From: Gemmatimonadaceae bacterium
Lineage (GTDB): Bacteria; Gemmatimonadota; Gemmatimonadetes; Gemmatimonadales; Gemmatimonadaceae
Direction: 5' to 3'
Length of the DNA: 64,000 bases
NCBI GenBank assembly: GCA_020846935.1
Contig: JADLCY010000012.1
Location: 1 to 64,000 of the forward strand
In this document: piece by piece, positions 1-64,000 of the stretch
Layout: the number at the start of each line of letters is the position of its first letter
Numbering within the stretch: the stretch's first letter is position 1
The notes under the pieces: generated by a model
What the model was told of the DNA's origin: nothing
What the model saw: only the letters and a program-made list of their open reading frames with translations
Database searches by the model: none
Position numbers and translations under genes: made by a program

Positions 1-69
1 AGGACACTCACGAGGCCGAGCGGCCGCGGTCGCGCCGAGGGTGGAAACGAGGATCGAAACGGCGAGCAT
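1..69 (-). CDS. 5' fragment of a probable exported protein (edge-truncated)
   Basis: An ATG at 69-67 on the minus strand opens a frame that runs off the left edge after 23 codons. The peptide begins MLAVSILVSTLGATAAARP, a short hydrophobic stretch with an Ala-rich end, as in a signal peptide. No clear ribosome binding site precedes it. Only the leader is visible, so no function can be given. Chance coding is possible. Confidence 0.4.
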   Translation of the reverse strand, partial: MLAVSILVSTLGATAAARPRECP

Positions 70-109
70 GGCAGGTGGCGAGAGAGGGTGACTCACTATC
101 CTGCCAGCA

Positions 110-350
110 AAGGCGTAGCCGGATGGGGGAACCGGCCACCCTCGGATCGCGAACGCGCGGCCAGCGCCACGCGGCATCAAAACCCGCTGCCGCCGCCCGC
201 CAATCGTCCGGGACGCCGGCGCAACGAGCGACGCTCGAGGACTTAAGGCGTAGCCGGACCGAGGAACCGGCCACGCGGGGTTCGCCAACGTACGGCCAGC
301 GCCACGCGGCATCGAAGCCCGCTGACGCCGCGGCCCGCCGGTCGTCCGGG
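110..350. repeat. two direct copies of a ~105-bp intergenic repeat
   Basis: Positions 110-212 and 245-350 are two similar copies in the same orientation, separated by 32 bp. Both open with AAGGCGTAGCCGGA, share a central CGGCCAGCGCCACGCGGCAT block and end in TCGTCCGGG. Both strands stay open across each copy, but neither frame shows a start signal or a recognised domain, so this looks like a dispersed intergenic element rather than a gene. It fills the space before the diguanylate cyclase. Confidence 0.7.
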
Positions 351-433
351 CATTGTGGGGCTGCGCGCTGGAACGTGCACAGGCGTGTCGTAGATTCGCC
401 CACAACGGACGCTCGTTCCCCAGGCCACTCGGC

Positions 434-1630
434 GTGCCCTCGCTCTCTCCAGAAGTCGTCACTCGCATCCACGGCGCCCGCCCCGGACTCGGGGCGCGAT
501 GGCGCCGGTTCTGGGAGCCGCCGGAGCGCTTTCTCCTCGATGCGGGTCATGCCGGCGAGATGCTCATCGCGCGTATCCGCGTGATCCTGACCGCCATCCT
601 GCTCCTCATCCCGATCGCGAACGTGCTGCTCACGCCCGCCGAACGCGCACAGCACGTCACCGGGCTCTCGATCAACATCACCGCGTTCGTGCTCGCGATC
701 GTCGTCTACATCATGGTTGCGCGCGATCAGCGGCAGCGGTGGCTCCCGCTCGCCACGTCGCTGTTCGACGTGACGCTGATCTCCACCGCGAATCTCTCCT
801 TCGCCTTCGTCACCGATCCGCACGTCGTCGTCAACAGCAAGGTCACCTTCGACACCTACTTCCTCGCGCTCGGCGCCACCGCGCTCCGCTTCGACAAGCG
901 TGTCGCGCTCGTCACCGGCCTGATGTGCATGCTGCAGTTCTCGGCGGTCGTTGCGTTCGTGGCCTTCACCTACCCCCTCGATCAAGCGACGCCGGCCGGC
1001 GCGTACGGCGTGTTTCTGTGGTCCGACCAGGTGTCCAGGCTCATCCTGCTCGGCGTGGCCACGCTGCTCAACGTCTACATCGTGCGCGGCATCCAGAAGC
1101 AGCGCGAGCTGTCGAACGCCGATCCGCTCACCGGCGTGTTCAACCGGCGATTCTTCGACGACTACATCCCCAGCGAAATCGCCCGCGCCGCGAGGTTCGG
1201 CGGTCGGATGGCCGTGGCAATGATCGACGTCGATTTCTTCAAGCAGTTCAACGATCGCTTTGGACACGCGGCCGGCGACGTGGCCCTGCGGAACGTCGCG
1301 AATGCCATGCAGCTCTCGGTGCGGCGCAGCGATCTCGTGGCCCGGTACGGCGGCGAGGAGTTCGTGGTGCTACTCCGCGAGACCGATCCGGAGCAGGCAC
1401 TCGATCGCACCGAACGCATCCGGCAGGCGATTCAGTCCGCGCCCCACGAGATCGGTGACGCGCGACCGGTGCACATCACCGTGAGCGCCGGCGTCGCGAC
1501 CTGGCCCGAAGACGGCGCGACGGTGGGCGACCTCATGGCGACGGCCGATCGGCGGCTCTTCGAAGCCAAGAACGACGGACGCAACCGCGTCGTCGGTCCA
1601 CCGGGGCTCGCGCGCCCCGCCGCCGACTGA
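434..1630 (+). CDS. membrane-bound diguanylate cyclase (GGDEF)
   Basis: Makes cyclic di-GMP from two GTP. The N-terminal half holds about five to six hydrophobic segments and forms the membrane sensor. The C-terminal third is a GGDEF domain opening with NADPLTGVFNRRFF. The catalytic motif is RYGGEEF, and an RRSD just upstream, five residues before GGEEF, matches the RxxD product-inhibition site, so activity and feedback control both look intact. Start is uncertain: GTG at 434 leaves a plausible cytoplasmic N-terminus before the first membrane segment, while ATG at 560 starts right at that segment. No partner EAL or PilZ gene is adjacent. Confidence 0.92.
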   Translation: MPSLSPEVVTRIHGARPGLGARWRRFWEPPERFLLDAGHAGEMLIARIRVILTAILLLIPIANVLLTPAERAQHVTGLSINITAFVLAIVVYIMVARDQRQRWLPLATSLFDVTLISTANLSFAFVTDPHVVVNSKVTFDTYFLALGATALRFDKRVALVTGLMCMLQFSAVVAFVAFTYPLDQATPAGAYGVFLWSDQVSRLILLGVATLLNVYIVRGIQKQRELSNADPLTGVFNRRFFDDYIPSEIARAARFGGRMAVAMIDVDFFKQFNDRFGHAAGDVALRNVANAMQLSVRRSDLVARYGGEEFVVLLRETDPEQALDRTERIRQAIQSAPHEIGDARPVHITVSAGVATWPEDGATVGDLMATADRRLFEAKNDGRNRVVGPPGLARPAAD

Positions 1631-1706
1631 ACCGAACGCGCCGAGCACACATCAGAATCGCGCACATCGGTTGCGCCGCGGGCCCGCACCTCGTGAAGTT
1701 GCGCCG

Positions 1707-3602
1707 ATGCGCGGCGCGACGATCGACCTGACGGACCTCGAGGCAGCCCTCCATCGGCTGGGCCACGACGCCTTTCGTCCCGGCCAGCGCGAGGCCATCG
1801 AGACGATCCTCACCCAACGCCGCCTGCTGCTCATCGCGCCCACCGGCGGCGGCAAGAGCCTGACATTTCAGCTCCCGGCGATGGTGCTCGGTGGCACGAC
1901 CCTCGTGGTCTCGCCGCTCGTTTCGCTCATGCACGACCAGGTGGCTGCGCTCGAGGCTCGCGGCGTCAGCGCCACGTTCCTCGCCGCGACACTCAATGCC
2001 GACGAGGTACGTCGGCGCATGTCGGCCCTCGCCCGCGGCGCCTTTTCGCTCGCCTACGTCGCCCCTGAGCGCCTCGCCTTTCCCGGCTTTCGCGCGCTCG
2101 CACGAGATCTGGAGTGTCCGCTGCTCGCCATCGACGAAGCGCACTGTATCTCCGAGTGGGGTCACGACTTTCGGCCGGACTATCTGCAGATCGGTGACCT
2201 CGTCGCCGACCTGCCGGAGGCGCGGGTGCTCGCGTGCACCGCTACCGCCACACCCATCGTGCGCGACGAAATCGTTGCTCGGCTCGGTCTTCCCGCCGAC
2301 ACGCCGCAGCTCATCCGCGGTTTTGCGCGGCCCAACCTCGGACTGCGGGTCCACGATACGCGCACCGCCGGCGACGTCGCGCGCGTCGTCGACGCCGCGT
2401 TGCGCGAAGCACTCGGCGCGCCGGACGCGGGGCGCGGCACCGCCATCGTGTACGCACCGACCCGCAAGCAGACCGAGGAGGAATGCGCGCGCCTCGAAGG
2501 CGCGGGCTGGCGCGCAGCGGCGTACCACGCAGGCCTCGATGGCGCGGCACGCACCCGCGCACAGTCGAGCTTTCGTGATGGCGCTCTCGATGTGATCGTC
2601 GCCACGAACGCCTTCGGCATGGGGATCGACCGACCGGACGTGCGCGCGGTGATCCATCTCGCGCCGCCGGGATCCATCGAGGCGTACTACCAGGAGGTCG
2701 GCCGAGCCGGTCGCGACGGCGCCCCGGCGACCGGCGTGCTGTGTACCGGTCCCGGCGACCTGCCCTTGCGCCGCCGGCTCCTCGAACTGCCTACCGACGG
2801 CGTGCCGCCGGATCCGGCGCGCGTGCAGCATCGGTGGGGGCTCTTTCTCGAACTCATGCGCTGGGCCGAAGGCGGCACCTGCCGTCACGATGCGATCCTG
2901 CGCTACTTCGGCGATGAGGCCGAAACACTATCCGGCTGCGGTCGTTGCGATGCGTGTACCGCGCTCGACGAACCGGACGCCGACGCAGAGACGGTCGCCA
3001 CGGCGGTGCGCAAGGCGCTGAGCGCGGTGGCCCGCATGCACGGCCGCTTTGGCCTCCAGGCGGCGGTCAAGCTGTTGGCCGGCGCACGCGATCCGCGGTT
3101 GGAGCGATCGGGACTCCAGGACACGCGCACCTTTGGCGCCATGCGCGATCGCAACGAAGACTGGCTGCTCAAGCTGCTGCGGCGCTGTGTCTCTGCGGGC
3201 TGGGTCGACTTCACCACCGGCGACCGCCCCGTCGTCCTGCTGACGCCCGCTGGCAAGGCGGTGCTGTTCGGCAGCGGCCCGATCCGGTTCTTGCTTCCGC
3301 CGGACACACCGGTGTCGTCGTCGGCGATACGGACGGGCAGTCGGACTCGCCGCGCCGCACCCGCGACGGAGCTGGATCCGGCCAGCACGTCGATGTTCGA
3401 AGCGTTGCGCGCTCGGCGGCTCGAGCTGGCGCGCGCCGAGCACGTGCCGCCCTACGTGATCGCCAGCGATCGCACGCTGCGCGAACTGGCCGAAGCGCGC
3501 CCGCGTACCCTGCGACAGCTCGACGGGATCTACGGGATCGGCCCGGCCAAGGCCGCGCGCTACGGCGAGCAGCTGCTGGCCGTGATCCGGCGCGGCGAGT
3601 AG
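1707..3602 (+). CDS. recQ: ATP-dependent DNA helicase RecQ
   Basis: A 3'-5' DNA helicase for recombination and fork repair. Visible in order: Walker A TGGGKS near residues 46-51, DEAH box IDEAHC near 142-147, the motif VI region (YYQEVGRAGRDG) after ATNAFGMGIDRPDVR, Cys residues of the RecQ zinc-binding region near 391-417 (CRHD, then CGRCDAC), a winged-helix RQC part, and a C-terminal HRDC domain from about 562 to the end (IYGIGPAKAARYG). The 631-residue length is normal for RecQ. ATG 1707 is preferred over an upstream in-frame start because the extra 12 residues are non-conserved. Confidence 0.96.
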   Translation: MRGATIDLTDLEAALHRLGHDAFRPGQREAIETILTQRRLLLIAPTGGGKSLTFQLPAMVLGGTTLVVSPLVSLMHDQVAALEARGVSATFLAATLNADEVRRRMSALARGAFSLAYVAPERLAFPGFRALARDLECPLLAIDEAHCISEWGHDFRPDYLQIGDLVADLPEARVLACTATATPIVRDEIVARLGLPADTPQLIRGFARPNLGLRVHDTRTAGDVARVVDAALREALGAPDAGRGTAIVYAPTRKQTEEECARLEGAGWRAAAYHAGLDGAARTRAQSSFRDGALDVIVATNAFGMGIDRPDVRAVIHLAPPGSIEAYYQEVGRAGRDGAPATGVLCTGPGDLPLRRRLLELPTDGVPPDPARVQHRWGLFLELMRWAEGGTCRHDAILRYFGDEAETLSGCGRCDACTALDEPDADAETVATAVRKALSAVARMHGRFGLQAAVKLLAGARDPRLERSGLQDTRTFGAMRDRNEDWLLKLLRRCVSAGWVDFTTGDRPVVLLTPAGKAVLFGSGPIRFLLPPDTPVSSSAIRTGSRTRRAAPATELDPASTSMFEALRARRLELARAEHVPPYVIASDRTLRELAEARPRTLRQLDGIYGIGPAKAARYGEQLLAVIRRGE

Positions 3603-3632
3603 CCCGGGACGGGGACGGTGCCCCGTCCCGGG
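3603..3632. terminator. bidirectional hairpin between convergent genes
   Basis: A perfect 12-bp inverted repeat (3603-3614 and 3621-3632, CCCGGGACGGGG against its complement) with a 6-nt loop begins immediately after the recQ stop and lies 8 bp from the end of the oppositely oriented DUF4331 gene. There is no clear U-tract, so its termination efficiency is uncertain. Confidence 0.75.
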
Positions 3633-3640
3633 AGAAACAC

Positions 3641-4201
3641 CTAGTGAGCCGCAGCGAGATAGGGGAACGTCGTGCCGAACGGCGAATCGTTCACCGGCAC
3701 GTTGTCGCTCACCAGCCCAGGCGTGACGTTGTTCGGATTGCCCAGCAGCGTGCCAAAGATCGCGCCGAGGCCGATGTCGACCACGTCGTCGCTCAGCGAG
3801 CGGCCGCCGTAGCCGCCGAACACCCAGCTCAGCCAGAAGACCGGCTTGCCGTCGCGCTTGGGATAGAGCAGGAGCATGTCGGGCAACAGCGCCCCGGCGA
3901 TCGCGCCCGCATACGCGGCATCGCGGCCCGCGACGCCCGTGACGAACCCGGATACGTCTCCGGTGAACGCCGCAACATCGGCACTCGGCTGTCCCATGTT
4001 GTAGAGATGGTGGCGCGCCTTCACCACCGTCACCTCGCTCACCAGCGGATTGCCCAGTCGCTCGAGCTGGTGGTAGACGCGCGCGGTGGTCACCGCGGCC
4101 TGGGGCTCCACGGTCGGTCCCGTGGCCATGGTCTCGCGATCGCAGGCGGCGAGCAGCACCGTGGCGATCGCCGCCAGGCCGCGCAGGTTGATCATTCGCA
4201 T
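3641..4201 (-). CDS. DUF4331 C-terminal half, exported lipoprotein
   Basis: A 186-residue lipoprotein: the leader ends with lipobox LLAAC. The mature part carries the signatures normally found in the second half of DUF4331 proteins: RLGNPLVSEV, then a region ending NDSPFGTTFPYLA. The first half of the family is supplied by the separate gene immediately upstream (stop at 4233, 31 bp away). DUF4331 proteins are usually one chain of roughly twice this length. The function of the family is unknown. ATG 4201 is chosen because it starts the lipoprotein leader; the open frame upstream of it overlaps the neighbour and is not family-like. Confidence 0.82.
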   Translation of the reverse strand: MRMINLRGLAAIATVLLAACDRETMATGPTVEPQAAVTTARVYHQLERLGNPLVSEVTVVKARHHLYNMGQPSADVAAFTGDVSGFVTGVAGRDAAYAGAIAGALLPDMLLLYPKRDGKPVFWLSWVFGGYGGRSLSDDVVDIGLGAIFGTLLGNPNNVTPGLVSDNVPVNDSPFGTTFPYLAAAH

Positions 4202-4232
4202 GTTGGAATCCTCGGTCTCGATGAGTGGTGGT

Positions 4233-4955
4233 TCACTTGCTCGTCGTGGCCCACACGCCGAGCACCGGATCGCTCGGGGCGTTGGCGCCAAGCAGCAGCT
4301 CTTCCGGCAACTCGATCGCGATGCCGAGCGCGTTGAACCCGCGCAGGAAGTCGATGCCCGGATTGCGGAACGACGTCGCGGGATCGGGGAACGGCGACAG
4401 CGGACCACGAAGCGGCCGCCGGTCCGGCAGGATGCGGAAGAACTGCTCCAGGTCGATGAAGAACGGGTCGTCGAACAGGCCGGCTTGCAGCTGAATGCCG
4501 TTCATCGATCCCAGCAGCGTGTTGGTTGGCCCAGTCAGGCGCGGACGGCCCGGCAACAGCGTGTTATCCTTGCCGGTAGTGGTGGGCGCGGCGGGCCCGT
4601 ACAGGCTCACCGTCTGATTGCGTCCCTTGCCGGTGAACACGAGCTGGAACACGAGATCCTCGACCGCGTCACCGGTGCGGTCGACCTTGATCTGATACAA
4701 CGCGTCCGGATCGAAGCCGATCGTGGCCGACTGCGCCGGCGTCACCGGCGAGGCGGTGGTGACGATCAGCGCGACGCGATTCGCGTTGCGCCCCGGGAAG
4801 GCGTAGACGTCGTTGATGTCGGGGAGCTGCTGCAGCTCAACTTCCGCGGTGTCCTGGTGATCGGAAGCCCGCAACGCTCCGGCAACGCCGAGCGCCGCGA
4901 GTCCGCCGAACCCCAGGGTGAGCCCGAGCCGCCGCCAGGTGGATGCGCGTGCCAT
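4233..4955 (-). CDS. DUF4331 N-terminal half, exported protein
   Basis: A 240-residue protein with an N-terminal signal peptide cleaved near residue 29, just before ASDHQDT. The rest matches the first half of DUF4331: LPDINDVYAFPG, FDPDALYQIKVDRTGDAVED, then LFDDPFFIDLEQFF and an IAIELPEELL strand. It stops where a full-length protein would continue into the part now encoded by the next gene. A strong AGGAGGAG ribosome site precedes ATG 4955. The two halves are probably transcribed together. Function of the family is unknown. Confidence 0.85.
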   Translation of the reverse strand: MARASTWRRLGLTLGFGGLAALGVAGALRASDHQDTAEVELQQLPDINDVYAFPGRNANRVALIVTTASPVTPAQSATIGFDPDALYQIKVDRTGDAVEDLVFQLVFTGKGRNQTVSLYGPAAPTTTGKDNTLLPGRPRLTGPTNTLLGSMNGIQLQAGLFDDPFFIDLEQFFRILPDRRPLRGPLSPFPDPATSFRNPGIDFLRGFNALGIAIELPEELLLGANAPSDPVLGVWATTSK

Positions 4956-5051
4956 GGTCCTCTCCTCCTGAGAGTAGTGTGACCACGGTTACGACTCGGG
5001 TCGTGGAACGGATTGCGCCGCTGCGCCGAGTGCGCGGGTGGGACGGGACGC

Positions 5052-5570
5052 TCAGGGTCGGCGGTACGTCGTGACGAGCGTTTCATCGAACGCGGCGACC
5101 GCGCCGCCGGCGGGGAGCACGTGTCGCCTGGCGTGCTCGACCGTCAGCACGCTGGCAAAGCCGGTGTCGAGCCAGTGCGCGATCACGCGGTCGAGCATGC
5201 GCGACTCGTAGGGCGGATCGACGAACGCAACGTCGTACGCATCGCGCTCGAGCGCGGCCGCGAAGGGGAGGGCATCGCGCTTGAACACGCGGGTCACGTC
5301 GCGCAGCCGCAGCGCGACCACGTTGGCCTTGAGCGCGTGCAGGCTCGCCGGTCGTGATTCCACGAAGTCGGCTCGGCTGGCCCCGCGCGAGATCGCTTCG
5401 AGGCCAAGCGCGCCAGTGCCGGCGAACAGGTCGAGCACGCGCGCGCCGGGAAGGTCGGCGGCCAGGAGGTCCATCCAGGCCGCGCGCACGTGTTCGGCGG
5501 TGGGCCGCACGCGAAAGTCGTTGGGCGAGGTGAGGTCGCGCCCGGCAAAGCGTCCGCCGACGATCCTCAT
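5052..5570 (-). CDS. rsmD: 16S rRNA (guanine(966)-N(2))-methyltransferase RsmD
   Basis: Methylates G966 of 16S rRNA with S-adenosylmethionine. The 172-residue protein starts MRIVGGRFAGRDL, typical of RsmD. It has the SAM-binding motif VLDLFAGTGALGLEA near residues 45-59 and the catalytic DPPY tetrad near 117-120. Length is normal. It lies 96 bp upstream of the DUF4331 pair on the same strand and is divergent from padR. Confidence 0.95.
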   Translation of the reverse strand: MRIVGGRFAGRDLTSPNDFRVRPTAEHVRAAWMDLLAADLPGARVLDLFAGTGALGLEAISRGASRADFVESRPASLHALKANVVALRLRDVTRVFKRDALPFAAALERDAYDVAFVDPPYESRMLDRVIAHWLDTGFASVLTVEHARRHVLPAGGAVAAFDETLVTTYRRP

Positions 5571-5781
5571 GTGGCAGCGCCGGCCCCTCGCCGTTCGGGC
5601 GAGCGGCGTTCAGGACCAGGGAGTCGATTCAGCATCACGTCCACAAACATACGCGGATGGTTCCTCCGCATACTGACAGAACGCCGTCGATACAGCGAGG
5701 ACGCGTGCGCGAAGCTGCCGCACGTGTTGGAGTCCATCTTCCGCGCATGGCGACGACGCGCGTCAACCCGCGTCGCTCCCC

Positions 5782-5811
5782 TTGACGGTCGAGAGAAGCA
5801 ACCCCTATTGT
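5782..5811 (+). promoter_or_regulatory. predicted promoter of padR-permease operon
   Basis: TTGACG at 5782-5787 and TATTGT at 5806-5811 are separated by 18 bp, a fair sigma70-type pair. It sits about 30 bp before the GTG start of padR. Inference from sequence match and position. Confidence 0.6.
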
Positions 5812-5829
5812 ACTCTCGACTATCGAGAG
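5789..5829. promoter_or_regulatory. candidate PadR operator (three TCGAGAG heptamers)
   Basis: TCGAGAG occurs at 5789-5795, inverted at 5813-5819, and again at 5823-5829. The last two form a perfect inverted repeat with a 3-nt spacer. One copy lies between -35 and -10; the palindrome lies just after -10 and overlaps the GAGAGG ribosome site of padR. This arrangement suggests autorepression by the PadR protein. Confidence 0.65.
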
Positions 5830-5839
5830 GAACGCGCAC

Positions 5840-6181
5840 GTGGCCGCTCGCACCGACCTGCTCCAGGGCACGCTGGACCTGCTCATACTCAAGACGCTGT
5901 CGCTCGAGGCCATGCACGGGTGGGGCATCACGCTGCGGCTCGAGCAGATGTCGCGCCAGCAGCTGATGATCAATCAGGGCTCGCTCTATCCGGCGCTCGA
6001 GCGGCTCAAGCGACAGGGGTACATCACCTCGGCGTGGCGCACGACCGAAAACAACCGGCGGGCGCGCTACTACGACCTGACAGCCGCCGGTCGCCGGCAC
6101 CTGGTCGCCGAGCGCGCGGCGTGGCAGCGCGCGTCGGGTGTGGTCAACGCCATCCTCGACTGGGCCGGAGCCGTCACATGA
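5840..6181 (+). CDS. PadR-family transcriptional regulator
   Basis: A 113-residue winged-helix repressor of the short PadR type: LLQGTLDLLILKTLSLEAMHGWGI, then recognition-helix region NQGSLYPALERLKRQGYI and the wing RRARYYDLTAAGRRHL. The start is GTG 5840, nine nucleotides after GAGAGG. Its stop overlaps the ATG of the next gene (ATGA), so it is translationally coupled to the permease. In Acidobacteria and Gemmatimonadota such pairs are common, and PadR likely controls the permease and itself through the heptamer palindrome upstream. Confidence 0.94.
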   Translation: MAARTDLLQGTLDLLILKTLSLEAMHGWGITLRLEQMSRQQLMINQGSLYPALERLKRQGYITSAWRTTENNRRARYYDLTAAGRRHLVAERAAWQRASGVVNAILDWAGAVT

Positions 6182-8865
6182 CCTTCATCGCCGCCATCGC
6201 GCGCCGCTTGGGCGCGCTGTTCGACCGCCGCCGCGCGGATCGGGAGTTCGACGAGGAAGCGCAGTTCCACCTCGACATGTTGTCGCAGCGCCTCGAACGC
6301 GAAGGCGCGGCCCCTCACGAAGCCCGCCGTCGGGCGCGGGCGCACTTTGGCGGCGTACGCGGGCTGGGGGACGACATGCGTGAGGCGCGCGGCACGCTGT
6401 TCATCGACGACCTTGCGCGCGACGTGCGCTTTGGCGTGCGCCAGCTCCTCGCGCACCCGGTGTTCACGGCGGTCGTCACCGTGACGCTTGCGCTCGGGAT
6501 CGGCGCGACGAGCGCGATCTTCAGCGTCGTCGACCACGTGCTGCTCCGGCCGGCGGCGTTCGCGGAGCCCGAGCGGCTCGTCATGCTCTGGGGCACCGAC
6601 TCGGCGAGCGGTACCACGCGCGAGCCCATCGCCTGGCCCGACCTCGTCGACTTCCGCGCGCGATCGCGTACGATCACGTCGGCCGCCGCGATCATCGGCG
6701 CGCAGGCCAGCCTGGCGATCGCAGGGGCGGAGCCATCGCGCGCCACGATCGTCGCCGCCACGAGCAACACGTTTCAGACGCTTGGAGTCCGTCCGCTCAT
6801 CGGCCGCGCCTTTACCGACGCCGAAGACGTGCCGGGCGGGCCTGCCGTTGCCCTGATCGGAGAGTCGCTCTGGCGTGTGCGGTTCGGCGCCGACGCGGGA
6901 GTCATTGGTCGCACGATCCTGGTCGATGAGGCGCAGACGCAGATCATCGGCGTGGTCCCCGACGGCGCGGACTTCGGCATCGATCAAATGAACCAGCGTG
7001 CGGCGTACCATCAACCGTACACGCCGGCGGGGCCGGTGGACCTCTGGGTGCCGGTGCAGGGCGACCCGCAGCGCTACCCGCGCTCCACGCATCCGCTGCT
7101 GGCCTTTGGCCGGCTCGCGCCGGGAGCCACGGTCGTCACGGCGCAGTCGGACCTGGGCGCCATCGCGGCCGAACTGGAACGTACCTACCCGGAGAATGCC
7201 GCGCGCGGCGTTCACGTGGAGTCCTTCGATGACGTGGTCCTCGGCCCGAGTCGCCCGTTGCTCAACGTGCTTCTGGCCGCGGTGGCGCTGCTGCTGGTAG
7301 TGGCGACGGTGAACGTCGCAAACCTCCTGCTCGCCCGGGGCACGGCGCGCGTGCGCGAAGTTGCGCTGCGCGGTGCCCTTGGGGCCTCCTCCGTGCGCCT
7401 GACGAGGCAGTTCATCGCCGAGGGTGCCGTGCTGGTGGGCCTTGGCACGATGGCCGGACTGGGTGCGGCGTGGTTCGTATTGCGGCTGCTGCGCACGTAC
7501 GGGCCCGCCGATGTGCCGCGCCTCGATGGCGCCTCGCTCGACTGGCGAGCCGTGGCGCTCACGTTCCTCGTGGGTGCCGTCGTGGGGCTCATCTTCGGCC
7601 TGGTGCCCGTCGTGTCGGCGTTTCGCAGCGACACGATGGCGGTGCTCAAGGGTGAAGGGAACGCGACGGGCATGTCGCGCGGCGGCGTTCGGCTTCGTGA
7701 CGGCCTGGTGGTGGTGCAGCTCACGCTGTGCGTTGCGCTCGCCATCTGCGCCAGCCTGGTGACGCGGAGCTTTGCGCAGGTGATGCGGATCGACCCCGGA
7801 TTCACGAGCGCTGGCGTGCTCAAGGCGCAATACGTGTTGCCAAGCGCGCGCTATCCGCGCGATTTCGCGCAGTTCCCGCGGTTCGTGGAGATCACGCAGT
7901 TCACCGATCGACTGCTGGCGCAGGCGGCGGCGATCCCCGGTGTGCAGTCTGCGGCCATCGCCGCGGCCCATCCGCTCGACGCCGGTTTCACCAACTCATG
8001 GCGCGTGGTCGGGCGCGAGGCCGAAGCCAGCGGATGGCCGGAGATTTCGCTGCGGCTGGTTTCGCCGGGCTACTTCGAGACGATGGGACTGGCGCGCACA
8101 TCGGGCCGCGGCTTTGGCGCGGGCGACGACGCGAGCGGGCCAGCGGTGGCGCTGATCAACGAGACGGCGGCGCGGCGCTTCTTTGGCGGCGCTGATCCGG
8201 TGGGCCAGGAGATCGAGTTCTGGGGCATCCGGCGACGCGTCGTGGGGGTCGTGGCCGACGAGCGGATCCACGGCCTGACGACGGCGGCGCCGCCGGCGGC
8301 GTACGTGCCGCTCGCGCAGATCCCGAGCGCGACCGGCGTCCTCCTCGTGCGCACGAGGGGAGACGTATCGACCCTCGCCGCGCCGGTACGGGGCGCGATC
8401 GCGGCCATCGATCCACAGCTCGCGGTGTTCGGCATCGAGCCGTTCAGCGCGACGCTGGCCGACACGCTCGCCCAGCGAAAGTTCGCGATGTTCGTGCTCG
8501 GTGCGTTTGCGCTGGTGACGATCGTGCTGGCGGTGGTCGGGGTACACGGCGTGGTGAGCTACGCGGCCGTGCAGCGCACGCGGGAGATCGGCATCCGGCA
8601 GGCGTTAGGCGCCACCCGTCTCGAGGTGATCGGGCTCGTGTTGCGCGGGACGGCGCTGCTGGCACTGGTCGGCGTGGCCGCTGGCGTCGCGGCCGCGGCG
8701 GCGGGCTCCGGCGTGCTCGCCAGCCTCCTCTATGGTGTGTCGCGCTTCGATCCGCTCACGTTCGTGGTGGTTCCGCTTGCCGTCGCCGGCGTGGCGCTCC
8801 TGTCGTCGTGGCTCCCGGCACGCCGTGCGGCCGTGACCTCCCCACTGGTGGCCATCCGCAGCTGA
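6178..8865 (+). CDS. ADOP-type ABC transporter permease (duplicated MacB/FtsX)
   Basis: An 895-residue inner-membrane permease. A cytoplasmic N-terminal helix region (residues 1-75) is followed by the first membrane span (VTVTLALGIGATSAIFSV), a large periplasmic MacB-PCD domain, three spans, a second periplasmic domain, and three final spans. The FtsX signature occurs twice: VREVALRGALGAS near residue 400 and TREIGIRQALGAT near 800, showing the internal duplication. No ATPase gene is next to it, as usual for these orphan permeases, so it presumably borrows a MacB-like ATPase. Substrate is unknown. ATG 6178 is chosen because it overlaps the padR stop. Confidence 0.92.
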   Translation: MTFIAAIARRLGALFDRRRADREFDEEAQFHLDMLSQRLEREGAAPHEARRRARAHFGGVRGLGDDMREARGTLFIDDLARDVRFGVRQLLAHPVFTAVVTVTLALGIGATSAIFSVVDHVLLRPAAFAEPERLVMLWGTDSASGTTREPIAWPDLVDFRARSRTITSAAAIIGAQASLAIAGAEPSRATIVAATSNTFQTLGVRPLIGRAFTDAEDVPGGPAVALIGESLWRVRFGADAGVIGRTILVDEAQTQIIGVVPDGADFGIDQMNQRAAYHQPYTPAGPVDLWVPVQGDPQRYPRSTHPLLAFGRLAPGATVVTAQSDLGAIAAELERTYPENAARGVHVESFDDVVLGPSRPLLNVLLAAVALLLVVATVNVANLLLARGTARVREVALRGALGASSVRLTRQFIAEGAVLVGLGTMAGLGAAWFVLRLLRTYGPADVPRLDGASLDWRAVALTFLVGAVVGLIFGLVPVVSAFRSDTMAVLKGEGNATGMSRGGVRLRDGLVVVQLTLCVALAICASLVTRSFAQVMRIDPGFTSAGVLKAQYVLPSARYPRDFAQFPRFVEITQFTDRLLAQAAAIPGVQSAAIAAAHPLDAGFTNSWRVVGREAEASGWPEISLRLVSPGYFETMGLARTSGRGFGAGDDASGPAVALINETAARRFFGGADPVGQEIEFWGIRRRVVGVVADERIHGLTTAAPPAAYVPLAQIPSATGVLLVRTRGDVSTLAAPVRGAIAAIDPQLAVFGIEPFSATLADTLAQRKFAMFVLGAFALVTIVLAVVGVHGVVSYAAVQRTREIGIRQALGATRLEVIGLVLRGTALLALVGVAAGVAAAAAGSGVLASLLYGVSRFDPLTFVVVPLAVAGVALLSSWLPARRAAVTSPLVAIRS

Positions 8866-8937
8866 GCGTCGGCGGTCGGCGCGGCCGCTGGGGGCTCAGT
8901 GCTTCCAGCGGACCACGTGTGGTCGTAGGCTTGTGGC

Positions 8938-10701
8938 ATGCATGACATCCCCATCCTCCGGGACCTCGTCATCCTCGTGATGGTCGCGGTCCCGGTGGTG
9001 CTGCTCGCTCACCGCCTGCGCGTCCCATCGCTCGTCGGGTTCCTGATCACCGGCGTGGCGATCGGCCCCAATGCGTTCGGCCTCGTCTCCCAGCTCGACT
9101 CGGTCAACACGCTCGCCGAGGTGGGCTCGGTGCTGCTGCTGTTCGCGATCGGGCTCGAACTGTCGCTCTCCAAGGTCGTGAAGATGGGTGGCGTGGTGCT
9201 GCGGGGCGGCGCCGCACAGCTCGTGCTCACCGTCGGCACGTTCATGGGCATCTGGATGCTGTTCGGCGCGAACCCGCAGCGCGCGCTGCTGTACGGCATC
9301 CTCGTGGCCCTCTCGTCGACGGCCATCGTGCTCAAGGTCTACGCCGATCGGGGCGAGCTGGACAGCGCGCACGGCCGCATCGCGATCGCGATCCTGCTGT
9401 TCCAGGATCTGTGCGTGGTGCCGCTGATGTTGCTCATGCCGATCCTTGCCGGCTCGCAGCAAGGCGGTGGTGCGGCGGTCCGGGGCATTGCACTCACGGC
9501 CGTGGTCGCGCTCGCGATCATCGGCGTGGGGCGGTCGGCGGTCCCGTGGGTGCTGCACCGGGTCGTCCGCCAGCGGAACAGCGAACTCTTCACGCTCACG
9601 GTGCTGGCCATCGGGCTCGGCGCCGCGTTCCTCACGCAGTCGTTCGGCATGTCGCTCGCGCTCGGCGCCTTTCTCGCGGGGCTCATCATCGCCGAGTCGG
9701 AATACGGGCTGCAGGCGCTGAGCGACGTGCTGCCGTTCCGCGACGCGTTCAGCGGCATCTTCTTCACGTCGGTCGGGATGCTGCTCGACGTGCGCTTCTT
9801 CGCGTCGCACGCCCTGGCGGTCACCGGTTTTGCGCTCAGCATCGTGGTGCTCAAGACGGGCATCAACTATCTGGTCGTGCGCTACGTGCGGCGCTCGCAG
9901 CGCGTCGGCGTCCTGGCGGGGATCGGGCTTGCCGAGGTTGGCGAGTTTTCGTTCGTGCTGGCCAGCAGCGCCGTCACGCTCGGCTTGCTGGCCAGCGATG
10001 ACTACCAGGTCTTCCTCGGCGCGTCGATCCTCACGATGCTGGCCGCGCCGTTTCTCACCGGAGCCGCGCCGGCGATCGCTGACTGGATTTTCCGGTTCCG
10101 GGCCATGCCGACGATGGAGTTCGCGACGCGTGAGGCGAGGGCGGTGCGTCCGCTTGCCGACCACGTCATCATCGTTGGCTACGGCCTCAACGGTCGCAAC
10201 GTGGCGCGGGCGCTGCGTCGGGCGGGCATCGCGTACGCCGTCATCGAGTCGAACGGGCAGGTCGTGCGGCAGGCGCGCCTCGATCGCGAGATGGTGATCT
10301 TTGGCGACGGGACGCGCGGCGAGGTGCTCGACCGGGTCGGCGTGGCGCGGGCGCGTGTGGTGGTGTTCTGCCTCGCCGCGGCCAACGACGAGCGGCGCGC
10401 GGTCGCGGTGGCGCGTCACCTCAATCCGGACGTGCACATCGTATCCCGCACGCGCTACGTCTCCGAGATCGCCGAGCTGCAGCGGCTCGGCGCCGATGAA
10501 GTGGTGCCGGAGGAGTTCGAGACGTCGCTCGAGATCTTCGCCCGCGTGCTGCGTCGCTACGACGTGCCCGACGAGAAGATCCGGGAGACCGCGGCCGCCG
10601 CGCGGCGCGATCACTACGACATGCTGCGCCATCGTGGTGCGACGCACACCCCGGTGGACGAGGTGCTCGGTCGAGCCCATCGGGCCGCTATCGACGCCTA
10701 G
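8938..10701 (+). CDS. CPA2 cation:proton antiporter with RCK/TrkA-N domain
   Basis: A 587-residue KefB/YbaL-like antiporter. Residues 1-385 form about twelve hydrophobic segments of the Na+/H+ exchanger fold, starting with LVGFLITGVAIGPNAFGL. A cytoplasmic Rossmann domain follows at about 402-520, with nucleotide-binding loop HVIIVGYGLNGRNVARAL. The likely role is K+ or Na+ efflux in exchange for protons, gated by nucleotide bound to the RCK domain. It lacks an obvious ancillary KefF/KefG partner. Confidence 0.92.
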   Translation: MHDIPILRDLVILVMVAVPVVLLAHRLRVPSLVGFLITGVAIGPNAFGLVSQLDSVNTLAEVGSVLLLFAIGLELSLSKVVKMGGVVLRGGAAQLVLTVGTFMGIWMLFGANPQRALLYGILVALSSTAIVLKVYADRGELDSAHGRIAIAILLFQDLCVVPLMLLMPILAGSQQGGGAAVRGIALTAVVALAIIGVGRSAVPWVLHRVVRQRNSELFTLTVLAIGLGAAFLTQSFGMSLALGAFLAGLIIAESEYGLQALSDVLPFRDAFSGIFFTSVGMLLDVRFFASHALAVTGFALSIVVLKTGINYLVVRYVRRSQRVGVLAGIGLAEVGEFSFVLASSAVTLGLLASDDYQVFLGASILTMLAAPFLTGAAPAIADWIFRFRAMPTMEFATREARAVRPLADHVIIVGYGLNGRNVARALRRAGIAYAVIESNGQVVRQARLDREMVIFGDGTRGEVLDRVGVARARVVVFCLAAANDERRAVAVARHLNPDVHIVSRTRYVSEIAELQRLGADEVVPEEFETSLEIFARVLRRYDVPDEKIRETAAAARRDHYDMLRHRGATHTPVDEVLGRAHRAAIDA

Positions 10702-10768
10702 TCGAGCGTGTGATCCTGCACATGAGGCAGTACGCCCCGGCGCCCGGGGTCGTTAGACTGCGCGCCAT

Positions 10769-11686
10769 GTGGAGCCCAGGACCGTGAGCGCCCCCGTGGG
10801 TGTGCGGGCACGCCCGATCTCGCCCGGCATACGCGCCATGGCCATCGGGGCCTTCTGGTTCTCGATCATGGGGCTCCTGGTCAAGGTGGCCGGCCAGCGG
10901 ATGCCGGCGATGCAGATCATCCTGTTTCGCACCGTGGTCACGCTGGTGTTGAGCTATGCCGCGGTGCGGCGGGCACGCGTGCGACCGATGCTGGGCACGC
11001 AGCGCGGCCTCTTGCTCCTCCGTGGCCTGTTCGGGACGCTCGGGCTCTTTGGATTCTACCACTCGCTGGTCAACAATCCGTTGGCCGAAGCCAACCTGCT
11101 GCAGTACACCAACCCGGTTTTCGCCACGCTCATTGCGGGCATCTGGCTCCGGGAACGGGTGGGGCGGGCCGAACTGGGGAGCATGGCGCTGGCGCTCGTT
11201 GGCGTCATCTGCATCACGCGACCGGCTGCTCTCTTCGGTACGTCGGCGACCGCGCTGCTACCGGTGAACGTCCTGATCGGCCTTGCCGGTGCCTTCTTCA
11301 GTGGCAGCGCCTACGCGGTGGTGCGCCGCATCGGTTCGAGCGAACCGCCGAGCGTCGTCGTGCTCTATCTGCCGCTGGTGGCCGTGCCGGCGTCGCTGCT
11401 CCTGTCCAGCGGGCAATGGACGATGCCCGGGCCGCTGGACTGGGCGTTGCTCATCGGCGCCGGTACGACCACGCAGATCGCGCAAACGTACATGACGCGC
11501 GGCCTGCAACTCGAAACCGCTGCGCGTGCCACGACGACCGGCTACCTGCAGGTGGTCTTTGCCGGTGTGTGGGGCGCGATCCTGCTCGGCGAACTGCCAG
11601 GCGCCTGGACGCTGCTTGGCGCGGCACTGATCATCGGCAGTGCGGTGGCGCTGGTGTTCAGCAGCCAGGCGACCGAGGGGTCATGA
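10769..11686 (+). CDS. EamA (DMT-superfamily) membrane transporter
   Basis: A 305-residue protein with about ten membrane spans in two repeated EamA halves; the second starts near LIGLAGAFFSGSAYAVVRR. It contains the Pro/Gly-rich TNPVFATLIAGIWLRERV segment typical of the family. Members export metabolites or amino acids, but the substrate cannot be read from sequence. The start is probably GTG 10769, with GTG 10784 as an alternative. It is convergent with the M20 gene and ends 20 bp from it. Confidence 0.88.
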   Translation: MEPRTVSAPVGVRARPISPGIRAMAIGAFWFSIMGLLVKVAGQRMPAMQIILFRTVVTLVLSYAAVRRARVRPMLGTQRGLLLLRGLFGTLGLFGFYHSLVNNPLAEANLLQYTNPVFATLIAGIWLRERVGRAELGSMALALVGVICITRPAALFGTSATALLPVNVLIGLAGAFFSGSAYAVVRRIGSSEPPSVVVLYLPLVAVPASLLLSSGQWTMPGPLDWALLIGAGTTTQIAQTYMTRGLQLETAARATTTGYLQVVFAGVWGAILLGELPGAWTLLGAALIIGSAVALVFSSQATEGS

Positions 11687-11705
11687 CAGGGAGCGTGCGT
11701 TCGCC

Positions 11706-13262
11706 CTACGACACCGGCTTCCAGCGCGTTCCCAGGCCGCGTAGCAGCGCGGCATAGAGCTCGATCGCATTCCACAGGTTCTGCACGCGAAGGTTCTCGT
11801 TGGCCGCGTGCTGATTGTTGTCGTGGTTGGCGATCGGCAACGTGATCACAGGCACGCCAAACACCTGGGTGAAGAGGTACGACGGCCCGCTGCCGCCGAG
11901 CGTGGGGACGAGCAGTGGTGCACGCTCGGCGCCGTCTCCAAGACTGGTGATCAGCGCGGACGCGAAGTCGTCGTCCATGGAAGCACGCTGCGCGGGATAC
12001 CCGGCCTCCCAGCTCAGGCGAGCGATCTTCGTGTACTGACGACGCTCCGCCACGCTCGGGGTGTCGCTCACGATGTGGTAGCCCTGGCCGCGGACGTGTG
12101 CTTCGACCAACGCGCGCACGCGCGCCGGCGTCTGCCCCGGTACGAGGCGGAAGTCGAACGAGGCGTGGGCTTCGGTGGAGATGACGTTCGCGCCAAGATC
12201 CTGCACCCCGCCCACCTGGATGCCGCGGACATTGAGGGCCGGCAGCATGATGCGCGCGGCAAGCAGCGAATCGTTGGCCTCGGTGTGGGCCAGGCCGAGT
12301 GAGGCGCGAAGCGCGGCGTCCACCGGCGGCAGGGCCTCGATGGCGCGCCGCTCGGCGTCGGTGAGCGGACGAACGTCGTCATAGAACGACGCGATGCGAA
12401 TGCGACCGTCGTCGTCGCGCATCGAAGCCACGAGGTTGGCGATCAGTGCGCCCGGATTGGGCGCCCAGTTGCCGTAGTGGCCGGAGTGCAACGGCCGCGT
12501 GGGCCCGTACACGGTGAGTTCCAGCCCCGTAACCCCCCGCAGTCCAAAGACCAGCTGCTGCGCGCCGCTCTGGTGTACCGGGCCGTCGCAGAAGAGCCAC
12601 GCGTCGGCCTTCAGCAAATCCCGGTACTTCTCGAGGATGCCCTGCAGGTGACCGGAGCCGGCTTCCTCTTCACCCTCAAAGAAGAACTTGATGTTGAGCG
12701 ACGGTCCCTGTCCGCGCGCCCTGAGTGCATCCAGCGCCGTGAGCATGGCAATGATCGATCCCTTGTCGTCGCTCGCCGAGCGCGCGTAGATGCGCGCGTT
12801 GCCGTCGACGTGTTGGCCGGTTGTTGGGAAGGGTATCTCGCGGCCACCGTCGAACAGCGCCTTGTCGCGGAGTACAGGAGTGAAGGGTGCCCCCGCCCAT
12901 TGCGCAGGGTTCACCGGCTGGCCGTCGAAGTGCGCGTACAGCACGACCGTGCGCGTCGCGCCCGGCGCCCTGAGTTCACCGTATACCGACGGTGGTGCGT
13001 CGCCGAGTTCGAGCAACCGCGCCTCTGCGCCGCGCGCGCGAAGCATGCGCATGAGCAGATCCGCATTCCTGCGGATGTCCGTGACGTTCGACGCGACGTT
13101 CGGCATCGACAACAGCGTCACGAACTCGCGGAGGATTTCGCTTTCGTGCCCTTCGCGCCAGGCCCGTGCCGCAGCTCGTGCGTCCGCGCCGGGGGAGGAC
13201 TGCGCGGATACACCGCGCACGGTGATCAGGGACAGGAGAGCGAGCGATGCGATCCGGCGCAT
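11706..13262 (-). CDS. exported M20-family metallopeptidase
   Basis: A 518-residue secreted zinc dipeptidase/carboxypeptidase with a signal peptide ending VSAQ near residue 21. Catalytic and metal residues are visible: YAHFDGQP (His and Asp), ASDDKG (bridging Asp), FEGEEEAGS (catalytic Glu pair), a dimerisation domain with LHSGHYG, and C-terminal NHDNNQHAANE supplying the last His. The likely role is hydrolysis of small peptides in the periplasm. No transporter is adjacent. Confidence 0.93.
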   Translation of the reverse strand: MRRIASLALLSLITVRGVSAQSSPGADARAAARAWREGHESEILREFVTLLSMPNVASNVTDIRRNADLLMRMLRARGAEARLLELGDAPPSVYGELRAPGATRTVVLYAHFDGQPVNPAQWAGAPFTPVLRDKALFDGGREIPFPTTGQHVDGNARIYARSASDDKGSIIAMLTALDALRARGQGPSLNIKFFFEGEEEAGSGHLQGILEKYRDLLKADAWLFCDGPVHQSGAQQLVFGLRGVTGLELTVYGPTRPLHSGHYGNWAPNPGALIANLVASMRDDDGRIRIASFYDDVRPLTDAERRAIEALPPVDAALRASLGLAHTEANDSLLAARIMLPALNVRGIQVGGVQDLGANVISTEAHASFDFRLVPGQTPARVRALVEAHVRGQGYHIVSDTPSVAERRQYTKIARLSWEAGYPAQRASMDDDFASALITSLGDGAERAPLLVPTLGGSGPSYLFTQVFGVPVITLPIANHDNNQHAANENLRVQNLWNAIELYAALLRGLGTRWKPVS

Positions 13263-13481
13263 GCGGCGGCTGGGTGGGGGACCCGATGAAGCTAGACCGT
13301 CGGCGCGCGATCGTCAGTGCCGCGGCTCCGGCGCGAGCCGAGCGAACCGCCGCCTCGGCTTCGGTGCCCTCGGTGCCCTCGGTGGCCACCGCCACCGCAC
13401 CCGACACGCCGAGCGAACGAGTCGCCCCAAGCGTCGACGTGCGGTCCCGCGCCTCGCGTCCGACGCTGGTGGCCCGGTTCG

Positions 13482-14390
13482 CTACCTCGCGCCCTTCCGG
13501 ATCTCCATCGAGCCATTGCCCGTTGTCATCGTCAACTTGCGACGGCCATCGCCAATCGTGCCGCGCAGGCGCGTCGGCGAGATGCGACCGACCAGCTGGA
13601 TCGGGAAGTCCGTGGTGATGCGCCCGTTGCCGGTGGACGCCTGCACCTCGGCGGAGAAGTCGGTTGGGACCGTCACTTCGATGCGACCATTGCCCGACGT
13701 GAACTCCAGGTCGCCCGTGCCGGTGAGCCGGTCCATCGACACGAGGATATCGCCGTTGCCTGACGAGGCGCTGACCGGGCCGTTCACCGTGCCGATGGAG
13801 ACGTCGCCGTTGCCCGAGTTTGCGGAGACCGGGCCCGTGACGTCGTCGACGGTCACGGCGCCGTTGCCGCTCGACACCTCCACTCGACCGCGGATCCCGT
13901 TCACACGCACCTTGCCGTTGCCGCTCGCCACTCGCGCTTCCGTTGCGGCCGTCGTGACGGAAACGTCGCCGCTGCCTGACGAGACCCGGAGCCGCGTGCC
14001 CGCGGGGACGGACACGGTGACCTCGACCCGCGCCCGGTTGTTCCCGCTGCGCCAGGTGCGCCGACGGTTCGAGCGCACCCCGTCGTCGTTGCACTCGTCG
14101 TCTTCGTCGTACACGGCGCAGATCGTGATGCCGTTTGCCAGCGGGCGCACGATGAACCCGATGTCTTCCGCGTCCCCGCGCACCTTCTCGGCGCGGTACT
14201 CGATGGTGTTGCCCGACCCCTCCGTGACGGTAATCGTGCCCTGTGGTGCGAAGATGCGGACGTCGTCACCGGCGCCAATGCGCGCGCTGTGCGTAAACGT
14301 GCGATCAGCGCGCCCAACGATGTTCTGCGCGCGAGCCGACGACGCGATGGCCAGGGTCGCCAGCAGAAGGGGGAGGGTCGTGGTCTTCAT
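13482..14390 (-). CDS. exported DUF4097 beta-helix repeat protein
   Basis: A 302-residue secreted protein; the signal peptide MKTTTLPLLLATLAIASSARA is cleaved before QN. The C-terminal half is a regular series of about 20-residue turns each carrying S-G-N-G (VSSGNGAVTV, ANSGNGDVSI, ASSGNGDILV, FTSGNGRIEV, ASTGNGRITT), the DUF4097 right-handed beta-helix. Homologues (LiaX/YvlB-like) act in envelope-stress contexts, but the role here is unknown. ATG 14390 is chosen because it begins the signal peptide. The tandem DNA array lies directly upstream and may be its leader. Confidence 0.9.
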   Translation of the reverse strand: MKTTTLPLLLATLAIASSARAQNIVGRADRTFTHSARIGAGDDVRIFAPQGTITVTEGSGNTIEYRAEKVRGDAEDIGFIVRPLANGITICAVYDEDDECNDDGVRSNRRRTWRSGNNRARVEVTVSVPAGTRLRVSSGSGDVSVTTAATEARVASGNGKVRVNGIRGRVEVSSGNGAVTVDDVTGPVSANSGNGDVSIGTVNGPVSASSGNGDILVSMDRLTGTGDLEFTSGNGRIEVTVPTDFSAEVQASTGNGRITTDFPIQLVGRISPTRLRGTIGDGRRKLTMTTGNGSMEIRKGAR

Positions 14391-14436
14391 GAGATCGAAA
14401 GTGGAGACAGGAGTCGCCGTGTCGTGGACGCCGCGG

Positions 14437-14860
14437 CGCCACCGCACTCGCGTCGGTGGCACCGCCCTGGCCCCTTCGGACACTCCCTCGTTCCGGAACG
14501 TTTGAATTCAGGGGCGTCCGAATCGCGCTCACGTGCGACAACGGAGCCGCCGCACTCGCGCCCGGCCCGACCGCCAAGGTCCTCTCACACCCTCTCGTTC
14601 CGGAACGTTTGAATTCAGGGGCGTCCGAATCGCGCTCACGTGCGACAACGGAACGGCCGCCTTCGCGCTGCCCGCACCGCCCAGGTCCGCTCACATTCGC
14701 TCGTCCCGAACGTTTGAACTCAGGGGCGTCCGAATCGCGCTCACGTGCGACAACGGAACGGCCGCCCTCGCGCCGGCCGCACCGCCCAGGTCCGCTCACA
14801 TTCGCTCGTCCCGAACGTTTGAACTCAGGGCGTCCGAATCGAGTCTACGAGCGACAACGG
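14437..14860. repeat. array of four ~105-bp repeats derived from the 3' end of the adjacent gene
   Basis: AACGTTTGAA recurs at 14497, 14604, 14709 and 14814 (spacings 107, 105, 105). Each is followed by TCAGG(G)GCGTCCGAATCG and a block ending GCGACAACGG. The copy at 14814 is the actual 3' end of the beta-lactamase-like gene: read on the minus strand it encodes VPLSLVDSIRTP plus stop. The other three read VPLSHVSAIRTP or close to it but have one extra C that removes the stop. Copies 1-2 share GAATTC and copies 3-4 share GAACTC, implying successive duplications. This fills the 434-bp gap before the DUF4097 gene. Confidence 0.88.
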
Positions 14861-15784
14861 TACGCGGACCCCGTACGCCGAGGCGCGCGCGAGGCGGCGG
14901 AAGTACTCCCAGCTGGCGTCCGCCACCTGTCGGATCGCGGCGAGCGCCTCCGCGGCGTCGCCGTATGTCACCATGACCGTGATCACGTAGGGGCGACCGG
15001 GGAGCGCCACCAGCGCCCATGCCGTCTCCACCCCTTCGACGCTCCCTCCCTTCCACGCGACCCTGACGTCGCCGGGGAGGCTGGCCGGGACCGAACCAGC
15101 CTTGGGAATCTCGAGGATGCGGCGAACCTCCTCGCACGACGCCCTTGAGATTGGCAGGTCGCATGCGTGCAGACGCTGCAGCAGCTGAGCGGCCTGCGCC
15201 GGAGTCGCCACGTTCTCGCGGCCCGCAGCGCTCTCCGCCGGCCGGATCATGCGACGCTGCAGCCGAATGCCGGGAAGCCTGAGCTGCTGCATCAGCGCGT
15301 TGACGCGCTCCATGCCCACGCGGTCGATCAGCAGGTTGGTCGCCGTGTTGTCGGAGAGCACGATCATCAGGACGGCGAGGTCACCCAGGGACAGCGCAGA
15401 CGCGCCGTCACCGAAGTACTGCGTGATGCCAGACCCGCCTGCGCGATCGGCGGCGCGCATCGCCACCCGCTCGTCGAGCCGGAGCGCGCCCGCGTCCCGC
15501 TGCCGGAACAGCTCCAGCAGGATCGACACCTTGATCGCGCTGCCCTGCGGGAACGTCGCCGAGTCGTTGACGCCGATGCGATCACCGGTGGTGAGGTCGA
15601 TCACGCCGATGCCTACGACGCCGTTGGTGCGCTGGGCGATCGCCGCAAGCTGCGCGCGGAACTTCTCCGTGAGCTCGGCGCGGGGAGCGGGTTGTGCCCA
15701 GGCGGCAGAGGAGAACAGCAGGGCGCAGACCGCGACCGCGCACCGGGCGCTGGATGGTCCCACGGAGACAGGAGGGAAGCGCAT
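14825..15784 (-). CDS. class A beta-lactamase-like serine hydrolase
   Basis: A 319-residue exported protein; signal peptide MRFPPVSV...SSAAWAQ. Active-site motifs of class A enzymes are present: SAIK (S-x-x-K nucleophile region), SDN in VLSDNTATN, and KGG in AWKGGSVEG replacing KTG. The omega-loop region holds PAESAAGREN, so a general-base Glu is plausible but the canonical ExxLN is not exact. It could hydrolyse beta-lactams or act on another amide. ATG 15784 starts the signal peptide better than an ATG nine codons upstream. The last 15 codons are the template for the downstream repeat array. Confidence 0.88.
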   Translation of the reverse strand: MRFPPVSVGPSSARCAVAVCALLFSSAAWAQPAPRAELTEKFRAQLAAIAQRTNGVVGIGVIDLTTGDRIGVNDSATFPQGSAIKVSILLELFRQRDAGALRLDERVAMRAADRAGGSGITQYFGDGASALSLGDLAVLMIVLSDNTATNLLIDRVGMERVNALMQQLRLPGIRLQRRMIRPAESAAGRENVATPAQAAQLLQRLHACDLPISRASCEEVRRILEIPKAGSVPASLPGDVRVAWKGGSVEGVETAWALVALPGRPYVITVMVTYGDAAEALAAIRQVADASWEYFRRLARASAYGVRVPLSLVDSIRTP

Positions 15785-15872
15785 GGCCGAACTTCGCGCG
15801 CAGCAGCGCACTCCGAAAGCCGCTGCGCGCGTCCGCTGGCTCAGGCCTCGAGGGTCGAGGCCTGATCGTGCC

Positions 15873-16283
15873 TCACCGTCGCGCGCGCCAATGGTCCACG
15901 CTGTACGGCCCGGCGCCCCATGCCGCGAAGAACAGCCACAGGAACGAATAGACCATGACCAGCTCCCCGCGGTTCTGCCACCAGAACACCTGACCGCTGG
16001 AGCCCATGTGCATCCAGAAGTAGGTCACGGCCATCTGCCCGGACGCGAGGAACGCCAGTGGGCGCGTGAAGAGGCCGAGGACGATGCCGAGGCCCGCAAC
16101 CAGCTCGATGGTGCCCGCGGCGCCGTATCGGGTCATGAGTTCCACGGTCCCGCCATCGGGCCCGAAGCCGCCGAACCAGCCGAGCAGCTTTTGCGCACCG
16201 TGGGAAAAGAAGGTCAGGCCGGCCGCGATGCGGAGGGCCGCAAGGGCAAAATCGGCATATCGGCGCTCGGTCGGTGCGGTCAC
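15873..16283 (-). CDS. DoxX-family membrane protein
   Basis: A 136-residue protein with four membrane spans and the DoxX pattern: ALRIAAGLTFFSHGAQKLLG at the start, GTIELVAGLGIVLGLFTRPLAF in the middle. DoxX proteins occur in thiosulfate oxidation and redox-stress complexes, but most members are uncharacterised. Start GTG 16283 with a GAGG element upstream. It runs in the same direction as the beta-lactamase-like gene, 88 bp apart. Confidence 0.9.
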   Translation of the reverse strand: MTAPTERRYADFALAALRIAAGLTFFSHGAQKLLGWFGGFGPDGGTVELMTRYGAAGTIELVAGLGIVLGLFTRPLAFLASGQMAVTYFWMHMGSSGQVFWWQNRGELVMVYSFLWLFFAAWGAGPYSVDHWRARR

Positions 16284-16849
16284 TGCGGCAAACCTCGCTG
16301 GTAAATGAAACGGTGGGGCGGTTCCGGGGTCCGCGGTACCTAGCGCGCGGACACGCGTGCGTCAACGCAGCGTGGATGAACGCGCTGAGTCCTCCCTCAC
16401 AGACGCCACGCAACACGCGACGTTAAGCATGAGTCGAATCGCCTTCGGCGTGCGTCATGCAAGGTGATCGCCGCGGGCCGTCGATCGGAGTCGTGGGGCT
16501 TGGCGCGCTCCTTTGTGCCTCGTCTGCCGCGGCGCAGCGATCCTGCATGCGCGACCCGGCGTTCGTTCGCGCTGCCCGTGTGATGCTGCGATACGACCAC
16601 TTCGCGAGTCGATCCAGCGGACTGAACAGCGAGGATGCACTCGAGGTCGACGGCTGGCTCACAGCGAACGCGATCGCCTCACCCGTCACGCTGATGCAGT
16701 TCGCGCGGCCCTGCGCGCGATTCGCGGGGCAGGCCACGCAAGCGCAGGGTGTTTGCTCCCTGGCGATTCGGCGTGGATATTCTCCGGGTGCGCCTTGCCA
16801 TGAGCCTCGATCTGCCTGTTGGTACCGCGGCCTTTCCTCCGGGCGCGCG
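16284..16849. other. 566-bp intergenic region upstream of the nitrate-type operon
   Basis: Divergent promoters for the DoxX gene and the molybdoenzyme operon must lie here. An open frame starting at ATG 16457 runs through into the cytochrome b gene and even begins with a leader-like stretch, but its residues before 16850 look unstructured and match no family I know. I found no convincing promoter or FNR-like site. Confidence 0.5.
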
Positions 16850-17923
16850 ATGACGTCCGCCCCTGACCGGACCGGTTCCCCGGAGCCGCGACGCGCGATG
16901 TTCACCGGGTTGCTGGTGGCAGCCGTGCTATTGCTCGGCATCTACGTGGGCAGCCGAAGGTTCAGGGACTTCGACGTGGCGCTCGTTCCCTACGCGGCCG
17001 CGTCGGTGTTCGCAGCATTCGGCATTGCGTACCGCTACTCGATGTGGCTCAGTCGGCCGCCCACGCGGTTGTACTGGCGCCGGGGGTGGCAGCTCTTCCT
17101 GACGCCGAGTCGGTTGCCCGGGAACGTCCTGCGGCTCGTGCGCCTGGCCTGGGACAACATCATCGCGCAGAAGTTCATCGAGCGGAGGTCGCCGCTGCGC
17201 TGGGCGGCTCACGCCGGCATCTTCTGGGGGTGCATCCTCGCCGCACTCGTCACGTTCCCGCTGTCGTTTGGCTGGATCCGTTTCGAAACCACGCGCGATT
17301 CGCAGGCGCTGTATGAGGCGTACGCCTTTGGCATCAGGGTCGCGGAGTTCCCGTTAGGTACCATCCGGGCCGAGCTGGCCTTCAACGTGCTCGTGATCTC
17401 CGCGTTCCTGGTGCTTGGCGGAGTCTTCCTCGCGCTCTGGCGGCGCATGCGTGACCGTGGCGCGCTCAGCGTGCAGCAATTCGCCAATGACCTGATGCCG
17501 CTGATCCTCCTCTTCGCGATCTCCACCACCGGGCTGCTGCTCACGGTGTCGGCGCGCCTGCTGCACGGGTTCCACTACGGATTCCTGGCGCAGTTCCACG
17601 CGGTCACGGTCATCTTCACGCTGCTCTATCTGCCATTCGGCAAGTTCTTTCACATCTTTCAGCGGCCTGCCCAATTGAGCCTCGACTTCTATAGAAAGGC
17701 CGGCGCCGAGCGAGGACCGGCCTCGTGCGCCCGCTGCGGGGAACCGTTCGCCACGCAGCTCCACATCGACGATCTCAAGCAGGTCGAGGCGGCGCTCGGC
17801 ATCGACTACGACATGGGCGCTGGCGTGCACTACCAGGACGTGTGCCCCGCGTGTCGTCGCAAGGGTCTGGCGCTCACGCAGGATCACCTCATCCGCGGCG
17901 CCAGGCACGAGCAGGCAGGCTAG
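16850..17923 (+). CDS. cytochrome b-type membrane subunit with C-terminal Cys4 domain
   Basis: A 357-residue protein with roughly seven membrane spans. Histidines in or beside the spans ([38 protein letters not shown]) suit b-haem ligation as in NarI/DsrM-like quinol dehydrogenases. After the last span comes a soluble tail with two CxxC pairs (CARC and CPAC about 50 residues apart), a rubredoxin- or zinc-ribbon-like site. It probably takes electrons from menaquinol or ubiquinol and hands them to the Fe-S and Rieske proteins encoded downstream. Five bases separate it from the molybdoenzyme gene. ATG 16850 is chosen as the first start before the first span. Confidence 0.78.
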
Positions 17924-17928
17924 ACCTC

Positions 17929-20151
17929 ATGGCGAAGCTCCCCGCCTCCATCGAGCACCTGGTGCACCAGTTCGGGCCGCACCGCAACGATGTGCCGCCG
18001 GGCGGCTGGACGGCGACCGCCACGCCGGACCGGCTGGTGAAGACGCATTGCTGTTTCTGCGGTCAGCAGTGCGGGTTGCAGCTCAAGGTTCGCGACAACC
18101 GGGTGATCGGATTCGAACCGTGGGAGGAGTTTCCGTTCAACAGGGGCAAGCTGTGCCCCAAGGGCGTCAAGCGATACCTCCAGAACGAACACCCGGACCG
18201 CCTCCTGCAACCGCTGGAGCGCTCCGAGGGGCAGGGCTTCCGTGAGAGTTCGTGGGACGCTGTCCTCGACCGCACGGCGTCCGAAATCCGCCGCGTCCAG
18301 GAGGCCTACGGCAAGGACGCGTTCGCCATCCTGTCGGGCTCGTCGATGACGAACGAGCGCGCGTATCTGATGGGGAAGTTTGCGCGCGTGGCGGTGCAAA
18401 CGGCGAACATCGACTACAACGGCCGCCTGTGCATGGTGTCGGCTGCCGCGGCCTCCAAGAAGATCCTCGGCATCGATCGCAGCGCCAACCCGTGGAGCGA
18501 CATCCGCGAGGCCAAGGCGATCCTCGTCGCCGGCTCCAACATCGGTGAGTGCTCGCCGATCACCACCGAGTACCTGTGGGACGCGCGCGAGCGCGGTGCG
18601 AAGATCATCCTGCTCGACCCGCGCATGACGCCGGTGGCGCGCTCGGTGGACCTGTACATCCCGGTGCGACCGGGTGGCGATATCGGCGTCTTCAACGGCA
18701 TGCTGCACGTGATGATCGAACGTGGGTGGATCGACCACGAGTTCATCGCGGCGCACACCACGGGTTGGGACGCCCTCGCCGAGTCGCTCGCGAAGTACAC
18801 GCCGGAGTACGCAGCACGGATTGCGGGGGTGCCGGCGTCGCTCATCGTGAAGGCCGCCGAGATCTGGGGGCCGGCGCCAACGAGCTTTCTCATGCACGCG
18901 CGCGGCATCGAGCACCATTCCAAGGGTGTCGAGAACTGCATGGCGGCGATCAACCTCGTCGTCGCCACCGGGCGTATCGGGCGCGAAGGGTGCGGATACG
19001 CCATGATCACGGGCCAGGGCAACGGCCAGGGCGGTCGCGAACAAGGGCAGAAGTCTGACCAGCTGCCTGGCGCACGCGACATCGAGAACCCGGAGCACCG
19101 GCGCCACATCGCCGGCATCTGGGGCGTGAGCGAAGCGTCCATTCCGCGCAAGGGACTCTCCTACATCGAGATCCTCGAGGCTGCACACGCCGGGAAGATT
19201 CGCGGGCTGCTGCTGCTCTGCACGAACCCGATGGTGTCCGCGCCGGACCGCAACTTCATGCGCGAGGCGTTCGAGCGGCTCGAGTTCTTTGCGGTCGCGG
19301 ACTTCTTCATGTCCGAGACCGCCCGCTATGCCGATGTCGTGCTGCCATGCGCCCTCATGGAAGAGGACGAGGGCACGACGACCAGCGTCGAAGGACGCGT
19401 GATCCATCACCGGCAAGCGGTCGATCCGCCGGCCAATGCCCGGCAGGACTGGAAGATCGTGAGCGGCCTGGCCAGTCGTCTGGGCGCCGCAGACAAGTTC
19501 GCGCACCAGTCAGCGCGCGAGATCTTTGACGAACTGCGCGTCGCCTCACGAGGCGGGGTCGCCGACTACTACGGCATTACCTGGGAGCGAATCGACGAAC
19601 AGTTCGGCGTGTTCTGGCCGTGCCCCTCGGCCGACCATCCGGGGACACCGCGTCTCTACGAAGGGGGGCGCTTTGGGCATGCCGACGGCAAGGCGCACCT
19701 TCAGGTCGTCGAGTGGCGGCCACAGCGCGAGGAACCGGACGCCGAGTATCCCGTGATCCTCACCACGGGACGCGTGGTGTCGCATTTCCTGTCGGGGACG
19801 CAGACACGCCGCATCGGTCCGCTCGTCGATCAGTGCCCGCAGCCGTTCTGCGAGATGCATCCGCGACTCGCCGAGACGCTTGGTGTGAAGGACGGCGATA
19901 TCGTGCGGGTGGAGAGTCGTCGAGGGTCGCTCGTCGTGCGGGCGTCGGTCGTGCACACCATCAGGCCCGACACGGTGTTCGTGCCATACCACTGGCCGCT
20001 GGACCGCGCCGCCAACGCCTGCACGGTACGCGCGCTCGATCCTGTGTCGCGCATCCCGGAGTACAAGGTGTGCGCCGCTCGAGTGAAAAAGCTCGACGCG
20101 GCCGATGACGCGACACACGCGCTCACGCCCGAGGCCGGGGGGCTGCGATGA
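17929..20151 (+). CDS. NarB/NasC-like molybdopterin oxidoreductase, probable nitrate reductase
   Basis: A 740-residue cytoplasmic Mo-bisMGD enzyme; no Tat leader. An N-terminal [4Fe-4S] site is formed by C41 or C42, C44, C48 and C76 (CCFCGQQC ... LCPKG). The Mo ligand is a cysteine within [10 protein letters not shown], as in NarB/NapA and unlike selenocysteine formate dehydrogenases. [12 protein letters not shown] resembles the GGRE segment of assimilatory nitrate reductases. The C-terminal domain (from about 600) is the molybdopterin-dinucleotide-binding fold. Most likely it reduces nitrate to nitrite with electrons from its membrane and Fe-S partners. A formate or other oxyanion substrate is not excluded. 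Confidence 0.85.
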
Positions 20152-20765
20152 CCGAATACGCGATGGTGCTCGACTACTCGCGCTGCATCGGCTGTCAGGC
20201 GTGCGTTCAGGCGTGCGGCGAATGCGACACGCATCGCGGACGATCGATGATACACCTGGAGACCATTCGGCGGCGCGACAGCGTGCAGACGGCGCCCCAG
20301 GTGTGCATGCACTGCGAGAATCCCGTCTGCGCCCGTGTGTGTCCGGCCGACGCGATCAAGAAGACGCCGGACGGCGTGGTGCAGAGTTCGCTCAAGCCGC
20401 GGTGCATCGGGTGCTCGAACTGCGTCATGGCCTGCCCGTTCGGCGTACCCAAGTACTTCGCCGAGATCGACCAGATGATGAAATGCGATCTGTGTTACGA
20501 TCGCACGAGTGTCGGGCGCAAGCCGATGTGCGCCACCGTGTGCCCATCCCAGGCCATCACGTTCGCGCCGATCGACGAGGTGCAACGGAGCCGGCACGGG
20601 ACGCCCGTCAACCAATTCCGCTTTGGGCGCGAAGTCGTGCGCACGAAGGTCTTTGTGATGGTGCCCGAAGGATCCTCGGCACTGGATGTGGGGCTCGTTC
20701 CCCTGGAGCGCAGGCACGCGGCGCCGCCGGATGATGTCGCCGCGCTACTCGAGGACATGCACTGA
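20148..20765 (+). CDS. 4x[4Fe-4S] ferredoxin-type electron-transfer subunit
   Basis: A 205-residue DmsB/NrfC-like protein with sixteen cysteines in four groups: [37 protein letters not shown] and CDLC...CATVCP. It should hold four [4Fe-4S] clusters and wire the membrane subunit to the molybdoenzyme. There is no signal peptide, consistent with a cytoplasmic complex. Its ATG overlaps the stop of the molybdoenzyme gene and its stop overlaps the Rieske ATG, showing translational coupling. Confidence 0.93.
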
Positions 20766-21277
20766 TGGACAGCGAAAAGAAGGAGACGCCCGCCGTTCCG
20801 CGCTGGCGCGAGGACTTCCCGATCGGCTGGGAGCGCGATCACTACATCACGCGCCGTGAGTTGGCAAAGTTCCTCACATTGGGATCGGCGCTGCTCGCGG
20901 CCATGACAGGCGCGGTCGCCGTCATCGGCCGGTGGTTCTACCGGGCCCGTGTCGAAGGGCCGGGTCAGTTGATCACGAAGTCTTCGGCAGTGCCGGCCGG
21001 CGGTTCAGTGCTCTTCCGGTATCCCACCGCAGATGATCCGTGCATCCTGCTGCGCGACACGGACGGAACGCTTCGCGCCTACTCGCAGGTATGCACTCAC
21101 CTGTCGTGCGCGGTGGTGCATCGACCGGAAGAGGGCAGCCTGTTCTGCCCGTGCCACCACGGATGGTTCGATGCAACGACCGGCGCTCCGACCGGTGGCC
21201 CTCCGACCCGCCCGCTGCCACGCATTCGCCTGGAGATGTCGGGCGATGAGGTACATGCCGTTGGGAGGGACGTGTAA
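20765..21277 (+). CDS. bc1-type Rieske [2Fe-2S] protein
   Basis: A 170-residue protein with one membrane anchor at about residues 37-60 (LTLGSALLAAMTGAVAVIG), preceded by an ITRRELAKF segment. The cluster motifs are CTHLSC and CPCHHG, giving two Cys and two His ligands plus the extra Cys pair of bc1-type Rieske proteins; Gly is replaced by Ser in the first box. It resembles the QcrA Rieske subunit of menaquinol-cytochrome c reductases but sits inside a molybdoenzyme operon with no cytochrome c gene, so it is probably part of the same electron path. Confidence 0.92.
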   Translation: MDSEKKETPAVPRWREDFPIGWERDHYITRRELAKFLTLGSALLAAMTGAVAVIGRWFYRARVEGPGQLITKSSAVPAGGSVLFRYPTADDPCILLRDTDGTLRAYSQVCTHLSCAVVHRPEEGSLFCPCHHGWFDATTGAPTGGPPTRPLPRIRLEMSGDEVHAVGRDV

Positions 21278-21278
21278 C

Positions 21279-21524
21279 ATGGGCACCCCTCGGCAGGGAC
21301 TTCCGCTCTTTACGGCGATGTGCGTGCTGATCGGCACCCTGGTCGTCATTCAGCTGTGGCTGCTGGCCGCCGCGATCGACGCAACCCTGAGCGATCAGCA
21401 GGCGGTCCTGCTGCCGGCGACGCTGGCGTCGGTCGTGCTGCTCGGAATCAACGGGGCTCTCCTGCTGTACGCGCTCGACTTTGATCGCAGGCTGAGCGGG
21501 CGTGCGCCGCATGAGCGCGACTGA
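21279..21524 (+). CDS. small two-span membrane protein (DUF6755-like)
   Basis: An 81-residue protein with two hydrophobic helices, about 10-33 (FTAMCVLIGTLVVIQLWLLA) and 44-66, ending in a short charged tail. Size and sequence resemble the DUF6755 family, which I recall next to Rieske and molybdopterin genes; that assignment is from memory. It begins one base after the Rieske stop and overlaps the HPP gene by 14 bp. It is probably an accessory subunit of the membrane complex. Confidence 0.75.
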   Translation: MGTPRQGLPLFTAMCVLIGTLVVIQLWLLAAAIDATLSDQQAVLLPATLASVVLLGINGALLLYALDFDRRLSGRAPHERD

Positions 21525-22164
21525 ACCACCCCGCGAACGCGGGCCGCTCGATGTACTCGAGCCCGACGTCGTCCGCGGCATCGTCAGGCACGTGCGGCTC
21601 GCGCGACTGCTCGGCCGTTTTCCCGAGCGTCCCGTGTGGGCCGCATTCATGTTCATCAACGGCTTCGTCACCATCGCGCTCCTGGCCGGCGTGGCGATGG
21701 TGACGGGTACGCCGTTTGTTTTTCCCTCGCTTGGCCCCACGGCGTTCCTGTTCTTCTTCACGCCGAATGCACCGACAGCGAGTCCGCGGCACACGATCAT
21801 CGGACACGCCATCGGCATCGTGTGTGGATACGGGGCGCTCGTGTTGTTCGGGCTGGCGGATGCCGGGCCGGCCATGTCGACCGGCGTTGACCTGCCTCGC
21901 GTCGGCGCTGCGGCGCTCTCGCTGGGTGCGACTGGCGCCCTGATGATTCTGTTCAGGGCGGCGCATCCGCCGGCGGGTGCGACGACGCTCATCATTTCCC
22001 TCGGCGTCGTGTCGAAGCCTGCGCACCTGGTCGTGATCGAGGTCGCGGTCGCACTCCTGACGCTGCAGGCAATCGCAATCAACCGCATGGCGGGGCTGCC
22101 GTACCCTCTGTGGGCGCGACGACAATCGCCGGGCGACGTTCCGAGCGCGCGCAGCCCGGGATGA
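21511..22164 (+). CDS. HPP-family membrane protein, candidate nitrite transporter
   Basis: A 217-residue protein with four to five membrane spans and the family signature AHPPAGATTLI near residue 153. Plant and cyanobacterial HPP proteins have been linked to nitrite transport across membranes. Its place inside a nitrate-reductase-like operon supports export or uptake of nitrite here, though the substrate is an inference. ATG 21511 lies inside the end of the preceding gene, and its stop overlaps the next ATG. Confidence 0.88.
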   Translation: MSATEPPRERGPLDVLEPDVVRGIVRHVRLARLLGRFPERPVWAAFMFINGFVTIALLAGVAMVTGTPFVFPSLGPTAFLFFFTPNAPTASPRHTIIGHAIGIVCGYGALVLFGLADAGPAMSTGVDLPRVGAAALSLGATGALMILFRAAHPPAGATTLIISLGVVSKPAHLVVIEVAVALLTLQAIAINRMAGLPYPLWARRQSPGDVPSARSPG

Positions 22165-22895
22165 AGGCGGTGCTCGACGGAGACGTCCTTCGCGCGTTCA
22201 TGGGACGGTTCGCCGGCTACGGGAATCCCGCTGCTCCGCTGTGGTTCGTTGGCATGGAAGAAGGGAGCGGTCAGGGCATCGCCGAACTCTCGCGCCGCGT
22301 GCTTGCCTGGGACGCGCGCGGTCGAAGGGTGCTGGAGGACCTGCCGTCATACCACCACGCGATCGGGCTGCCTCGACACTTCGTTCCGCCCTTTCCTCTC
22401 CAGCGCACGTGGGCGCCGCTGCTGCGCATCCTCATGGCGTGGCGCGGAGCAGCCGCGACGCTTGCCGATCTTCGACGCGCTCAGACAAGCGAGCTGGGAA
22501 CGCCACACGGTGACTCGGCACTCGTTGAGCTGCTGCCGCTACCGGCGCCAGGGCTCGCCCACTGGCCATACGGTGCGCTCGCGTCGCAGCTGCCGGAACT
22601 CGCCGACCGTGGCACGTACGCCGAGGCGCTGCGTGGCCCACGCATCACGCTGCTGCGTGCGCTGCTGATGCAGACGTCGGCGCGTGTGGTGGTGTGTTAC
22701 GGATTGGGCTACACCGCGGACTGGTCGTGCCTTGTGGGGACGACCCTGCAGGCGCGCACGACCGAAGGGCAGCGCTGGCTCCATGCGTGCAGGGAATCCA
22801 CACACTTCGCGATCGTACCGCATCCGGTAGCCCGCGGAACGCCCCAGCGATTCTGGGCCAGCCTCGGCGATGCGCTCCGCCAGAGCGTCGGATGA
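22161..22895 (+). CDS. uncharacterised protein, possibly uracil-DNA-glycosylase fold
   Basis: A 244-residue soluble protein, the last gene of the operon, whose ATG overlaps the HPP stop. Near the N-terminus LWFVGMEEGSG resembles the GExPG motif A of uracil-DNA glycosylases, and IVPHPVARG near the C-terminus resembles motif B (HPS). The spacing and the central region (ARVVVCYGLGY) fit that superfamily, but the catalytic residues are not the classical ones. It may be a divergent glycosylase-fold protein with another role. Why it is coupled to redox genes is unknown. Confidence 0.6.
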   Translation: MKAVLDGDVLRAFMGRFAGYGNPAAPLWFVGMEEGSGQGIAELSRRVLAWDARGRRVLEDLPSYHHAIGLPRHFVPPFPLQRTWAPLLRILMAWRGAAATLADLRRAQTSELGTPHGDSALVELLPLPAPGLAHWPYGALASQLPELADRGTYAEALRGPRITLLRALLMQTSARVVVCYGLGYTADWSCLVGTTLQARTTEGQRWLHACRESTHFAIVPHPVARGTPQRFWASLGDALRQSVG

Positions 22896-22981
22896 AGCGG
22901 GCGCTGCGCCCCCGTGCCGCGGCATCCTTCTGCATCGCGCTCGGACTCGACATGTTCACCGCATCGCGTTCCCGATCAGCC

Positions 22982-24322
22982 ATGCCACGTCCCGTCTGCC
23001 GGATCATCGCGTCCCTCGCCCTCGCTGCCGCCTGTCTGACAGGGTCCCTCCGGGCTCAGGCGACGGGCAGTGTCCCCGCAGAACGACTCGCCGCGCGCGA
23101 GTGGTACCGTGACGCCGGGTTCGGGATGTTCATCCACTGGGGCGTCTACAGCCTGCTCGGCGCCGGCGAGTGGGTCATGAACAATCGCGAGATCAGGGTC
23201 CCGCAGTACGAGTGGCTGGCCTCGACGTTCAATCCCGTGCGCTTCGATGCGCGGGAATGGGTCGCCCTCGCCAGGGCTGCCGGCATGCGCTACATCACGA
23301 TCACGGCGCGACACCACGATGGCTTTTCGATGTTCGGGTCGAAGGTGACGCCGTACAACATCGTGGACCACACGCTCTTCAAGCGCGATCCGCTGCGCGA
23401 ACTGGCCGAGGAGTGCCGACGGCAGGGCCTGAAGCTCTTCTTCTACTACTCGCAGCTCGACTGGCGACTGCCGGACTACTATCCGCGCGGGCAGACGGGA
23501 AAGGGCACCGGACGCCCGGAGTCCGGCGAGTGGCCCCGGTATCTCGACTTCATGGATCGCCAGCTCGAAGAACTGCTCACCAATTACGGACCGTTGGGTG
23601 GCATCTGGTTCGATGGCATGTGGGACAAGCCGGACGCCGACTGGCGGCTGGCGCGCACGTACGGTCTCATCCACCGTCTGCAACCGGCAGCGCTGATCAT
23701 CCCGAATCACCACTCGGCGCCACTGCCTGACGAGGACGTGCAGACGTTCGAACAGGATCTTCCCGGGTCGAACACTGCCGGATGGAACACGTCGACGATC
23801 AGCGACCTGCCGCTCGAGACGTCACTGACGATGAATCGCTCGTGGGGCTACAACATCACCGACACCAGCTTCAAGTCGACGCGCGAGATCATCCACTACC
23901 TGGCACGTGCCGCAGGTTACGGTGCGAACCTCCTGCTCAACGTCGGCCCGCGACCCGACGGCACGATCCAGCCCGAGGCCGTGGCGCGGTTGCGTGAGGT
24001 CGGCCAGTGGATGGCCGTGTACGGGTCGTCGATCCACGGGACGCGGCGCGGGCCGGTGCCACCCCGTCAGTGGGGTTCGACGACACGCCGGGGAGACAGC
24101 GTCTTCGTCCACGTGCTCGACTGGCCCGATCGCGTGCTGTCGCTCCCGCCGTTAGGCGCTCGTGTCGCCGGCGCCGCCATGCTCGATGGCGGTGCGACCG
24201 TCGGCGTCGCACAAACCGCGGAGGGCGTAACGCTGACCCTGCCGGACATCCCGGCGAATGTCCCTGATCGCGTGGTTGTCCTTCGATTGAGCCGAGCGGC
24301 GGGAGGCGACGCGCGGCGCTGA
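22982..24322 (+). CDS. exported GH29 alpha-L-fucosidase
   Basis: A 446-residue secreted glycoside hydrolase that removes alpha-L-fucose from glycans. Signal peptide from ATG 22982 ends SLRAQA. GH29 landmarks: GMFIHWGVYSLLGAGEW, ARHHDGFSMF, GGIWFDGMWD (the Asp is the expected nucleophile), SWGYN and GANLLLNVGPRPDG. The C-terminal part is a small beta domain. Upstream in-frame ATGs at 22892 and 22952 would spoil the leader, so 22982 is preferred. It stands alone, with no fucose-uptake genes nearby. Confidence 0.95.
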   Translation: MPRPVCRIIASLALAAACLTGSLRAQATGSVPAERLAAREWYRDAGFGMFIHWGVYSLLGAGEWVMNNREIRVPQYEWLASTFNPVRFDAREWVALARAAGMRYITITARHHDGFSMFGSKVTPYNIVDHTLFKRDPLRELAEECRRQGLKLFFYYSQLDWRLPDYYPRGQTGKGTGRPESGEWPRYLDFMDRQLEELLTNYGPLGGIWFDGMWDKPDADWRLARTYGLIHRLQPAALIIPNHHSAPLPDEDVQTFEQDLPGSNTAGWNTSTISDLPLETSLTMNRSWGYNITDTSFKSTREIIHYLARAAGYGANLLLNVGPRPDGTIQPEAVARLREVGQWMAVYGSSIHGTRRGPVPPRQWGSTTRRGDSVFVHVLDWPDRVLSLPPLGARVAGAAMLDGGATVGVAQTAEGVTLTLPDIPANVPDRVVVLRLSRAAGGDARR

Positions 24323-24555
24323 GACGGGCAGCCGTTTTATCGAAGGAGCAGAGCCACGCCAGGTGCTGGCGTCGCCTGACGATGCGGGATGGGCCACGCG
24401 CTTTCTCCGCCCAACTTGCGAAAACGTCCTGACCGATTCCTGCCCTCGGAGCTGATCCTCGATCTGGCGGTCTGGCCCCGGGAAGCATCCCCGCCCCCAT
24501 GGCGCACGCAGGGGCCCGGGCGCCGCGTCAGGCGGCACCCGGCCCATCGAGAGTG

Positions 24556-24981
24556 CTATGCGACCTCGATCTTCCGCGCCTTTGCGGCTTCACTCTTGGG
24601 CACCGTCACCGTCAGCACTCCGTCGACGAACGTGGCCGAAATGCCCTCGCCGTTGACGTGCTGCGGAAAGCGAAGGGACCGCTCGAACGTGCCCCAGCTG
24701 CGCTCCGCGAGGAACAGACGCGTGGAGTCCGTAGCGGATGTGCTGCTCGACGGACGTTCACCGCGGAGCGTCAGCGTGTTGCGCTCGAAGGTCAGCTCGA
24801 CGTTCTCGCGGCGCACGCCAGGGAGATCGACGGTGAGCACCCACGCCTGATCGTTCTCCACGGCATCGAGTGCGGGCGACCATGTCGCCACGGGTGCGCC
24901 GCGGTCGGCGAACGAGTCCATCGCACGGCTGAGGTTCACCATACGATCGAAGACGCTGTGGAATGGGGTGATGGCAACCAT
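24556..24981 (-). CDS. Hsp20/alpha-crystallin small heat-shock protein
   Basis: A 141-residue holdase chaperone. The alpha-crystallin domain covers about residues 40-141: VLTVDLPGVRRENVELTFE, LTLRGER, then RSLRFPQHVN and the conserved GVLTVTVPKSE with a KKIEV-like end (ARKIEVA). Start ATG 24981 is preceded by GAAGGAG. I found no CIRCE operator upstream. Confidence 0.95.
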   Translation of the reverse strand: MVAITPFHSVFDRMVNLSRAMDSFADRGAPVATWSPALDAVENDQAWVLTVDLPGVRRENVELTFERNTLTLRGERPSSSTSATDSTRLFLAERSWGTFERSLRFPQHVNGEGISATFVDGVLTVTVPKSEAAKARKIEVA

Positions 24982-25225
24982 GGGATGCAAGCTCCTTCGT
25001 GGGATGTAGGGGGAGTGTCTGACGTGGCGGACTGACAGGCCTCGCGCTGTCGAACTGAAGGGGCAGGGTCCATGCCCACCGCGTCGAGTCAGGCTGGCCG
25101 ACACGGAGCCGACCGGCGTGCATGGGTGACAGGGCGTGCGCCACGGTTGCAGACTCGACAGCGCTCGGCGCAGCTGGGCGCAGCGCGTCGCAGTCGGTCG
25201 CGCGCTCGACGGCGCGCCCCGCCCC

Positions 25226-25726
25226 TCAGAACGTGAGGACGTGCTCGCGACGGTCACCCACGGCGAAATACAACGAGAAGCGCCGATCGCCCGGGCGCAC
25301 CAATACGGATACGATGTTCCGCTGGTTGTCGAACTGGTCGAACATCACGGCGTGACGCAACCCGAGTCGCGTGACCCTGGCAGGCGCCAGGTACTCCACG
25401 TCGTACCACCACATGGGTGCGATGCCGTCGCCGGGATCGGCGCCAGCAGCAACCACGCGCGCCGGGAGTCGCCGACCACCCGCCGTCAGCGCGACCGTGG
25501 AGTCAAGGTAGCGCTCGAAGGCGGCGCGCTGAGGATCCGCCGCCGTGATGCGCAGATCCCGGCGACCGGTCGAGCGCTGCAGGGCTGCTTCCGTGTCGTC
25601 GTGGAACAGGCGGATGCGCCCGGTGATCTTTCGACCTTCGACCACCAGCCGGGTGTGCGTCAGGTGGATGTCGTGCCGAGGGCCGGCCAGGGGCAACAGC
25701 AGCAACAGTGGGACGAATCGGTGCAT
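25226..25726 (-). CDS. exported DUF6702-like protein
   Basis: A 166-residue protein with a short signal peptide (MHRFVPLLLLLPLAG). The mature part, HDIHLTHTRLVVEGRKITGR then RLFHDDTEAALQ and a C-terminal FDNQRNIVSVLV strand, resembles DUF6702, small secreted proteins of unknown function often found near metallopeptidase or TonB-receptor genes. It is divergent from the TonB receptor at 25850, with 123 bp between the starts, so the two may share regulation. Confidence 0.7.
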   Translation of the reverse strand: MHRFVPLLLLLPLAGPRHDIHLTHTRLVVEGRKITGRIRLFHDDTEAALQRSTGRRDLRITAADPQRAAFERYLDSTVALTAGGRRLPARVVAAGADPGDGIAPMWWYDVEYLAPARVTRLGLRHAVMFDQFDNQRNIVSVLVRPGDRRFSLYFAVGDRREHVLTF

Positions 25727-25849
25727 CTGAGGATTCCTGTCGAGCCTTCCACGCGACACCTTCCCGGAAACGCACAACCGATCCCCGATGAAGCTACCGA
25801 CCAGGTGCCAGGCGAGCGACGCCGGGCACATTTCGCGTGAGCGCACTCG

Positions 25850-27910
25850 ATGAAGCGCGATGCACTCGTGGCCCTCATTGCCACGCTCCCTTCCGCGATG
25901 TTGGCCCAGGACAGCACGGCATCACGCCAGCTGGCTCCGGTCCGCGTGACCGTGACGCGGGACGTCGAGCGATCGACGCTCGACCTGCCCTACAGCCTGT
26001 CGCGGCTCGATCTCGACAGCGCACGCACCGGTGCACGACGCGGTTCACTGACCGACCTGCTCATCGCCGTGCCGGGGCTCGTCGCCTCCAACCGCCACAA
26101 TCCTACGCAGGACCCAAGGGTTTCCGTCCGGGGTTTTGGCGCGCGGTCAGCGTTCGGTATCCGTGGCCTGCGCGTGTTGCGCGATGGCGTGCCGCTCACG
26201 CTGGCCGACGGGCAATCGGCCATCGACTTCGTCGACCTCGAGACGCTGGGGTCTGCCGAGGTGATGCGCGGCGCGGCAGGGGCGTTGTATGGAAATGCCT
26301 CCGGGGGTGTGGTGGCGCTGCGTTCGGAGCCGCTGCCGGTGTCGGGAGCCCGCGGCCGCGTTCGCGGCACGTGGAACGAAGATGCGGCGCGCCTCTCGGG
26401 CGCGGTGGCCGGCGCGCGTGGAGACTGGGCGTGGCAGGGCACGGCCACACGCAACACGGCCGACGGCCCGCGCGACTACGCGCGCTTCCGTTCCACGTCG
26501 GCGCTGGGCGACCTGCAGCGTGTCTTTGGGTCCACCACGGTGCGTGCGCAGCTCACGTGGTACGACACACCGCTGGGTGAGAACCCGGGCGCGGTGACCG
26601 CCGCGGAGCTGGCCGCGAGCCCGGCCATCGCCGACTCGCAGAACATCCGTCGGCGGGCGTCGAAGACCGTGCAGCACACGCAGCTCTCGCTGCTTGCCGA
26701 CCGTGCGTGGCGTGGTGGGAGCGCAAGTGCCACGATGTTCGGAACCCGTCGTGAGCTGTACAACCCACTGGCTTTCGGCATCGTCGGGTTTGACCGACGG
26801 GCGCTGGGGCTGAGTGCGCGCGTCCAGCACGGTGGTGGCGAGGGTGCGACGCTCTGGCGGGTCGCACTTGGCGCCGACCTGCAGTCGCAGCGCGACGATC
26901 GCCGGAACTTCACGAACTGCGCCGGCCTCTCCGGCGCCCAGCGGCCCGTGGCCTCGTGTCCCACGGCGGCGGACCAGGGTGTCGAGACCATCCACCAGCT
27001 GGAGCAGGTCGGGTCGACCGGCCTGTACGCACGCGGCGAGCTGACGCGCGCGGCCGTGACCGTCACCGGGACGTTGCGAGGCGACCGCACCAGCTTCACC
27101 GTCGAGGATCGTCGTACGGCCGGCGCGCCCGAGCAGTCCATCAACATGGGAGCGCTCTCGCCCATGCTTGGCGTCACGGTGAAGGTGCGTCCGCTGACGT
27201 CCGTGTACGCGAACCTGGCCACCTCGTTCGAGACGCCGACCACCACGGAGCTGGCCAACCAGCCGAACGGACAGGGTGGGCTCAACCGTGACCTCGACCC
27301 TCAGCGCGGCCGGACCTTCGAGGTGGGAGCCAAGGGCGTCCTCGGCGGGCGGGTGAGCTATGACGTGTCGCTGTTCGACATTGCCACGACCGATGAGCTG
27401 ATTCCCTTCGAGATCCCCAACTCCGGCGGGCGGCGCTACTTTCGAAATGCCGGCGAAACGTCCAGACGCGGCGTGGAGGTCGGCGTGGCGGCGTCGTTAG
27501 GCGCGGTCGACCTTGGTGCTTCGGTGGCACGGCTCACGTACGAATACGAGACCTTCACCGTGGGCACGGTGGCGCTCGACGGACGGAAGGTGCCTGGCGT
27601 GTCACCGACGACGTCGTCGATGTGGGCGACGGGCCGGCGAGCGTGGGGCTTTGTGACGCTCGAGGCGCAGCAGGGTTCGCGTGCGGCGGTCGACGACGCC
27701 AACGTCAACTGGGCGCCGGGGTGGATCGTGTGGAACACGCGCGTCGGGTTCACCGGACTGCGCGGCGTCGAGCCGGTGGTCGGCGTGGAGAACCTCTTCG
27801 ATCGGACCTGGGTCGCCAACGTCGTCACCAATGCGACCCGCGGACGATTCTTCGAGCCCGGGGCGGGGCGTCGCGTGTACGTCGCGCTCTCACTCCGTCG
27901 CGGCGCGTGA
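25850..27910 (+). CDS. TonB-dependent outer-membrane receptor
   Basis: A 686-residue receptor with a signal peptide ending AMLAQ. A plug domain follows (about 45-160: GSLTDLLIAVPGL, VSVRGFGARSAFGIRGLRVLRDGVPLT, GAAGALYGNASGGVV), then a 22-strand barrel ending in aromatic-rich strands and VYVALSLRRGA. The plug matches siderophore/vitamin receptors of the FecA type; ligand unknown. A TonB box is not obvious. Two unknown genes follow closely on the same strand. Confidence 0.93.
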   Translation: MKRDALVALIATLPSAMLAQDSTASRQLAPVRVTVTRDVERSTLDLPYSLSRLDLDSARTGARRGSLTDLLIAVPGLVASNRHNPTQDPRVSVRGFGARSAFGIRGLRVLRDGVPLTLADGQSAIDFVDLETLGSAEVMRGAAGALYGNASGGVVALRSEPLPVSGARGRVRGTWNEDAARLSGAVAGARGDWAWQGTATRNTADGPRDYARFRSTSALGDLQRVFGSTTVRAQLTWYDTPLGENPGAVTAAELAASPAIADSQNIRRRASKTVQHTQLSLLADRAWRGGSASATMFGTRRELYNPLAFGIVGFDRRALGLSARVQHGGGEGATLWRVALGADLQSQRDDRRNFTNCAGLSGAQRPVASCPTAADQGVETIHQLEQVGSTGLYARGELTRAAVTVTGTLRGDRTSFTVEDRRTAGAPEQSINMGALSPMLGVTVKVRPLTSVYANLATSFETPTTTELANQPNGQGGLNRDLDPQRGRTFEVGAKGVLGGRVSYDVSLFDIATTDELIPFEIPNSGGRRYFRNAGETSRRGVEVGVAASLGAVDLGASVARLTYEYETFTVGTVALDGRKVPGVSPTTSSMWATGRRAWGFVTLEAQQGSRAAVDDANVNWAPGWIVWNTRVGFTGLRGVEPVVGVENLFDRTWVANVVTNATRGRFFEPGAGRRVYVALSLRRGA

Positions 27911-27925
27911 GCGCCGCCGCCTGAA

Positions 27926-28690
27926 ATGACCGACGCACCTTCTGCTCGCATCAACTGGCCGCGACTCGCCGCCGAGGCGGGCGCCATCATCTTCTCGGTG
28001 CTCGCCGCCCTCGCCGTGGATGAATGGCGCGAGTCGCGGCAGGACGCGCAGCGCGTGGAGCGCGCCAAGGAGGAGATCCGCGCCGAGCTCCGCGCGAATC
28101 GCCCGCGGGTACAACGCGCCGCGGTGTACCACGACTCCCTGATCAAGGCGCGCAACGAGGGACGCAACCTGTTCAGCGTCGGTGTCATCCAGCGCAACGT
28201 GTTGCCGCGCGACCTCTCCAACGGGCGTGTGCTGCTCGACGCCGTGCACCGCGCCCTGGAGCAACGGGGCATGTCGTTCGAATCACGGGGCACCATTCGC
28301 CGCGTCAACGACACCACGTTCTTCATCTCCCTCGGCACCGACCGCGGCCAGGCGCGGGTTCGACCCGAAGGGCTGGCCCTGCTGCTCGAGGACGGCCTGG
28401 CGCTGCGCTCGGCATTCATCCGCAACGTCGCGTGGGAGACGATGCAGGCCACGCAGGCCACCATGCACATGGACTTCGAGCTGGTGAGCCAGGCGTCGGA
28501 AGTCTATCAGTTGCAGCGCGGTTACCTCTCGGCGACTCAGGTCGCCGTCAACCTGCTGTACTCCGCACGGCTCGACACCGGCGTGCTCTACGACCTCCTG
28601 TCGTTTGAGCAGAGCCTCCTGCGCGCGTACGACCGCCTGGAGCGGCGGCTCGGCGACACGACGGCCTCTTCTTCCGGGGATTCCACATGA
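27926..28690 (+). CDS. membrane-anchored protein of unknown function
   Basis: A 254-residue protein with one N-terminal membrane helix (about 14-30, AGAIIFSVLAALAVDEWRE) followed by a charged, mostly helical region with likely coiled-coil character (DAQRVERAKEEIRAELRAN). I recognise no catalytic motif. It begins 15 bp after the TonB receptor stop and overlaps the next gene by an ATGA, so the three genes probably form an operon. Confidence 0.75.
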   Translation: MTDAPSARINWPRLAAEAGAIIFSVLAALAVDEWRESRQDAQRVERAKEEIRAELRANRPRVQRAAVYHDSLIKARNEGRNLFSVGVIQRNVLPRDLSNGRVLLDAVHRALEQRGMSFESRGTIRRVNDTTFFISLGTDRGQARVRPEGLALLLEDGLALRSAFIRNVAWETMQATQATMHMDFELVSQASEVYQLQRGYLSATQVAVNLLYSARLDTGVLYDLLSFEQSLLRAYDRLERRLGDTTASSSGDST

Positions 28691-29298
28691 TCCGGCTGCG
28701 ATTCGCGGGTGTGGCGCTTGTCATCGCGGCCGGCTGCAACCGGTCGCCCTCGGAGCGCGATCCCGACATCACCCGGTTGCAGATCGAACTCATGCGGCGG
28801 GCCACCGCCGACCAGGCGATCCGCGACACCGCCTTCGGCAAGGGACTCGCGCTCGATCCGGCGACGATCGCGCGCATGGAGCAGATCGACGTGCAGAACA
28901 CGACGTGGCTCAAGGACCAGATGCGCACGCGCGGCTGGCCATCGGCCGCCCTGGTGGGCAAGGCCGCGAGCGATGCCGCGCTGCTGATCGTTCAGCACGC
29001 CGTGCATGACCGCGCCTTTCAGCGAATGGTGCTGGACACGGTCACGCGCGCCTTCGAGCGTGGTGAAGTCGACGGGCGGGCGTACGCCTTGCTCTACGAT
29101 CGCGTGCAGACGCAGGCGGGCGAAAAGCAGCGATACGGAACCCAGGCCAAGCTGAGCAATCGCCAGCTGGTGTTCGAGCCCATGGAAGACTCGTCCCGGG
29201 TGGACTCCCTGCGCGCCACCGTGGGCCTGCCCCCGCTCGCGGTGTACCGCCGGACCCTCGACTCGGTGTACTTCGGCAAGCAGTCACCCCGCCCCTGA
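28687..29298 (+). CDS. DUF6624 lipoprotein
   Basis: A 203-residue protein with an N-terminal hydrophobic leader ending VIAAGC, a lipobox. The mature domain shows the DUF6624 pattern: TTWLKDQMRTRGWPSAALVG, LLIVQHAVHDRAFQ, YALLYDRVQTQAGEKQRYGTQ and a C-terminal RATVGLPPLAVY. Function of the family is unknown. Translationally coupled to the preceding gene. Confidence 0.85.
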   Translation: MIRLRFAGVALVIAAGCNRSPSERDPDITRLQIELMRRATADQAIRDTAFGKGLALDPATIARMEQIDVQNTTWLKDQMRTRGWPSAALVGKAASDAALLIVQHAVHDRAFQRMVLDTVTRAFERGEVDGRAYALLYDRVQTQAGEKQRYGTQAKLSNRQLVFEPMEDSSRVDSLRATVGLPPLAVYRRTLDSVYFGKQSPRP

Positions 29299-29369
29299 GC
29301 CCGGCTTCTCCCGGACCGGCGTCGTCGCTCGGACTAGCCAATAGGGGCGAGCGTCGATAGCTCTCCGCC

Positions 29370-30344
29370 ATGGAATTCAATCCCTCCGAATACGAGACGC
29401 GCGCAAAAATCGAGGTGCTCGCCGACCTGGAGCCCGACGTCGTCGAGCTCATGGCGACCCACGAAGCCAAGCGCATCCTGTGGTTCCCGAGCGAGCTGCT
29501 GTCCCCGCTCCCCGATACGGACCCGGATGCGCACGTCAAGGCGCTCCGCGAACGCGCCGAGGGCATCTCGCTGCCGGCGCGCGTGGCGCTTTGCCTGAAT
29601 ACGCTGACCGAAGAAGGTCTCCCCCACTTCCACCGCATCATCTCCAACTACCTCGGCGCCGACTCGATCTGGGCGAAGTGGAACAACCTGTGGACCGCCG
29701 AAGAGGACCGTCACGGCGCGATCCTGCACGACTACACGCGCGACAGCCGCATCCTCGACAACCCCGTCATGGAGCGCATGCAGTTCGAATACCTGCGCGC
29801 GGGGTTCGAGCCGCAGTGGGACAAGGATCCGTACCGCGTGTTCGTGTACACGACGCTGCAGGAACGCGCGACGCAGGTCAGTCACGCCAATACCGGGCGC
29901 GTCGCCGGGGAGCACGAGCCGACGATCGCCACCGTGTTGTCCAACGTGGCCAAGGAAGAGGCGCGCCACTACGTCTTCTATCGCGAGATCTTCAAGCGCG
30001 TCCTCGCGCGTGATCCCAACCGCGCGCTCGATTCGGCGGCGCACCTCATGCCATCGATCGACATGCCGGGCGTGAACATGCCGCACTTCCGCGAGATGGC
30101 CGACGTGATCCGCCGGGCCGGTATCTATGGACCGCGCGACTACCTGCGCATCGTCGAAGACGCCATTCGGTTCTGGGCGATCGACGCGCTGACCGGCCTC
30201 AACGAAATGGGCAAGAAGGCGCAGGAGAAGATCCTCGCCATCCCCCAGCGGCTCGAGCGCGTCGCCGACATGATGGAAACCCGCAGCCGGGCAAAGACCT
30301 TCTCGTTCCAGGTGACGTTCGCCCGCGAGTTCGAAATGGGCTGA
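29370..30344 (+). CDS. acyl-ACP desaturase (di-iron)
   Basis: A 324-residue soluble desaturase of the plant-type stearoyl-ACP family, which inserts a double bond into acyl chains carried on ACP using O2 and reduced ferredoxin. Two di-iron helices are visible: TAEEDRHG (ExxH type) near residues 109-116 and AKEEARHY near 195-202, plus the earlier helix Glu in LNTLTEEGLPHFHR. It probably sets membrane unsaturation. It is convergent with the HupE gene across a hairpin. Confidence 0.92.
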   Translation: MEFNPSEYETRAKIEVLADLEPDVVELMATHEAKRILWFPSELLSPLPDTDPDAHVKALRERAEGISLPARVALCLNTLTEEGLPHFHRIISNYLGADSIWAKWNNLWTAEEDRHGAILHDYTRDSRILDNPVMERMQFEYLRAGFEPQWDKDPYRVFVYTTLQERATQVSHANTGRVAGEHEPTIATVLSNVAKEEARHYVFYREIFKRVLARDPNRALDSAAHLMPSIDMPGVNMPHFREMADVIRRAGIYGPRDYLRIVEDAIRFWAIDALTGLNEMGKKAQEKILAIPQRLERVADMMETRSRAKTFSFQVTFAREFEMG

Positions 30345-30354
30345 TGGCCCGGCG

Positions 30355-30386
30355 CGTGACGCGCTGCCTAACGCAGGCGCGTCACG
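30355..30386. terminator. hairpin between convergent desaturase and HupE genes
   Basis: CGTGACGCGCTGC (30355-30367) pairs with GCAGGCGCGTCACG (30373-30386) except for one bulged G, with CTAAC in the loop. It covers the stop codon of the HupE gene and lies 10 bp past the desaturase stop, so it could terminate both. The loop includes the recurrent octamer GCCTAACG at 30366-30373. Confidence 0.7.
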
Positions 30387-30976
30387 AGCATCTGCAGGCC
30401 CACGAGCGCCGCGGCGAGCGAGAGTGCGATCGTCCACCACCGGCGTCGCACGCCGACCCGTTCGGCCACGACGCTCAGGGCCAGTGCGGCCGCAACGATG
30501 GCGAGCTGGCCCACCTCGAGACCGAGGTTGAACCCGAGGAGCGGCACCACGAGCCGCTCCTCCGTGCCCAGCACCGTGCGCAGAAAGTTCGAGAAGCCAA
30601 GACCGTGGATCAGGCCGAAGAACGCCGCCATGAGCCATGGCGCCCCCATGGCCGGAGCTGGGGCCGGGGCCGTCGACGGTCGCCCGCTTTGTTCTGAAAC
30701 GGCCGCGAGCAGACCACGCGTGCCGGTCACCAGGATAGTGGATGCGATGAGCGGCTCGACGACCCGAGGGGTCGCATGCACCACGTCCAGGGTTGCCAGA
30801 AGGAGCGTGAGCGAGTGCCCGGCCGTGAAGGCGGTCACGAGCACCAGGAGCCGTCGCCACTCCCTCGAGCGGTAGCCTGCCGTCAGCGCCACGACAAAGG
30901 CGATATGATCGTACCCCTGCAGGTCGGCGATATGGTCGATGCCGAGGCGGAGGTAAGTCGCGAACTCGGAGAACAT
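30368..30976 (-). CDS. HupE/UreJ-family membrane protein
   Basis: A 202-residue protein with about six membrane spans. Family motifs: LGIDHIADLQGYDHIAFV, AFTAGHSLTLLLA and GLIHGLGFSNFL. HupE/UreJ proteins are nickel or cobalt permeases associated with hydrogenase and urease, but many distant members stand alone as here, and no hydrogenase or urease gene is in the window. ATG 30976 is used; an upstream TTG adds three residues. Confidence 0.86.
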   Translation of the reverse strand: MFSEFATYLRLGIDHIADLQGYDHIAFVVALTAGYRSREWRRLLVLVTAFTAGHSLTLLLATLDVVHATPRVVEPLIASTILVTGTRGLLAAVSEQSGRPSTAPAPAPAMGAPWLMAAFFGLIHGLGFSNFLRTVLGTEERLVVPLLGFNLGLEVGQLAIVAAALALSVVAERVGVRRRWWTIALSLAAALVGLQMLVTRLR

Positions 30977-31089
30977 CGGCGCCAAATCAGGGACTCAATC
31001 CTGCGCGCGCCAGTCCCTGAAACGGCGAACCTCACCGGAGATCCCGATGAGGTTCGTTGGCGGCGCGAAAGTGATCCGTAAGTGACGCT

Positions 31090-31674
31090 TTACTGGCGAT
31101 CGTCTCGTCGCGGCCGGCGGTCGCGACCGATATCGCCCGGCCGCGCCCACTGGCGTCGGCGATCGCCATCGTGCCAGGCCCGCCCCGAGCCGCGCGCGCC
31201 CCTTGGGCCCTGCATCGGGTTCCGGACCATGGCGTTCCGGCGCTCGCCAATTCGCCAGCCCTGCACCTTGCCGCGCTGCGTACTGTCGAGCACGGCAAGC
31301 GCGAGCGAGCGCCCCGCCGAGTCGCTCTGGCGCAGGTTGCCACCGCGGGTCCGGGCCATTCGGGCCCGCAAACTATCGCGCTCCGTGCCGGACAGTCGGC
31401 AGGGATTGCGGTTGGCACACACGGAGTCGCGCTGGCGGGTCATCTGTTCCATGAAGGACCGTCGCTGGGCGACCTGGGACCGTTCGATGGAATCGAGCCG
31501 GGCGACCTGCCTCGGCGTGAGCTCCAGCTCTCGGCGGGCGTCGAGGAGCGCGGACGCCGAGATCGGGGGAAGGGTGCCGCCGTCGCGACCGGCCCTGCGG
31601 CGCGCCTGTCCCTCCGCGGGGAGCAGGGGCAGCGCGAGGACCGACGCGACGAGCAGCGTTCGGGAAACATGCAT
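31090..31674 (-). CDS. exported Spy/CpxP-like (LTxxQ) protein
   Basis: A 194-residue periplasmic protein; signal peptide ends AEGQA. The core ELTPRQVARLDSIERSQVAQ is the LTxxQ-type helix of Spy/CpxP chaperones and metal-stress proteins, followed by helical, Arg-rich sequence. The last 40 residues are a low-complexity basic tail rich in Arg, Gly and Asp. It is divergent from a TonB receptor that itself ends in a similar domain. Confidence 0.75.
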   Translation of the reverse strand: MHVSRTLLVASVLALPLLPAEGQARRRAGRDGGTLPPISASALLDARRELELTPRQVARLDSIERSQVAQRRSFMEQMTRQRDSVCANRNPCRLSGTERDSLRARMARTRGGNLRQSDSAGRSLALAVLDSTQRGKVQGWRIGERRNAMVRNPMQGPRGARGSGRAWHDGDRRRQWARPGDIGRDRRPRRDDRQ

Positions 31675-31691
31675 GGGGGAATCCTCCGAAA

Positions 31692-31747
31692 GGCTAACAG
31701 TGTGATGTTCATCCGTCCGACGTCCGGACGTCGGGTGCTGTTAAGCC
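31692..31747. promoter_or_regulatory. nested inverted repeats in a divergent promoter region
   Basis: CCGACGTCCGGACGTCGG at 31717-31734 is a perfect 18-bp palindrome. It is enclosed by GGCTAACAG (31692-31700) and CTGTTAAGCC (31738-31747), which are complementary except for one inserted A. The structure lies between the starts of the Spy-like gene and the TonB receptor, so it is a candidate shared operator. Confidence 0.6.
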
Positions 31748-31840
31748 GTGTCCCGGCCGAGCCGTCGCGTGTTAACGAATCGGGTCGAGGGTGGTCTACC
31801 TGTGGCTGGTTTCCCCCCAACTACCAGATCACGACGTTCC

Positions 31841-34800
31841 ATGCGTCCCCTACGACCTTTCGTGCGCGCGGTTCTGCTCGGCCTCGGTGCCGCGACACTT
31901 CCGAGCATGGCGCTGGCCCAGATCGGGGCCACGACGGACATCATCACCGGCGTTGTCCGGCGTACCGAGGGAAACCTTCCCATCGAGAGCGCGCAGATCG
32001 AGGTGACCTCGATCGAGACGACCATCACGCGGAGAGCGCGGACCAACGCGCAGGGCAAGTTCACCGTCCTCTTTCCCGATGGTGGTGGCCAGTATCGGGT
32101 GACGGCCAGGGCACTCGGCCTGGCCCCGCAGGTCAAGGGCGTGCAACGCGTGGCCGACGAGGATCGGCTGGTCGTGGACTTCACGCTGACGTCGAACCCC
32201 ACGGTGTTGAGCGCGGTGAACGTTCAGGCGCGCCAGGACGTTCCGAGGGACAACGATCGGCCGACGCCCGGGTCGCAGGAGCGCACCGTGAACACCGACC
32301 AGGCGGCGCGTCTCGCGATCGACGCCAGTGACCTCACGCAGCTCGCCCTGCTGTCGCCTGGGCTCGTTGCCATCGGTGGATCGGATTCCAGTGGCGCTGC
32401 GTTTTCGGTGGCGGGCCTGTCCCCGGACGCGAACAACATCACGCTCGACGGCATGTCGTTCGGATCATCGACGGTGCCACAGGAGGCCGTGCGTAGCACC
32501 CGAGTGCAGACCTCCAACTTCGACGTGTCACGCGGCCAGTTCTCGGGTGGCCTGATCTCGTCGACGTCGCGCGGCGGGTCCAACCGGATGCAGGGCAACT
32601 TCACGTATTCCCTCCGCGACCGCGACCTTGCCGTCGAGGGCGAGGATCCGAGCCCGGCCGCGCAGGGCTACACACAGAACCAGTTCTCGGGCGGGTTTGG
32701 CGGCCCGATCGTGCGTGACAAGCTCTTCTACTTTGGCGCGCTGCAGCTTCGCCGCCGGAATGACGTGGTGTCGTCGCTCGCCAACTCCGACGCACTCACC
32801 CTCGAGCGCTTTGGCGTCAGTTCGGACTCGGTGTCGCGCTTCACGCAGCTCCTGAGCGGCGCCGGGGTGCAGCCCTTCGGCGTGCTCGCGGACGATCGCC
32901 TGTCGGACAACTATTCGGGGCTGCTGCGCCTCGACTACCTCACGGATGCCGGTCACACGATCACGCTGCGCGGCGACTGGCGGATGAGCGACACCGACCC
33001 AAACCGGATCGGCCCGCTTTCGCTCCCGCAGACCGGCGGCATCAACCACAGCTCCGGCCTCGGCATCATGGCGACGGTGACGTCGAACTTTGCCGGGCGA
33101 TTCCTCAACGAGTTCAAGTTCTACGTTTCTCGCGACGAAAACACCGGGACGCCGTTCATCCGCATACCGCAGGGCCGCGTGCAGGTGCAGTCCCGCTTCG
33201 ACGACGCCCAGACGGGCATCGCGACGCTGACGTTCGGTGGCAACACCGGCCTGCCGCAGCAGGGAAAGAACACCGGACTCGAAGCGACCAACGAAGTGTC
33301 GTGGGTCTCTGGCGGCCACCGCTTCAAGCTCGGTGCGCTGGTCAGCAGCACTGCGTTCACGCAGGACGTGACCTCCAACCGGTGGGGGACCTACTCGTTC
33401 AACACGCTGGCGGACTTCGAGGCGGGCGTGCCGGCGAGCTACACGCGCACGCTGACGCCGCGTCTGCGCGAGGGCCAGGGCACGAACATCAACCTGTACC
33501 TCGGCGACACGTGGCGCGTGAACCGCGCGTGGCAGCTCACGTATGGCGTTCGTGGTGAGGGATCGGTCTTTGGCAAGACGCCGCAATACAACCCGGACGT
33601 GGAGCAGAAGTTCGGCTATCGCACTGACGAGGTGCCGACCGACCTTCGCGTCAGCCCTCGCGTCGGATTCACGTGGCAAATCGGATTGCCTCAGCCGCGC
33701 GGGGGCGCCGGTGGCCAGGGCGGCGGGCCGGGCGGCGGTGGGTTCCAGTTCAAGGGTCAGCCGCGCCTCACGCTGCGTGGCGGCATCGGCGAGTTCCGGT
33801 CGGCGCCATCGACCAGTCTGGTGGCGAGCGCCGCCGGAGCGACCGGCCTGCCCAACAACGAGTCGCAGCTCATCTGCATCGGATCGTTGGTCCCGACGCC
33901 GGACTGGGGCCGCTTTGTCACGGATCCGGGCAGCATTCCGACGTCATGCCTCGACGGCGGCAACCAGTTCGTCCCGACGGCGCGGCCCAACGTCACCGTC
34001 TTCGGCGACGACTTCTCGGCGTCCCGCGCCTGGCGCGGCTCGCTCGGAGCCAGCAAGCGGTACTTCGATCGCATCAACGTGAGCGTCGATCTCTCGTACG
34101 CCCGCGGTGTCGCGCAGACCGGCTACCTCGACGCGAACCTCAACGCGAACTCGCAGTTCACGATGGCGAACGAAGGGGGGCGGCCGGTGTTCGTGCCGGC
34201 ATCGACGATCGTCCCGGTTTCCGGCGCGACCACGATGCTCGCCTCCCGCAACGATCCGGCGTACGGCCAGGTGCTGGTGACGCGCTCGGACCTGTCCAGC
34301 GAGTCGAAGCAGGCGACCTTCTCGGTCGGTGGCTTTCTGCGCCGGGGCGCGAACTTCAACCTGTCGTATACGCTGGCGCGGGCGCGCGACGAGGGTTCGG
34401 GCGGCGGCGGCGGTGGCTTCGGCGGGTTTGGTGGCGGTGGCGGCGGCGCTAACTTCGGCGGACCCACCACGGCCGGCAACCCCAACGAGCGCGAATGGTC
34501 GCGGTCGAGCTTCGAGCGCCGGCACGTCTTCACGGCGCAGATGAACTATCCGTTCAGTCTGGGCGTTGAGCTCACGGCGTTCGGTCGGCTCACCTCGGGC
34601 TCGCCATTCACGCCCATGGTGGGCGGCGACATCAACGGCGACGGCTCGCGCAACGACCGTGCGTTCCTGTTCAACCCGGCGACGACGAGCGATCCGGCGG
34701 TGGCGGCCGGCATGACGCGACTCCTCGGCGCCGTCCCGGCCTCGGTGCGCAGCTGCCTGACGAGTCAGCTCGGCGGCGTCGCGCAACGCAACAGCTGCTT

Positions 34801-35596
34801 CGGCATGTGGCAACCCTCGCTCGACCTGCAGCTCAACTGGCGCCCCAACCTGCTCGGTCTCAATCGCCGGCTCGCCGTATCGTTCATGACGGTGAACTTC
34901 CTTGGCGGCCTCGACGAACTGCTGCACGGCGCCAATGGTCTCCGCGGGTGGGGGCAGTTCCGCGGACAGGACAACACGCTGCTCTACGTGCGTGGATTCG
35001 ACGCTGCGACGAACAACTACAAGTACGAGGTCAACGAGCGCTTCGGCGCGACGCGCAACGGCGCCAACGGAATCCAGGTGCCGTTCCAGATCGGCATCCA
35101 GGCGCGCTACACGCTCGGTCCCGATCGCATGCGCGACATGATCAACGGCATGATCCGCGGTGGTGGCGGCGGTGGTCGTCCGGGCTTTGGTGGCGGCCCG
35201 AACGCGGCCACGCCGGGGACGAACGCAGCCGGCGGCCCCGGTGGCGGTGCCGGCGGGTTCGGCGGGATGAACTTCAACCCGGCCAGTCAGATCATCCAGC
35301 TCAAGGATTCGCTCGGACTCTCCGCTGAGCAGGTGGCGAAGCTGCAGCCCATCGCGGACTCCGTGACCAGGCGCAACACGGTGCTCAGCGAAGAGTTTCA
35401 GAAGATGCAGCGCGACGCCGGCGCCAATCCCGACATGGGTGCGCTGATGGGTCGCATGCAGCCGCGCTTCCAGGCGATGCAGAGGGAGAACGAAGCCACC
35501 ATGAAGGCGATCGAGGCGATCCTCACGCCCGAGCAGTGGGCCAAGGTGCCGCCGCCCGTGCGCAACGGCGGGCGGCAGGCTCGGCCCAGAGGATAG
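31841..35596 (+). CDS. TonB-dependent receptor with carboxypeptidase-regulatory domain and Spy-like C-terminal tail
   Basis: A 1251-residue outer-membrane protein. Signal peptide ends SMALAQ; about residues 30-110 form a carboxypeptidase-regulatory-like beta-sandwich (TGVVRRTEGNLPIESAQIEV); a plug follows with VAGLSPDANNITLDGMSFG; then a large barrel to about 1110. Gly-rich loops interrupt it (near 625 and 850) and another Gly/Pro linker follows it. The final ~85 residues are soluble and helical: LKDSLGLSAEQVAKLQPIAD ... AILTPEQWAKV, a Spy/LTxxQ-like domain that would lie past the last barrel strand. Such tails are not usual for receptors. ATG 31841 begins the signal peptide. Ligand unknown. 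Confidence 0.9.
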   Translation: MRPLRPFVRAVLLGLGAATLPSMALAQIGATTDIITGVVRRTEGNLPIESAQIEVTSIETTITRRARTNAQGKFTVLFPDGGGQYRVTARALGLAPQVKGVQRVADEDRLVVDFTLTSNPTVLSAVNVQARQDVPRDNDRPTPGSQERTVNTDQAARLAIDASDLTQLALLSPGLVAIGGSDSSGAAFSVAGLSPDANNITLDGMSFGSSTVPQEAVRSTRVQTSNFDVSRGQFSGGLISSTSRGGSNRMQGNFTYSLRDRDLAVEGEDPSPAAQGYTQNQFSGGFGGPIVRDKLFYFGALQLRRRNDVVSSLANSDALTLERFGVSSDSVSRFTQLLSGAGVQPFGVLADDRLSDNYSGLLRLDYLTDAGHTITLRGDWRMSDTDPNRIGPLSLPQTGGINHSSGLGIMATVTSNFAGRFLNEFKFYVSRDENTGTPFIRIPQGRVQVQSRFDDAQTGIATLTFGGNTGLPQQGKNTGLEATNEVSWVSGGHRFKLGALVSSTAFTQDVTSNRWGTYSFNTLADFEAGVPASYTRTLTPRLREGQGTNINLYLGDTWRVNRAWQLTYGVRGEGSVFGKTPQYNPDVEQKFGYRTDEVPTDLRVSPRVGFTWQIGLPQPRGGAGGQGGGPGGGGFQFKGQPRLTLRGGIGEFRSAPSTSLVASAAGATGLPNNESQLICIGSLVPTPDWGRFVTDPGSIPTSCLDGGNQFVPTARPNVTVFGDDFSASRAWRGSLGASKRYFDRINVSVDLSYARGVAQTGYLDANLNANSQFTMANEGGRPVFVPASTIVPVSGATTMLASRNDPAYGQVLVTRSDLSSESKQATFSVGGFLRRGANFNLSYTLARARDEGSGGGGGGFGGFGGGGGGANFGGPTTAGNPNEREWSRSSFERRHVFTAQMNYPFSLGVELTAFGRLTSGSPFTPMVGGDINGDGSRNDRAFLFNPATTSDPAVAAGMTRLLGAVPASVRSCLTSQLGGVAQRNSCFGMWQPSLDLQLNWRPNLLGLNRRLAVSFMTVNFLGGLDELLHGANGLRGWGQFRGQDNTLLYVRGFDAATNNYKYEVNERFGATRNGANGIQVPFQIGIQARYTLGPDRMRDMINGMIRGGGGGGRPGFGGGPNAATPGTNAAGGPGGGAGGFGGMNFNPASQIIQLKDSLGLSAEQVAKLQPIADSVTRRNTVLSEEFQKMQRDAGANPDMGALMGRMQPRFQAMQRENEATMKAIEAILTPEQWAKVPPPVRNGGRQARPRG

Positions 35597-35605
35597 GGCG
35601 CACGC

Positions 35606-36493
35606 CTACCACGGCGTCATTTCGATCCGGCCGAACATCGGTCGCGAGGCATTGATGGCAGCGTCCGCGGCGCCTTGCGCTCCTGAGGAGTCGATGAGGC
35701 GGAACTCGGCGCTGCCGCGCGGTCGGTGAGTCGCCGGGTCGAGCCTGCCGTCCTGGAGTGCAAGGAGGAAGCTGGGATCAGCCATCATTGTCAATGACTC
35801 CACGAAGTACTCGGCGGCGACGTTGAGCTTGCGCGCGGAGAAGAGCGGCTCCTGCTCGGCGAGTGTGTACACCTGTTGGCCATTGACTGACTTCGGCAAC
35901 CACGGTGAGGCTGCCTGACCGAGGGGCTGAAACACGGCGAGGTCGGCGGCAGGGTCGCCCGTGGCGGGAAACGGGTTCCACCAGTCCATGTAGTGCCAGA
36001 ACGTCCACCCGTAGACGCGCGGGATCCTGAGCCGGGTGGCAATGGTGTGCAGGCCGGGAAGGTCGGTGCCGAACACGCATCCGTCGAACGCCAGTGATCC
36101 GATGGAGGGGGCGACCGACGCGACCTCGTCACAGAACTGTCCGGCCGTGCGCTGGGCCCCGCCAACAGACACGGCACTGTAGGCTGCGTGTGAGAGAATC
36201 GCGAGCTCGCCGATGCTCGAACAGCTCGCGAGTTGCGCCTTGATGTCGCTCCACGACGATACCTGCACGACGGCGCTGGCGGGCCAACCGTGCACCTGCG
36301 CGTAGAACTGCCTGACGAGCGCCGGCGATCCGGCGGCGAACAGGGCGAGCCGGTCCACCGCCTTCTTCTGCGTACCCAGTGGCGCCTGGACCAACACCTC
36401 GGGCGCCCGCGCCAGCGACGCGGTGCCAACGGACGAACTGGGCGTCGCCGGCACGTCGAGCGCGCGCATGCCGGCGGGAGTCGTCAGGCTCAC
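35606..36493 (-). CDS. uncharacterised protein, second gene of unknown two-gene operon
   Basis: A 295-residue soluble protein without signal peptide. Its centre reads IGELAILSHAAYSAVSVGG, then SLAFDGCVFGTDLPGLHTIATRL and VYGWTFWHYMDWW. A strand-loop-His followed later by a strand ending in Cys recalls caspase/CHAT-like hydrolases, but I cannot match it to a family. It starts at GTG 36493, overlapping the stop of the upstream gene (GTGA), so the two products are made together. An ATG at 36469 is an alternative start. Confidence 0.75.
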   Translation of the reverse strand: MSLTTPAGMRALDVPATPSSSVGTASLARAPEVLVQAPLGTQKKAVDRLALFAAGSPALVRQFYAQVHGWPASAVVQVSSWSDIKAQLASCSSIGELAILSHAAYSAVSVGGAQRTAGQFCDEVASVAPSIGSLAFDGCVFGTDLPGLHTIATRLRIPRVYGWTFWHYMDWWNPFPATGDPAADLAVFQPLGQAASPWLPKSVNGQQVYTLAEQEPLFSARKLNVAAEYFVESLTMMADPSFLLALQDGRLDPATHRPRGSAEFRLIDSSGAQGAADAAINASRPMFGRIEMTPW

Positions 36494-38286
36494 GGCGTCG
36501 CCACCGGCGGCGGGGGCGCAAAGACCTGTGCAAACAGTGCCGCCGCGCTGGCATCGCCGCTCGCGACAATCTTCTGCGCCAGCTGTTCACGCTGGTTGGC
36601 CAGCTGCTTCTCGCGGATTGCCTCGACCTGAAGATCGCGCGAGTAGTCATCGAGCGCATCGCTCTGACCCAGGAGCGCTTCGACGACGACGCTGTCGGTC
36701 GCCATCACCACCTCGCGCTCCCTGAGGAGCACACCGTCGACCGGGTGGGCGTCGGCAGGGTTCTGGCCCAGCGGGCCGCGACGGAAGCGATAGTAGAGGC
36801 GACCGTCTTCGGTTGGCGCGGGATACTGGCAGTGCTTGTCCGGTTTGGCGTCAGTCACCGCTGCCACGGTGCAGCAGGGATTCAGGGAGACCTGTTCGAT
36901 CACCTGAACGGGCAGTCCACCAATGTCGAACGCGGTCGCGATGGTGCGGAGCAGATCCTGACACATGGCGTCCACGTGCTTCGGATCGATCACCTCGGCG
37001 ACGAGCTTCCGCATCGCGGAAATCGGTTCCTCGCGCCAGCTCCCCTGATTCCCGTTGCTGAATGCGATGCGCACCTCCTTGAGGTGCGTACGTGTGAGGT
37101 AGACCTGGTTGAGTTCCCGGAAGGTGAAGTTCAGCACGCGCCGAACATTGATGTTGCTGATCGTGCGTTCGATCACCTCCTCGTCCTCGGTTTCCTCCGA
37201 GGACTCCGAGTTCGACGTCACCGTGTTCTCGCGCTGGGCCGATGACTCCGAAGAGTGTTCGCTCACCGACTCGTCCACCGCCTTCGCGAACTCTTCGGTC
37301 GACGACGAGTATTCACCACCGCCGCCTCCCGAGACCGACGCCGAGCCAAACCCGAACGAGCCCTTCACCTCGGCCTCGGCGTGCCAGTTCTCTGTCTGTG
37401 CCTGGGTCGCGGTGTCGGTGGTCTCCGTCATTACCGTGTCGGCAAAGCGATCGCTGGCGCTCTCGGTATACGAATCAATGATGGACGACGCCGCTTCCAC
37501 CGAGGCCGACGTGGCGCGCCACGTGCGCGTGCTGATGGTCGTCGTTTCGCCTGGCAGCAGCGTGAAGGTCCTGACGGTGCGGCCGAGGCCGTAGTCGCCG
37601 AGGAACGAGGAAATGCCGATGACCTGGACGATGAAGAACATCGGCTGCGGATCATCACCCACGTCGATGGGTGTGGTCGTGGTGCCACCGCCCCAGGTGC
37701 TGTCCGGAATGTGGATGACGCCGTCCTGACTCAGGACGATGGCGTCAAGGAAGTCGACGGTGGCCTCGTCCGCGTCGTCCGTCGTCGATCCGCCGCCTCC
37801 ACCGTCTCCACCGCCTCCACCGCCCGGTGGTTCGATGTCCGGCTCGCTGGTGTTGGGCTCCGTTTCCCCTGTTTCGGGGTCATAGTCGTAGTACTTGGCG
37901 GCGGCGCCTCCGCGTGAGGCCCACGGGCGCAGGGATCCCTGCCGGAGCAGTGCGTCCTGAGCGCTGCGATTGATTGCCGCCTGGGCGAGGCTCAGCCCGC
38001 GAGCGCTGCCCGCGCGGGGAAGCCGGCGTCGGCGATTGAACCATGTTGCCGTGAGCAGCTCGGGCCGCGCGATCTGCCAGCCGCCGGTCGGGTCCGCCAC
38101 CATGCCTAACGCCGATGCCCATGGCGTTCCCAGCTCACTGGCCGACTTGAGCCACCACGCGGTGGGGGTGTCGCTGACCTGCAGGATGCGCCGCCCGCTG
38201 TATTGCCCCGGTTGGGGCAGGTACTGATTGATCACTGCTCCGGGGCCCGTGTCCCCGACGAACTCGACCGCATCGCCCTTCGCCAT
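36490..38286 (-). CDS. large uncharacterised protein with Ser/Thr/Glu-rich centre
   Basis: A 598-residue protein without signal peptide or lipobox. Order: a globular N-terminus (1-130), a Gly linker near 153-165, a beta-rich part (FFIVQVIGISSFLGDYGLG then FTLLPGETTTISTRTWRAT), a long Ser/Thr/Glu stretch (about 265-385) containing SFGFGSASVSGGGGGEY and alternating small polar residues, a conserved-looking domain (INVRRVLNFTFRELNQVYLTR), and a coiled C-terminus (EAIREKQLANQREQLAQK). The polar alternation recalls membrane-inserting hairpins of pore-forming proteins, but this is only a resemblance. ATG 38286 follows GGGAGG. It is coupled to the gene ending at 35606. Confidence 0.78.
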   Translation of the reverse strand: MAKGDAVEFVGDTGPGAVINQYLPQPGQYSGRRILQVSDTPTAWWLKSASELGTPWASALGMVADPTGGWQIARPELLTATWFNRRRRLPRAGSARGLSLAQAAINRSAQDALLRQGSLRPWASRGGAAAKYYDYDPETGETEPNTSEPDIEPPGGGGGGDGGGGGSTTDDADEATVDFLDAIVLSQDGVIHIPDSTWGGGTTTTPIDVGDDPQPMFFIVQVIGISSFLGDYGLGRTVRTFTLLPGETTTISTRTWRATSASVEAASSIIDSYTESASDRFADTVMTETTDTATQAQTENWHAEAEVKGSFGFGSASVSGGGGGEYSSSTEEFAKAVDESVSEHSSESSAQRENTVTSNSESSEETEDEEVIERTISNINVRRVLNFTFRELNQVYLTRTHLKEVRIAFSNGNQGSWREEPISAMRKLVAEVIDPKHVDAMCQDLLRTIATAFDIGGLPVQVIEQVSLNPCCTVAAVTDAKPDKHCQYPAPTEDGRLYYRFRRGPLGQNPADAHPVDGVLLREREVVMATDSVVVEALLGQSDALDDYSRDLQVEAIREKQLANQREQLAQKIVASGDASAAALFAQVFAPPPPVATP

Positions 38287-38695
38287 CGTGCCCTCCCTGT
38301 GCCCGTGTCGCGAGTTGGCAACAGGCCGTTCAAAGTCCGGGCCGCGGCGCTTCGAGCGGTGAAGCGCCGCGAACGTGCCGTGGCGGCCTCAGGGATTCCG
38401 CAACGCCGCACCAGCCGCCGGGAGACACCCCGCGAGTCGGCACAAGGCGGACGACAACGCTTCCTGTGAACGGAAGCCGCTTGCGGCGAACGCATGAGCG
38501 CGGTGTGCGACTGTCGGGCGCGACCTGGTGATCAGTGTCCGAGCGCTGGTCACTCTCCAGATACGTCGCCTCGGGCCGACCCGCGGTCCGGGACGCGCGT
38601 CATCGCAGCGACCGGGCGGAGGCACGCTCGTCGCCCGCGTGAGCGTCGGAACGGCGACCGCTGTTGGCTCCGCCCCCGAGAGATGCGCACGGGGT
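38287..38695. other. 409-bp intergenic region
   Basis: Lies between the unknown operon and the NamZ gene, both read leftward. It must hold the promoter of the unknown operon. Open frames on both strands show no start signal or family resemblance. No repeat or strong hairpin was found. Confidence 0.5.
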
Positions 38696-39832
38696 TCAGC
38701 TGTAGAGGAGGATGGATCGGACGCGCTCGGTCCAGCCGTCGCACCGCAGCAGCTCCATCGGGATCGGCTCACCCCGGTCGACGTGCTGCCGCACGAGGCC
38801 GGTTCCCGCGAGCCGTTCGACATGATGGCCGCCCGATGGATTGGCCGCCGTGGGATAGTCGGCCCATTGAAACTCCGTGGGGTGATGCGAGGCAATCATC
38901 GACACCAGCGTCATGCCCACGGCGACGGGACGAACGCAGCGCCGATCACTTACCGTGATCGAGAGCACGTTGCCTTCGCCGGTGACGAGCACCCCGGCAA
39001 GCGTCGGAGCGCGCGCGCATTCGGCAGCGACCTTCGCCGCATCGAGCCACGGGGCAGACAACCTGCGAAATGCCGCTTCCGACCCGCGACCAACGGATAC
39101 GTGGGTTCCCTCGAACAGGCTGGTACCGGGGTAGCACAGGGCGGACTCGAAGCTCCGCATGTCCGGCGACGTCGGAGTGAACGGGATCCCGGTATCCGGC
39201 CACTGCATGCGGCGCTCCCACCCAGGGCACGCGATGACGTCGAGCTGCACATGCGGGGCGCGTTCGCGTTGCCACAGCCGGGCAAGCTCACCGATGGTCA
39301 GCGAATGTCGCACCGGGATGTCGAGCCGGCCGAGGAACGACGCGTGGGCCAGGTCCAGCATTGGCCCTTCGGCGTCGGCGAGTACGCCTCCCAACGGGTT
39401 GGGTCGGTCGAGCACGATGACGGGAGTGCCGCGCGCCGCGCATGCGTCGAGCGCGTGCGTCATCGTCCACGCATACGTGTAGCAGCGCGCGCCGATGTCC
39501 GGCAGGTCCACGAGCAGCAGGTCAAGGCAGCCTAACGACTCAACGGTCGGGGCGAAGCGATCACCGTAGAGACTCGTCACCGGAAGACCGGTGAGCGCAT
39601 CGGTACCGTCGGTCATGGGTGCGCCGTCGGTTCCGTGCGCCGAGATGCCGTGTTCCGGCGAGAAGAGCCGCACGATCGAGAGGCCGGCTGCGTGCAGCGC
39701 GACGCGCGACGTGGTCGCGGGATCGGTCGCCAGCCGAACGGCATCATTGGTGAGCAACCCGATGCGCTTTGCCCCACGCAGCAGGCCAGGCTCGGCGACG
39801 ACGCGGTCGACGCCGAACACCACCGGAGCCAC
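38696..39832 (-). CDS. namZ: NamZ-type exo-beta-N-acetylmuramidase (DUF1343, GH171)
   Basis: A 378-residue member of DUF1343. The Bacillus member NamZ (YbbC) cleaves terminal MurNAc from muropeptide-derived glycans. Signatures: KRIGLLTNDAV near the start, RLFSPEHGISA near 56-66, VTSLYGD, LLLVDLPDIGARCYTYAWTM, VLDRPNPLGG, and GTHVSVGRGSEAAF. No signal peptide is visible, unlike exported members, so it may act in the cytoplasm or the start is mis-set. The apparent start is GTG 39832, only 7 bp after the M20 gene, so the two form an operon. Confidence 0.9.
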   Translation of the reverse strand: MAPVVFGVDRVVAEPGLLRGAKRIGLLTNDAVRLATDPATTSRVALHAAGLSIVRLFSPEHGISAHGTDGAPMTDGTDALTGLPVTSLYGDRFAPTVESLGCLDLLLVDLPDIGARCYTYAWTMTHALDACAARGTPVIVLDRPNPLGGVLADAEGPMLDLAHASFLGRLDIPVRHSLTIGELARLWQRERAPHVQLDVIACPGWERRMQWPDTGIPFTPTSPDMRSFESALCYPGTSLFEGTHVSVGRGSEAAFRRLSAPWLDAAKVAAECARAPTLAGVLVTGEGNVLSITVSDRRCVRPVAVGMTLVSMIASHHPTEFQWADYPTAANPSGGHHVERLAGTGLVRQHVDRGEPIPMELLRCDGWTERVRSILLYS

Positions 39833-39839
39833 GCGCGGG

Positions 39840-41273
39840 CTACTTGCGGTAATCCAGGGCCGGCTTCGCGCGGTCGAGGCGCGTCTGGTAGCTGAACGAT
39901 GGGCCGCGTCGGCGATCGAACTCGGCGCGCGCCTTCACCAGGTGCGAAGGATCGGTGAACAGGTCGAGCGTGGTGAGGGCCATGGTCTTGGCGGCGACCA
40001 TCATGCCCTTGGTCCCGATCGACGTGCCGCCCGACGCAACCGCCTGCCAGGTGTGGGCCGCCGTTCCGGGCACCCAGGTGGCGGCGCTGAGCTGGACAGT
40101 CGGCACCGTCCAGCTCACGTCGCCTACGTCGGTGGACGCCGGGTCGACGGCGAACGTGCTCCACGGGATCACGGTCGCCTCGCTGCCCAGGGGAAGCAGA
40201 TCACCGCTCATCGACGCGCGAATGCGCTCGGCAAAGGCGCGCTCTTCGGCGGTGTAGGTGATACCGCCCACGCGCGTGAGGTTCTTCTGCTGGAGACCGG
40301 TGAGGTACTCGTTGGGCAGGACGTTGTAGACGGCACTGATGGTTTCGAAGTCGACCGTCGTGCCCGTGCCCATGGCCGCGCCTCGCGCGGCCGCGATGAT
40401 GCGTTCCCACACGGCGTCGAGCACGCGCATGTCCGACTGCCGGGCATAGATGAACACCTCGGCGGCGTCGGGCACGACGTTGGGCGCGCGGCCGCCGGCG
40501 GTGATGACGTAGTGGATGCGCGTGTCCTGGGGCACGTGTTCGCGCATCATGTTCACCATGTGGGTCATGGCTTCCACGCCGTCCAGGGCGGAGCGACCGC
40601 GTTCGGGCGCCGCGGCGGCGTGCGCGGAGACGCCATGAAAGCGGAACTTCGCACTGATGTTGGCCAGCGTACTGTTGGCGTCGGCCTGGTTGCGATCGCC
40701 GGGGTGCCAGGCCACCACCGCATCGACGTCGCTGAACAGGCCTGCACGCACCATGTAGACTTTTCCCGAGCCGCCTTCCTCAGCTGGCGTGCCATAGTAG
40801 CGCAGCGTGCCGCGAATACCGTTCGCCTGCATCCACTCCTTCACGTGGACAGCCGCCGCGGCCGACGCGGTACCGAACAGGTGGTGCCCACACCCGTGGC
40901 CGGCCCCGCCCTCGATGAGCACCTTGCGCTCGGGCACCCGGTCCTGGGAGAGACCGGGCAGGGCGTCGAACTCGCCAAGGATCGCGATTACCGGCTTGCC
41001 GGACCCGAAGGTGGCGACGAAGGCCGTGGGGATGTCGGCGACACCGGCCTGCACACTGAAGCCGGCGGCCGTGAGCTCGGACTGCAGGAGTGCACTCGAC
41101 TTGACCTCCTGATAGCCGACCTCGGCGAAGTCCCAGATGCGCTGGGCCACGCCGGCGTAGTGATCGCGCCGCGCCTCGATGGCGCGGAGCACGGCGTCGC
41201 TGCCCTTCACCTGGGCCAGTGCCGCGGTCGACGGGAAGAGAGCAAAGGCGAGTCCGAATCGGGCGATGCGCAT
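39840..41273 (-). CDS. exported M20 amidohydrolase (AbgB-like)
   Basis: A 477-residue hydrolase with signal peptide ending TAALAQ. It matches the M20D amidohydrolase/aminobenzoyl-glutamate hydrolase B group: RIWDFAEVGYQE, ILGEFDALPG, GGAGHGCGHHLFG (metal ligands), GTPAEEGGSGK (catalytic Glu pair), VSAHAAAAPERGRSALDGVE and a C-terminal SWTVPTVQLSAATWVPGT region. It probably cleaves an amide or aminoacyl bond in the periplasm. Followed at once by namZ, which hints at peptidoglycan-fragment salvage. Confidence 0.92.
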   Translation of the reverse strand: MRIARFGLAFALFPSTAALAQVKGSDAVLRAIEARRDHYAGVAQRIWDFAEVGYQEVKSSALLQSELTAAGFSVQAGVADIPTAFVATFGSGKPVIAILGEFDALPGLSQDRVPERKVLIEGGAGHGCGHHLFGTASAAAAVHVKEWMQANGIRGTLRYYGTPAEEGGSGKVYMVRAGLFSDVDAVVAWHPGDRNQADANSTLANISAKFRFHGVSAHAAAAPERGRSALDGVEAMTHMVNMMREHVPQDTRIHYVITAGGRAPNVVPDAAEVFIYARQSDMRVLDAVWERIIAAARGAAMGTGTTVDFETISAVYNVLPNEYLTGLQQKNLTRVGGITYTAEERAFAERIRASMSGDLLPLGSEATVIPWSTFAVDPASTDVGDVSWTVPTVQLSAATWVPGTAAHTWQAVASGGTSIGTKGMMVAAKTMALTTLDLFTDPSHLVKARAEFDRRRGPSFSYQTRLDRAKPALDYRK

Positions 41274-41511
41274 GGGGGCCGTCCTGGGGGGAGGTGGCGG
41301 CACCGATTGTAGGTCGCGACGACGATCGCGTCAACCGTATGACGAATCGTTAGGCGACGCCGGCGCGCGCGGACGCACAGGGCGGGAGCCGGCAGGTCGT
41401 CGTCAGCCCTGAGTCAACGCCGGGCGTCAACCCACGACCGGTGCCCCACGACCGTTGCCCTTGAACCCGAGGGGCATCCACGAGAGGTTCAGGCCAACCC
41501 GCGCCCCCGCC

Positions 41512-42882
41512 ATGCGCTCACCCCGCCTGTGGTTTGCCCTGCTCCTCCTGAGCCTCGCGTCGCCTGCCGCGTCGCAGGACCGGCCCGTGGCCCGCACCGT
41601 GCGGCCCCGAACGCCGCCCATGCCTGTGCTCCCGACATGGTCGGAACAGATCCGCATCCGTGAAGGCTGGCTCGAGCAGCGACATGCCATGCTCCTCGAC
41701 ATGATGCGGCGCCACGACATCCAGATGTGGATCGTGGTGAATGAGGAGTTCCACGACGACCCGCTCACGCAATACGTCGCGCCCCCGCGCCCGTACACCG
41801 GGAATCGCGACTTCTTCATCTTTGTCGACACGGGCGGTCCGGCGCTGCGCAAAGTGGCCGTCACCGGCTACTCCGAAGACAACCTCACGCGGTTCTTCGA
41901 GGCGCCGAACGAACCGCGGCCGATCAACGTGGTGCTGCCCGAACTGGTCGATCGCCATCGCCCGCGCCACATCGCGCTCAACTTTGGCGGTCGACGCGGC
42001 GTCACGCGCTCCCTCACGCGTGACACATACCTCGATCTCGTGAACCTGCTCGGCCCCGACGCCCAGCAGCGCGTCGTGTCGGCGGCAGACCTCATCGAAG
42101 AATACCTCGACACCCGCATTCCCGACGAACTGCCCTGGTACACGAAGGCGGTGGAGCTGACCGATGCCCTCACCCGCCGAGCCCTGTCCAACGAGGTGAT
42201 CGTTCCCGGCAAGACTACCGTTGGAGATGTGCGGCGATGGCTCTACGACGCCATGTACGCCGCGGGTGTGCGGACCTGGTTCCAGCCCGACCTTCGCGTG
42301 CAGCGCGCGCAGGCGGCGCGAGCCACCTCGCGTGGATTCCTCGCGGTCGCGCCGGAGAGCACCACCATTCAGCGTGGCGATGTGGTCCACCTCGACGTTG
42401 GCATCTCGGTCATGGGCTTCGACACCGACTGGCAGAAGATGGCGTATGTGCTCAAAGCGGGAGAGCGCGACGTCCCCGCGGGACTCAAGGCCGCGATGCG
42501 GAACACCAACACACTGCAGGACGTCCTCATGAAGACCTATTCGCGCCCGGGAGCCCTCGTGTCCGATGTGTATGACTCGACGATGGCGGAGATGACGCGT
42601 CGTGGCATCACGGCGCAGATCTACTCACACCCGATCGGCAACCAGGGCCACGGACTCGGCGCCGCGATCGACTTTCGTTCGGCGCAACGGCCGGAACTCG
42701 GCGCCCAGGGCAAGCGGCTGCGCAAAGGCTCCTACATCTCGATCGAACTGAACACCCGCACGCCGGTAGCGGAGTGGGGAGGGCAGGAGGTCTACGTGAT
42801 GATGGAAGACGACGCGGTGCTCGGTGACATGGGCTGGTCGTTCTTCAGGCCGCGGCAGGAGTCATGGTACGTTGTTCGTTAG
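41512..42882 (+). CDS. exported M24 metallopeptidase (Xaa-Pro aminopeptidase-like)
   Basis: A 456-residue enzyme; signal peptide ends SPAASQ. The pita-bread fold is in the C-terminal half with all five metal ligands: Asp in VVHLDVGISVMGFDTD (two), His in SHPIGNQGHGLG, Glu in ISIELNTRT and Glu in GGQEVY. The N-terminal half is the creatinase-like domain. It removes N-terminal residues from peptides, perhaps before proline. ATG 41512 starts the leader. The stop codon lies inside a CGTTAGGC octamer. Confidence 0.93.
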   Translation: MRSPRLWFALLLLSLASPAASQDRPVARTVRPRTPPMPVLPTWSEQIRIREGWLEQRHAMLLDMMRRHDIQMWIVVNEEFHDDPLTQYVAPPRPYTGNRDFFIFVDTGGPALRKVAVTGYSEDNLTRFFEAPNEPRPINVVLPELVDRHRPRHIALNFGGRRGVTRSLTRDTYLDLVNLLGPDAQQRVVSAADLIEEYLDTRIPDELPWYTKAVELTDALTRRALSNEVIVPGKTTVGDVRRWLYDAMYAAGVRTWFQPDLRVQRAQAARATSRGFLAVAPESTTIQRGDVVHLDVGISVMGFDTDWQKMAYVLKAGERDVPAGLKAAMRNTNTLQDVLMKTYSRPGALVSDVYDSTMAEMTRRGITAQIYSHPIGNQGHGLGAAIDFRSAQRPELGAQGKRLRKGSYISIELNTRTPVAEWGGQEVYVMMEDDAVLGDMGWSFFRPRQESWYVVR

Positions 42883-42937
42883 GCATCGCGCCGCCATGGC
42901 GCGGCCGAAGCCTCTCAGCCATTCCGATCACTGACCC

Positions 42938-44386
42938 ATGATGACATTGCCTCGCCATGCCTTCTCCAGCCTGTGCCTCGGCGCCTGCGTCGCGTCGGCC
43001 GCATACGCGCAGACCGTGGCGATCAGCAACGCGTCCGTGGTGGACGTCGAGTCCGGGCGCGTGACGCCGGCCCGGACGCTGGTCATCGAGGGCAACCGCA
43101 TTCGTCTCATCGGAGCCGCGGGCCGCGTGACCATTCCGGACGGGGCAACGCGGGTGGACGGAACTGGCCGATACGTGATCCCCGGCCTGTGGGACATGCA
43201 CGTCCACGCCACGGGGTTCCTGATCGATCGGCTCTTCCTGCCGACGCTCGTGGCCAACGGCGTCACTGGCGTGCGCGACATGTTCGGTCGCCTCGCCTGG
43301 TACGACTCAGCGCGCGCTGCGGCTGGGCGCGGGTCGTTGGTGATGCCTCGGCTGGTGGGTTCCGGCCACATCCTCGATGGCGCACCCGCGATCTGGCCGG
43401 GGTCGATCGGCGCGCGGACCGCCGACGAGGCGGGACGGGCCGTTGACTCGCTCGCCGCCGCCGGCGCCGCGTTCATCAAGGTGTACTCCCGGCTCACGCC
43501 GGAGGAGTTTCGCGCCATCGCCACGGAAGCCCGCGCAAAGCATCTGGAATTCGCCGGCCATGTGCCCTCGCTGGTTGCGGTCGACGAGGCCGTGCAGCTC
43601 GGCATGCGCAGCATCGAGCACCTGCAGATGTTCACCACTGCCTGTTCGTCGCAGGAAGAATCCCTGCGGCGCGCCGTCGCCGAGGCGGTGGCATCTCCCA
43701 GGGGCTGGGACTCCGCCGCCGTGATCCAGCGTGGCCAGTTGTCCGTACAGGTGGAGACGTTCGATCGCGCCCGGTGTCGGGCCCTGGCTCAACACGTGGC
43801 GCGCAGCGACACGTGGATGGTGCCAACGATCGTGGTGCTTCGCTCGACGTCGTATCTCGACGACTCGACGCTCCGCTCCGACCCGCGGCTGCGATTCATC
43901 CCGCGGTTCTTCAGTGCGGGCTGGGACCCGCGCACGGACTTCCGCTTTCGCGCGGTGACGCCGGAAGGCTGGGCGATGCGCAAGCGCGTGTACGATCGCC
44001 AGCTGGAGATCGTGCGCCTGCTGCATGACGCCGGCGCGAAGTTTCTTGCCGGGACCGATCTTTCCAATCCCTACATCTACCCGGGGCTCTCGCTGCACGA
44101 CGAGCTCGCGCATTTCGTCGCGAACGGCTTCACGCCGCTCGAGGCGCTCCAGTCAGCCACACGCAATCCGGCACGCTTCCTCCACGCGACCGATTCCCTG
44201 GGCGCGGTGAAGCAGGGCTACGTGGCCGACCTGGTAGTGCTCGACGCGAATCCGCTGGTCGACATCCGCAACGTGGCCAGGGTGCACGCGGTGGTCCTCA
44301 ACGGACGGCTGATCGATGCGGCGCAGCGCGAAAGTCTGCTGCGCGCCGCCGAGGCGCTCGCGGCGCCACCAGCGCGATCGCGCTGA
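42938..44386 (+). CDS. exported metal-dependent amidohydrolase
   Basis: A 482-residue amidohydrolase-superfamily protein of the imidazolonepropionase-like group; signal peptide ends AAYAQ. Metal-site motifs in order: GLWDMHVHA (HxH), AFIKVYSRL (Lys), EFAGHVPS (His), SIEHLQ (His) and FLAGTDLSNP (Asp). The C-terminus returns to the composite beta domain (GYVADLVVLDANPL). Exported homologues cleave dipeptides with C-terminal Pro or basic residues; the substrate here is unknown. It lies 55 bp after the M24 peptidase, so they may act together. Confidence 0.92.
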   Translation: MMTLPRHAFSSLCLGACVASAAYAQTVAISNASVVDVESGRVTPARTLVIEGNRIRLIGAAGRVTIPDGATRVDGTGRYVIPGLWDMHVHATGFLIDRLFLPTLVANGVTGVRDMFGRLAWYDSARAAAGRGSLVMPRLVGSGHILDGAPAIWPGSIGARTADEAGRAVDSLAAAGAAFIKVYSRLTPEEFRAIATEARAKHLEFAGHVPSLVAVDEAVQLGMRSIEHLQMFTTACSSQEESLRRAVAEAVASPRGWDSAAVIQRGQLSVQVETFDRARCRALAQHVARSDTWMVPTIVVLRSTSYLDDSTLRSDPRLRFIPRFFSAGWDPRTDFRFRAVTPEGWAMRKRVYDRQLEIVRLLHDAGAKFLAGTDLSNPYIYPGLSLHDELAHFVANGFTPLEALQSATRNPARFLHATDSLGAVKQGYVADLVVLDANPLVDIRNVARVHAVVLNGRLIDAAQRESLLRAAEALAAPPARSR

Positions 44387-44462
44387 TCGCGGTCGGGCTT
44401 CCGCCGGGCTCTGCTATCGCCGAGATTCGCCGAGCCTGCACCACCACATCACCCGCGAGGTC

Positions 44463-45095
44463 ATGATGCGCAAGCTGCTCACCGAGTTCATCGGCACGTT
44501 CTTTCTGGTGCTCACGATCGGGCTCACGGTCACCGCGAGTTCACCGTATGCACCGCTGGCGATCGGTGCATCGCTCATGGTCATGGTGTACATGGGCGGC
44601 CACATCTCGGGAGGGCACTACAATCCGGCCGTGTCGCTCGCCGCGATGCTCCGGGGCGCGTTGCCGCGCGGCGACTACGCGGGTTACGTGACCAGCCAGG
44701 TGCTGGGTGCGCTCGTCGCCTCGATCGCCGTGTATGTGGTGACGGGTCAGACGTTCGCCCCGGCGCCGTCCCCCAGCGCCTCGCCGCTGGCCGCGCTGCT
44801 GGTGGAGTTGCTCTACACGTTCGCGCTCGCGCTCGTCGTGCTCAACACTGCCGTCTCAAAGCACACGCAGGGCAACTCGTACTACGGCCTCGCGATCGGC
44901 TTCACGGTGGTCGTGGGAGCGTATGCCGGCGGCGGAATCTCCGGCGGAGCGTTCAATCCGGCCGTGGGCATCGGCCCCATCATCATCAACGCAACGCTTG
45001 GGACTGGCGGCTGGAGCGATCTGTGGCTCTACCTCGTTGGTCCGCTCGCCGGCGGTGCGCTCGCGGCCACGGTGTTCGGCGTGCAGGAGACCTGA
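44463..45095 (+). CDS. aquaporin / MIP-family channel
   Basis: A 210-residue protein with six membrane spans and the two NPA half-helices: GGHYNPAVSLA near residues 55-65 and GGAFNPAVGIG near 163-173. The N-terminus MMRKLLTEFIGTFFLVLTIG is typical. It likely conducts water or small neutral solutes. ATG 44463 is directly followed by a second ATG at 44466. Confidence 0.94.
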   Translation: MMRKLLTEFIGTFFLVLTIGLTVTASSPYAPLAIGASLMVMVYMGGHISGGHYNPAVSLAAMLRGALPRGDYAGYVTSQVLGALVASIAVYVVTGQTFAPAPSPSASPLAALLVELLYTFALALVVLNTAVSKHTQGNSYYGLAIGFTVVVGAYAGGGISGGAFNPAVGIGPIIINATLGTGGWSDLWLYLVGPLAGGALAATVFGVQET

Positions 45096-45174
45096 AAAGG
45101 CGCTGAACCCCAAGGGGGGCCGGCTGCGCCCGGCACGCCGCGACCATCACCTGCGTGAACTCACGATGCGGTGG

Positions 45175-45211
45175 GCGCGCCTGAGGAGCGCGACACGAGC
45201 TTCAGGCGCGC
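45175..45211. terminator. hairpin between convergent aquaporin and flavin-reductase genes
   Basis: GCGCGCCTGA (45175-45184) and TCAGGCGCGC (45202-45211) form a perfect 10-bp stem with a 17-nt loop. It covers the stop codon of the leftward gene and lies about 80 bp after the aquaporin stop. No U-tract is evident. Confidence 0.5.
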
Positions 45212-45801
45212 AGGGACCACGCGAGTGGCGTGCGCGAAGGCTGTCGATCCCTCGCGTGCGCCGCCGCGGCCACGCCGAGCGCCTGTGCGACCTGACAGAG
45301 GAGGTCACGGAGCGCAGGGTCCGCCGCGATTCCGGCCGCGTCGAGCCCGCGACCATCGAGCGGAATCACCCCGGTGGCGCCATCGACGAGGCGCACCGAC
45401 ATCGTGCGCAGGGTCTCGGCGAGTGCGGCCACGGCGTGCGTCGAGCGGGCGGACGCGTTGAGCAGCCCCACCGGTTTGGCGGGAATCTCGGAGCCGCTCA
45501 CGAGCCAGTCGAGCGCGTTCTTGAGCGAGCCCGGAACCCCGTGCGCGTACTCGGGACTGCAGATCACGAGCGCGTCGGCAGCGTCGACCAGCTGGCGCAG
45601 TCGCGCGACGGATGCAGCTGGCGCGGCGCTCTCGCCGTCATCGTCAGGGTTGAAGTGCGGCAACGTCGCGACGCCGTCGTAGAGCACCACGTCGAGCGAA
45701 GGCCGCCCAACCATGGCCAGGGCACGCAATACCTCGGTGCTGGACGATTGCCGCCGGAGGCTCCCGGAAACGGCCAGAATGCGGTGTGGTTCCAGGGTCA
45801 C
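45202..45801 (-). CDS. NADPH-dependent FMN reductase
   Basis: A 199-residue flavodoxin-fold quinone/FMN/azo reductase. FMN phosphate loop GSLRRQSSSTEVLRAL near residues 13-28 and the second signature SPEYAHGVPGSLKNALDW near 81-98. Cytoplasmic. The start is GTG 45801, overlapping the stop of the upstream small exported-protein gene (GTGA), so the two are coupled. Confidence 0.94.
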   Translation of the reverse strand: MTLEPHRILAVSGSLRRQSSSTEVLRALAMVGRPSLDVVLYDGVATLPHFNPDDDGESAAPAASVARLRQLVDAADALVICSPEYAHGVPGSLKNALDWLVSGSEIPAKPVGLLNASARSTHAVAALAETLRTMSVRLVDGATGVIPLDGRGLDAAGIAADPALRDLLCQVAQALGVAAAAHARDRQPSRTPLAWSLRA

Positions 45802-46277
45802 GGTGACGGCGGGATGCGTTCGTAGGTTGCGAACGAGACGCTGGTCGTCCGGCCGCTGCCGTCGTCGCGCATGTACATCACCGCGATCGTGTTCCCGTCG
45901 GGCGACAGGACGTTGGTCAGTACCTGAGTGACCTTGCCGTCACGCTTGTTGACGATCTCCGTGATGCGGTCATTCACGCGACGCACCGCCGAGTGGGTCT
46001 GGCCGGCGTTTCCGGTCACCGGCATGTCGCGGCCGTCGAACTCGGTGACGTACCACCAGGTGGTGGTATCGCCACGCGCATTCACCGCGACAATGATGAC
46101 CTTCATGCCCGTCGCGCCGTGCGCTTCGTAGGTCATGACGTTGCTGCTCGGCGCCGGCGCGTCGGACTTGAGCTTCCAGCGCCCGAACCTCGGATTCGCC
46201 TGCTGCGCCGCGAGGCTGGCCGGGATGAAAGCGAGCAGGGCAGCCGCGACGATCGCGTGAAAAGACGAGTGACGCAT
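45798..46277 (-). CDS. small exported protein of unknown function
   Basis: A 159-residue protein; signal peptide ends ASLAAQ. The mature part is predicted beta-rich (GRWKLKSDAPAP, MTYEAHGATGMKVIIV, TTWWYVTEFDGRD, TNVLSPDGNTIAVMYMRD). I do not recognise a family. Its stop overlaps the GTG of the flavin reductase. Confidence 0.75.
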   Translation of the reverse strand: MRHSSFHAIVAAALLAFIPASLAAQQANPRFGRWKLKSDAPAPSSNVMTYEAHGATGMKVIIVAVNARGDTTTWWYVTEFDGRDMPVTGNAGQTHSAVRRVNDRITEIVNKRDGKVTQVLTNVLSPDGNTIAVMYMRDDGSGRTTSVSFATYERIPPSP

Positions 46278-46296
46278 GGCAGGTGACGTGTGTTGC

Positions 46297-46824
46297 CTAA
46301 CGCATCAGCCAGCCGAGGCCGAGCGGAATGCGGATCTCCGGCGGGCTCGGGTTGTATGGGTTGCCGCCGGTCGATCGCCCGCCGCGCTGGATGGCAAACG
46401 CGGTCGCTGCGACCAGCGCCGCGCCGACCGCCACGCTCGCCAGCGTCGTCCGTCGTCGGTCGAGTCTCCGCAGCTGCACGCGTTGCACCTCGCTCTGCAG
46501 CAGTCGGACGTCCTGATTGAGCGTGATCGCGCGCGCACCAGCGTCAAACGTGGAATGCTCCACACTGAGCACGAGCGAATCACCGGTGACGCGCGACACC
46601 TTGCCGACGACGTTGAAGCCCTGCACCACGCGCGCCTCTTCGGCGGGTCCCCGGCGGACCCGATCGACGGCCACGGCGGACAGGTCGACGCGCACCGACT
46701 GCCCGGCCTGGAGTTCGGCCGTCGTGGTGGGCTGATACCGATAGCACGCGCCACCGAGCGCGGGCGCAACGAACGTCAGGACGAGGGCGCGGATGCGCCG
46801 GGTGGTGAAGGTCAGCGCGAACAT
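46297..46824 (-). CDS. small lipoprotein of unknown function
   Basis: A 175-residue protein with a leader ending LGGAC, a lipobox, followed by YRYQPTTTAELQAGQSVRVDLS, a small SH3-like beta domain (GKVSRVTGDSLVLSVE) and, near residues 135-150, a second hydrophobic segment (VAVGAALVAATAFAI). No catalytic motif is seen. The stop TAG lies inside the octamer CGTTAGGC. Confidence 0.72.
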   Translation of the reverse strand: MFALTFTTRRIRALVLTFVAPALGGACYRYQPTTTAELQAGQSVRVDLSAVAVDRVRRGPAEEARVVQGFNVVGKVSRVTGDSLVLSVEHSTFDAGARAITLNQDVRLLQSEVQRVQLRRLDRRRTTLASVAVGAALVAATAFAIQRGGRSTGGNPYNPSPPEIRIPLGLGWLMR

Positions 46825-47049
46825 GTCGAGAAGGGAGCCGATGCCTGTAGTGTGGCCGCAGACAGGCGGCGTGGGAAGCACCCGGGACAACGAACCGGCG
46901 GGGAGTCGACACCTGGTGGTGGCGCCGACCCCATCTTCGTCGGCCGTCCAGTATCCCGGCGTTCGCGTGAGGGCTCGCGTCGGCGAGTCCCGTCCGCCCC
47001 TCGCCGCCGGTGGTCGTTCGCCTCGTCCGTCCATCTCCTGTCTGGCTGC

Positions 47050-47928
47050 CTAACGCTCGGATGCGATCCGCTGCGCCAGGCGCTCGCGGGCACCGGCGGC
47101 ATAGCGGCGACACGCTGTGGCGTCTACCAGGGCGTCGGGCTCCCCGCCGTTCCGTCGGGCGAGTCGCTCCCAGAGCTGCGATGCGTCCGGGTGAGGCGTG
47201 AGGAGGATGTCGCACGCGAGGGACTCGAGCGTGCGAAAGCCGGCCTCGAACTGCCGCGCGGCCGCGCTGCCGGTGAATCGAAAACCATCCGCCGAGATCG
47301 CTGACTGACTGTCGCCATACACCATGGCTCGGCAGCGTGCGCGCTCGCACGAGGTCCACGTCCAGCTCGTGCCGCCGGGTGTGTGGCCCGCCGTGAGGTG
47401 CGCCGTGACTTCCGTCGTGCCAACGCGCAGGGTCTCTCCATCGGCCACGACTCGCACGCGCTGGAGCGGCGCCGTCGCGAACGCGATGCCGAACTGTGGA
47501 TCATCGGAGCCGACCTGACCGCTCCGCAGGACCGCGGCGGCGGGTGCCGTGGCTGCGGCCGAGGCACCAGAGCGTCGCTGCAACTCACCCAGGCCGCCGG
47601 CATGATCGTAGTGCACGTGCGAGTTCAGCAGCAGCTTGACCTCATCGATCCTGAACCCGAGCGCCTCGATGCTGGCTGCGATCCGCGGCGCGGACTCCAT
47701 CAACCCTCCGTCGATCAGCACGTGCCCCTGCGGCGAGGTGATGAGGATCGATGCGAGCCCGTTGGTGCCGACGTACCACGTGTTTCCGTAGATGCGAAAC
47801 GGCGCGTGGGGCGCATTCCACTCGGCGCACGCCTCGCACCCCGGCGTGACTGCGGACGTGTCACGTGACTGGGCGGAGAGCATTGCTGGCCCCGCGGCGA
47901 CGAGGAAGATGAGTGGGAGACGCGTCAC
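47050..47928 (-). CDS. subclass B3 metallo-beta-lactamase-like hydrolase
   Basis: A 292-residue exported zinc hydrolase. Zinc motif NSHVHYDHAGG near residues 102-112 (H-x-H-x-D-H), then TAGHTPGGTSW (third His) and LTPHPDASQL (the distal His of B3 enzymes). The absence of a zinc-ligand Cys supports subclass B3. It may hydrolyse carbapenems, or be a generic environmental homologue. Start GTG 47928 gives the cleanest signal peptide (TRLPLIFLVAAGPAMLSAQ); an in-frame ATG at 48009 would overlap the upstream gene. Stop TAG lies in CGTTAGGC. Confidence 0.9.
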   Translation of the reverse strand: MTRLPLIFLVAAGPAMLSAQSRDTSAVTPGCEACAEWNAPHAPFRIYGNTWYVGTNGLASILITSPQGHVLIDGGLMESAPRIAASIEALGFRIDEVKLLLNSHVHYDHAGGLGELQRRSGASAAATAPAAAVLRSGQVGSDDPQFGIAFATAPLQRVRVVADGETLRVGTTEVTAHLTAGHTPGGTSWTWTSCERARCRAMVYGDSQSAISADGFRFTGSAAARQFEAGFRTLESLACDILLTPHPDASQLWERLARRNGGEPDALVDATACRRYAAGARERLAQRIASER

Positions 47929-47990
47929 AACGGAGAATGGGTTGATGGAACTGCCGAGTGCCGCATTGTAGCGTGTTCGGGTACAAGGAC

Positions 47991-48683
47991 TCAGGGCGCG
48001 ATGGCCCAACGTACCTGCACCTGATACGTCACGACCACGTCGCGGTCCACGCCCGGCGCGCCCGCCGCTTCCATGGCCATTCCACCGGCCACGCGCGCGT
48101 ACGCCACCGGCCCGCCCAGCGGCGTCGTTGACATCGACAGCACGGGACCGAGCTGTCGACCCGCGGCCGCTGCCAGCGCGCTGGCTTCGGCTTTCGCATC
48201 GTTGAACGCCGCAGCGATCGCGCCGAGGCGCGCCCGTTCGGCCGTATCGGACTGAAACTGCATGGCGCCGATCTCGGTGGCGCCCGCGCCAAGCGCGGCG
48301 TCGAGCACGGCTCCCATGCGCTCCATCTGGCGAAGCGTCACATCGACCGAGGTGCGCGCCTGGTAGTCGACCAGGCGTCGCTGCTCGCGGTATTCGTAGT
48401 TCGGAGCGACCGTAAACCCGATGGCACGGGCGTCGTTCCCGCGGAAACCCAGCGTGGCCAGCGCAGCCTGGACGCGCCGCACCCGGTCGCCGTTGAGGGT
48501 CGCCGCCTGAGCGGCGGTCGCAGCACTCGACTGGACGACGAACCGCAGGCGCACACGGTCAGCAGGGAGCCGCACTTCGGCCTGACCCGTGGTCGTGATC
48601 TCCGGCACGGGCGTGGTAGGGGGCGCTTGCGCCATGAGCAGCGAGGGAACGCACGCGACGAGCGCAAAGAGGGAGCGAAGCAA
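47991..48683 (-). CDS. SIMPL-domain (DUF541) exported protein
   Basis: A 230-residue periplasmic protein of the SIMPL/YggE type: PEITTTGQAEVRLPADRVRLRF at the start, GFTVAPNYEYREQRRLVDYQART in the middle and AFNDAKAEASALAAAAGRQLG in the C-terminal helix. YggE-like proteins are linked to oxidative-stress tolerance. TTG 48683 is chosen because AGGAGG lies five bases upstream and the leader LRSLFALVACVPSLLMAQA then starts correctly; an upstream ATG at 48758 has no such support. Confidence 0.88.
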   Translation of the reverse strand: MLRSLFALVACVPSLLMAQAPPTTPVPEITTTGQAEVRLPADRVRLRFVVQSSAATAAQAATLNGDRVRRVQAALATLGFRGNDARAIGFTVAPNYEYREQRRLVDYQARTSVDVTLRQMERMGAVLDAALGAGATEIGAMQFQSDTAERARLGAIAAAFNDAKAEASALAAAAGRQLGPVLSMSTTPLGGPVAYARVAGGMAMEAAGAPGVDRDVVVTYQVQVRWAIAP

Positions 48684-48688
48684 CGAAA

Positions 48689-48694
48689 CCTCCT
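48689..48694 (-). promoter_or_regulatory. ribosome binding site fixing a TTG start
   Basis: AGGAGG on the minus strand, five nucleotides before TTG at 48683-48681. It is the only strong Shine-Dalgarno match near the N-terminus of the SIMPL gene and decides the start. Confidence 0.75.
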
Positions 48695-48767
48695 GAGGGT
48701 GCCTGACGAGACGTCGCCGGGCCCGTGGTGCTACGAGGGCTCCGGCTCCTGCGGTCACGGCAGTCTA

Positions 48768-49454
48768 CTACGCACCGCACCGCACCACGTTCCCCGGATC
48801 CATGCCCTGGCTCGATCGCTCCGGGCACCACACACCCAGAGCCACGGTGTACGCGTCAGGGCGCAGACGCGAGCGCACGGTGACCGCCGCCTGATCGGCC
48901 TCGGCCTGGCTGGGATACACGCCGGCCGTGGTACGATACACCTTGTCCCGCAGGTAGATGCCCGCAGGACCGAAGCCCGCCGCGCGCGTTGCATTGGCCT
49001 GCGTCCTCGCATCAGCCTCGTTGCTATGGGCTGACACGATGATCGTCCATTCTCCCGTCGCGGCCTGCACGGTGTTGGCCTGGCTGGTCCATCGCGCAAG
49101 GAGGGCGCTGTCGGACGGCGCGGCCTGGGCCATGAGCGTGGCAAGAATGCCCGGTGCGTCGTTGGGGTACGTGAGAAGGAGCAACGCCTTGGCCGTACGA
49201 CGCTCGACGTCGTCGGTGCCGAGCATCTTGGGGAGGTTCTTTTCCAGGAACTGCGCCCGACGCGTCTCCTGCTGGTCGCGCAGCTGACTCTGCTGTACGG
49301 CGGCCTGCGAGGCCTGCGCCGATTGCTGCAGTCTGGCGACGTTGATGTTGGTGTTGCGCGCAATCACCGCGACCGCCACCGCGGACGCGAGGGGCACCAG
49401 GATGCCGAGCCACTGGGTGAGGCCGGCCACCGGGGAACCTGAGGAGGCGTTCAT
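48768..49454 (-). CDS. membrane-anchored SPOR-domain protein
   Basis: A 228-residue protein with one membrane helix near residues 13-33 (LTQWLGILVPLASAVAVAVIA), a coiled-coil-prone stretch (VARLQQSAQASQAAVQQSQLRDQQE), a helical middle and a C-terminal SPOR-like domain from about 130 (EWTIIVSAHSNEADARTQAN to LRPDAYTVALG). SPOR domains bind denuded glycan strands at the septum. ATG 49454 is chosen as the start nearest the membrane helix. Confidence 0.75.
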   Translation of the reverse strand: MNASSGSPVAGLTQWLGILVPLASAVAVAVIARNTNINVARLQQSAQASQAAVQQSQLRDQQETRRAQFLEKNLPKMLGTDDVERRTAKALLLLTYPNDAPGILATLMAQAAPSDSALLARWTSQANTVQAATGEWTIIVSAHSNEADARTQANATRAAGFGPAGIYLRDKVYRTTAGVYPSQAEADQAAVTVRSRLRPDAYTVALGVWCPERSSQGMDPGNVVRCGA

Positions 49455-49535
49455 GCGCCACACGATAGGCACTCGGCCGGTAGGCGCAACATGCGGCGCG
49501 CGCGCGACGGTCGACGAGCGCACTAACTTTGCGGC

Positions 49536-49928
49536 ATGACCTCACCGGCACCTACTCCGTACGACCTGATGGGAGGCGAGGCTGGGATCCGCCGTCTCGT
49601 TGATCGATTCTACGACCTGATGGACGCGTCGCCCGAAGCCACCAACGTCCGGTCGCTGCACGCTGCCAGTCTCAAGTCGTCCAGGGAAAAGCTGTTCCTG
49701 TACCTCACGGGGTGGACCGGCGGGCCCCCGGTCTACGTGGAGAAGTACGGGCATCCCCAGCTGCGCGCGCGCCACCTGCCGTTCCCGATCGCGTCGCGCG
49801 AGCGGGACGAGTGGCTATGGTGCATGAATCAGGCGCTGACCGAGGCAGAAATGCCCGATGACCTGCGTGAGCGGCTACGCGAAAAGATCCACGCGCTGGC
49901 GGACCACATGCGTAACCGACCCGACTGA
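49536..49928 (+). CDS. group II truncated haemoglobin
   Basis: A 130-residue globin of the TrHb2 class. YDLMGGEAGIRRLVDRFYDLMD opens the fold, and KLFLYLTGWTGGPPVYVEKYGHPQLRARH contains the group II Trp-Gly-Gly-Pro and the proximal His region (RHLPFPI). It binds O2 or NO and may detoxify NO. It stands alone between SPOR and S51 genes. Confidence 0.94.
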   Translation: MTSPAPTPYDLMGGEAGIRRLVDRFYDLMDASPEATNVRSLHAASLKSSREKLFLYLTGWTGGPPVYVEKYGHPQLRARHLPFPIASRERDEWLWCMNQALTEAEMPDDLRERLREKIHALADHMRNRPD

Positions 49929-50067
49929 ACGTTGCCGCAGCCCGTTCGCGGTGGCATGGTTTCCAGTCCCGCTGGTGTCATGGAAGCAACGCCGCGAGCC
50001 GAGGCCCGTCCGACCCTCGCACTTCGCATACAGCGTCACCGCACTCCTTTCCCCCGGAGCTCGTCCC

Positions 50068-50883
50068 ATGAAGCGTCGCGAATTCGTCGTCTCGTCAACC
50101 CTGGGCTCCGTTGGCGTCGGGGCCGCGCAGTTTTCGCTGGGCGGCATTGCGATGCGGCTCGACGAACCTGAGGCCCGCCGCGCCCCGTGGGCCGCGACGC
50201 GCAAGATCCTGATCGCGGGCGGCGGATTCGGTACCGCATTCATCCGCTACATGGCCGAACTCACGGGCAAGGCGCGGCCAAAGCTTCTCTACCTCCCGAC
50301 TGCGTCCGCCGATCGGCCCGACGGTATCGTCACCTGGTTTCGCAACTGCGCGCCGCTCAATGTCGAAGCGAGCGTGCAAGAGAGCTTCATCGCGAGCACC
50401 CGACAGCTCAGGGGATGGGACGAGGTTCTGCTTGGCGTCGACGGCATCGTCTGTTCCGGCGGCAACACGCTGAACCAGCAGGCGATCTGGAAAGCGCAGG
50501 GCATCGATCTGGTTCTGCGCGAAGCGTGGGATCGCGGCATCGTGCTTGGCGGTGCGAGCGCCGGGTCACTCTGCTGGTTCGAGGAGGGCACCACCGACTC
50601 GCGTCCAAAGGAATTGTCCATCGTGAAGTGCCTGGGCTTTCTCAAGGGCAGCCATTCGCCGCACTACGACGCGGAGCCCGGTCGTCGGCCGTTGTACCAG
50701 AAGCTGATCGGCTCCGGTCAGATGAAGCCCGGATACGCGTGTGACAACGACGCGGGGATCTACTTCGAGGACAACGAGGTCAAGCGCGTGGTGCACACGC
50801 GGGACGCCGCGCGCGTGTACCACGTGACCGTCGTGAACGGGAAGGTCGAGGAGCACGTGCTCCAGCCGGAGAAGATTGCCTGA
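50068..50883 (+). CDS. S51-family peptidase E, probably Tat-exported
   Basis: A 271-residue class I glutamine-amidotransferase-like serine peptidase. The nucleophile elbow is GGASAGSLCW near residue 166, with strand motifs KILIAGGGFGTAF and GIVCSGGNTLNQQ earlier. Peptidase E cleaves Asp-Xaa dipeptides. The N-terminus KRREFVVSS resembles a twin-arginine signal, while E. coli peptidase E is cytoplasmic; this form may be secreted. ATG 50068 is the start of that leader. Confidence 0.9.
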   Translation: MKRREFVVSSTLGSVGVGAAQFSLGGIAMRLDEPEARRAPWAATRKILIAGGGFGTAFIRYMAELTGKARPKLLYLPTASADRPDGIVTWFRNCAPLNVEASVQESFIASTRQLRGWDEVLLGVDGIVCSGGNTLNQQAIWKAQGIDLVLREAWDRGIVLGGASAGSLCWFEEGTTDSRPKELSIVKCLGFLKGSHSPHYDAEPGRRPLYQKLIGSGQMKPGYACDNDAGIYFEDNEVKRVVHTRDAARVYHVTVVNGKVEEHVLQPEKIA

Positions 50884-51121
50884 GCGGTTTGGCGGATTGG
50901 GGACACGGATGAACGCACTGGCGAGGGGCAGGGAACGAGGGAGATGGGGTAGGGAAGTTGAGCTGCAATGGCTCTGTCGCTACATGAGTTGATCAACCAT
51001 GTCACCGGATCGATATCCGGCTCTCCGTTCCCCGCCGCGTGACCGTTCGTCCACCCGTGCAACCGCGCGAATCGATCCGTCCTCCTGTGTGCTCCTTCTC
51101 ATCCGTCTGCCTACCTATCTG

Positions 51122-53092
51122 ATGCAACTCTCGATGCGTCGCCTGATCGCGCTTGCCCTCGCGCTTGCCTCTGCCTGCGCGCCCTCCCGGCCGCCGAGCA
51201 CGTCGCCCAACGCGGCGCCGACGCCGGATCCGCGTGTGGGACTCCGCGCCGGCATGATGGACGCCGCCGAGGCGTCGTGGAACCTGCGCGTCCTCTCGCG
51301 CACTCAGCCCTCGCCGAGGTTCCTCGGCGCCACCAACTCCGACCTCGCGTTCACCGGCACGTACGCGATCCAGGGGAGCTACAACGGCTTCCAGGTGTGG
51401 GACATCGCCAACCCGGCAAAGCCGGCGCTCAAGACGGCGTACTTTTGCCCGGCGTCGCAGAGTGACGTGTCGGTGTACCGCAACCTGCTCTTCGTGTCGG
51501 GCGAAGGCATGGGTGGCCGACTCGATTGCGGCGGGCAGGGCGTACGCGAGGCGGTGAGTAAGGAGCGCCTCCGCGGCATCCGCATCTTTGATATCACCGA
51601 CATCGCCAATCCGAAGTACATCGCGAACGTGCAGACCTGTCGCGGCTCGCACACGCACACGGTGCTCGAGGATCCGCGCGACCGGGACAACGTCTACATC
51701 TATGTGTCCGGGTCGGCTGGCGTGCGTTCGCCTGACGAGTTGCCGGGGTGCGTGAACGCCGCGCCGGACAAGGACGCCAACTCGGCGCTCTTCCGCATCG
51801 AAGTCATCAAGGTGCCGCTGGCCAATCCGCAGGCGGCCGCGATCGTGAGTTCGCCGCGCATCTTCGACAAGCTCACCGCGCCGGTGCAACATGCCGAGGC
51901 GCCCGAAGACATCGCGGCCGCGGCGAAGGCTGCCGCCGAGGCGCGCTCCAGAGGCATGTTCACCGCGACCGTGATGGGCATGGAGATGGTGGTTCCTCCG
52001 GGGTTCGTCCGTCCGATGCTCGACAGCATCGTGCGGGCGCGGCGGGGCAGCGGCGGACCCACGGCGGCCGACAGTGCCACATTGCGCGCTGCGCTCCCGG
52101 GCATCATCGCGAAGATGATCGGCGAGGAACCCGGTGATGGCACGGGCCCCCGCCCCGGGCCGACGCAGTGCCACGACATCACCGTGTATCCGGCCATCGG
52201 GCTCGCCGGTGGCGCGTGCGAGGGCTACGGCCTGCTGCTCGACATCCGTGATCCGGCCAACCCGGTGCGCATCGGTGCGGTGGCGGACTCCAACTTTTCG
52301 TATTGGCATTCGGCCACGTTCAACAACGATGGCACGAAGGTGCTGTTCTCCGATGAATGGGGCGGTGGTGGTGCTCCCAAGTGCCGTGCCACCGACCGCA
52401 AGGAGTGGGGCGCCAACGCGATCTTCGACATCGAAAACGGCAAGCTGGTGTTCCGGAGCTACTACAAGCTCCCTGCCGCACAGACCGTCAACGAGAACTG
52501 CGTCGCGCACAACGGCTCGCTGATTCCGATCCCCGGGCGGGACGTCATGGTTCAGTCGTGGTACCAGGGCGGCATCTCGGTGTTTGACTGGACCGATGCC
52601 GCCCACCCGAAGGAGATTGCCTTCTTCGATCGCGGACCGGCGGACTCAACGGAAATGGGCGATGCCGGGTCGTGGTCGGTCTACTGGTACAACGGCGCGA
52701 TCGTCAGTTCCGAGATCGGCCGCGGGCTCGATATCGCCGAGCTCACGCCGAGCGCCTTCATCAGCCAGAACGAGATCGACGCGGCCCGCACGGTGCATCT
52801 GGACTACCTGAACGCGCAGGGTCAGCCGCGGTTCGTGTGGCCGCCGAGCTTTGCCCTCGCGCGCTCCTGGGTCGATCAGCTCGAGCGCAGCGCGTGCCTC
52901 CCGGCCGCGCGCATCGCCACCATCCGCCAGGCGCTCGCCGGTGCGGAGCGAGCGTCGGGGTCGCAGCGGCGTGATGCGCTCACCGCGCTCGCCACGGTGC
53001 TCGACGGCGATGTGCGCGGTTCCTGCGATGCACCCAGAGTGCAGAAGCTCGCGGGCTCGGTGCGCGACCTCGCGGTCTCGATCGTCCCGTAG
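51122..53092 (+). CDS. LVIVD-repeat beta-propeller lipoprotein
   Basis: A 656-residue lipoprotein: the leader ends ALASAC (lipobox), from ATG 51122 or the nearby ATG 51134. The mature protein shows LVIVD-type propeller blades (FQVWDIANPAKPALKTAYF, IRIFDITDIANPKYIANV, LLLDIRDPANPVRIGAV, ISVFDWTDAAHPKEIAFF). A helical insertion around 250-330 interrupts the blades. Such proteins are surface beta-propellers of unknown function, possibly protein-binding. Confidence 0.86.
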   Translation: MQLSMRRLIALALALASACAPSRPPSTSPNAAPTPDPRVGLRAGMMDAAEASWNLRVLSRTQPSPRFLGATNSDLAFTGTYAIQGSYNGFQVWDIANPAKPALKTAYFCPASQSDVSVYRNLLFVSGEGMGGRLDCGGQGVREAVSKERLRGIRIFDITDIANPKYIANVQTCRGSHTHTVLEDPRDRDNVYIYVSGSAGVRSPDELPGCVNAAPDKDANSALFRIEVIKVPLANPQAAAIVSSPRIFDKLTAPVQHAEAPEDIAAAAKAAAEARSRGMFTATVMGMEMVVPPGFVRPMLDSIVRARRGSGGPTAADSATLRAALPGIIAKMIGEEPGDGTGPRPGPTQCHDITVYPAIGLAGGACEGYGLLLDIRDPANPVRIGAVADSNFSYWHSATFNNDGTKVLFSDEWGGGGAPKCRATDRKEWGANAIFDIENGKLVFRSYYKLPAAQTVNENCVAHNGSLIPIPGRDVMVQSWYQGGISVFDWTDAAHPKEIAFFDRGPADSTEMGDAGSWSVYWYNGAIVSSEIGRGLDIAELTPSAFISQNEIDAARTVHLDYLNAQGQPRFVWPPSFALARSWVDQLERSACLPAARIATIRQALAGAERASGSQRRDALTALATVLDGDVRGSCDAPRVQKLAGSVRDLAVSIVP

Positions 53093-53191
53093 CCGGTCTC
53101 CGCGCCCCGCGGTTTGCCGTGAGCCGCACGCCGCAACGGGAACGACGGTGCGGCGTGCAGTGCAACCGACCTCCGCGTGTTTGCGGTGTTT

Positions 53192-53229
53192 GTGGTGGGG
53201 CAGGCGACTTCGGTTGCCCGCCCCACCAC
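53192..53229. terminator. convergent terminator with UUCG tetraloop
   Basis: GTGGTGGGGCAGGC (53192-53205) pairs with GCCCGCCCCACCAC (53216-53229) with one mismatch, and three further pairs close on a TTCG loop at 53209-53212, giving a stem of about 17 bp capped by the very stable C(UUCG)G motif. It lies between the stops of the LVIVD gene (53092) and the DinB gene (53243), so it can serve both. Confidence 0.82.
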
Positions 53230-53242
53230 GCTGTCGATGGCG

Positions 53243-53749
53243 CTACTTCTTTGGACGGCTGACCGGCGGCACGATGCCCGCCAGGCGATATCCGGAGACC
53301 AGCTTGCCGTAGTGCTCGCCCTGGTGCTCGAGCCAGCCCATGTGACGCGGCGAGGGCCGGGCCTCGACCAGCGGGTACGACACCGCGATGGCCGCTTCCA
53401 TCTCCCGGATCATGAGGGCGCGCGTGCGCGGCTTTGCCTCGTCGGCTTTCTCGCGTGCGGCGTAGTCGAACGGTTCACCCTTGAGCTGGGCTGCCGTCAT
53501 CTCGAGCCCGATCGTCACGTGGCGCAGTTCGTCGAGAATCGTGCGAGAGTCCGGATGCGGTCTGGTCTCGAGCTTCGCGTCCGGCAGCTCGGGGTCCCTT
53601 GCCATCGCGAGGATCTTGTCGTGTACGCTCTTCCACGAGCGGGTAAACGCCTGCTCCCAGGTGGGGGGCGGCGTCGCACCCTGCGCAAGGGCGCCGACGG
53701 GTAGCGTGGCCACCAGGGCAAGGGCGAGTATCAACGCGCGTGCGGACAT
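53243..53749 (-). CDS. exported DinB-like protein
   Basis: A 168-residue DinB-superfamily four-helix protein with signal peptide ending GALAQ. The putative metal His residues are in LRHVTIGLEM and in LEHQGEHYGKLVSGYRLAGIVPP, the usual DinB end. DinB-like proteins act as thiol-dependent metal transferases or are uncharacterised; exported ones like this have no known role. Confidence 0.85.
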   Translation of the reverse strand: MSARALILALALVATLPVGALAQGATPPPTWEQAFTRSWKSVHDKILAMARDPELPDAKLETRPHPDSRTILDELRHVTIGLEMTAAQLKGEPFDYAAREKADEAKPRTRALMIREMEAAIAVSYPLVEARPSPRHMGWLEHQGEHYGKLVSGYRLAGIVPPVSRPKK

Positions 53750-53993
53750 ACGGAACTCCTCGAAGTTGCGGGATCGTACAAGCTGCAGCCACGCGTACGA
53801 GCGTACCGCCTTGATGGGACGTACCGCCTTGTTTGCATGGCGATCCGCGGCCCGCCGACGGCAACGGCAAGCGGGCCTCCCCTTGTCCCCCCTGGCAAGG
53901 GCGGCTGCATGGTCGAGAGTCAGGTTGACGGGCCGTTCGGGGTATCATTCGGGGGGCGTGTCCCTCCGGCGTACACCACCTCGCGCCTCTCTC

Positions 53994-54434
53994 ATGACCA
54001 AACTTCGCGCATCCGTCGTCCTCCTTCTCGCGCTGTCGTCGGCCTGCAGTCACCAGAGTCCTGAGCCGACTGCCACCGCGGAGTATTCACTGTTGCAGGC
54101 CGGCGACTCGGTTCCGTTGCCGCTTGGGCGGGAAGTGCAGGTCGGCGAAGTCCTCATGGTGCTCTCGGACGTTCCGTCGGAGTCCCGCTGTCCGGCCAAT
54201 GCCATTTGTGTGTGGGCGGGCGACGCCGTCGCGGCCATCACGGTGCACCCGCCCTGTTTCAGGCAAGGCTGCAAGGCGCCATCAACAAACCTGGCGTTGC
54301 ATACGCATCTCGAACCGCGCGCCGGGCAGGCATGGGGCCACACGGTACGGCTCGTGGCCCTCACCCCGTATCCGATCGATGGGCAGCCAAGGGAGAAGTC
54401 GCGGTACACCGCCTGGGTGCGCGTGACCAGATAG
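53994..54434 (+). CDS. small lipoprotein of unknown function
   Basis: A 146-residue lipoprotein: the leader MTKLRASVVLLLALSSAC ends in a lipobox. The mature domain is beta-rich with SRCPANAICVWAGDAVAAI, a Cys pair pattern common in a family of small secreted proteins, followed by C...C (PPCFRQGC). No function known. Two 12-bp direct repeats lie upstream near 53802-53831. Confidence 0.75.
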   Translation: MTKLRASVVLLLALSSACSHQSPEPTATAEYSLLQAGDSVPLPLGREVQVGEVLMVLSDVPSESRCPANAICVWAGDAVAAITVHPPCFRQGCKAPSTNLALHTHLEPRAGQAWGHTVRLVALTPYPIDGQPREKSRYTAWVRVTR

Positions 54435-54585
54435 GGAGCGGACCGTGGCGGATGCTGCGCGGGCAAACATATCGCCATCGCGGTCAGTCGCCGCCCGCCG
54501 AGCGTCGCGGTTCGAACAACGGAGACGTGCCTTCCGCATTCGAGTACCGTCTGCTGTTACCTGACGTGGCACGCTGAGCCGGCGC

Positions 54586-57084
<2,499 letters not shown>

Positions 57085-57377
57085 ACGCTCATCAAGACCC
57101 GCCGAGTTGGCCCGGCACGCCCTGGTCCAGCGCTACACCCTTTGCTCGGGCACTGCGGTCTCGCGGGAATCGTCCCGAGCTCGAGCCCCCGGTTCTGCGG
57201 TGATCGTCCCGCCTGCCCACGCCTCATCACGCGCCAATGCGTGGCGTCACAACACACGAATCCCGCGGTGCGCGACGCGGGTCAAACACCCATCGAACGG
57301 GAAACCCGCATCGCCAAACCGTCGTACGGCCGCGGGTGTCCAACCACCGTTTCACCGCTTCCGCGAGCGACGCCCCC

Positions 57378-57776
57378 ATGTTGATCCCCGTCCATCTCAC
57401 CGACCTCCAGCTCGCGATCGTGCGTCTCCTGTGGACCAAGGGAGAATGCACCGTCGTCGATGTGCAGGAGGGGCTGCTGCCGGCGCGCCCCCTCGCACAA
57501 ACAACCGTGGCAACCCTGCTGACGCGTCTGGAAAAGCGGGGTGTCGTGAGTCATCGCACGGCCGGTCGGCAGTTCATCTACCGCGCCGAAGTGACCGAGC
57601 CCGAGGTGCGGCGCTCGATGGTTGGCGAACTCACCAATTCGCTCTTCGCCGGCCAGCCGACCGCGCTCATCTCGCACCTCCTGGTCGAGCGCGAACTCGG
57701 CGCCGACGAACTCGGCGAGGTCAAGCGAATGATTGCCGACGCGGAGCAGCGCACCTACCTGCCAGTCGCCTCCTGA
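57378..57776 (+). CDS. BlaI/MecI/CopY-family repressor
   Basis: A 132-residue winged-helix repressor. Pattern: LTDLQLAIVRLLWTKGECTV, the recognition-helix region QTTVATLLTRLEKRGVVSHR and the C-terminal dimerisation segment (LISHLLVERELGADELGEVK). BlaI proteins are normally paired with a BlaR1/M56 sensor protease, which is absent nearby. ATG 57378 lies in front of the conserved LTDLQ segment. Targets are unknown. Confidence 0.92.
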   Translation: MLIPVHLTDLQLAIVRLLWTKGECTVVDVQEGLLPARPLAQTTVATLLTRLEKRGVVSHRTAGRQFIYRAEVTEPEVRRSMVGELTNSLFAGQPTALISHLLVERELGADELGEVKRMIADAEQRTYLPVAS

Positions 57777-57780
57777 GCAG

Positions 57781-57810
57781 CGCCGCGCCACCGGGAACGG
57801 TGGCGCGGCG
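57781..57810 (+). terminator. hairpin after the BlaI gene
   Basis: A perfect 13-bp stem (57781-57793 with 57798-57810) closed by a GGAA (GNRA) tetraloop begins five bases after the BlaI stop. There is no U-tract. Confidence 0.7.
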
Positions 57811-58026
57811 ACAGGCGGTTCGGAGCGGGAGGCGTTCTCTGGATAGGGAGCGCACCCCTTTCTGGCGCAACAGGATCAGCGACTCTGGAGCCGCCAACCA
57901 AGAGGGGGTGCCGCGCGTGGGCCACACCCCTTGTCATTCCGGTCCGGCTCGTCACATTGGGCTCTGCCAACCGCTCCCGCCGCCTGCCCGCGGGGTACGT
58001 CGCAGCGCCTTCGCCGAACCGTCGTC

Positions 58027-59343
58027 ATGCCGTCCCGTCGCGAGTTCACCCGCACCTCCCTGGCCGCCCTTGGCGCGGCTGCGTTAGGCGGGTGGCGTGT
58101 ACCTCGAAATGGCGGGCTCGACGACAGCCGGGTCAACGGTCAACGGCTGAACGGTACGCTCACTGAGCTGGCGCGTTTTGGCGCCAACCCCCAGGGCGGG
58201 GTGAGCCGGGTTGCCTACAGCGACTTCGATCGACAGGGCCGCGAATACGCGATGGGGCTGATGCGCGCGGCGCGCCTCGACGTCCGGATAGACGCGGCGG
58301 GCAACATCTTCGGCCGGCGCGCCGGTTCCGTGGCGGGCCTCGCTCCGATCTGGTTTGGCTCCCACATCGACTCCGTTCCCGAAGGCGGCAACTACGACGG
58401 CACCGTGGGGTCGCTCTCCGCGATCGAGGTGGCGGCGACGCTGGCCGAGCGCGGTGTCACCACGCGGCACCCACTGGAGGTCGTGATCTTCCAGAACGAG
58501 GAGGGCGGCACGGTGGGCAGCCGAGCGATCACCGGGCATGTCTCGACGGCGGACCTCGCGCTGGTTTCGCGCAGCGGCAAGACGATCGGCGACGGCATCG
58601 CGTTCCTCGGCGGGAGTGTGGCGCGGCTGGCGGAGGCCGAGCGGCGGCGCGGTGAAGTCGCGGCGTACCTCGAGCTGCACATCGAGCAGGGCGGCACGCT
58701 GGAGAAGGAGCGCATCGACATCGGCGTGGTCGAGGGGATCGTCGGCATCGGCTGGTGGGACGTGACGATCGACGGCTTTGCGAACCACGCCGGGACCACG
58801 GCGATGAACGAGCGACGCGATGCCATGCTCGCCTTCGCCCGGTTCACCGACGCGGTCAACCGACTCGTCACGCGCGAGCCCGGGCGCCAGGTGGGCACGG
58901 TGGGGCGCGCGCAGGCGTTCCCCGGGGCGCCCAACGTCATACCGGGTCGCGTGATCTGTTCGCTCGAGCTGCGTGACCTCGACGACGCAAAGATCGCCCG
59001 CCTGTTCGACGCGGTACGTGGTGAGGCCGCAAAGATCGGTGAGGCGACCGGTACCACGTTCAGCTACAAGTCGACGCATGCCTCATCGGCGGCGCTGACC
59101 GACCCGGCCCTGCAGAAGATCATCGAAGCGCGGGCGAAAGGCCTGGGCTTCAGCACGAAGTACCTGCCGAGCGGCGCGGGTCATGACGCGCAGCACATGG
59201 CGACGATCTGTCCGTCGGCGATGATTTTCGTGCCGAGCGCGCGGGGGATCTCGCATGCGCCCACCGAATACACCGCGCCTGGCGACGTGACGAACGGGGC
59301 CAACGTGCTGCTGCAGACGCTCCTCGCGGTGGACGCGCGATGA
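58027..59343 (+). CDS. Tat-exported Zn-dependent M20 hydrolase (carbamoylase/allantoate type)
   Basis: A 438-residue amidase/hydantoinase-carbamoylase family enzyme. The leader PSRREFTRTSLAALGAAALGG has a twin-arginine motif, suggesting folded export. Metal and active-site motifs: FGSHIDSVPEGGNYDGTVG, NEEGGTVGSRA, ELHIEQGGTL, GFANHAGTTAMNERRDAM and PSGAGHDAQHMA, all intact. It probably hydrolyses an N-carbamoyl or ureido amide. A MarR regulator follows with an ATGA overlap. Confidence 0.93.
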   Translation: MPSRREFTRTSLAALGAAALGGWRVPRNGGLDDSRVNGQRLNGTLTELARFGANPQGGVSRVAYSDFDRQGREYAMGLMRAARLDVRIDAAGNIFGRRAGSVAGLAPIWFGSHIDSVPEGGNYDGTVGSLSAIEVAATLAERGVTTRHPLEVVIFQNEEGGTVGSRAITGHVSTADLALVSRSGKTIGDGIAFLGGSVARLAEAERRRGEVAAYLELHIEQGGTLEKERIDIGVVEGIVGIGWWDVTIDGFANHAGTTAMNERRDAMLAFARFTDAVNRLVTREPGRQVGTVGRAQAFPGAPNVIPGRVICSLELRDLDDAKIARLFDAVRGEAAKIGEATGTTFSYKSTHASSAALTDPALQKIIEARAKGLGFSTKYLPSGAGHDAQHMATICPSAMIFVPSARGISHAPTEYTAPGDVTNGANVLLQTLLAVDAR

Positions 59344-59909
59344 CCACGACCCGACGCGAGCCAGCGGCCCGTCGTCGCCTGGCGACACGGCACGCGAGCC
59401 CGTCGCCGCGCGCGCAGCAGCCCTTGCCGCTCGCGTCCACGCGCGAAGAGTCGTTTCTGTCGCTGCTGCGCACGGCGGCCGTGATGCGCCGGCCGGTGGC
59501 TCGCGTGCTCGAGGACCACGGGCTGTCGATGGCGCAATACAACGTGCTGCGCATCCTTCGTGGCGCCGGTGACGTTGGTCTGCCCACGCTCGACATCCGG
59601 GACCGCATGATCGAGGAGGCGGCCGGGATCACGCGACTCATTGACAAACTCGAGCGTGCGGGGTTCGTGAAGCGGGTGCGCGGATCGTCGACGGATCGAC
59701 GGCAGGTCTACTGCCGCGCATCCGTCGAAGGCCTGACGCTGCTCGCCACACTCGACCCGCTCGTCGCGCTTGCCATGGAGGCGTCGCTCGCCATGCTCGC
59801 CGAGCCCGATCTCCACCGGCTCGTGGATGTGCTCGATCGCGTGCGCCACGAGGCCCCGCGGGTCGCGAGCGCCTCCGACCGCCGGGCGGCCGGCGGCGAG
59901 ATCGACTGA
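59340..59909 (+). CDS. MarR-family transcriptional regulator
   Basis: A 189-residue winged-helix regulator. The DNA-binding part spans about 50-130: GLSMAQYNVLRILRGAGDVG, TRLIDKLERAGFVKR and the wing SSTDRRQVYCRAS. The first 30 residues are basic and disordered. Its ATG overlaps the hydrolase stop, so it is made from the same transcript and may regulate it. Confidence 0.92.
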   Translation: MTTTRREPAARRRLATRHASPSPRAQQPLPLASTREESFLSLLRTAAVMRRPVARVLEDHGLSMAQYNVLRILRGAGDVGLPTLDIRDRMIEEAAGITRLIDKLERAGFVKRVRGSSTDRRQVYCRASVEGLTLLATLDPLVALAMEASLAMLAEPDLHRLVDVLDRVRHEAPRVASASDRRAAGGEID

Positions 59910-59941
59910 ACGACGCGCGGCGCGCGCGGCCCATCCGGCTG

Positions 59942-61081
59942 TTGGCGACAGCCGGGCTGGCTGTTACGCTGCAGACTGGTTGCGCTGGGGATGCGGCAAG
60001 CAGGCTACCCGTGATGCACCTGACAGATAGCGCCGGCGTGCGAATCGTGGAGTATGACTCGCTGCCACGCACGCGCGCCAGCATCCGGCTCGCGGCGACT
60101 CCATCGTTCTCGATTCCAGCAGAAGAAGACACCACGAGCGAGATCGATCCCCGGCAGCCGTGGCTCGGGGCCGTCGTGCTCCCCAACGGCGTGGTGGTGC
60201 TCAACGAGAGAACTGCGCTCATCTTCTATTCCCCGGCAGGGACGTTCATTCGTCGGATTGGGCGGCGTGGCAGTGGCCCTGGGGAGTTCACTCACACGCG
60301 GGCGATATGCCTCACGCGGTCGGACTCGATCGTCGTCATTGACTACTCCGACGGTCGCGTCAGCGTGTGGGACACCGCCGGCGTGCACTCCCGATCATAC
60401 TCACGTCCGGGATCCGTTCCATACGGAGGGTGCCTGTCGGACGGTACGGTGATCATCCGAGAGGCCGCGGTGATTCCGCGTCCTGGCGATCAAGGTTACA
60501 GCACGTATGCGCACGTCAGGATGCGGCCTGATGGTAGCTGGGCCCACTTCTTCGCCCATCTGCCCGGGCCGATGTACGCTGGTCCGGTCATGCGCGAACT
60601 CTCTCTGGCGGAACGCGGCGGGGTTCTCTATGCGGGCGACGGCCGCCTTTTCCAGATCGACGGCTTCCAGCTCGATGGGATGCAGCGACTCTCCATTCGC
60701 GTGCGTGGGAACCCTCCGGCCTACACACAGGCGGAGTGGGAGCGCGACCTTCGCGCGATGATTCCCTCGAACGAGACCGGATCGCGAAGAGCCGAACACC
60801 TGGCGCGTCTCTCGGCGCTGCCCAAGCCCGACGCACTCCCGGCATTCAGGCGACTTCGCACCGACGAGGAGCATCGGCTCTGGGTACAGGACTACGCGAG
60901 GCCGTCGTTGTGGACCGTCTTCGACGCGCGAGGTGCCTTCCTCGGACGCATCGACCTTTCGTTCGTCGGTGGGACAGGCACAGAGCTGCTGTATGTCAGC
61001 GCCTCCACCGTTCTTCTGGCGACGCGGGATAGGGACGGGTTGCCGCGAATCACCGCGCGTGCGGTTGAGATCCCGCCATGA
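59942..61081 (+). CDS. 6-bladed beta-propeller lipoprotein
   Basis: A 379-residue protein with NHL-like propeller blades, including FIRRIGRRGSGPGEF, SIVVIDYSDGRVSVWD and YAGDGRLFQIDGF. A leader with lipobox LQTGC follows TTG 59942, which is used as the start; no strong ribosome site supports it. Such propellers are probably exported binding or scaffold proteins. Function unknown. Confidence 0.78.
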   Translation: MATAGLAVTLQTGCAGDAASRLPVMHLTDSAGVRIVEYDSLPRTRASIRLAATPSFSIPAEEDTTSEIDPRQPWLGAVVLPNGVVVLNERTALIFYSPAGTFIRRIGRRGSGPGEFTHTRAICLTRSDSIVVIDYSDGRVSVWDTAGVHSRSYSRPGSVPYGGCLSDGTVIIREAAVIPRPGDQGYSTYAHVRMRPDGSWAHFFAHLPGPMYAGPVMRELSLAERGGVLYAGDGRLFQIDGFQLDGMQRLSIRVRGNPPAYTQAEWERDLRAMIPSNETGSRRAEHLARLSALPKPDALPAFRRLRTDEEHRLWVQDYARPSLWTVFDARGAFLGRIDLSFVGGTGTELLYVSASTVLLATRDRDGLPRITARAVEIPP

Positions 61082-61274
61082 TGAACCAAAGCCTCGACGA
61101 ATTGTCCAATGATCACGGAAGGCCGGGGATACCGGCCTGCCCACGTCACGCCTGCTATGGAGGCCGCGGTGAGATCGACTGAACGACGCGCGTCGCGGCG
61201 AACGCGAGGCGGCCCTGGGGCGTACTAGGCGTGGCCCGGCCTCCGCCGGGGGTCACGCACTCCGCCCCACGTAG

Positions 61275-63803
61275 ATGCCGTCGTTCCGGTTCGCGCTCGC
61301 CATCGTGCTCGTCCTGCCCGCAGCGCCCACGCGCGCACAAGCGCCCGCCGGCGCCAGGCTTCGACTCCCACCAGCATCGACCGCCACCCGCGGCATTGTG
61401 GTGCGCGCCCAGCGCCCGCTGCTGATCGATGGTCGCGACGACGACGAGGTGTGGCGCTCGGCGCCGGTCATGGACCAATTCCGGCAATTCACGCCGGCAG
61501 AGGATGCCGACCCCTCGTTTCGCACCGAGATCCGCGCCGCCTGGGATGATCGCTACCTCTACGTCGTCGTGCGCGCGTTCGACCCGCACCCCGACAGCAT
61601 CGTCCGCCTGTTGTCGCGCCGTGACGTGCGCACGAACAGCGACCAGATCAAGGTGCTGATCGACGGGTACCAGGATCGACGCAACGGAATCCAGTTGATG
61701 CTGAACCCTGCCGGGGTGAAGCGCGATGCGTCGATCTATGGCGACTACGTCGAGGACATGACGTGGGACGGCATCTGGGACGGCGCCGCGCGCGTGGACT
61801 CGCTGGGCTGGGTCGCCGAGTTTGCGATTCCGTTCGGCCAGATCCGGTTCAATCCCGGACAAACCGCCTTCGGGTTCGGCGTGTGGCGAGACATTGCGCG
61901 GCTGAGCGAGCGCGTGGCTTGGCCCGCGTACCGGCAGTCGAGCCAGACGCTGGCATCCCAGCTGGGCACGCTGGAGGGCTTCGAACGCATCCGGAGAGGC
62001 AGTCGACTCGAGCTGCTGCCGTACACGGTGACGCGCAACGTGACCGAGGCGAAGGCCGAAGGCTGGTCACATCCGCAGCAGATCGCGGGCGGGTTGGACG
62101 TGAAGCTTGGCCTTGGTTCGAACCTCACGATGGATGCGACCGTGAACCCCGACTTCGGTCAGGTCGAGGTCGACCCGGCGGTGCTCAACCTCACGGCGTT
62201 CGAGATCCGGTTCGAGGAGCGCCGGCCGTTCTTTCAGGAGGGAGTGGGGCTCTTCCGCTGCGGCGGCCCCTGCGAAGGGATCTTCTATACACGTCGCATC
62301 GGACGCGCTCCGCAGCTTCGCACCTCGAGCTCGGGGTCCGGCGCCACGACGATCCTCGGCGCGGCAAAGCTGACCGGGCGCCTCGGGAAGGGAGTGTCGA
62401 TCGGCGTCGTCGAGGCGGTGACGCGTCGCGAGGTCGGCGCCGACGGTGAGACCATTGAGCCGCGCACCAACTATCTCGTGCTCCGCGCCCTCAAGGAGGC
62501 ACGCCAGGGTCGTTCGGCGTTCGGCGTGATGGCTACGGCGCTGAACCGCGACCTCGAACCCGCCACCGATCCGTTCCTTCGCCGAGATGCCTACACGCTC
62601 GTTGCGCAAGGTTACCATCGCTTTGCGCGGGAGAAATGGGAGGCGATGCTCTATACAGGCCGGAACGTGGTCCATGGTTCTGCTCAGGCGATCGCCCGGA
62701 CGCAACTGTCGCCGACGCATGCCTATCAGCGACCGGATCACGAGGAGCGCTACGACCCCACGCGCACGTCGCTCGGCGGCAGCGTGATCGGCGGGAGCCT
62801 CGCGAAGCTCGTCGGCGCCGTGCGCTACAACACATTCCTCCGCGCGGCCGGGCCAGGCCTCGAGGCGAACGACATGGGGTTCGTGCCGGTCGTGAACGAT
62901 GTTTCGTTCCGCCAGAACCTGTCTTATCAGACGCTGCGTCCCGGCGCCTTCTATCGCCGCACGTTCAGTCAGCTGAGCACCGAACAGCACTGGACGACGG
63001 GAGGCCTGCCCGCCGGATCGAGCGTGTCGGCCCACGCATCGGCCGAGTTCCTCAACTTCTGGGGTGGCGCGATCACGTGGCGCGTGGCCGACATCGGCGC
63101 GTCGCACTGCGTGGCCTGCGCACGTGGTGGGCCGGCCATTCGCCAGTCGATCAAACAGGAGCTGGACGTGAATCTCTCGGGCGACGCGCGCCGCGCGGTC
63201 GTGCCCGGCGTCGAGGTCGGTCTCAGACGCGGGGACGGGGGACGCTCGCACGGCTGGTCCGCTGGCACGAGCCTCGAAGTTCGCCTGGCGAGCCGGTTCT
63301 CGATGAGTGTGGCGCCGAACTACGAGCATCGCACGGACGACCAGCAGTGGATACGGAACTACGGCGCGCTACTCGCCGATTCCACGCACTTCACGTTTGC
63401 CCGCCTCGACCAGCGTACGCTGATGTTCACCGCGCGTGCCAACTGGACGATGTCGCCGAACCTCTCCTTTCAGCTGTATGGGCAACCGTTCGTGAGCAGC
63501 GGCGCTTTCGAGGACTGGCGGGAAGTCGCCGATGCGCGTGCTCCGACCTACGCCGAGCGCTACCGCTCATACGGCGGTGGCGCGATCCCCGAGGGTTTCA
63601 ATGTAAAGCAGTTCAACTCCAACGCGGTGATGCGCTGGGAATATCGCCCGGGCTCGACGCTGTTCGTGGTGTGGCAGCAGGGCCGACGCCAGGACGGGCA
63701 CAATGCCGGCACGTTCGAGTTTGCGCGCGACTACCGCGACCTCTTTCGCGCGCACCCCGACAACACGCTGCTGGTAAAGGTGTCCTGGTGGCTGAATCCG
63801 TGA
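61275..63803 (+). CDS. DUF5916 outer-membrane-type protein with CBM9-like domain
   Basis: An 842-residue exported protein; signal peptide ends APTRAQ. Residues about 35-210 form a carbohydrate-binding family 9-like sandwich (PLLIDGRDDDEVW, AAWDDRYLYVVVRAFDP, WVAEFAIPFGQIRF). The rest is the DUF5916 part, predicted beta-barrel, with LTMDATVNPDFGQVEVDP and FEERRPFFQEG and an aromatic C-terminal strand. It probably sits in the outer membrane. Substrate unknown. Confidence 0.87.
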   Translation: MPSFRFALAIVLVLPAAPTRAQAPAGARLRLPPASTATRGIVVRAQRPLLIDGRDDDEVWRSAPVMDQFRQFTPAEDADPSFRTEIRAAWDDRYLYVVVRAFDPHPDSIVRLLSRRDVRTNSDQIKVLIDGYQDRRNGIQLMLNPAGVKRDASIYGDYVEDMTWDGIWDGAARVDSLGWVAEFAIPFGQIRFNPGQTAFGFGVWRDIARLSERVAWPAYRQSSQTLASQLGTLEGFERIRRGSRLELLPYTVTRNVTEAKAEGWSHPQQIAGGLDVKLGLGSNLTMDATVNPDFGQVEVDPAVLNLTAFEIRFEERRPFFQEGVGLFRCGGPCEGIFYTRRIGRAPQLRTSSSGSGATTILGAAKLTGRLGKGVSIGVVEAVTRREVGADGETIEPRTNYLVLRALKEARQGRSAFGVMATALNRDLEPATDPFLRRDAYTLVAQGYHRFAREKWEAMLYTGRNVVHGSAQAIARTQLSPTHAYQRPDHEERYDPTRTSLGGSVIGGSLAKLVGAVRYNTFLRAAGPGLEANDMGFVPVVNDVSFRQNLSYQTLRPGAFYRRTFSQLSTEQHWTTGGLPAGSSVSAHASAEFLNFWGGAITWRVADIGASHCVACARGGPAIRQSIKQELDVNLSGDARRAVVPGVEVGLRRGDGGRSHGWSAGTSLEVRLASRFSMSVAPNYEHRTDDQQWIRNYGALLADSTHFTFARLDQRTLMFTARANWTMSPNLSFQLYGQPFVSSGAFEDWREVADARAPTYAERYRSYGGGAIPEGFNVKQFNSNAVMRWEYRPGSTLFVVWQQGRRQDGHNAGTFEFARDYRDLFRAHPDNTLLVKVSWWLNP

Positions 63804-63842
63804 GCCGGTGCGGTGCGATTCGCCGCACGCGGGGGCGCGCAG

Positions 63843-64000
63843 CTACTGTGCCAGGGGCGGCATGCGCGACGCCCATGGCCGAAGGCGTTCGAGCTGGCCG
63901 GCGAGTCGGTAGAGCGTCGCCTCGTCTGCAAACCGACCAGCGAATTGCACGCCGATGGGCAGGTGTTCCGCGTTCCAGCTGAGTGGCACTGACATGGCGG
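63843..64000 (-). CDS. amidase C-terminal fragment (edge-truncated)
   Basis: About 51 codons on the minus strand running off the right edge and ending at TAG 63845-63843. The peptide [20 protein letters not shown] followed by [17 protein letters not shown] is the characteristic C-terminus of the amidase-signature family. The catalytic Ser-Ser-Lys part lies outside the window. Confidence 0.88.

Follow-up and report, generated by a model that had tools for sequence, protein, structure and literature searches.

A widespread gene module for a probably membrane-bound, quinol-linked Nas-type nitrate reductase with a Rieske protein

A module of five genes, for a membrane cytochrome b, a molybdenum (Mo) enzyme, an iron-sulfur (Fe-S) protein, a Rieske protein and a small DUF6755 protein, is conserved across about 12 phyla and on Deinococcus plasmids. 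It is a real and widespread membrane variant of the Nas-type nitrate reductase, of which no description was found in the open-access literature searched. The module is probably a membrane-bound, quinol-linked enzyme whose catalytic subunit faces the cytoplasm. The copy considered here lies in the window, i.e. the whole 64,000-nucleotide stretch of a Gemmatimonadaceae contig that was analysed, where seven tightly packed same-strand genes span 16850-22895 with successive junctions of +5, -4, -1, +1, -14 and -4 bp:

16850..17923, + strand: NarI-like membrane cytochrome b, 357 aa; six predicted TM helices and a C-terminal Cys4 domain
17929..20151, + strand: NasC-type catalytic subunit with Mo-bisPGD (MopB family), 740 aa; PF00384/PF01568/PF04879; 5-bp gap upstream
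20148..20765, + strand: ferredoxin-like subunit with about four [4Fe-4S] clusters, 205 aa; DmsB/HybA/NrfC type, PF13247 and related families; 4-bp overlap
20765..21277, + strand: Rieske [2Fe-2S] protein, 170 aa; PF00355; Tat-type twin-Arg signal anchor; 1-bp overlap
21279..21524, + strand: DUF6755 protein, 81 aa; two TM helices by hydropathy; PF20540; 1-bp gap
21511..22164, + strand: HPP-family membrane protein, 217 aa; PF04982, AAHPPAG; 14-bp overlap
22161..22895, + strand: 244-aa protein ("UDG-like") without a family match; 4-bp overlap across the HPP stop codon

An earlier note on this DNA had described seven genes joined by 5-bp, 1-bp or overlapping junctions, and all of its coordinates and junctions are confirmed. 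Its grouping of the seven as one unit holds for the five genes that are conserved together; the HPP gene is replaceable and the last gene incidental. The 244-aa product of the latter, which had been counted in the set as UDG-like, matches no UDG family: Pfam and NCBIfam gave no match and the PDB none better than E = 1, while no homologue occurs at any other locus, its profile being positive at 1 of 84 loci, that of the window. Membership in the system is rejected on these grounds, and the protein is probably a bystander outside the module.

One scan over all prokaryote species gave at least 491 encoded relatives, and the 80 best loci were taken forward. With profiles made from the proteins of the window, the cytochrome b was detected at 79 of 84 loci, the Fe-S subunit at 78, the Rieske protein at 75 and DUF6755 at 59, counts that take in up to two NasC-type comparison loci; clustering of this kind is far from chance. 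Gene order hardly varies, running cytochrome b, Mo enzyme, Fe-S, Rieske, DUF6755, and is rearranged in some Armatimonadota. The gene-neighbourhood search that had been proposed as a check of the initial reading thus found cytochrome b, Fe-S and Rieske genes conserved beside the Mo enzyme across phyla. Soil Acidobacteriota, Verrucomicrobiota and Armatimonadota are among the carriers. Named hosts comprise Acidobacteriota, Myxococcota, Verrucomicrobiota, Armatimonadota, Planctomycetota, Binatota, Omnitrophota, Hydrogenedentota, Actinomycetota, Bdellovibrionota and one Pseudomonadota MAG; the earlier suggestion that similar sets of unstudied function recur in Planctomycetes and Acidobacteria is supported for both phyla.

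The cytochrome b matched no Pfam family, and NCBIfam gave a weak QmoC/TcuB match. Its AlphaFold2 model has a pLDDT of 93.4; alignments for structure prediction excluded plasmid-derived proteins. The most credible Foldseek matches are EtfD, which ranks best, and NarI, with modest TM-scores; the NarI chains have probabilities of 0.93-0.99, TM-scores of at most 0.48 and E-values above 0.1, and matches of similar E-value are partly plainly spurious. As modelled, the fold appears NarI/EtfD-like. A bc1-type cytochrome b is rejected on the lack of a Pfam cytochrome b match and of any bc1 fold among the best 50 Foldseek matches. His121, His250 and His268 are invariant in every cytochrome b covering these sites (79 homologues), and His250 and His268 lie 18 residues apart, much like the NarI pair His187/His205. 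NarI has four haem ligands, so that with three invariant histidines the number of haems in the module protein is uncertain. Lys/Arg counting over the 79 homologues puts the Cys4 tail and two loops, a long one at 64-114 and another at 199-212, on the inner side, and the tail and the Arg-rich loops are predicted to be cytoplasmic. The tail itself, pointed out previously, is present in the window protein as C293, C296, C332 and C335; three of the four Cys are jointly missing in nine homologues, mostly from Armatimonadota, which makes the tail unlikely as an obligatory electron carrier. The Fe-S subunit gave DmsB-type NCBIfam matches and has 17 Cys in most homologues. Signal peptides and TM helices were sought in the Mo enzyme and the Fe-S protein and none was seen.

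The Rieske protein carries the cluster motifs CTHLxC and CPCHxGxF, whose ligands are kept in nearly all of the 74 homologues, together with a Tat-type motif, [ST]RRx[FML]xK, with RR in 73 of the 74. Because of this motif the Rieske domain should lie outside. Close to the cluster of bc1 Rieske proteins a Ser and a Tyr hydrogen-bond to it and raise its potential; in all 73 readable module sequences these positions hold Gly or Ala, and Phe. The absence of the bc1 Ser and Tyr suggests a module Rieske protein of lower potential than the bc1 type. The nearest solved structure to its AlphaFold2 model by Foldseek is AioB.

DUF6755 scores 47.3 bits against PF20540 (cut-off 27) and is predicted to be a small membrane subunit of the complex; in a reciprocal test over 297 Acidobacteriota genomes the module Rieske gene adjoins DUF6755 in all 30 loci retrieved. 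The HPP protein, with 87.3 bits against PF04982 (cut-off 27.2) and the signature AAHPPAG, had been taken as part of the set and is instead an optional neighbour, found at only 11 loci. Within 2.5 kb of the module a NarK gene occurs at 26 of 82 loci, HPP at 11 and SLAC1/TDT at seven, and two transporter types together at none, with about 6.6 co-occurrences expected by random placement, a comparison whose probability is only indicative because the loci are related. On Deinococcus plasmids the gene that comes after the module encodes an MFS transporter or one annotated for nitrate/nitrite. HPP appears in three separate regions of the tree, the window group, Actinomycetota and Holophagaceae. A role in nitrite transport has been reported for HPP proteins of cyanobacteria and chloroplasts (Maeda et al. 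2014, cited by PMC7438415), and the module HPP is predicted to be a nitrite/nitrate transporter that NarK or SLAC1/TDT can replace at other loci. Their mutual replacement is an evolutionary argument for bacterial HPP proteins moving nitrite or nitrate.

In the arrangement that we favour, nitrate would be reduced to nitrite on the cytoplasmic face by the Mo enzyme and the four-cluster Fe-S protein, both docked on the NarI-like cytochrome b. Quinol would be oxidised toward the outer face, the haem or haems of the cytochrome b would pass electrons inward, and the Tat-inserted Rieske protein together with the two-helix DUF6755 would complete the quinol-oxidising side; HPP, or elsewhere NarK or SLAC1/TDT, would carry nitrate or nitrite across the membrane. 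Formation of a complex and its coupling to quinol are probable. Quinol as the donor, the topology, the order of the electron carriers, release of protons outside and precisely what the Rieske protein does are what we infer. A periplasmic Rieske protein is not easily linked to a Mo enzyme in the cytoplasm.

The main rival arrangement is an outward-facing complex in which the Mo and Fe-S proteins hitch-hike through Tat on the Rieske signal, the Rieske protein is in direct contact with the Mo enzyme, and nitrite made outside is brought in by HPP or NarK. AioA is believed to be exported in this manner with AioB, and the near-universal twin-Arg consensus, the nearest solved fold, that of AioB as the Rieske subunit of a Mo enzyme, and the implication of HPP proteins in nitrite transport (PMC7438415) are all in keeping with it. 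However, the predicted cytoplasmic location of the Cys4 tail and Arg-rich loops would leave the docking surface of the cytochrome b on the wrong side, the gene families that recur nearby include no recognised chaperone of TorD/NapD type, and the Mo enzyme is most closely related to NasC types, which are cytoplasmic; we regard the outward-facing complex as unlikely. Somewhat less likely again is a bifurcation of quinol electrons, one passing by the Rieske protein to a periplasmic cytochrome c or oxidase and the other by cytochrome b to nitrate. The co-occurrence of Rieske protein and cytochrome b with an inward Fe-S/Mo branch would suit such a scheme, but the cytochrome b is not bc1-like in sequence or fold, the recurrent neighbour families examined include no conserved cytochrome c gene, a Rieske protein that lacks this Ser and Tyr of the bc1 type may oxidise only weakly, and nitrate does not need a low-potential electron.

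The identity of the catalytic subunit was approached by family models, motifs and phylogeny. The window Mo enzyme reaches 804.6 bits against the NasC model NF047855, short of the 1100-bit cut-off, other module Mo enzymes scoring 810 and 832 and Paenibacillus NasC 1165. Against NarG it scores 66.6 bits (cut-off 1084) and against NapA 278-284 bits (cut-off 930), and a NapA-type export signal is absent; for the AioAB models (TIGR02693, TIGR02694) the large subunit gives 153 against a cut-off of 359 bits and the small subunit 40.6 against 95.7. The N-terminus bears the cluster motif CCFCGQQCG. Both the Cys ligand and GGRE had been read from the window sequence previously, and RLCMVSA and GGRE are there. 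All module Mo enzymes aligned have RLCM(V/S/A)(S/A)A or a close variant around the Mo-Cys, and those aligned share GQ(G/A)NGQG(G/A)RE (GGRE or GARE), the Nas and Nap pattern. In a maximum-likelihood tree, from a quick search without cyanobacterial NarB and with a long NapA branch and an exact root that is uncertain in this region, the 84 module Mo enzymes form a single clade (SH-aLRT 100) that is sister to NasC types (SH-aLRT 94 for the join); these sister sequences adjoin NirB, and formate dehydrogenases fall apart from them. The Mo enzyme is thus not placed in a clade of known non-nitrate enzymes, the outcome that would have spoken against the earlier assignment, and the description of it as NarB/NasC-like and nitrate-favouring stands as NasC-like and apparently of nitrate type by motifs and tree. 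Nitrate as its substrate is well supported by the Nas/Nap-type motifs, the position of the clade beside NasC and the nitrate/nitrite genes in its neighbourhood.

Action on formate, chlorate, selenate or arsenite, with the nitrate-like motifs merely ancestral, is improbable by comparison. Sequence cannot give a substrate with certainty, the formate dehydrogenase alpha model TIGR01591 scores 626 bits, near its 666-bit cut-off, and the best PDB matches are formate dehydrogenases. Yet the formate dehydrogenases aligned alongside carry a His after their Cys or Sec, where the module has Met, and show GQNNVQGxxD; a formate dehydrogenase identity is rejected on active-site motifs and tree. The same two lines of evidence, and the genes for nitrate/nitrite transport and nitrite reduction that accompany the module in several phyla, weigh against the other substrates. 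That the enzyme is simply a soluble NasC supplied by NADH or ferredoxin, with the cytochrome b, Rieske and DUF6755 genes as mere neighbours, is about as improbable, since the five genes are conserved over about 12 phyla even where their order is rearranged, DUF6755 passes the reciprocal test at every locus, and soluble NasC is not known to have a four-cluster Fe-S subunit, although the closest relatives are indeed soluble NasC enzymes encoded beside NirB, and NirB adjoins some module loci.

Among the closest known systems is the NasC type of Bacillus, Paenibacillus and actinobacteria, with NirB and NirD/NasG, which forms the sister clade, has the same Mo-Cys and GGRE, and shares NarK and NirB as neighbours. 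It differs in that the module Mo enzyme has the N-terminal CCFCG and scores below the NasC cut-off, and in that a NirB flavoprotein partner is replaced by a membrane cytochrome b, a 4x[4Fe-4S] protein, a membrane-anchored Rieske protein and DUF6755. The module resembles NarGHI in its architecture, probably inward-facing, of a catalytic subunit, a four-cluster subunit and an apparently NarI-like cytochrome b; however, the catalytic subunit, which has a motif with a Cys ligand, is not of NarG type, a Rieske protein and DUF6755 are added, and the cytochrome b carries a Cys4 domain in addition and keeps three His invariant. With AioAB it shares a Mo enzyme of the same superfamily joined to a Rieske subunit whose nearest fold is AioB, whereas the module Mo enzyme is not AioA, its ligand is Cys, cytochrome b and Fe-S proteins are added, and Aio is periplasmic. 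The claim that no nitrate reductase is known with a Rieske subunit proved too strong: in Paracoccus the Rieske-type NasG/NirD serves NasC and is thought to link it to NasB (PMC3475470), and the narGH genes of haloarchaea have beside them genes for NarB, a Rieske protein, and NarC, a cytochrome b (PMC7754194). The haloarchaeal pNar thus also combines nitrate reductase genes with a cytochrome b and an outward Rieske protein, proposed there to form a quinol dehydrogenase, but its catalytic subunit is of NarG type and outward-facing, its NarC is a bc-like di-haem protein and no homologue of NarI, and its NarB did not co-purify (PMC7754194).

The module genes keep company with others of nitrate and nitrite metabolism. 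NirA/NirB-type genes lie within 8 kb at 18 of 82 loci, a CysJ-like flavoprotein gene stands beside NirA in Verrucomicrobiota, narG is about 10 kb from the module in Geothrix, and other recurrent neighbours are NnrS, YtfE/RIC (Fe-S repair), SLAC1/TDT and Rrf2 regulators. Among 19 module genomes NarG was found in eight, NapA in two and neither in 11; surveys by NarG/NapA markers would score the latter as unable to reduce nitrate, and the module is often the sole recognisable nitrate reductase of its bacteria. A strong NrfA occurs in eight module genomes and a NIR_SIR gene in nine of 15. The window genome carries narGH elsewhere, so that the module is not its sole nitrate reductase. Its only NIR_SIR protein scores as a sulfite reductase and is encoded beside a CysH-like gene, and is rejected as a local nitrite reductase; the NrfA-like candidate there is a multihaem TPR protein below the cut-off, and matches to the NirK model are far under theirs.

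Published phenotypes of Acidobacteria fit the module, a match drawn at the level of relatives rather than of the same strains. In Granulicella mallensis and strain KBS 96, both of which turn nitrate into nitrite, no dissimilatory reductase was found and only a putative nasA (PMC5900883), Edaphobacter paludis does so in air (PMC11354219), and acidobacterial nitrate reduction to nitrite is also on record elsewhere (PMC3910553). The module is a specific candidate for this activity where only "nasA" is present (PMC5900883, PMC11354219), and it gives DUF6755 a context. More tentatively, and as something possible rather than expected, the module may hold a Nas-type enzyme permanently in a quinol-oxidising complex with a Tat-inserted Rieske protein of low-potential type, using respiratory electrons to reduce nitrate that is taken up in air and conserving energy. 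If true, this would be a third way to drive nitrate reduction, would blur the boundary between assimilatory and respiratory nitrate reductases, and would supply the first defined roles for DUF6755 and HPP in the nitrate metabolism of soil bacteria.

In the phylum of the window the module is very rare, DUF6755 scoring above the cut-off in two of 298 genomes, that of the window and another from its genus, and the same two being the sole holders among the 298 of close (60% and above) relatives of the Mo enzyme. The window copy falls among those of Acidobacteriota and Myxococcota, and the copy of the same-genus genome falls with those of Pirellula and Bacteriovoracaceae; shared inheritance of the two is rejected by an AU test (p ~6e-8). 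The tree positions, the AU test and the plasmid copies together indicate that the whole module has moved repeatedly by horizontal transfer.

DUF6755 (Pfam PF20540) and the module's Rieske gene adjoin in 30 of the 30 loci retrieved from Acidobacteriota genomes (L178-L207). In the Deinococcus plasmid records NZ_CP031163.1 and NZ_CP034186.1 (loci L158 and L159) the module cytochrome b is annotated as "MFS transporter", a label that seems to be a misannotation.

Genome G155, of the same genus as the window genome, carries the module as well:

L042 3122-8066, (-), second module copy

This copy is followed by a SLAC1/TDT transporter instead of HPP, and it lies on another branch of the Mo-enzyme tree than the window copy; it is an independent acquisition.

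NarG and NarH, each scoring over its cut-off, are encoded elsewhere in the genome of the window (contig C5, about 40.3-45.6 kb, equivalent to 3763-9581 of locus L173); in the few neighbouring genes that were scanned, NCBIfam gave no match to NarI or NarJ.

Other surroundings of the module are as follows:

L096:17502-20414, (-), fused QrcB/QrcC-like (alternative complex III-like) protein, 970 aa
L058:8422-8832, L055:3511-3930 and others, opposite-strand ORFs upstream of the module, Acidobacteriaceae
window 14480-14864, array of 3.7 tandem copies of a 105-bp unit, 90% matches
window 14825-15811, (-), class A beta-lactamase-like gene

The fused protein is encoded downstream of the module in L096 and in Geothrix relatives, its gene apparently placed between the module and narG. 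Several conserved opposite-strand ORF clusters 5' of the Acidobacteriaceae module overlap the NarK gene on its other strand for the most part and have the appearance of shadow ORFs. In the window, upstream of the module, the beta-lactamase-like gene adjoins the tandem array.
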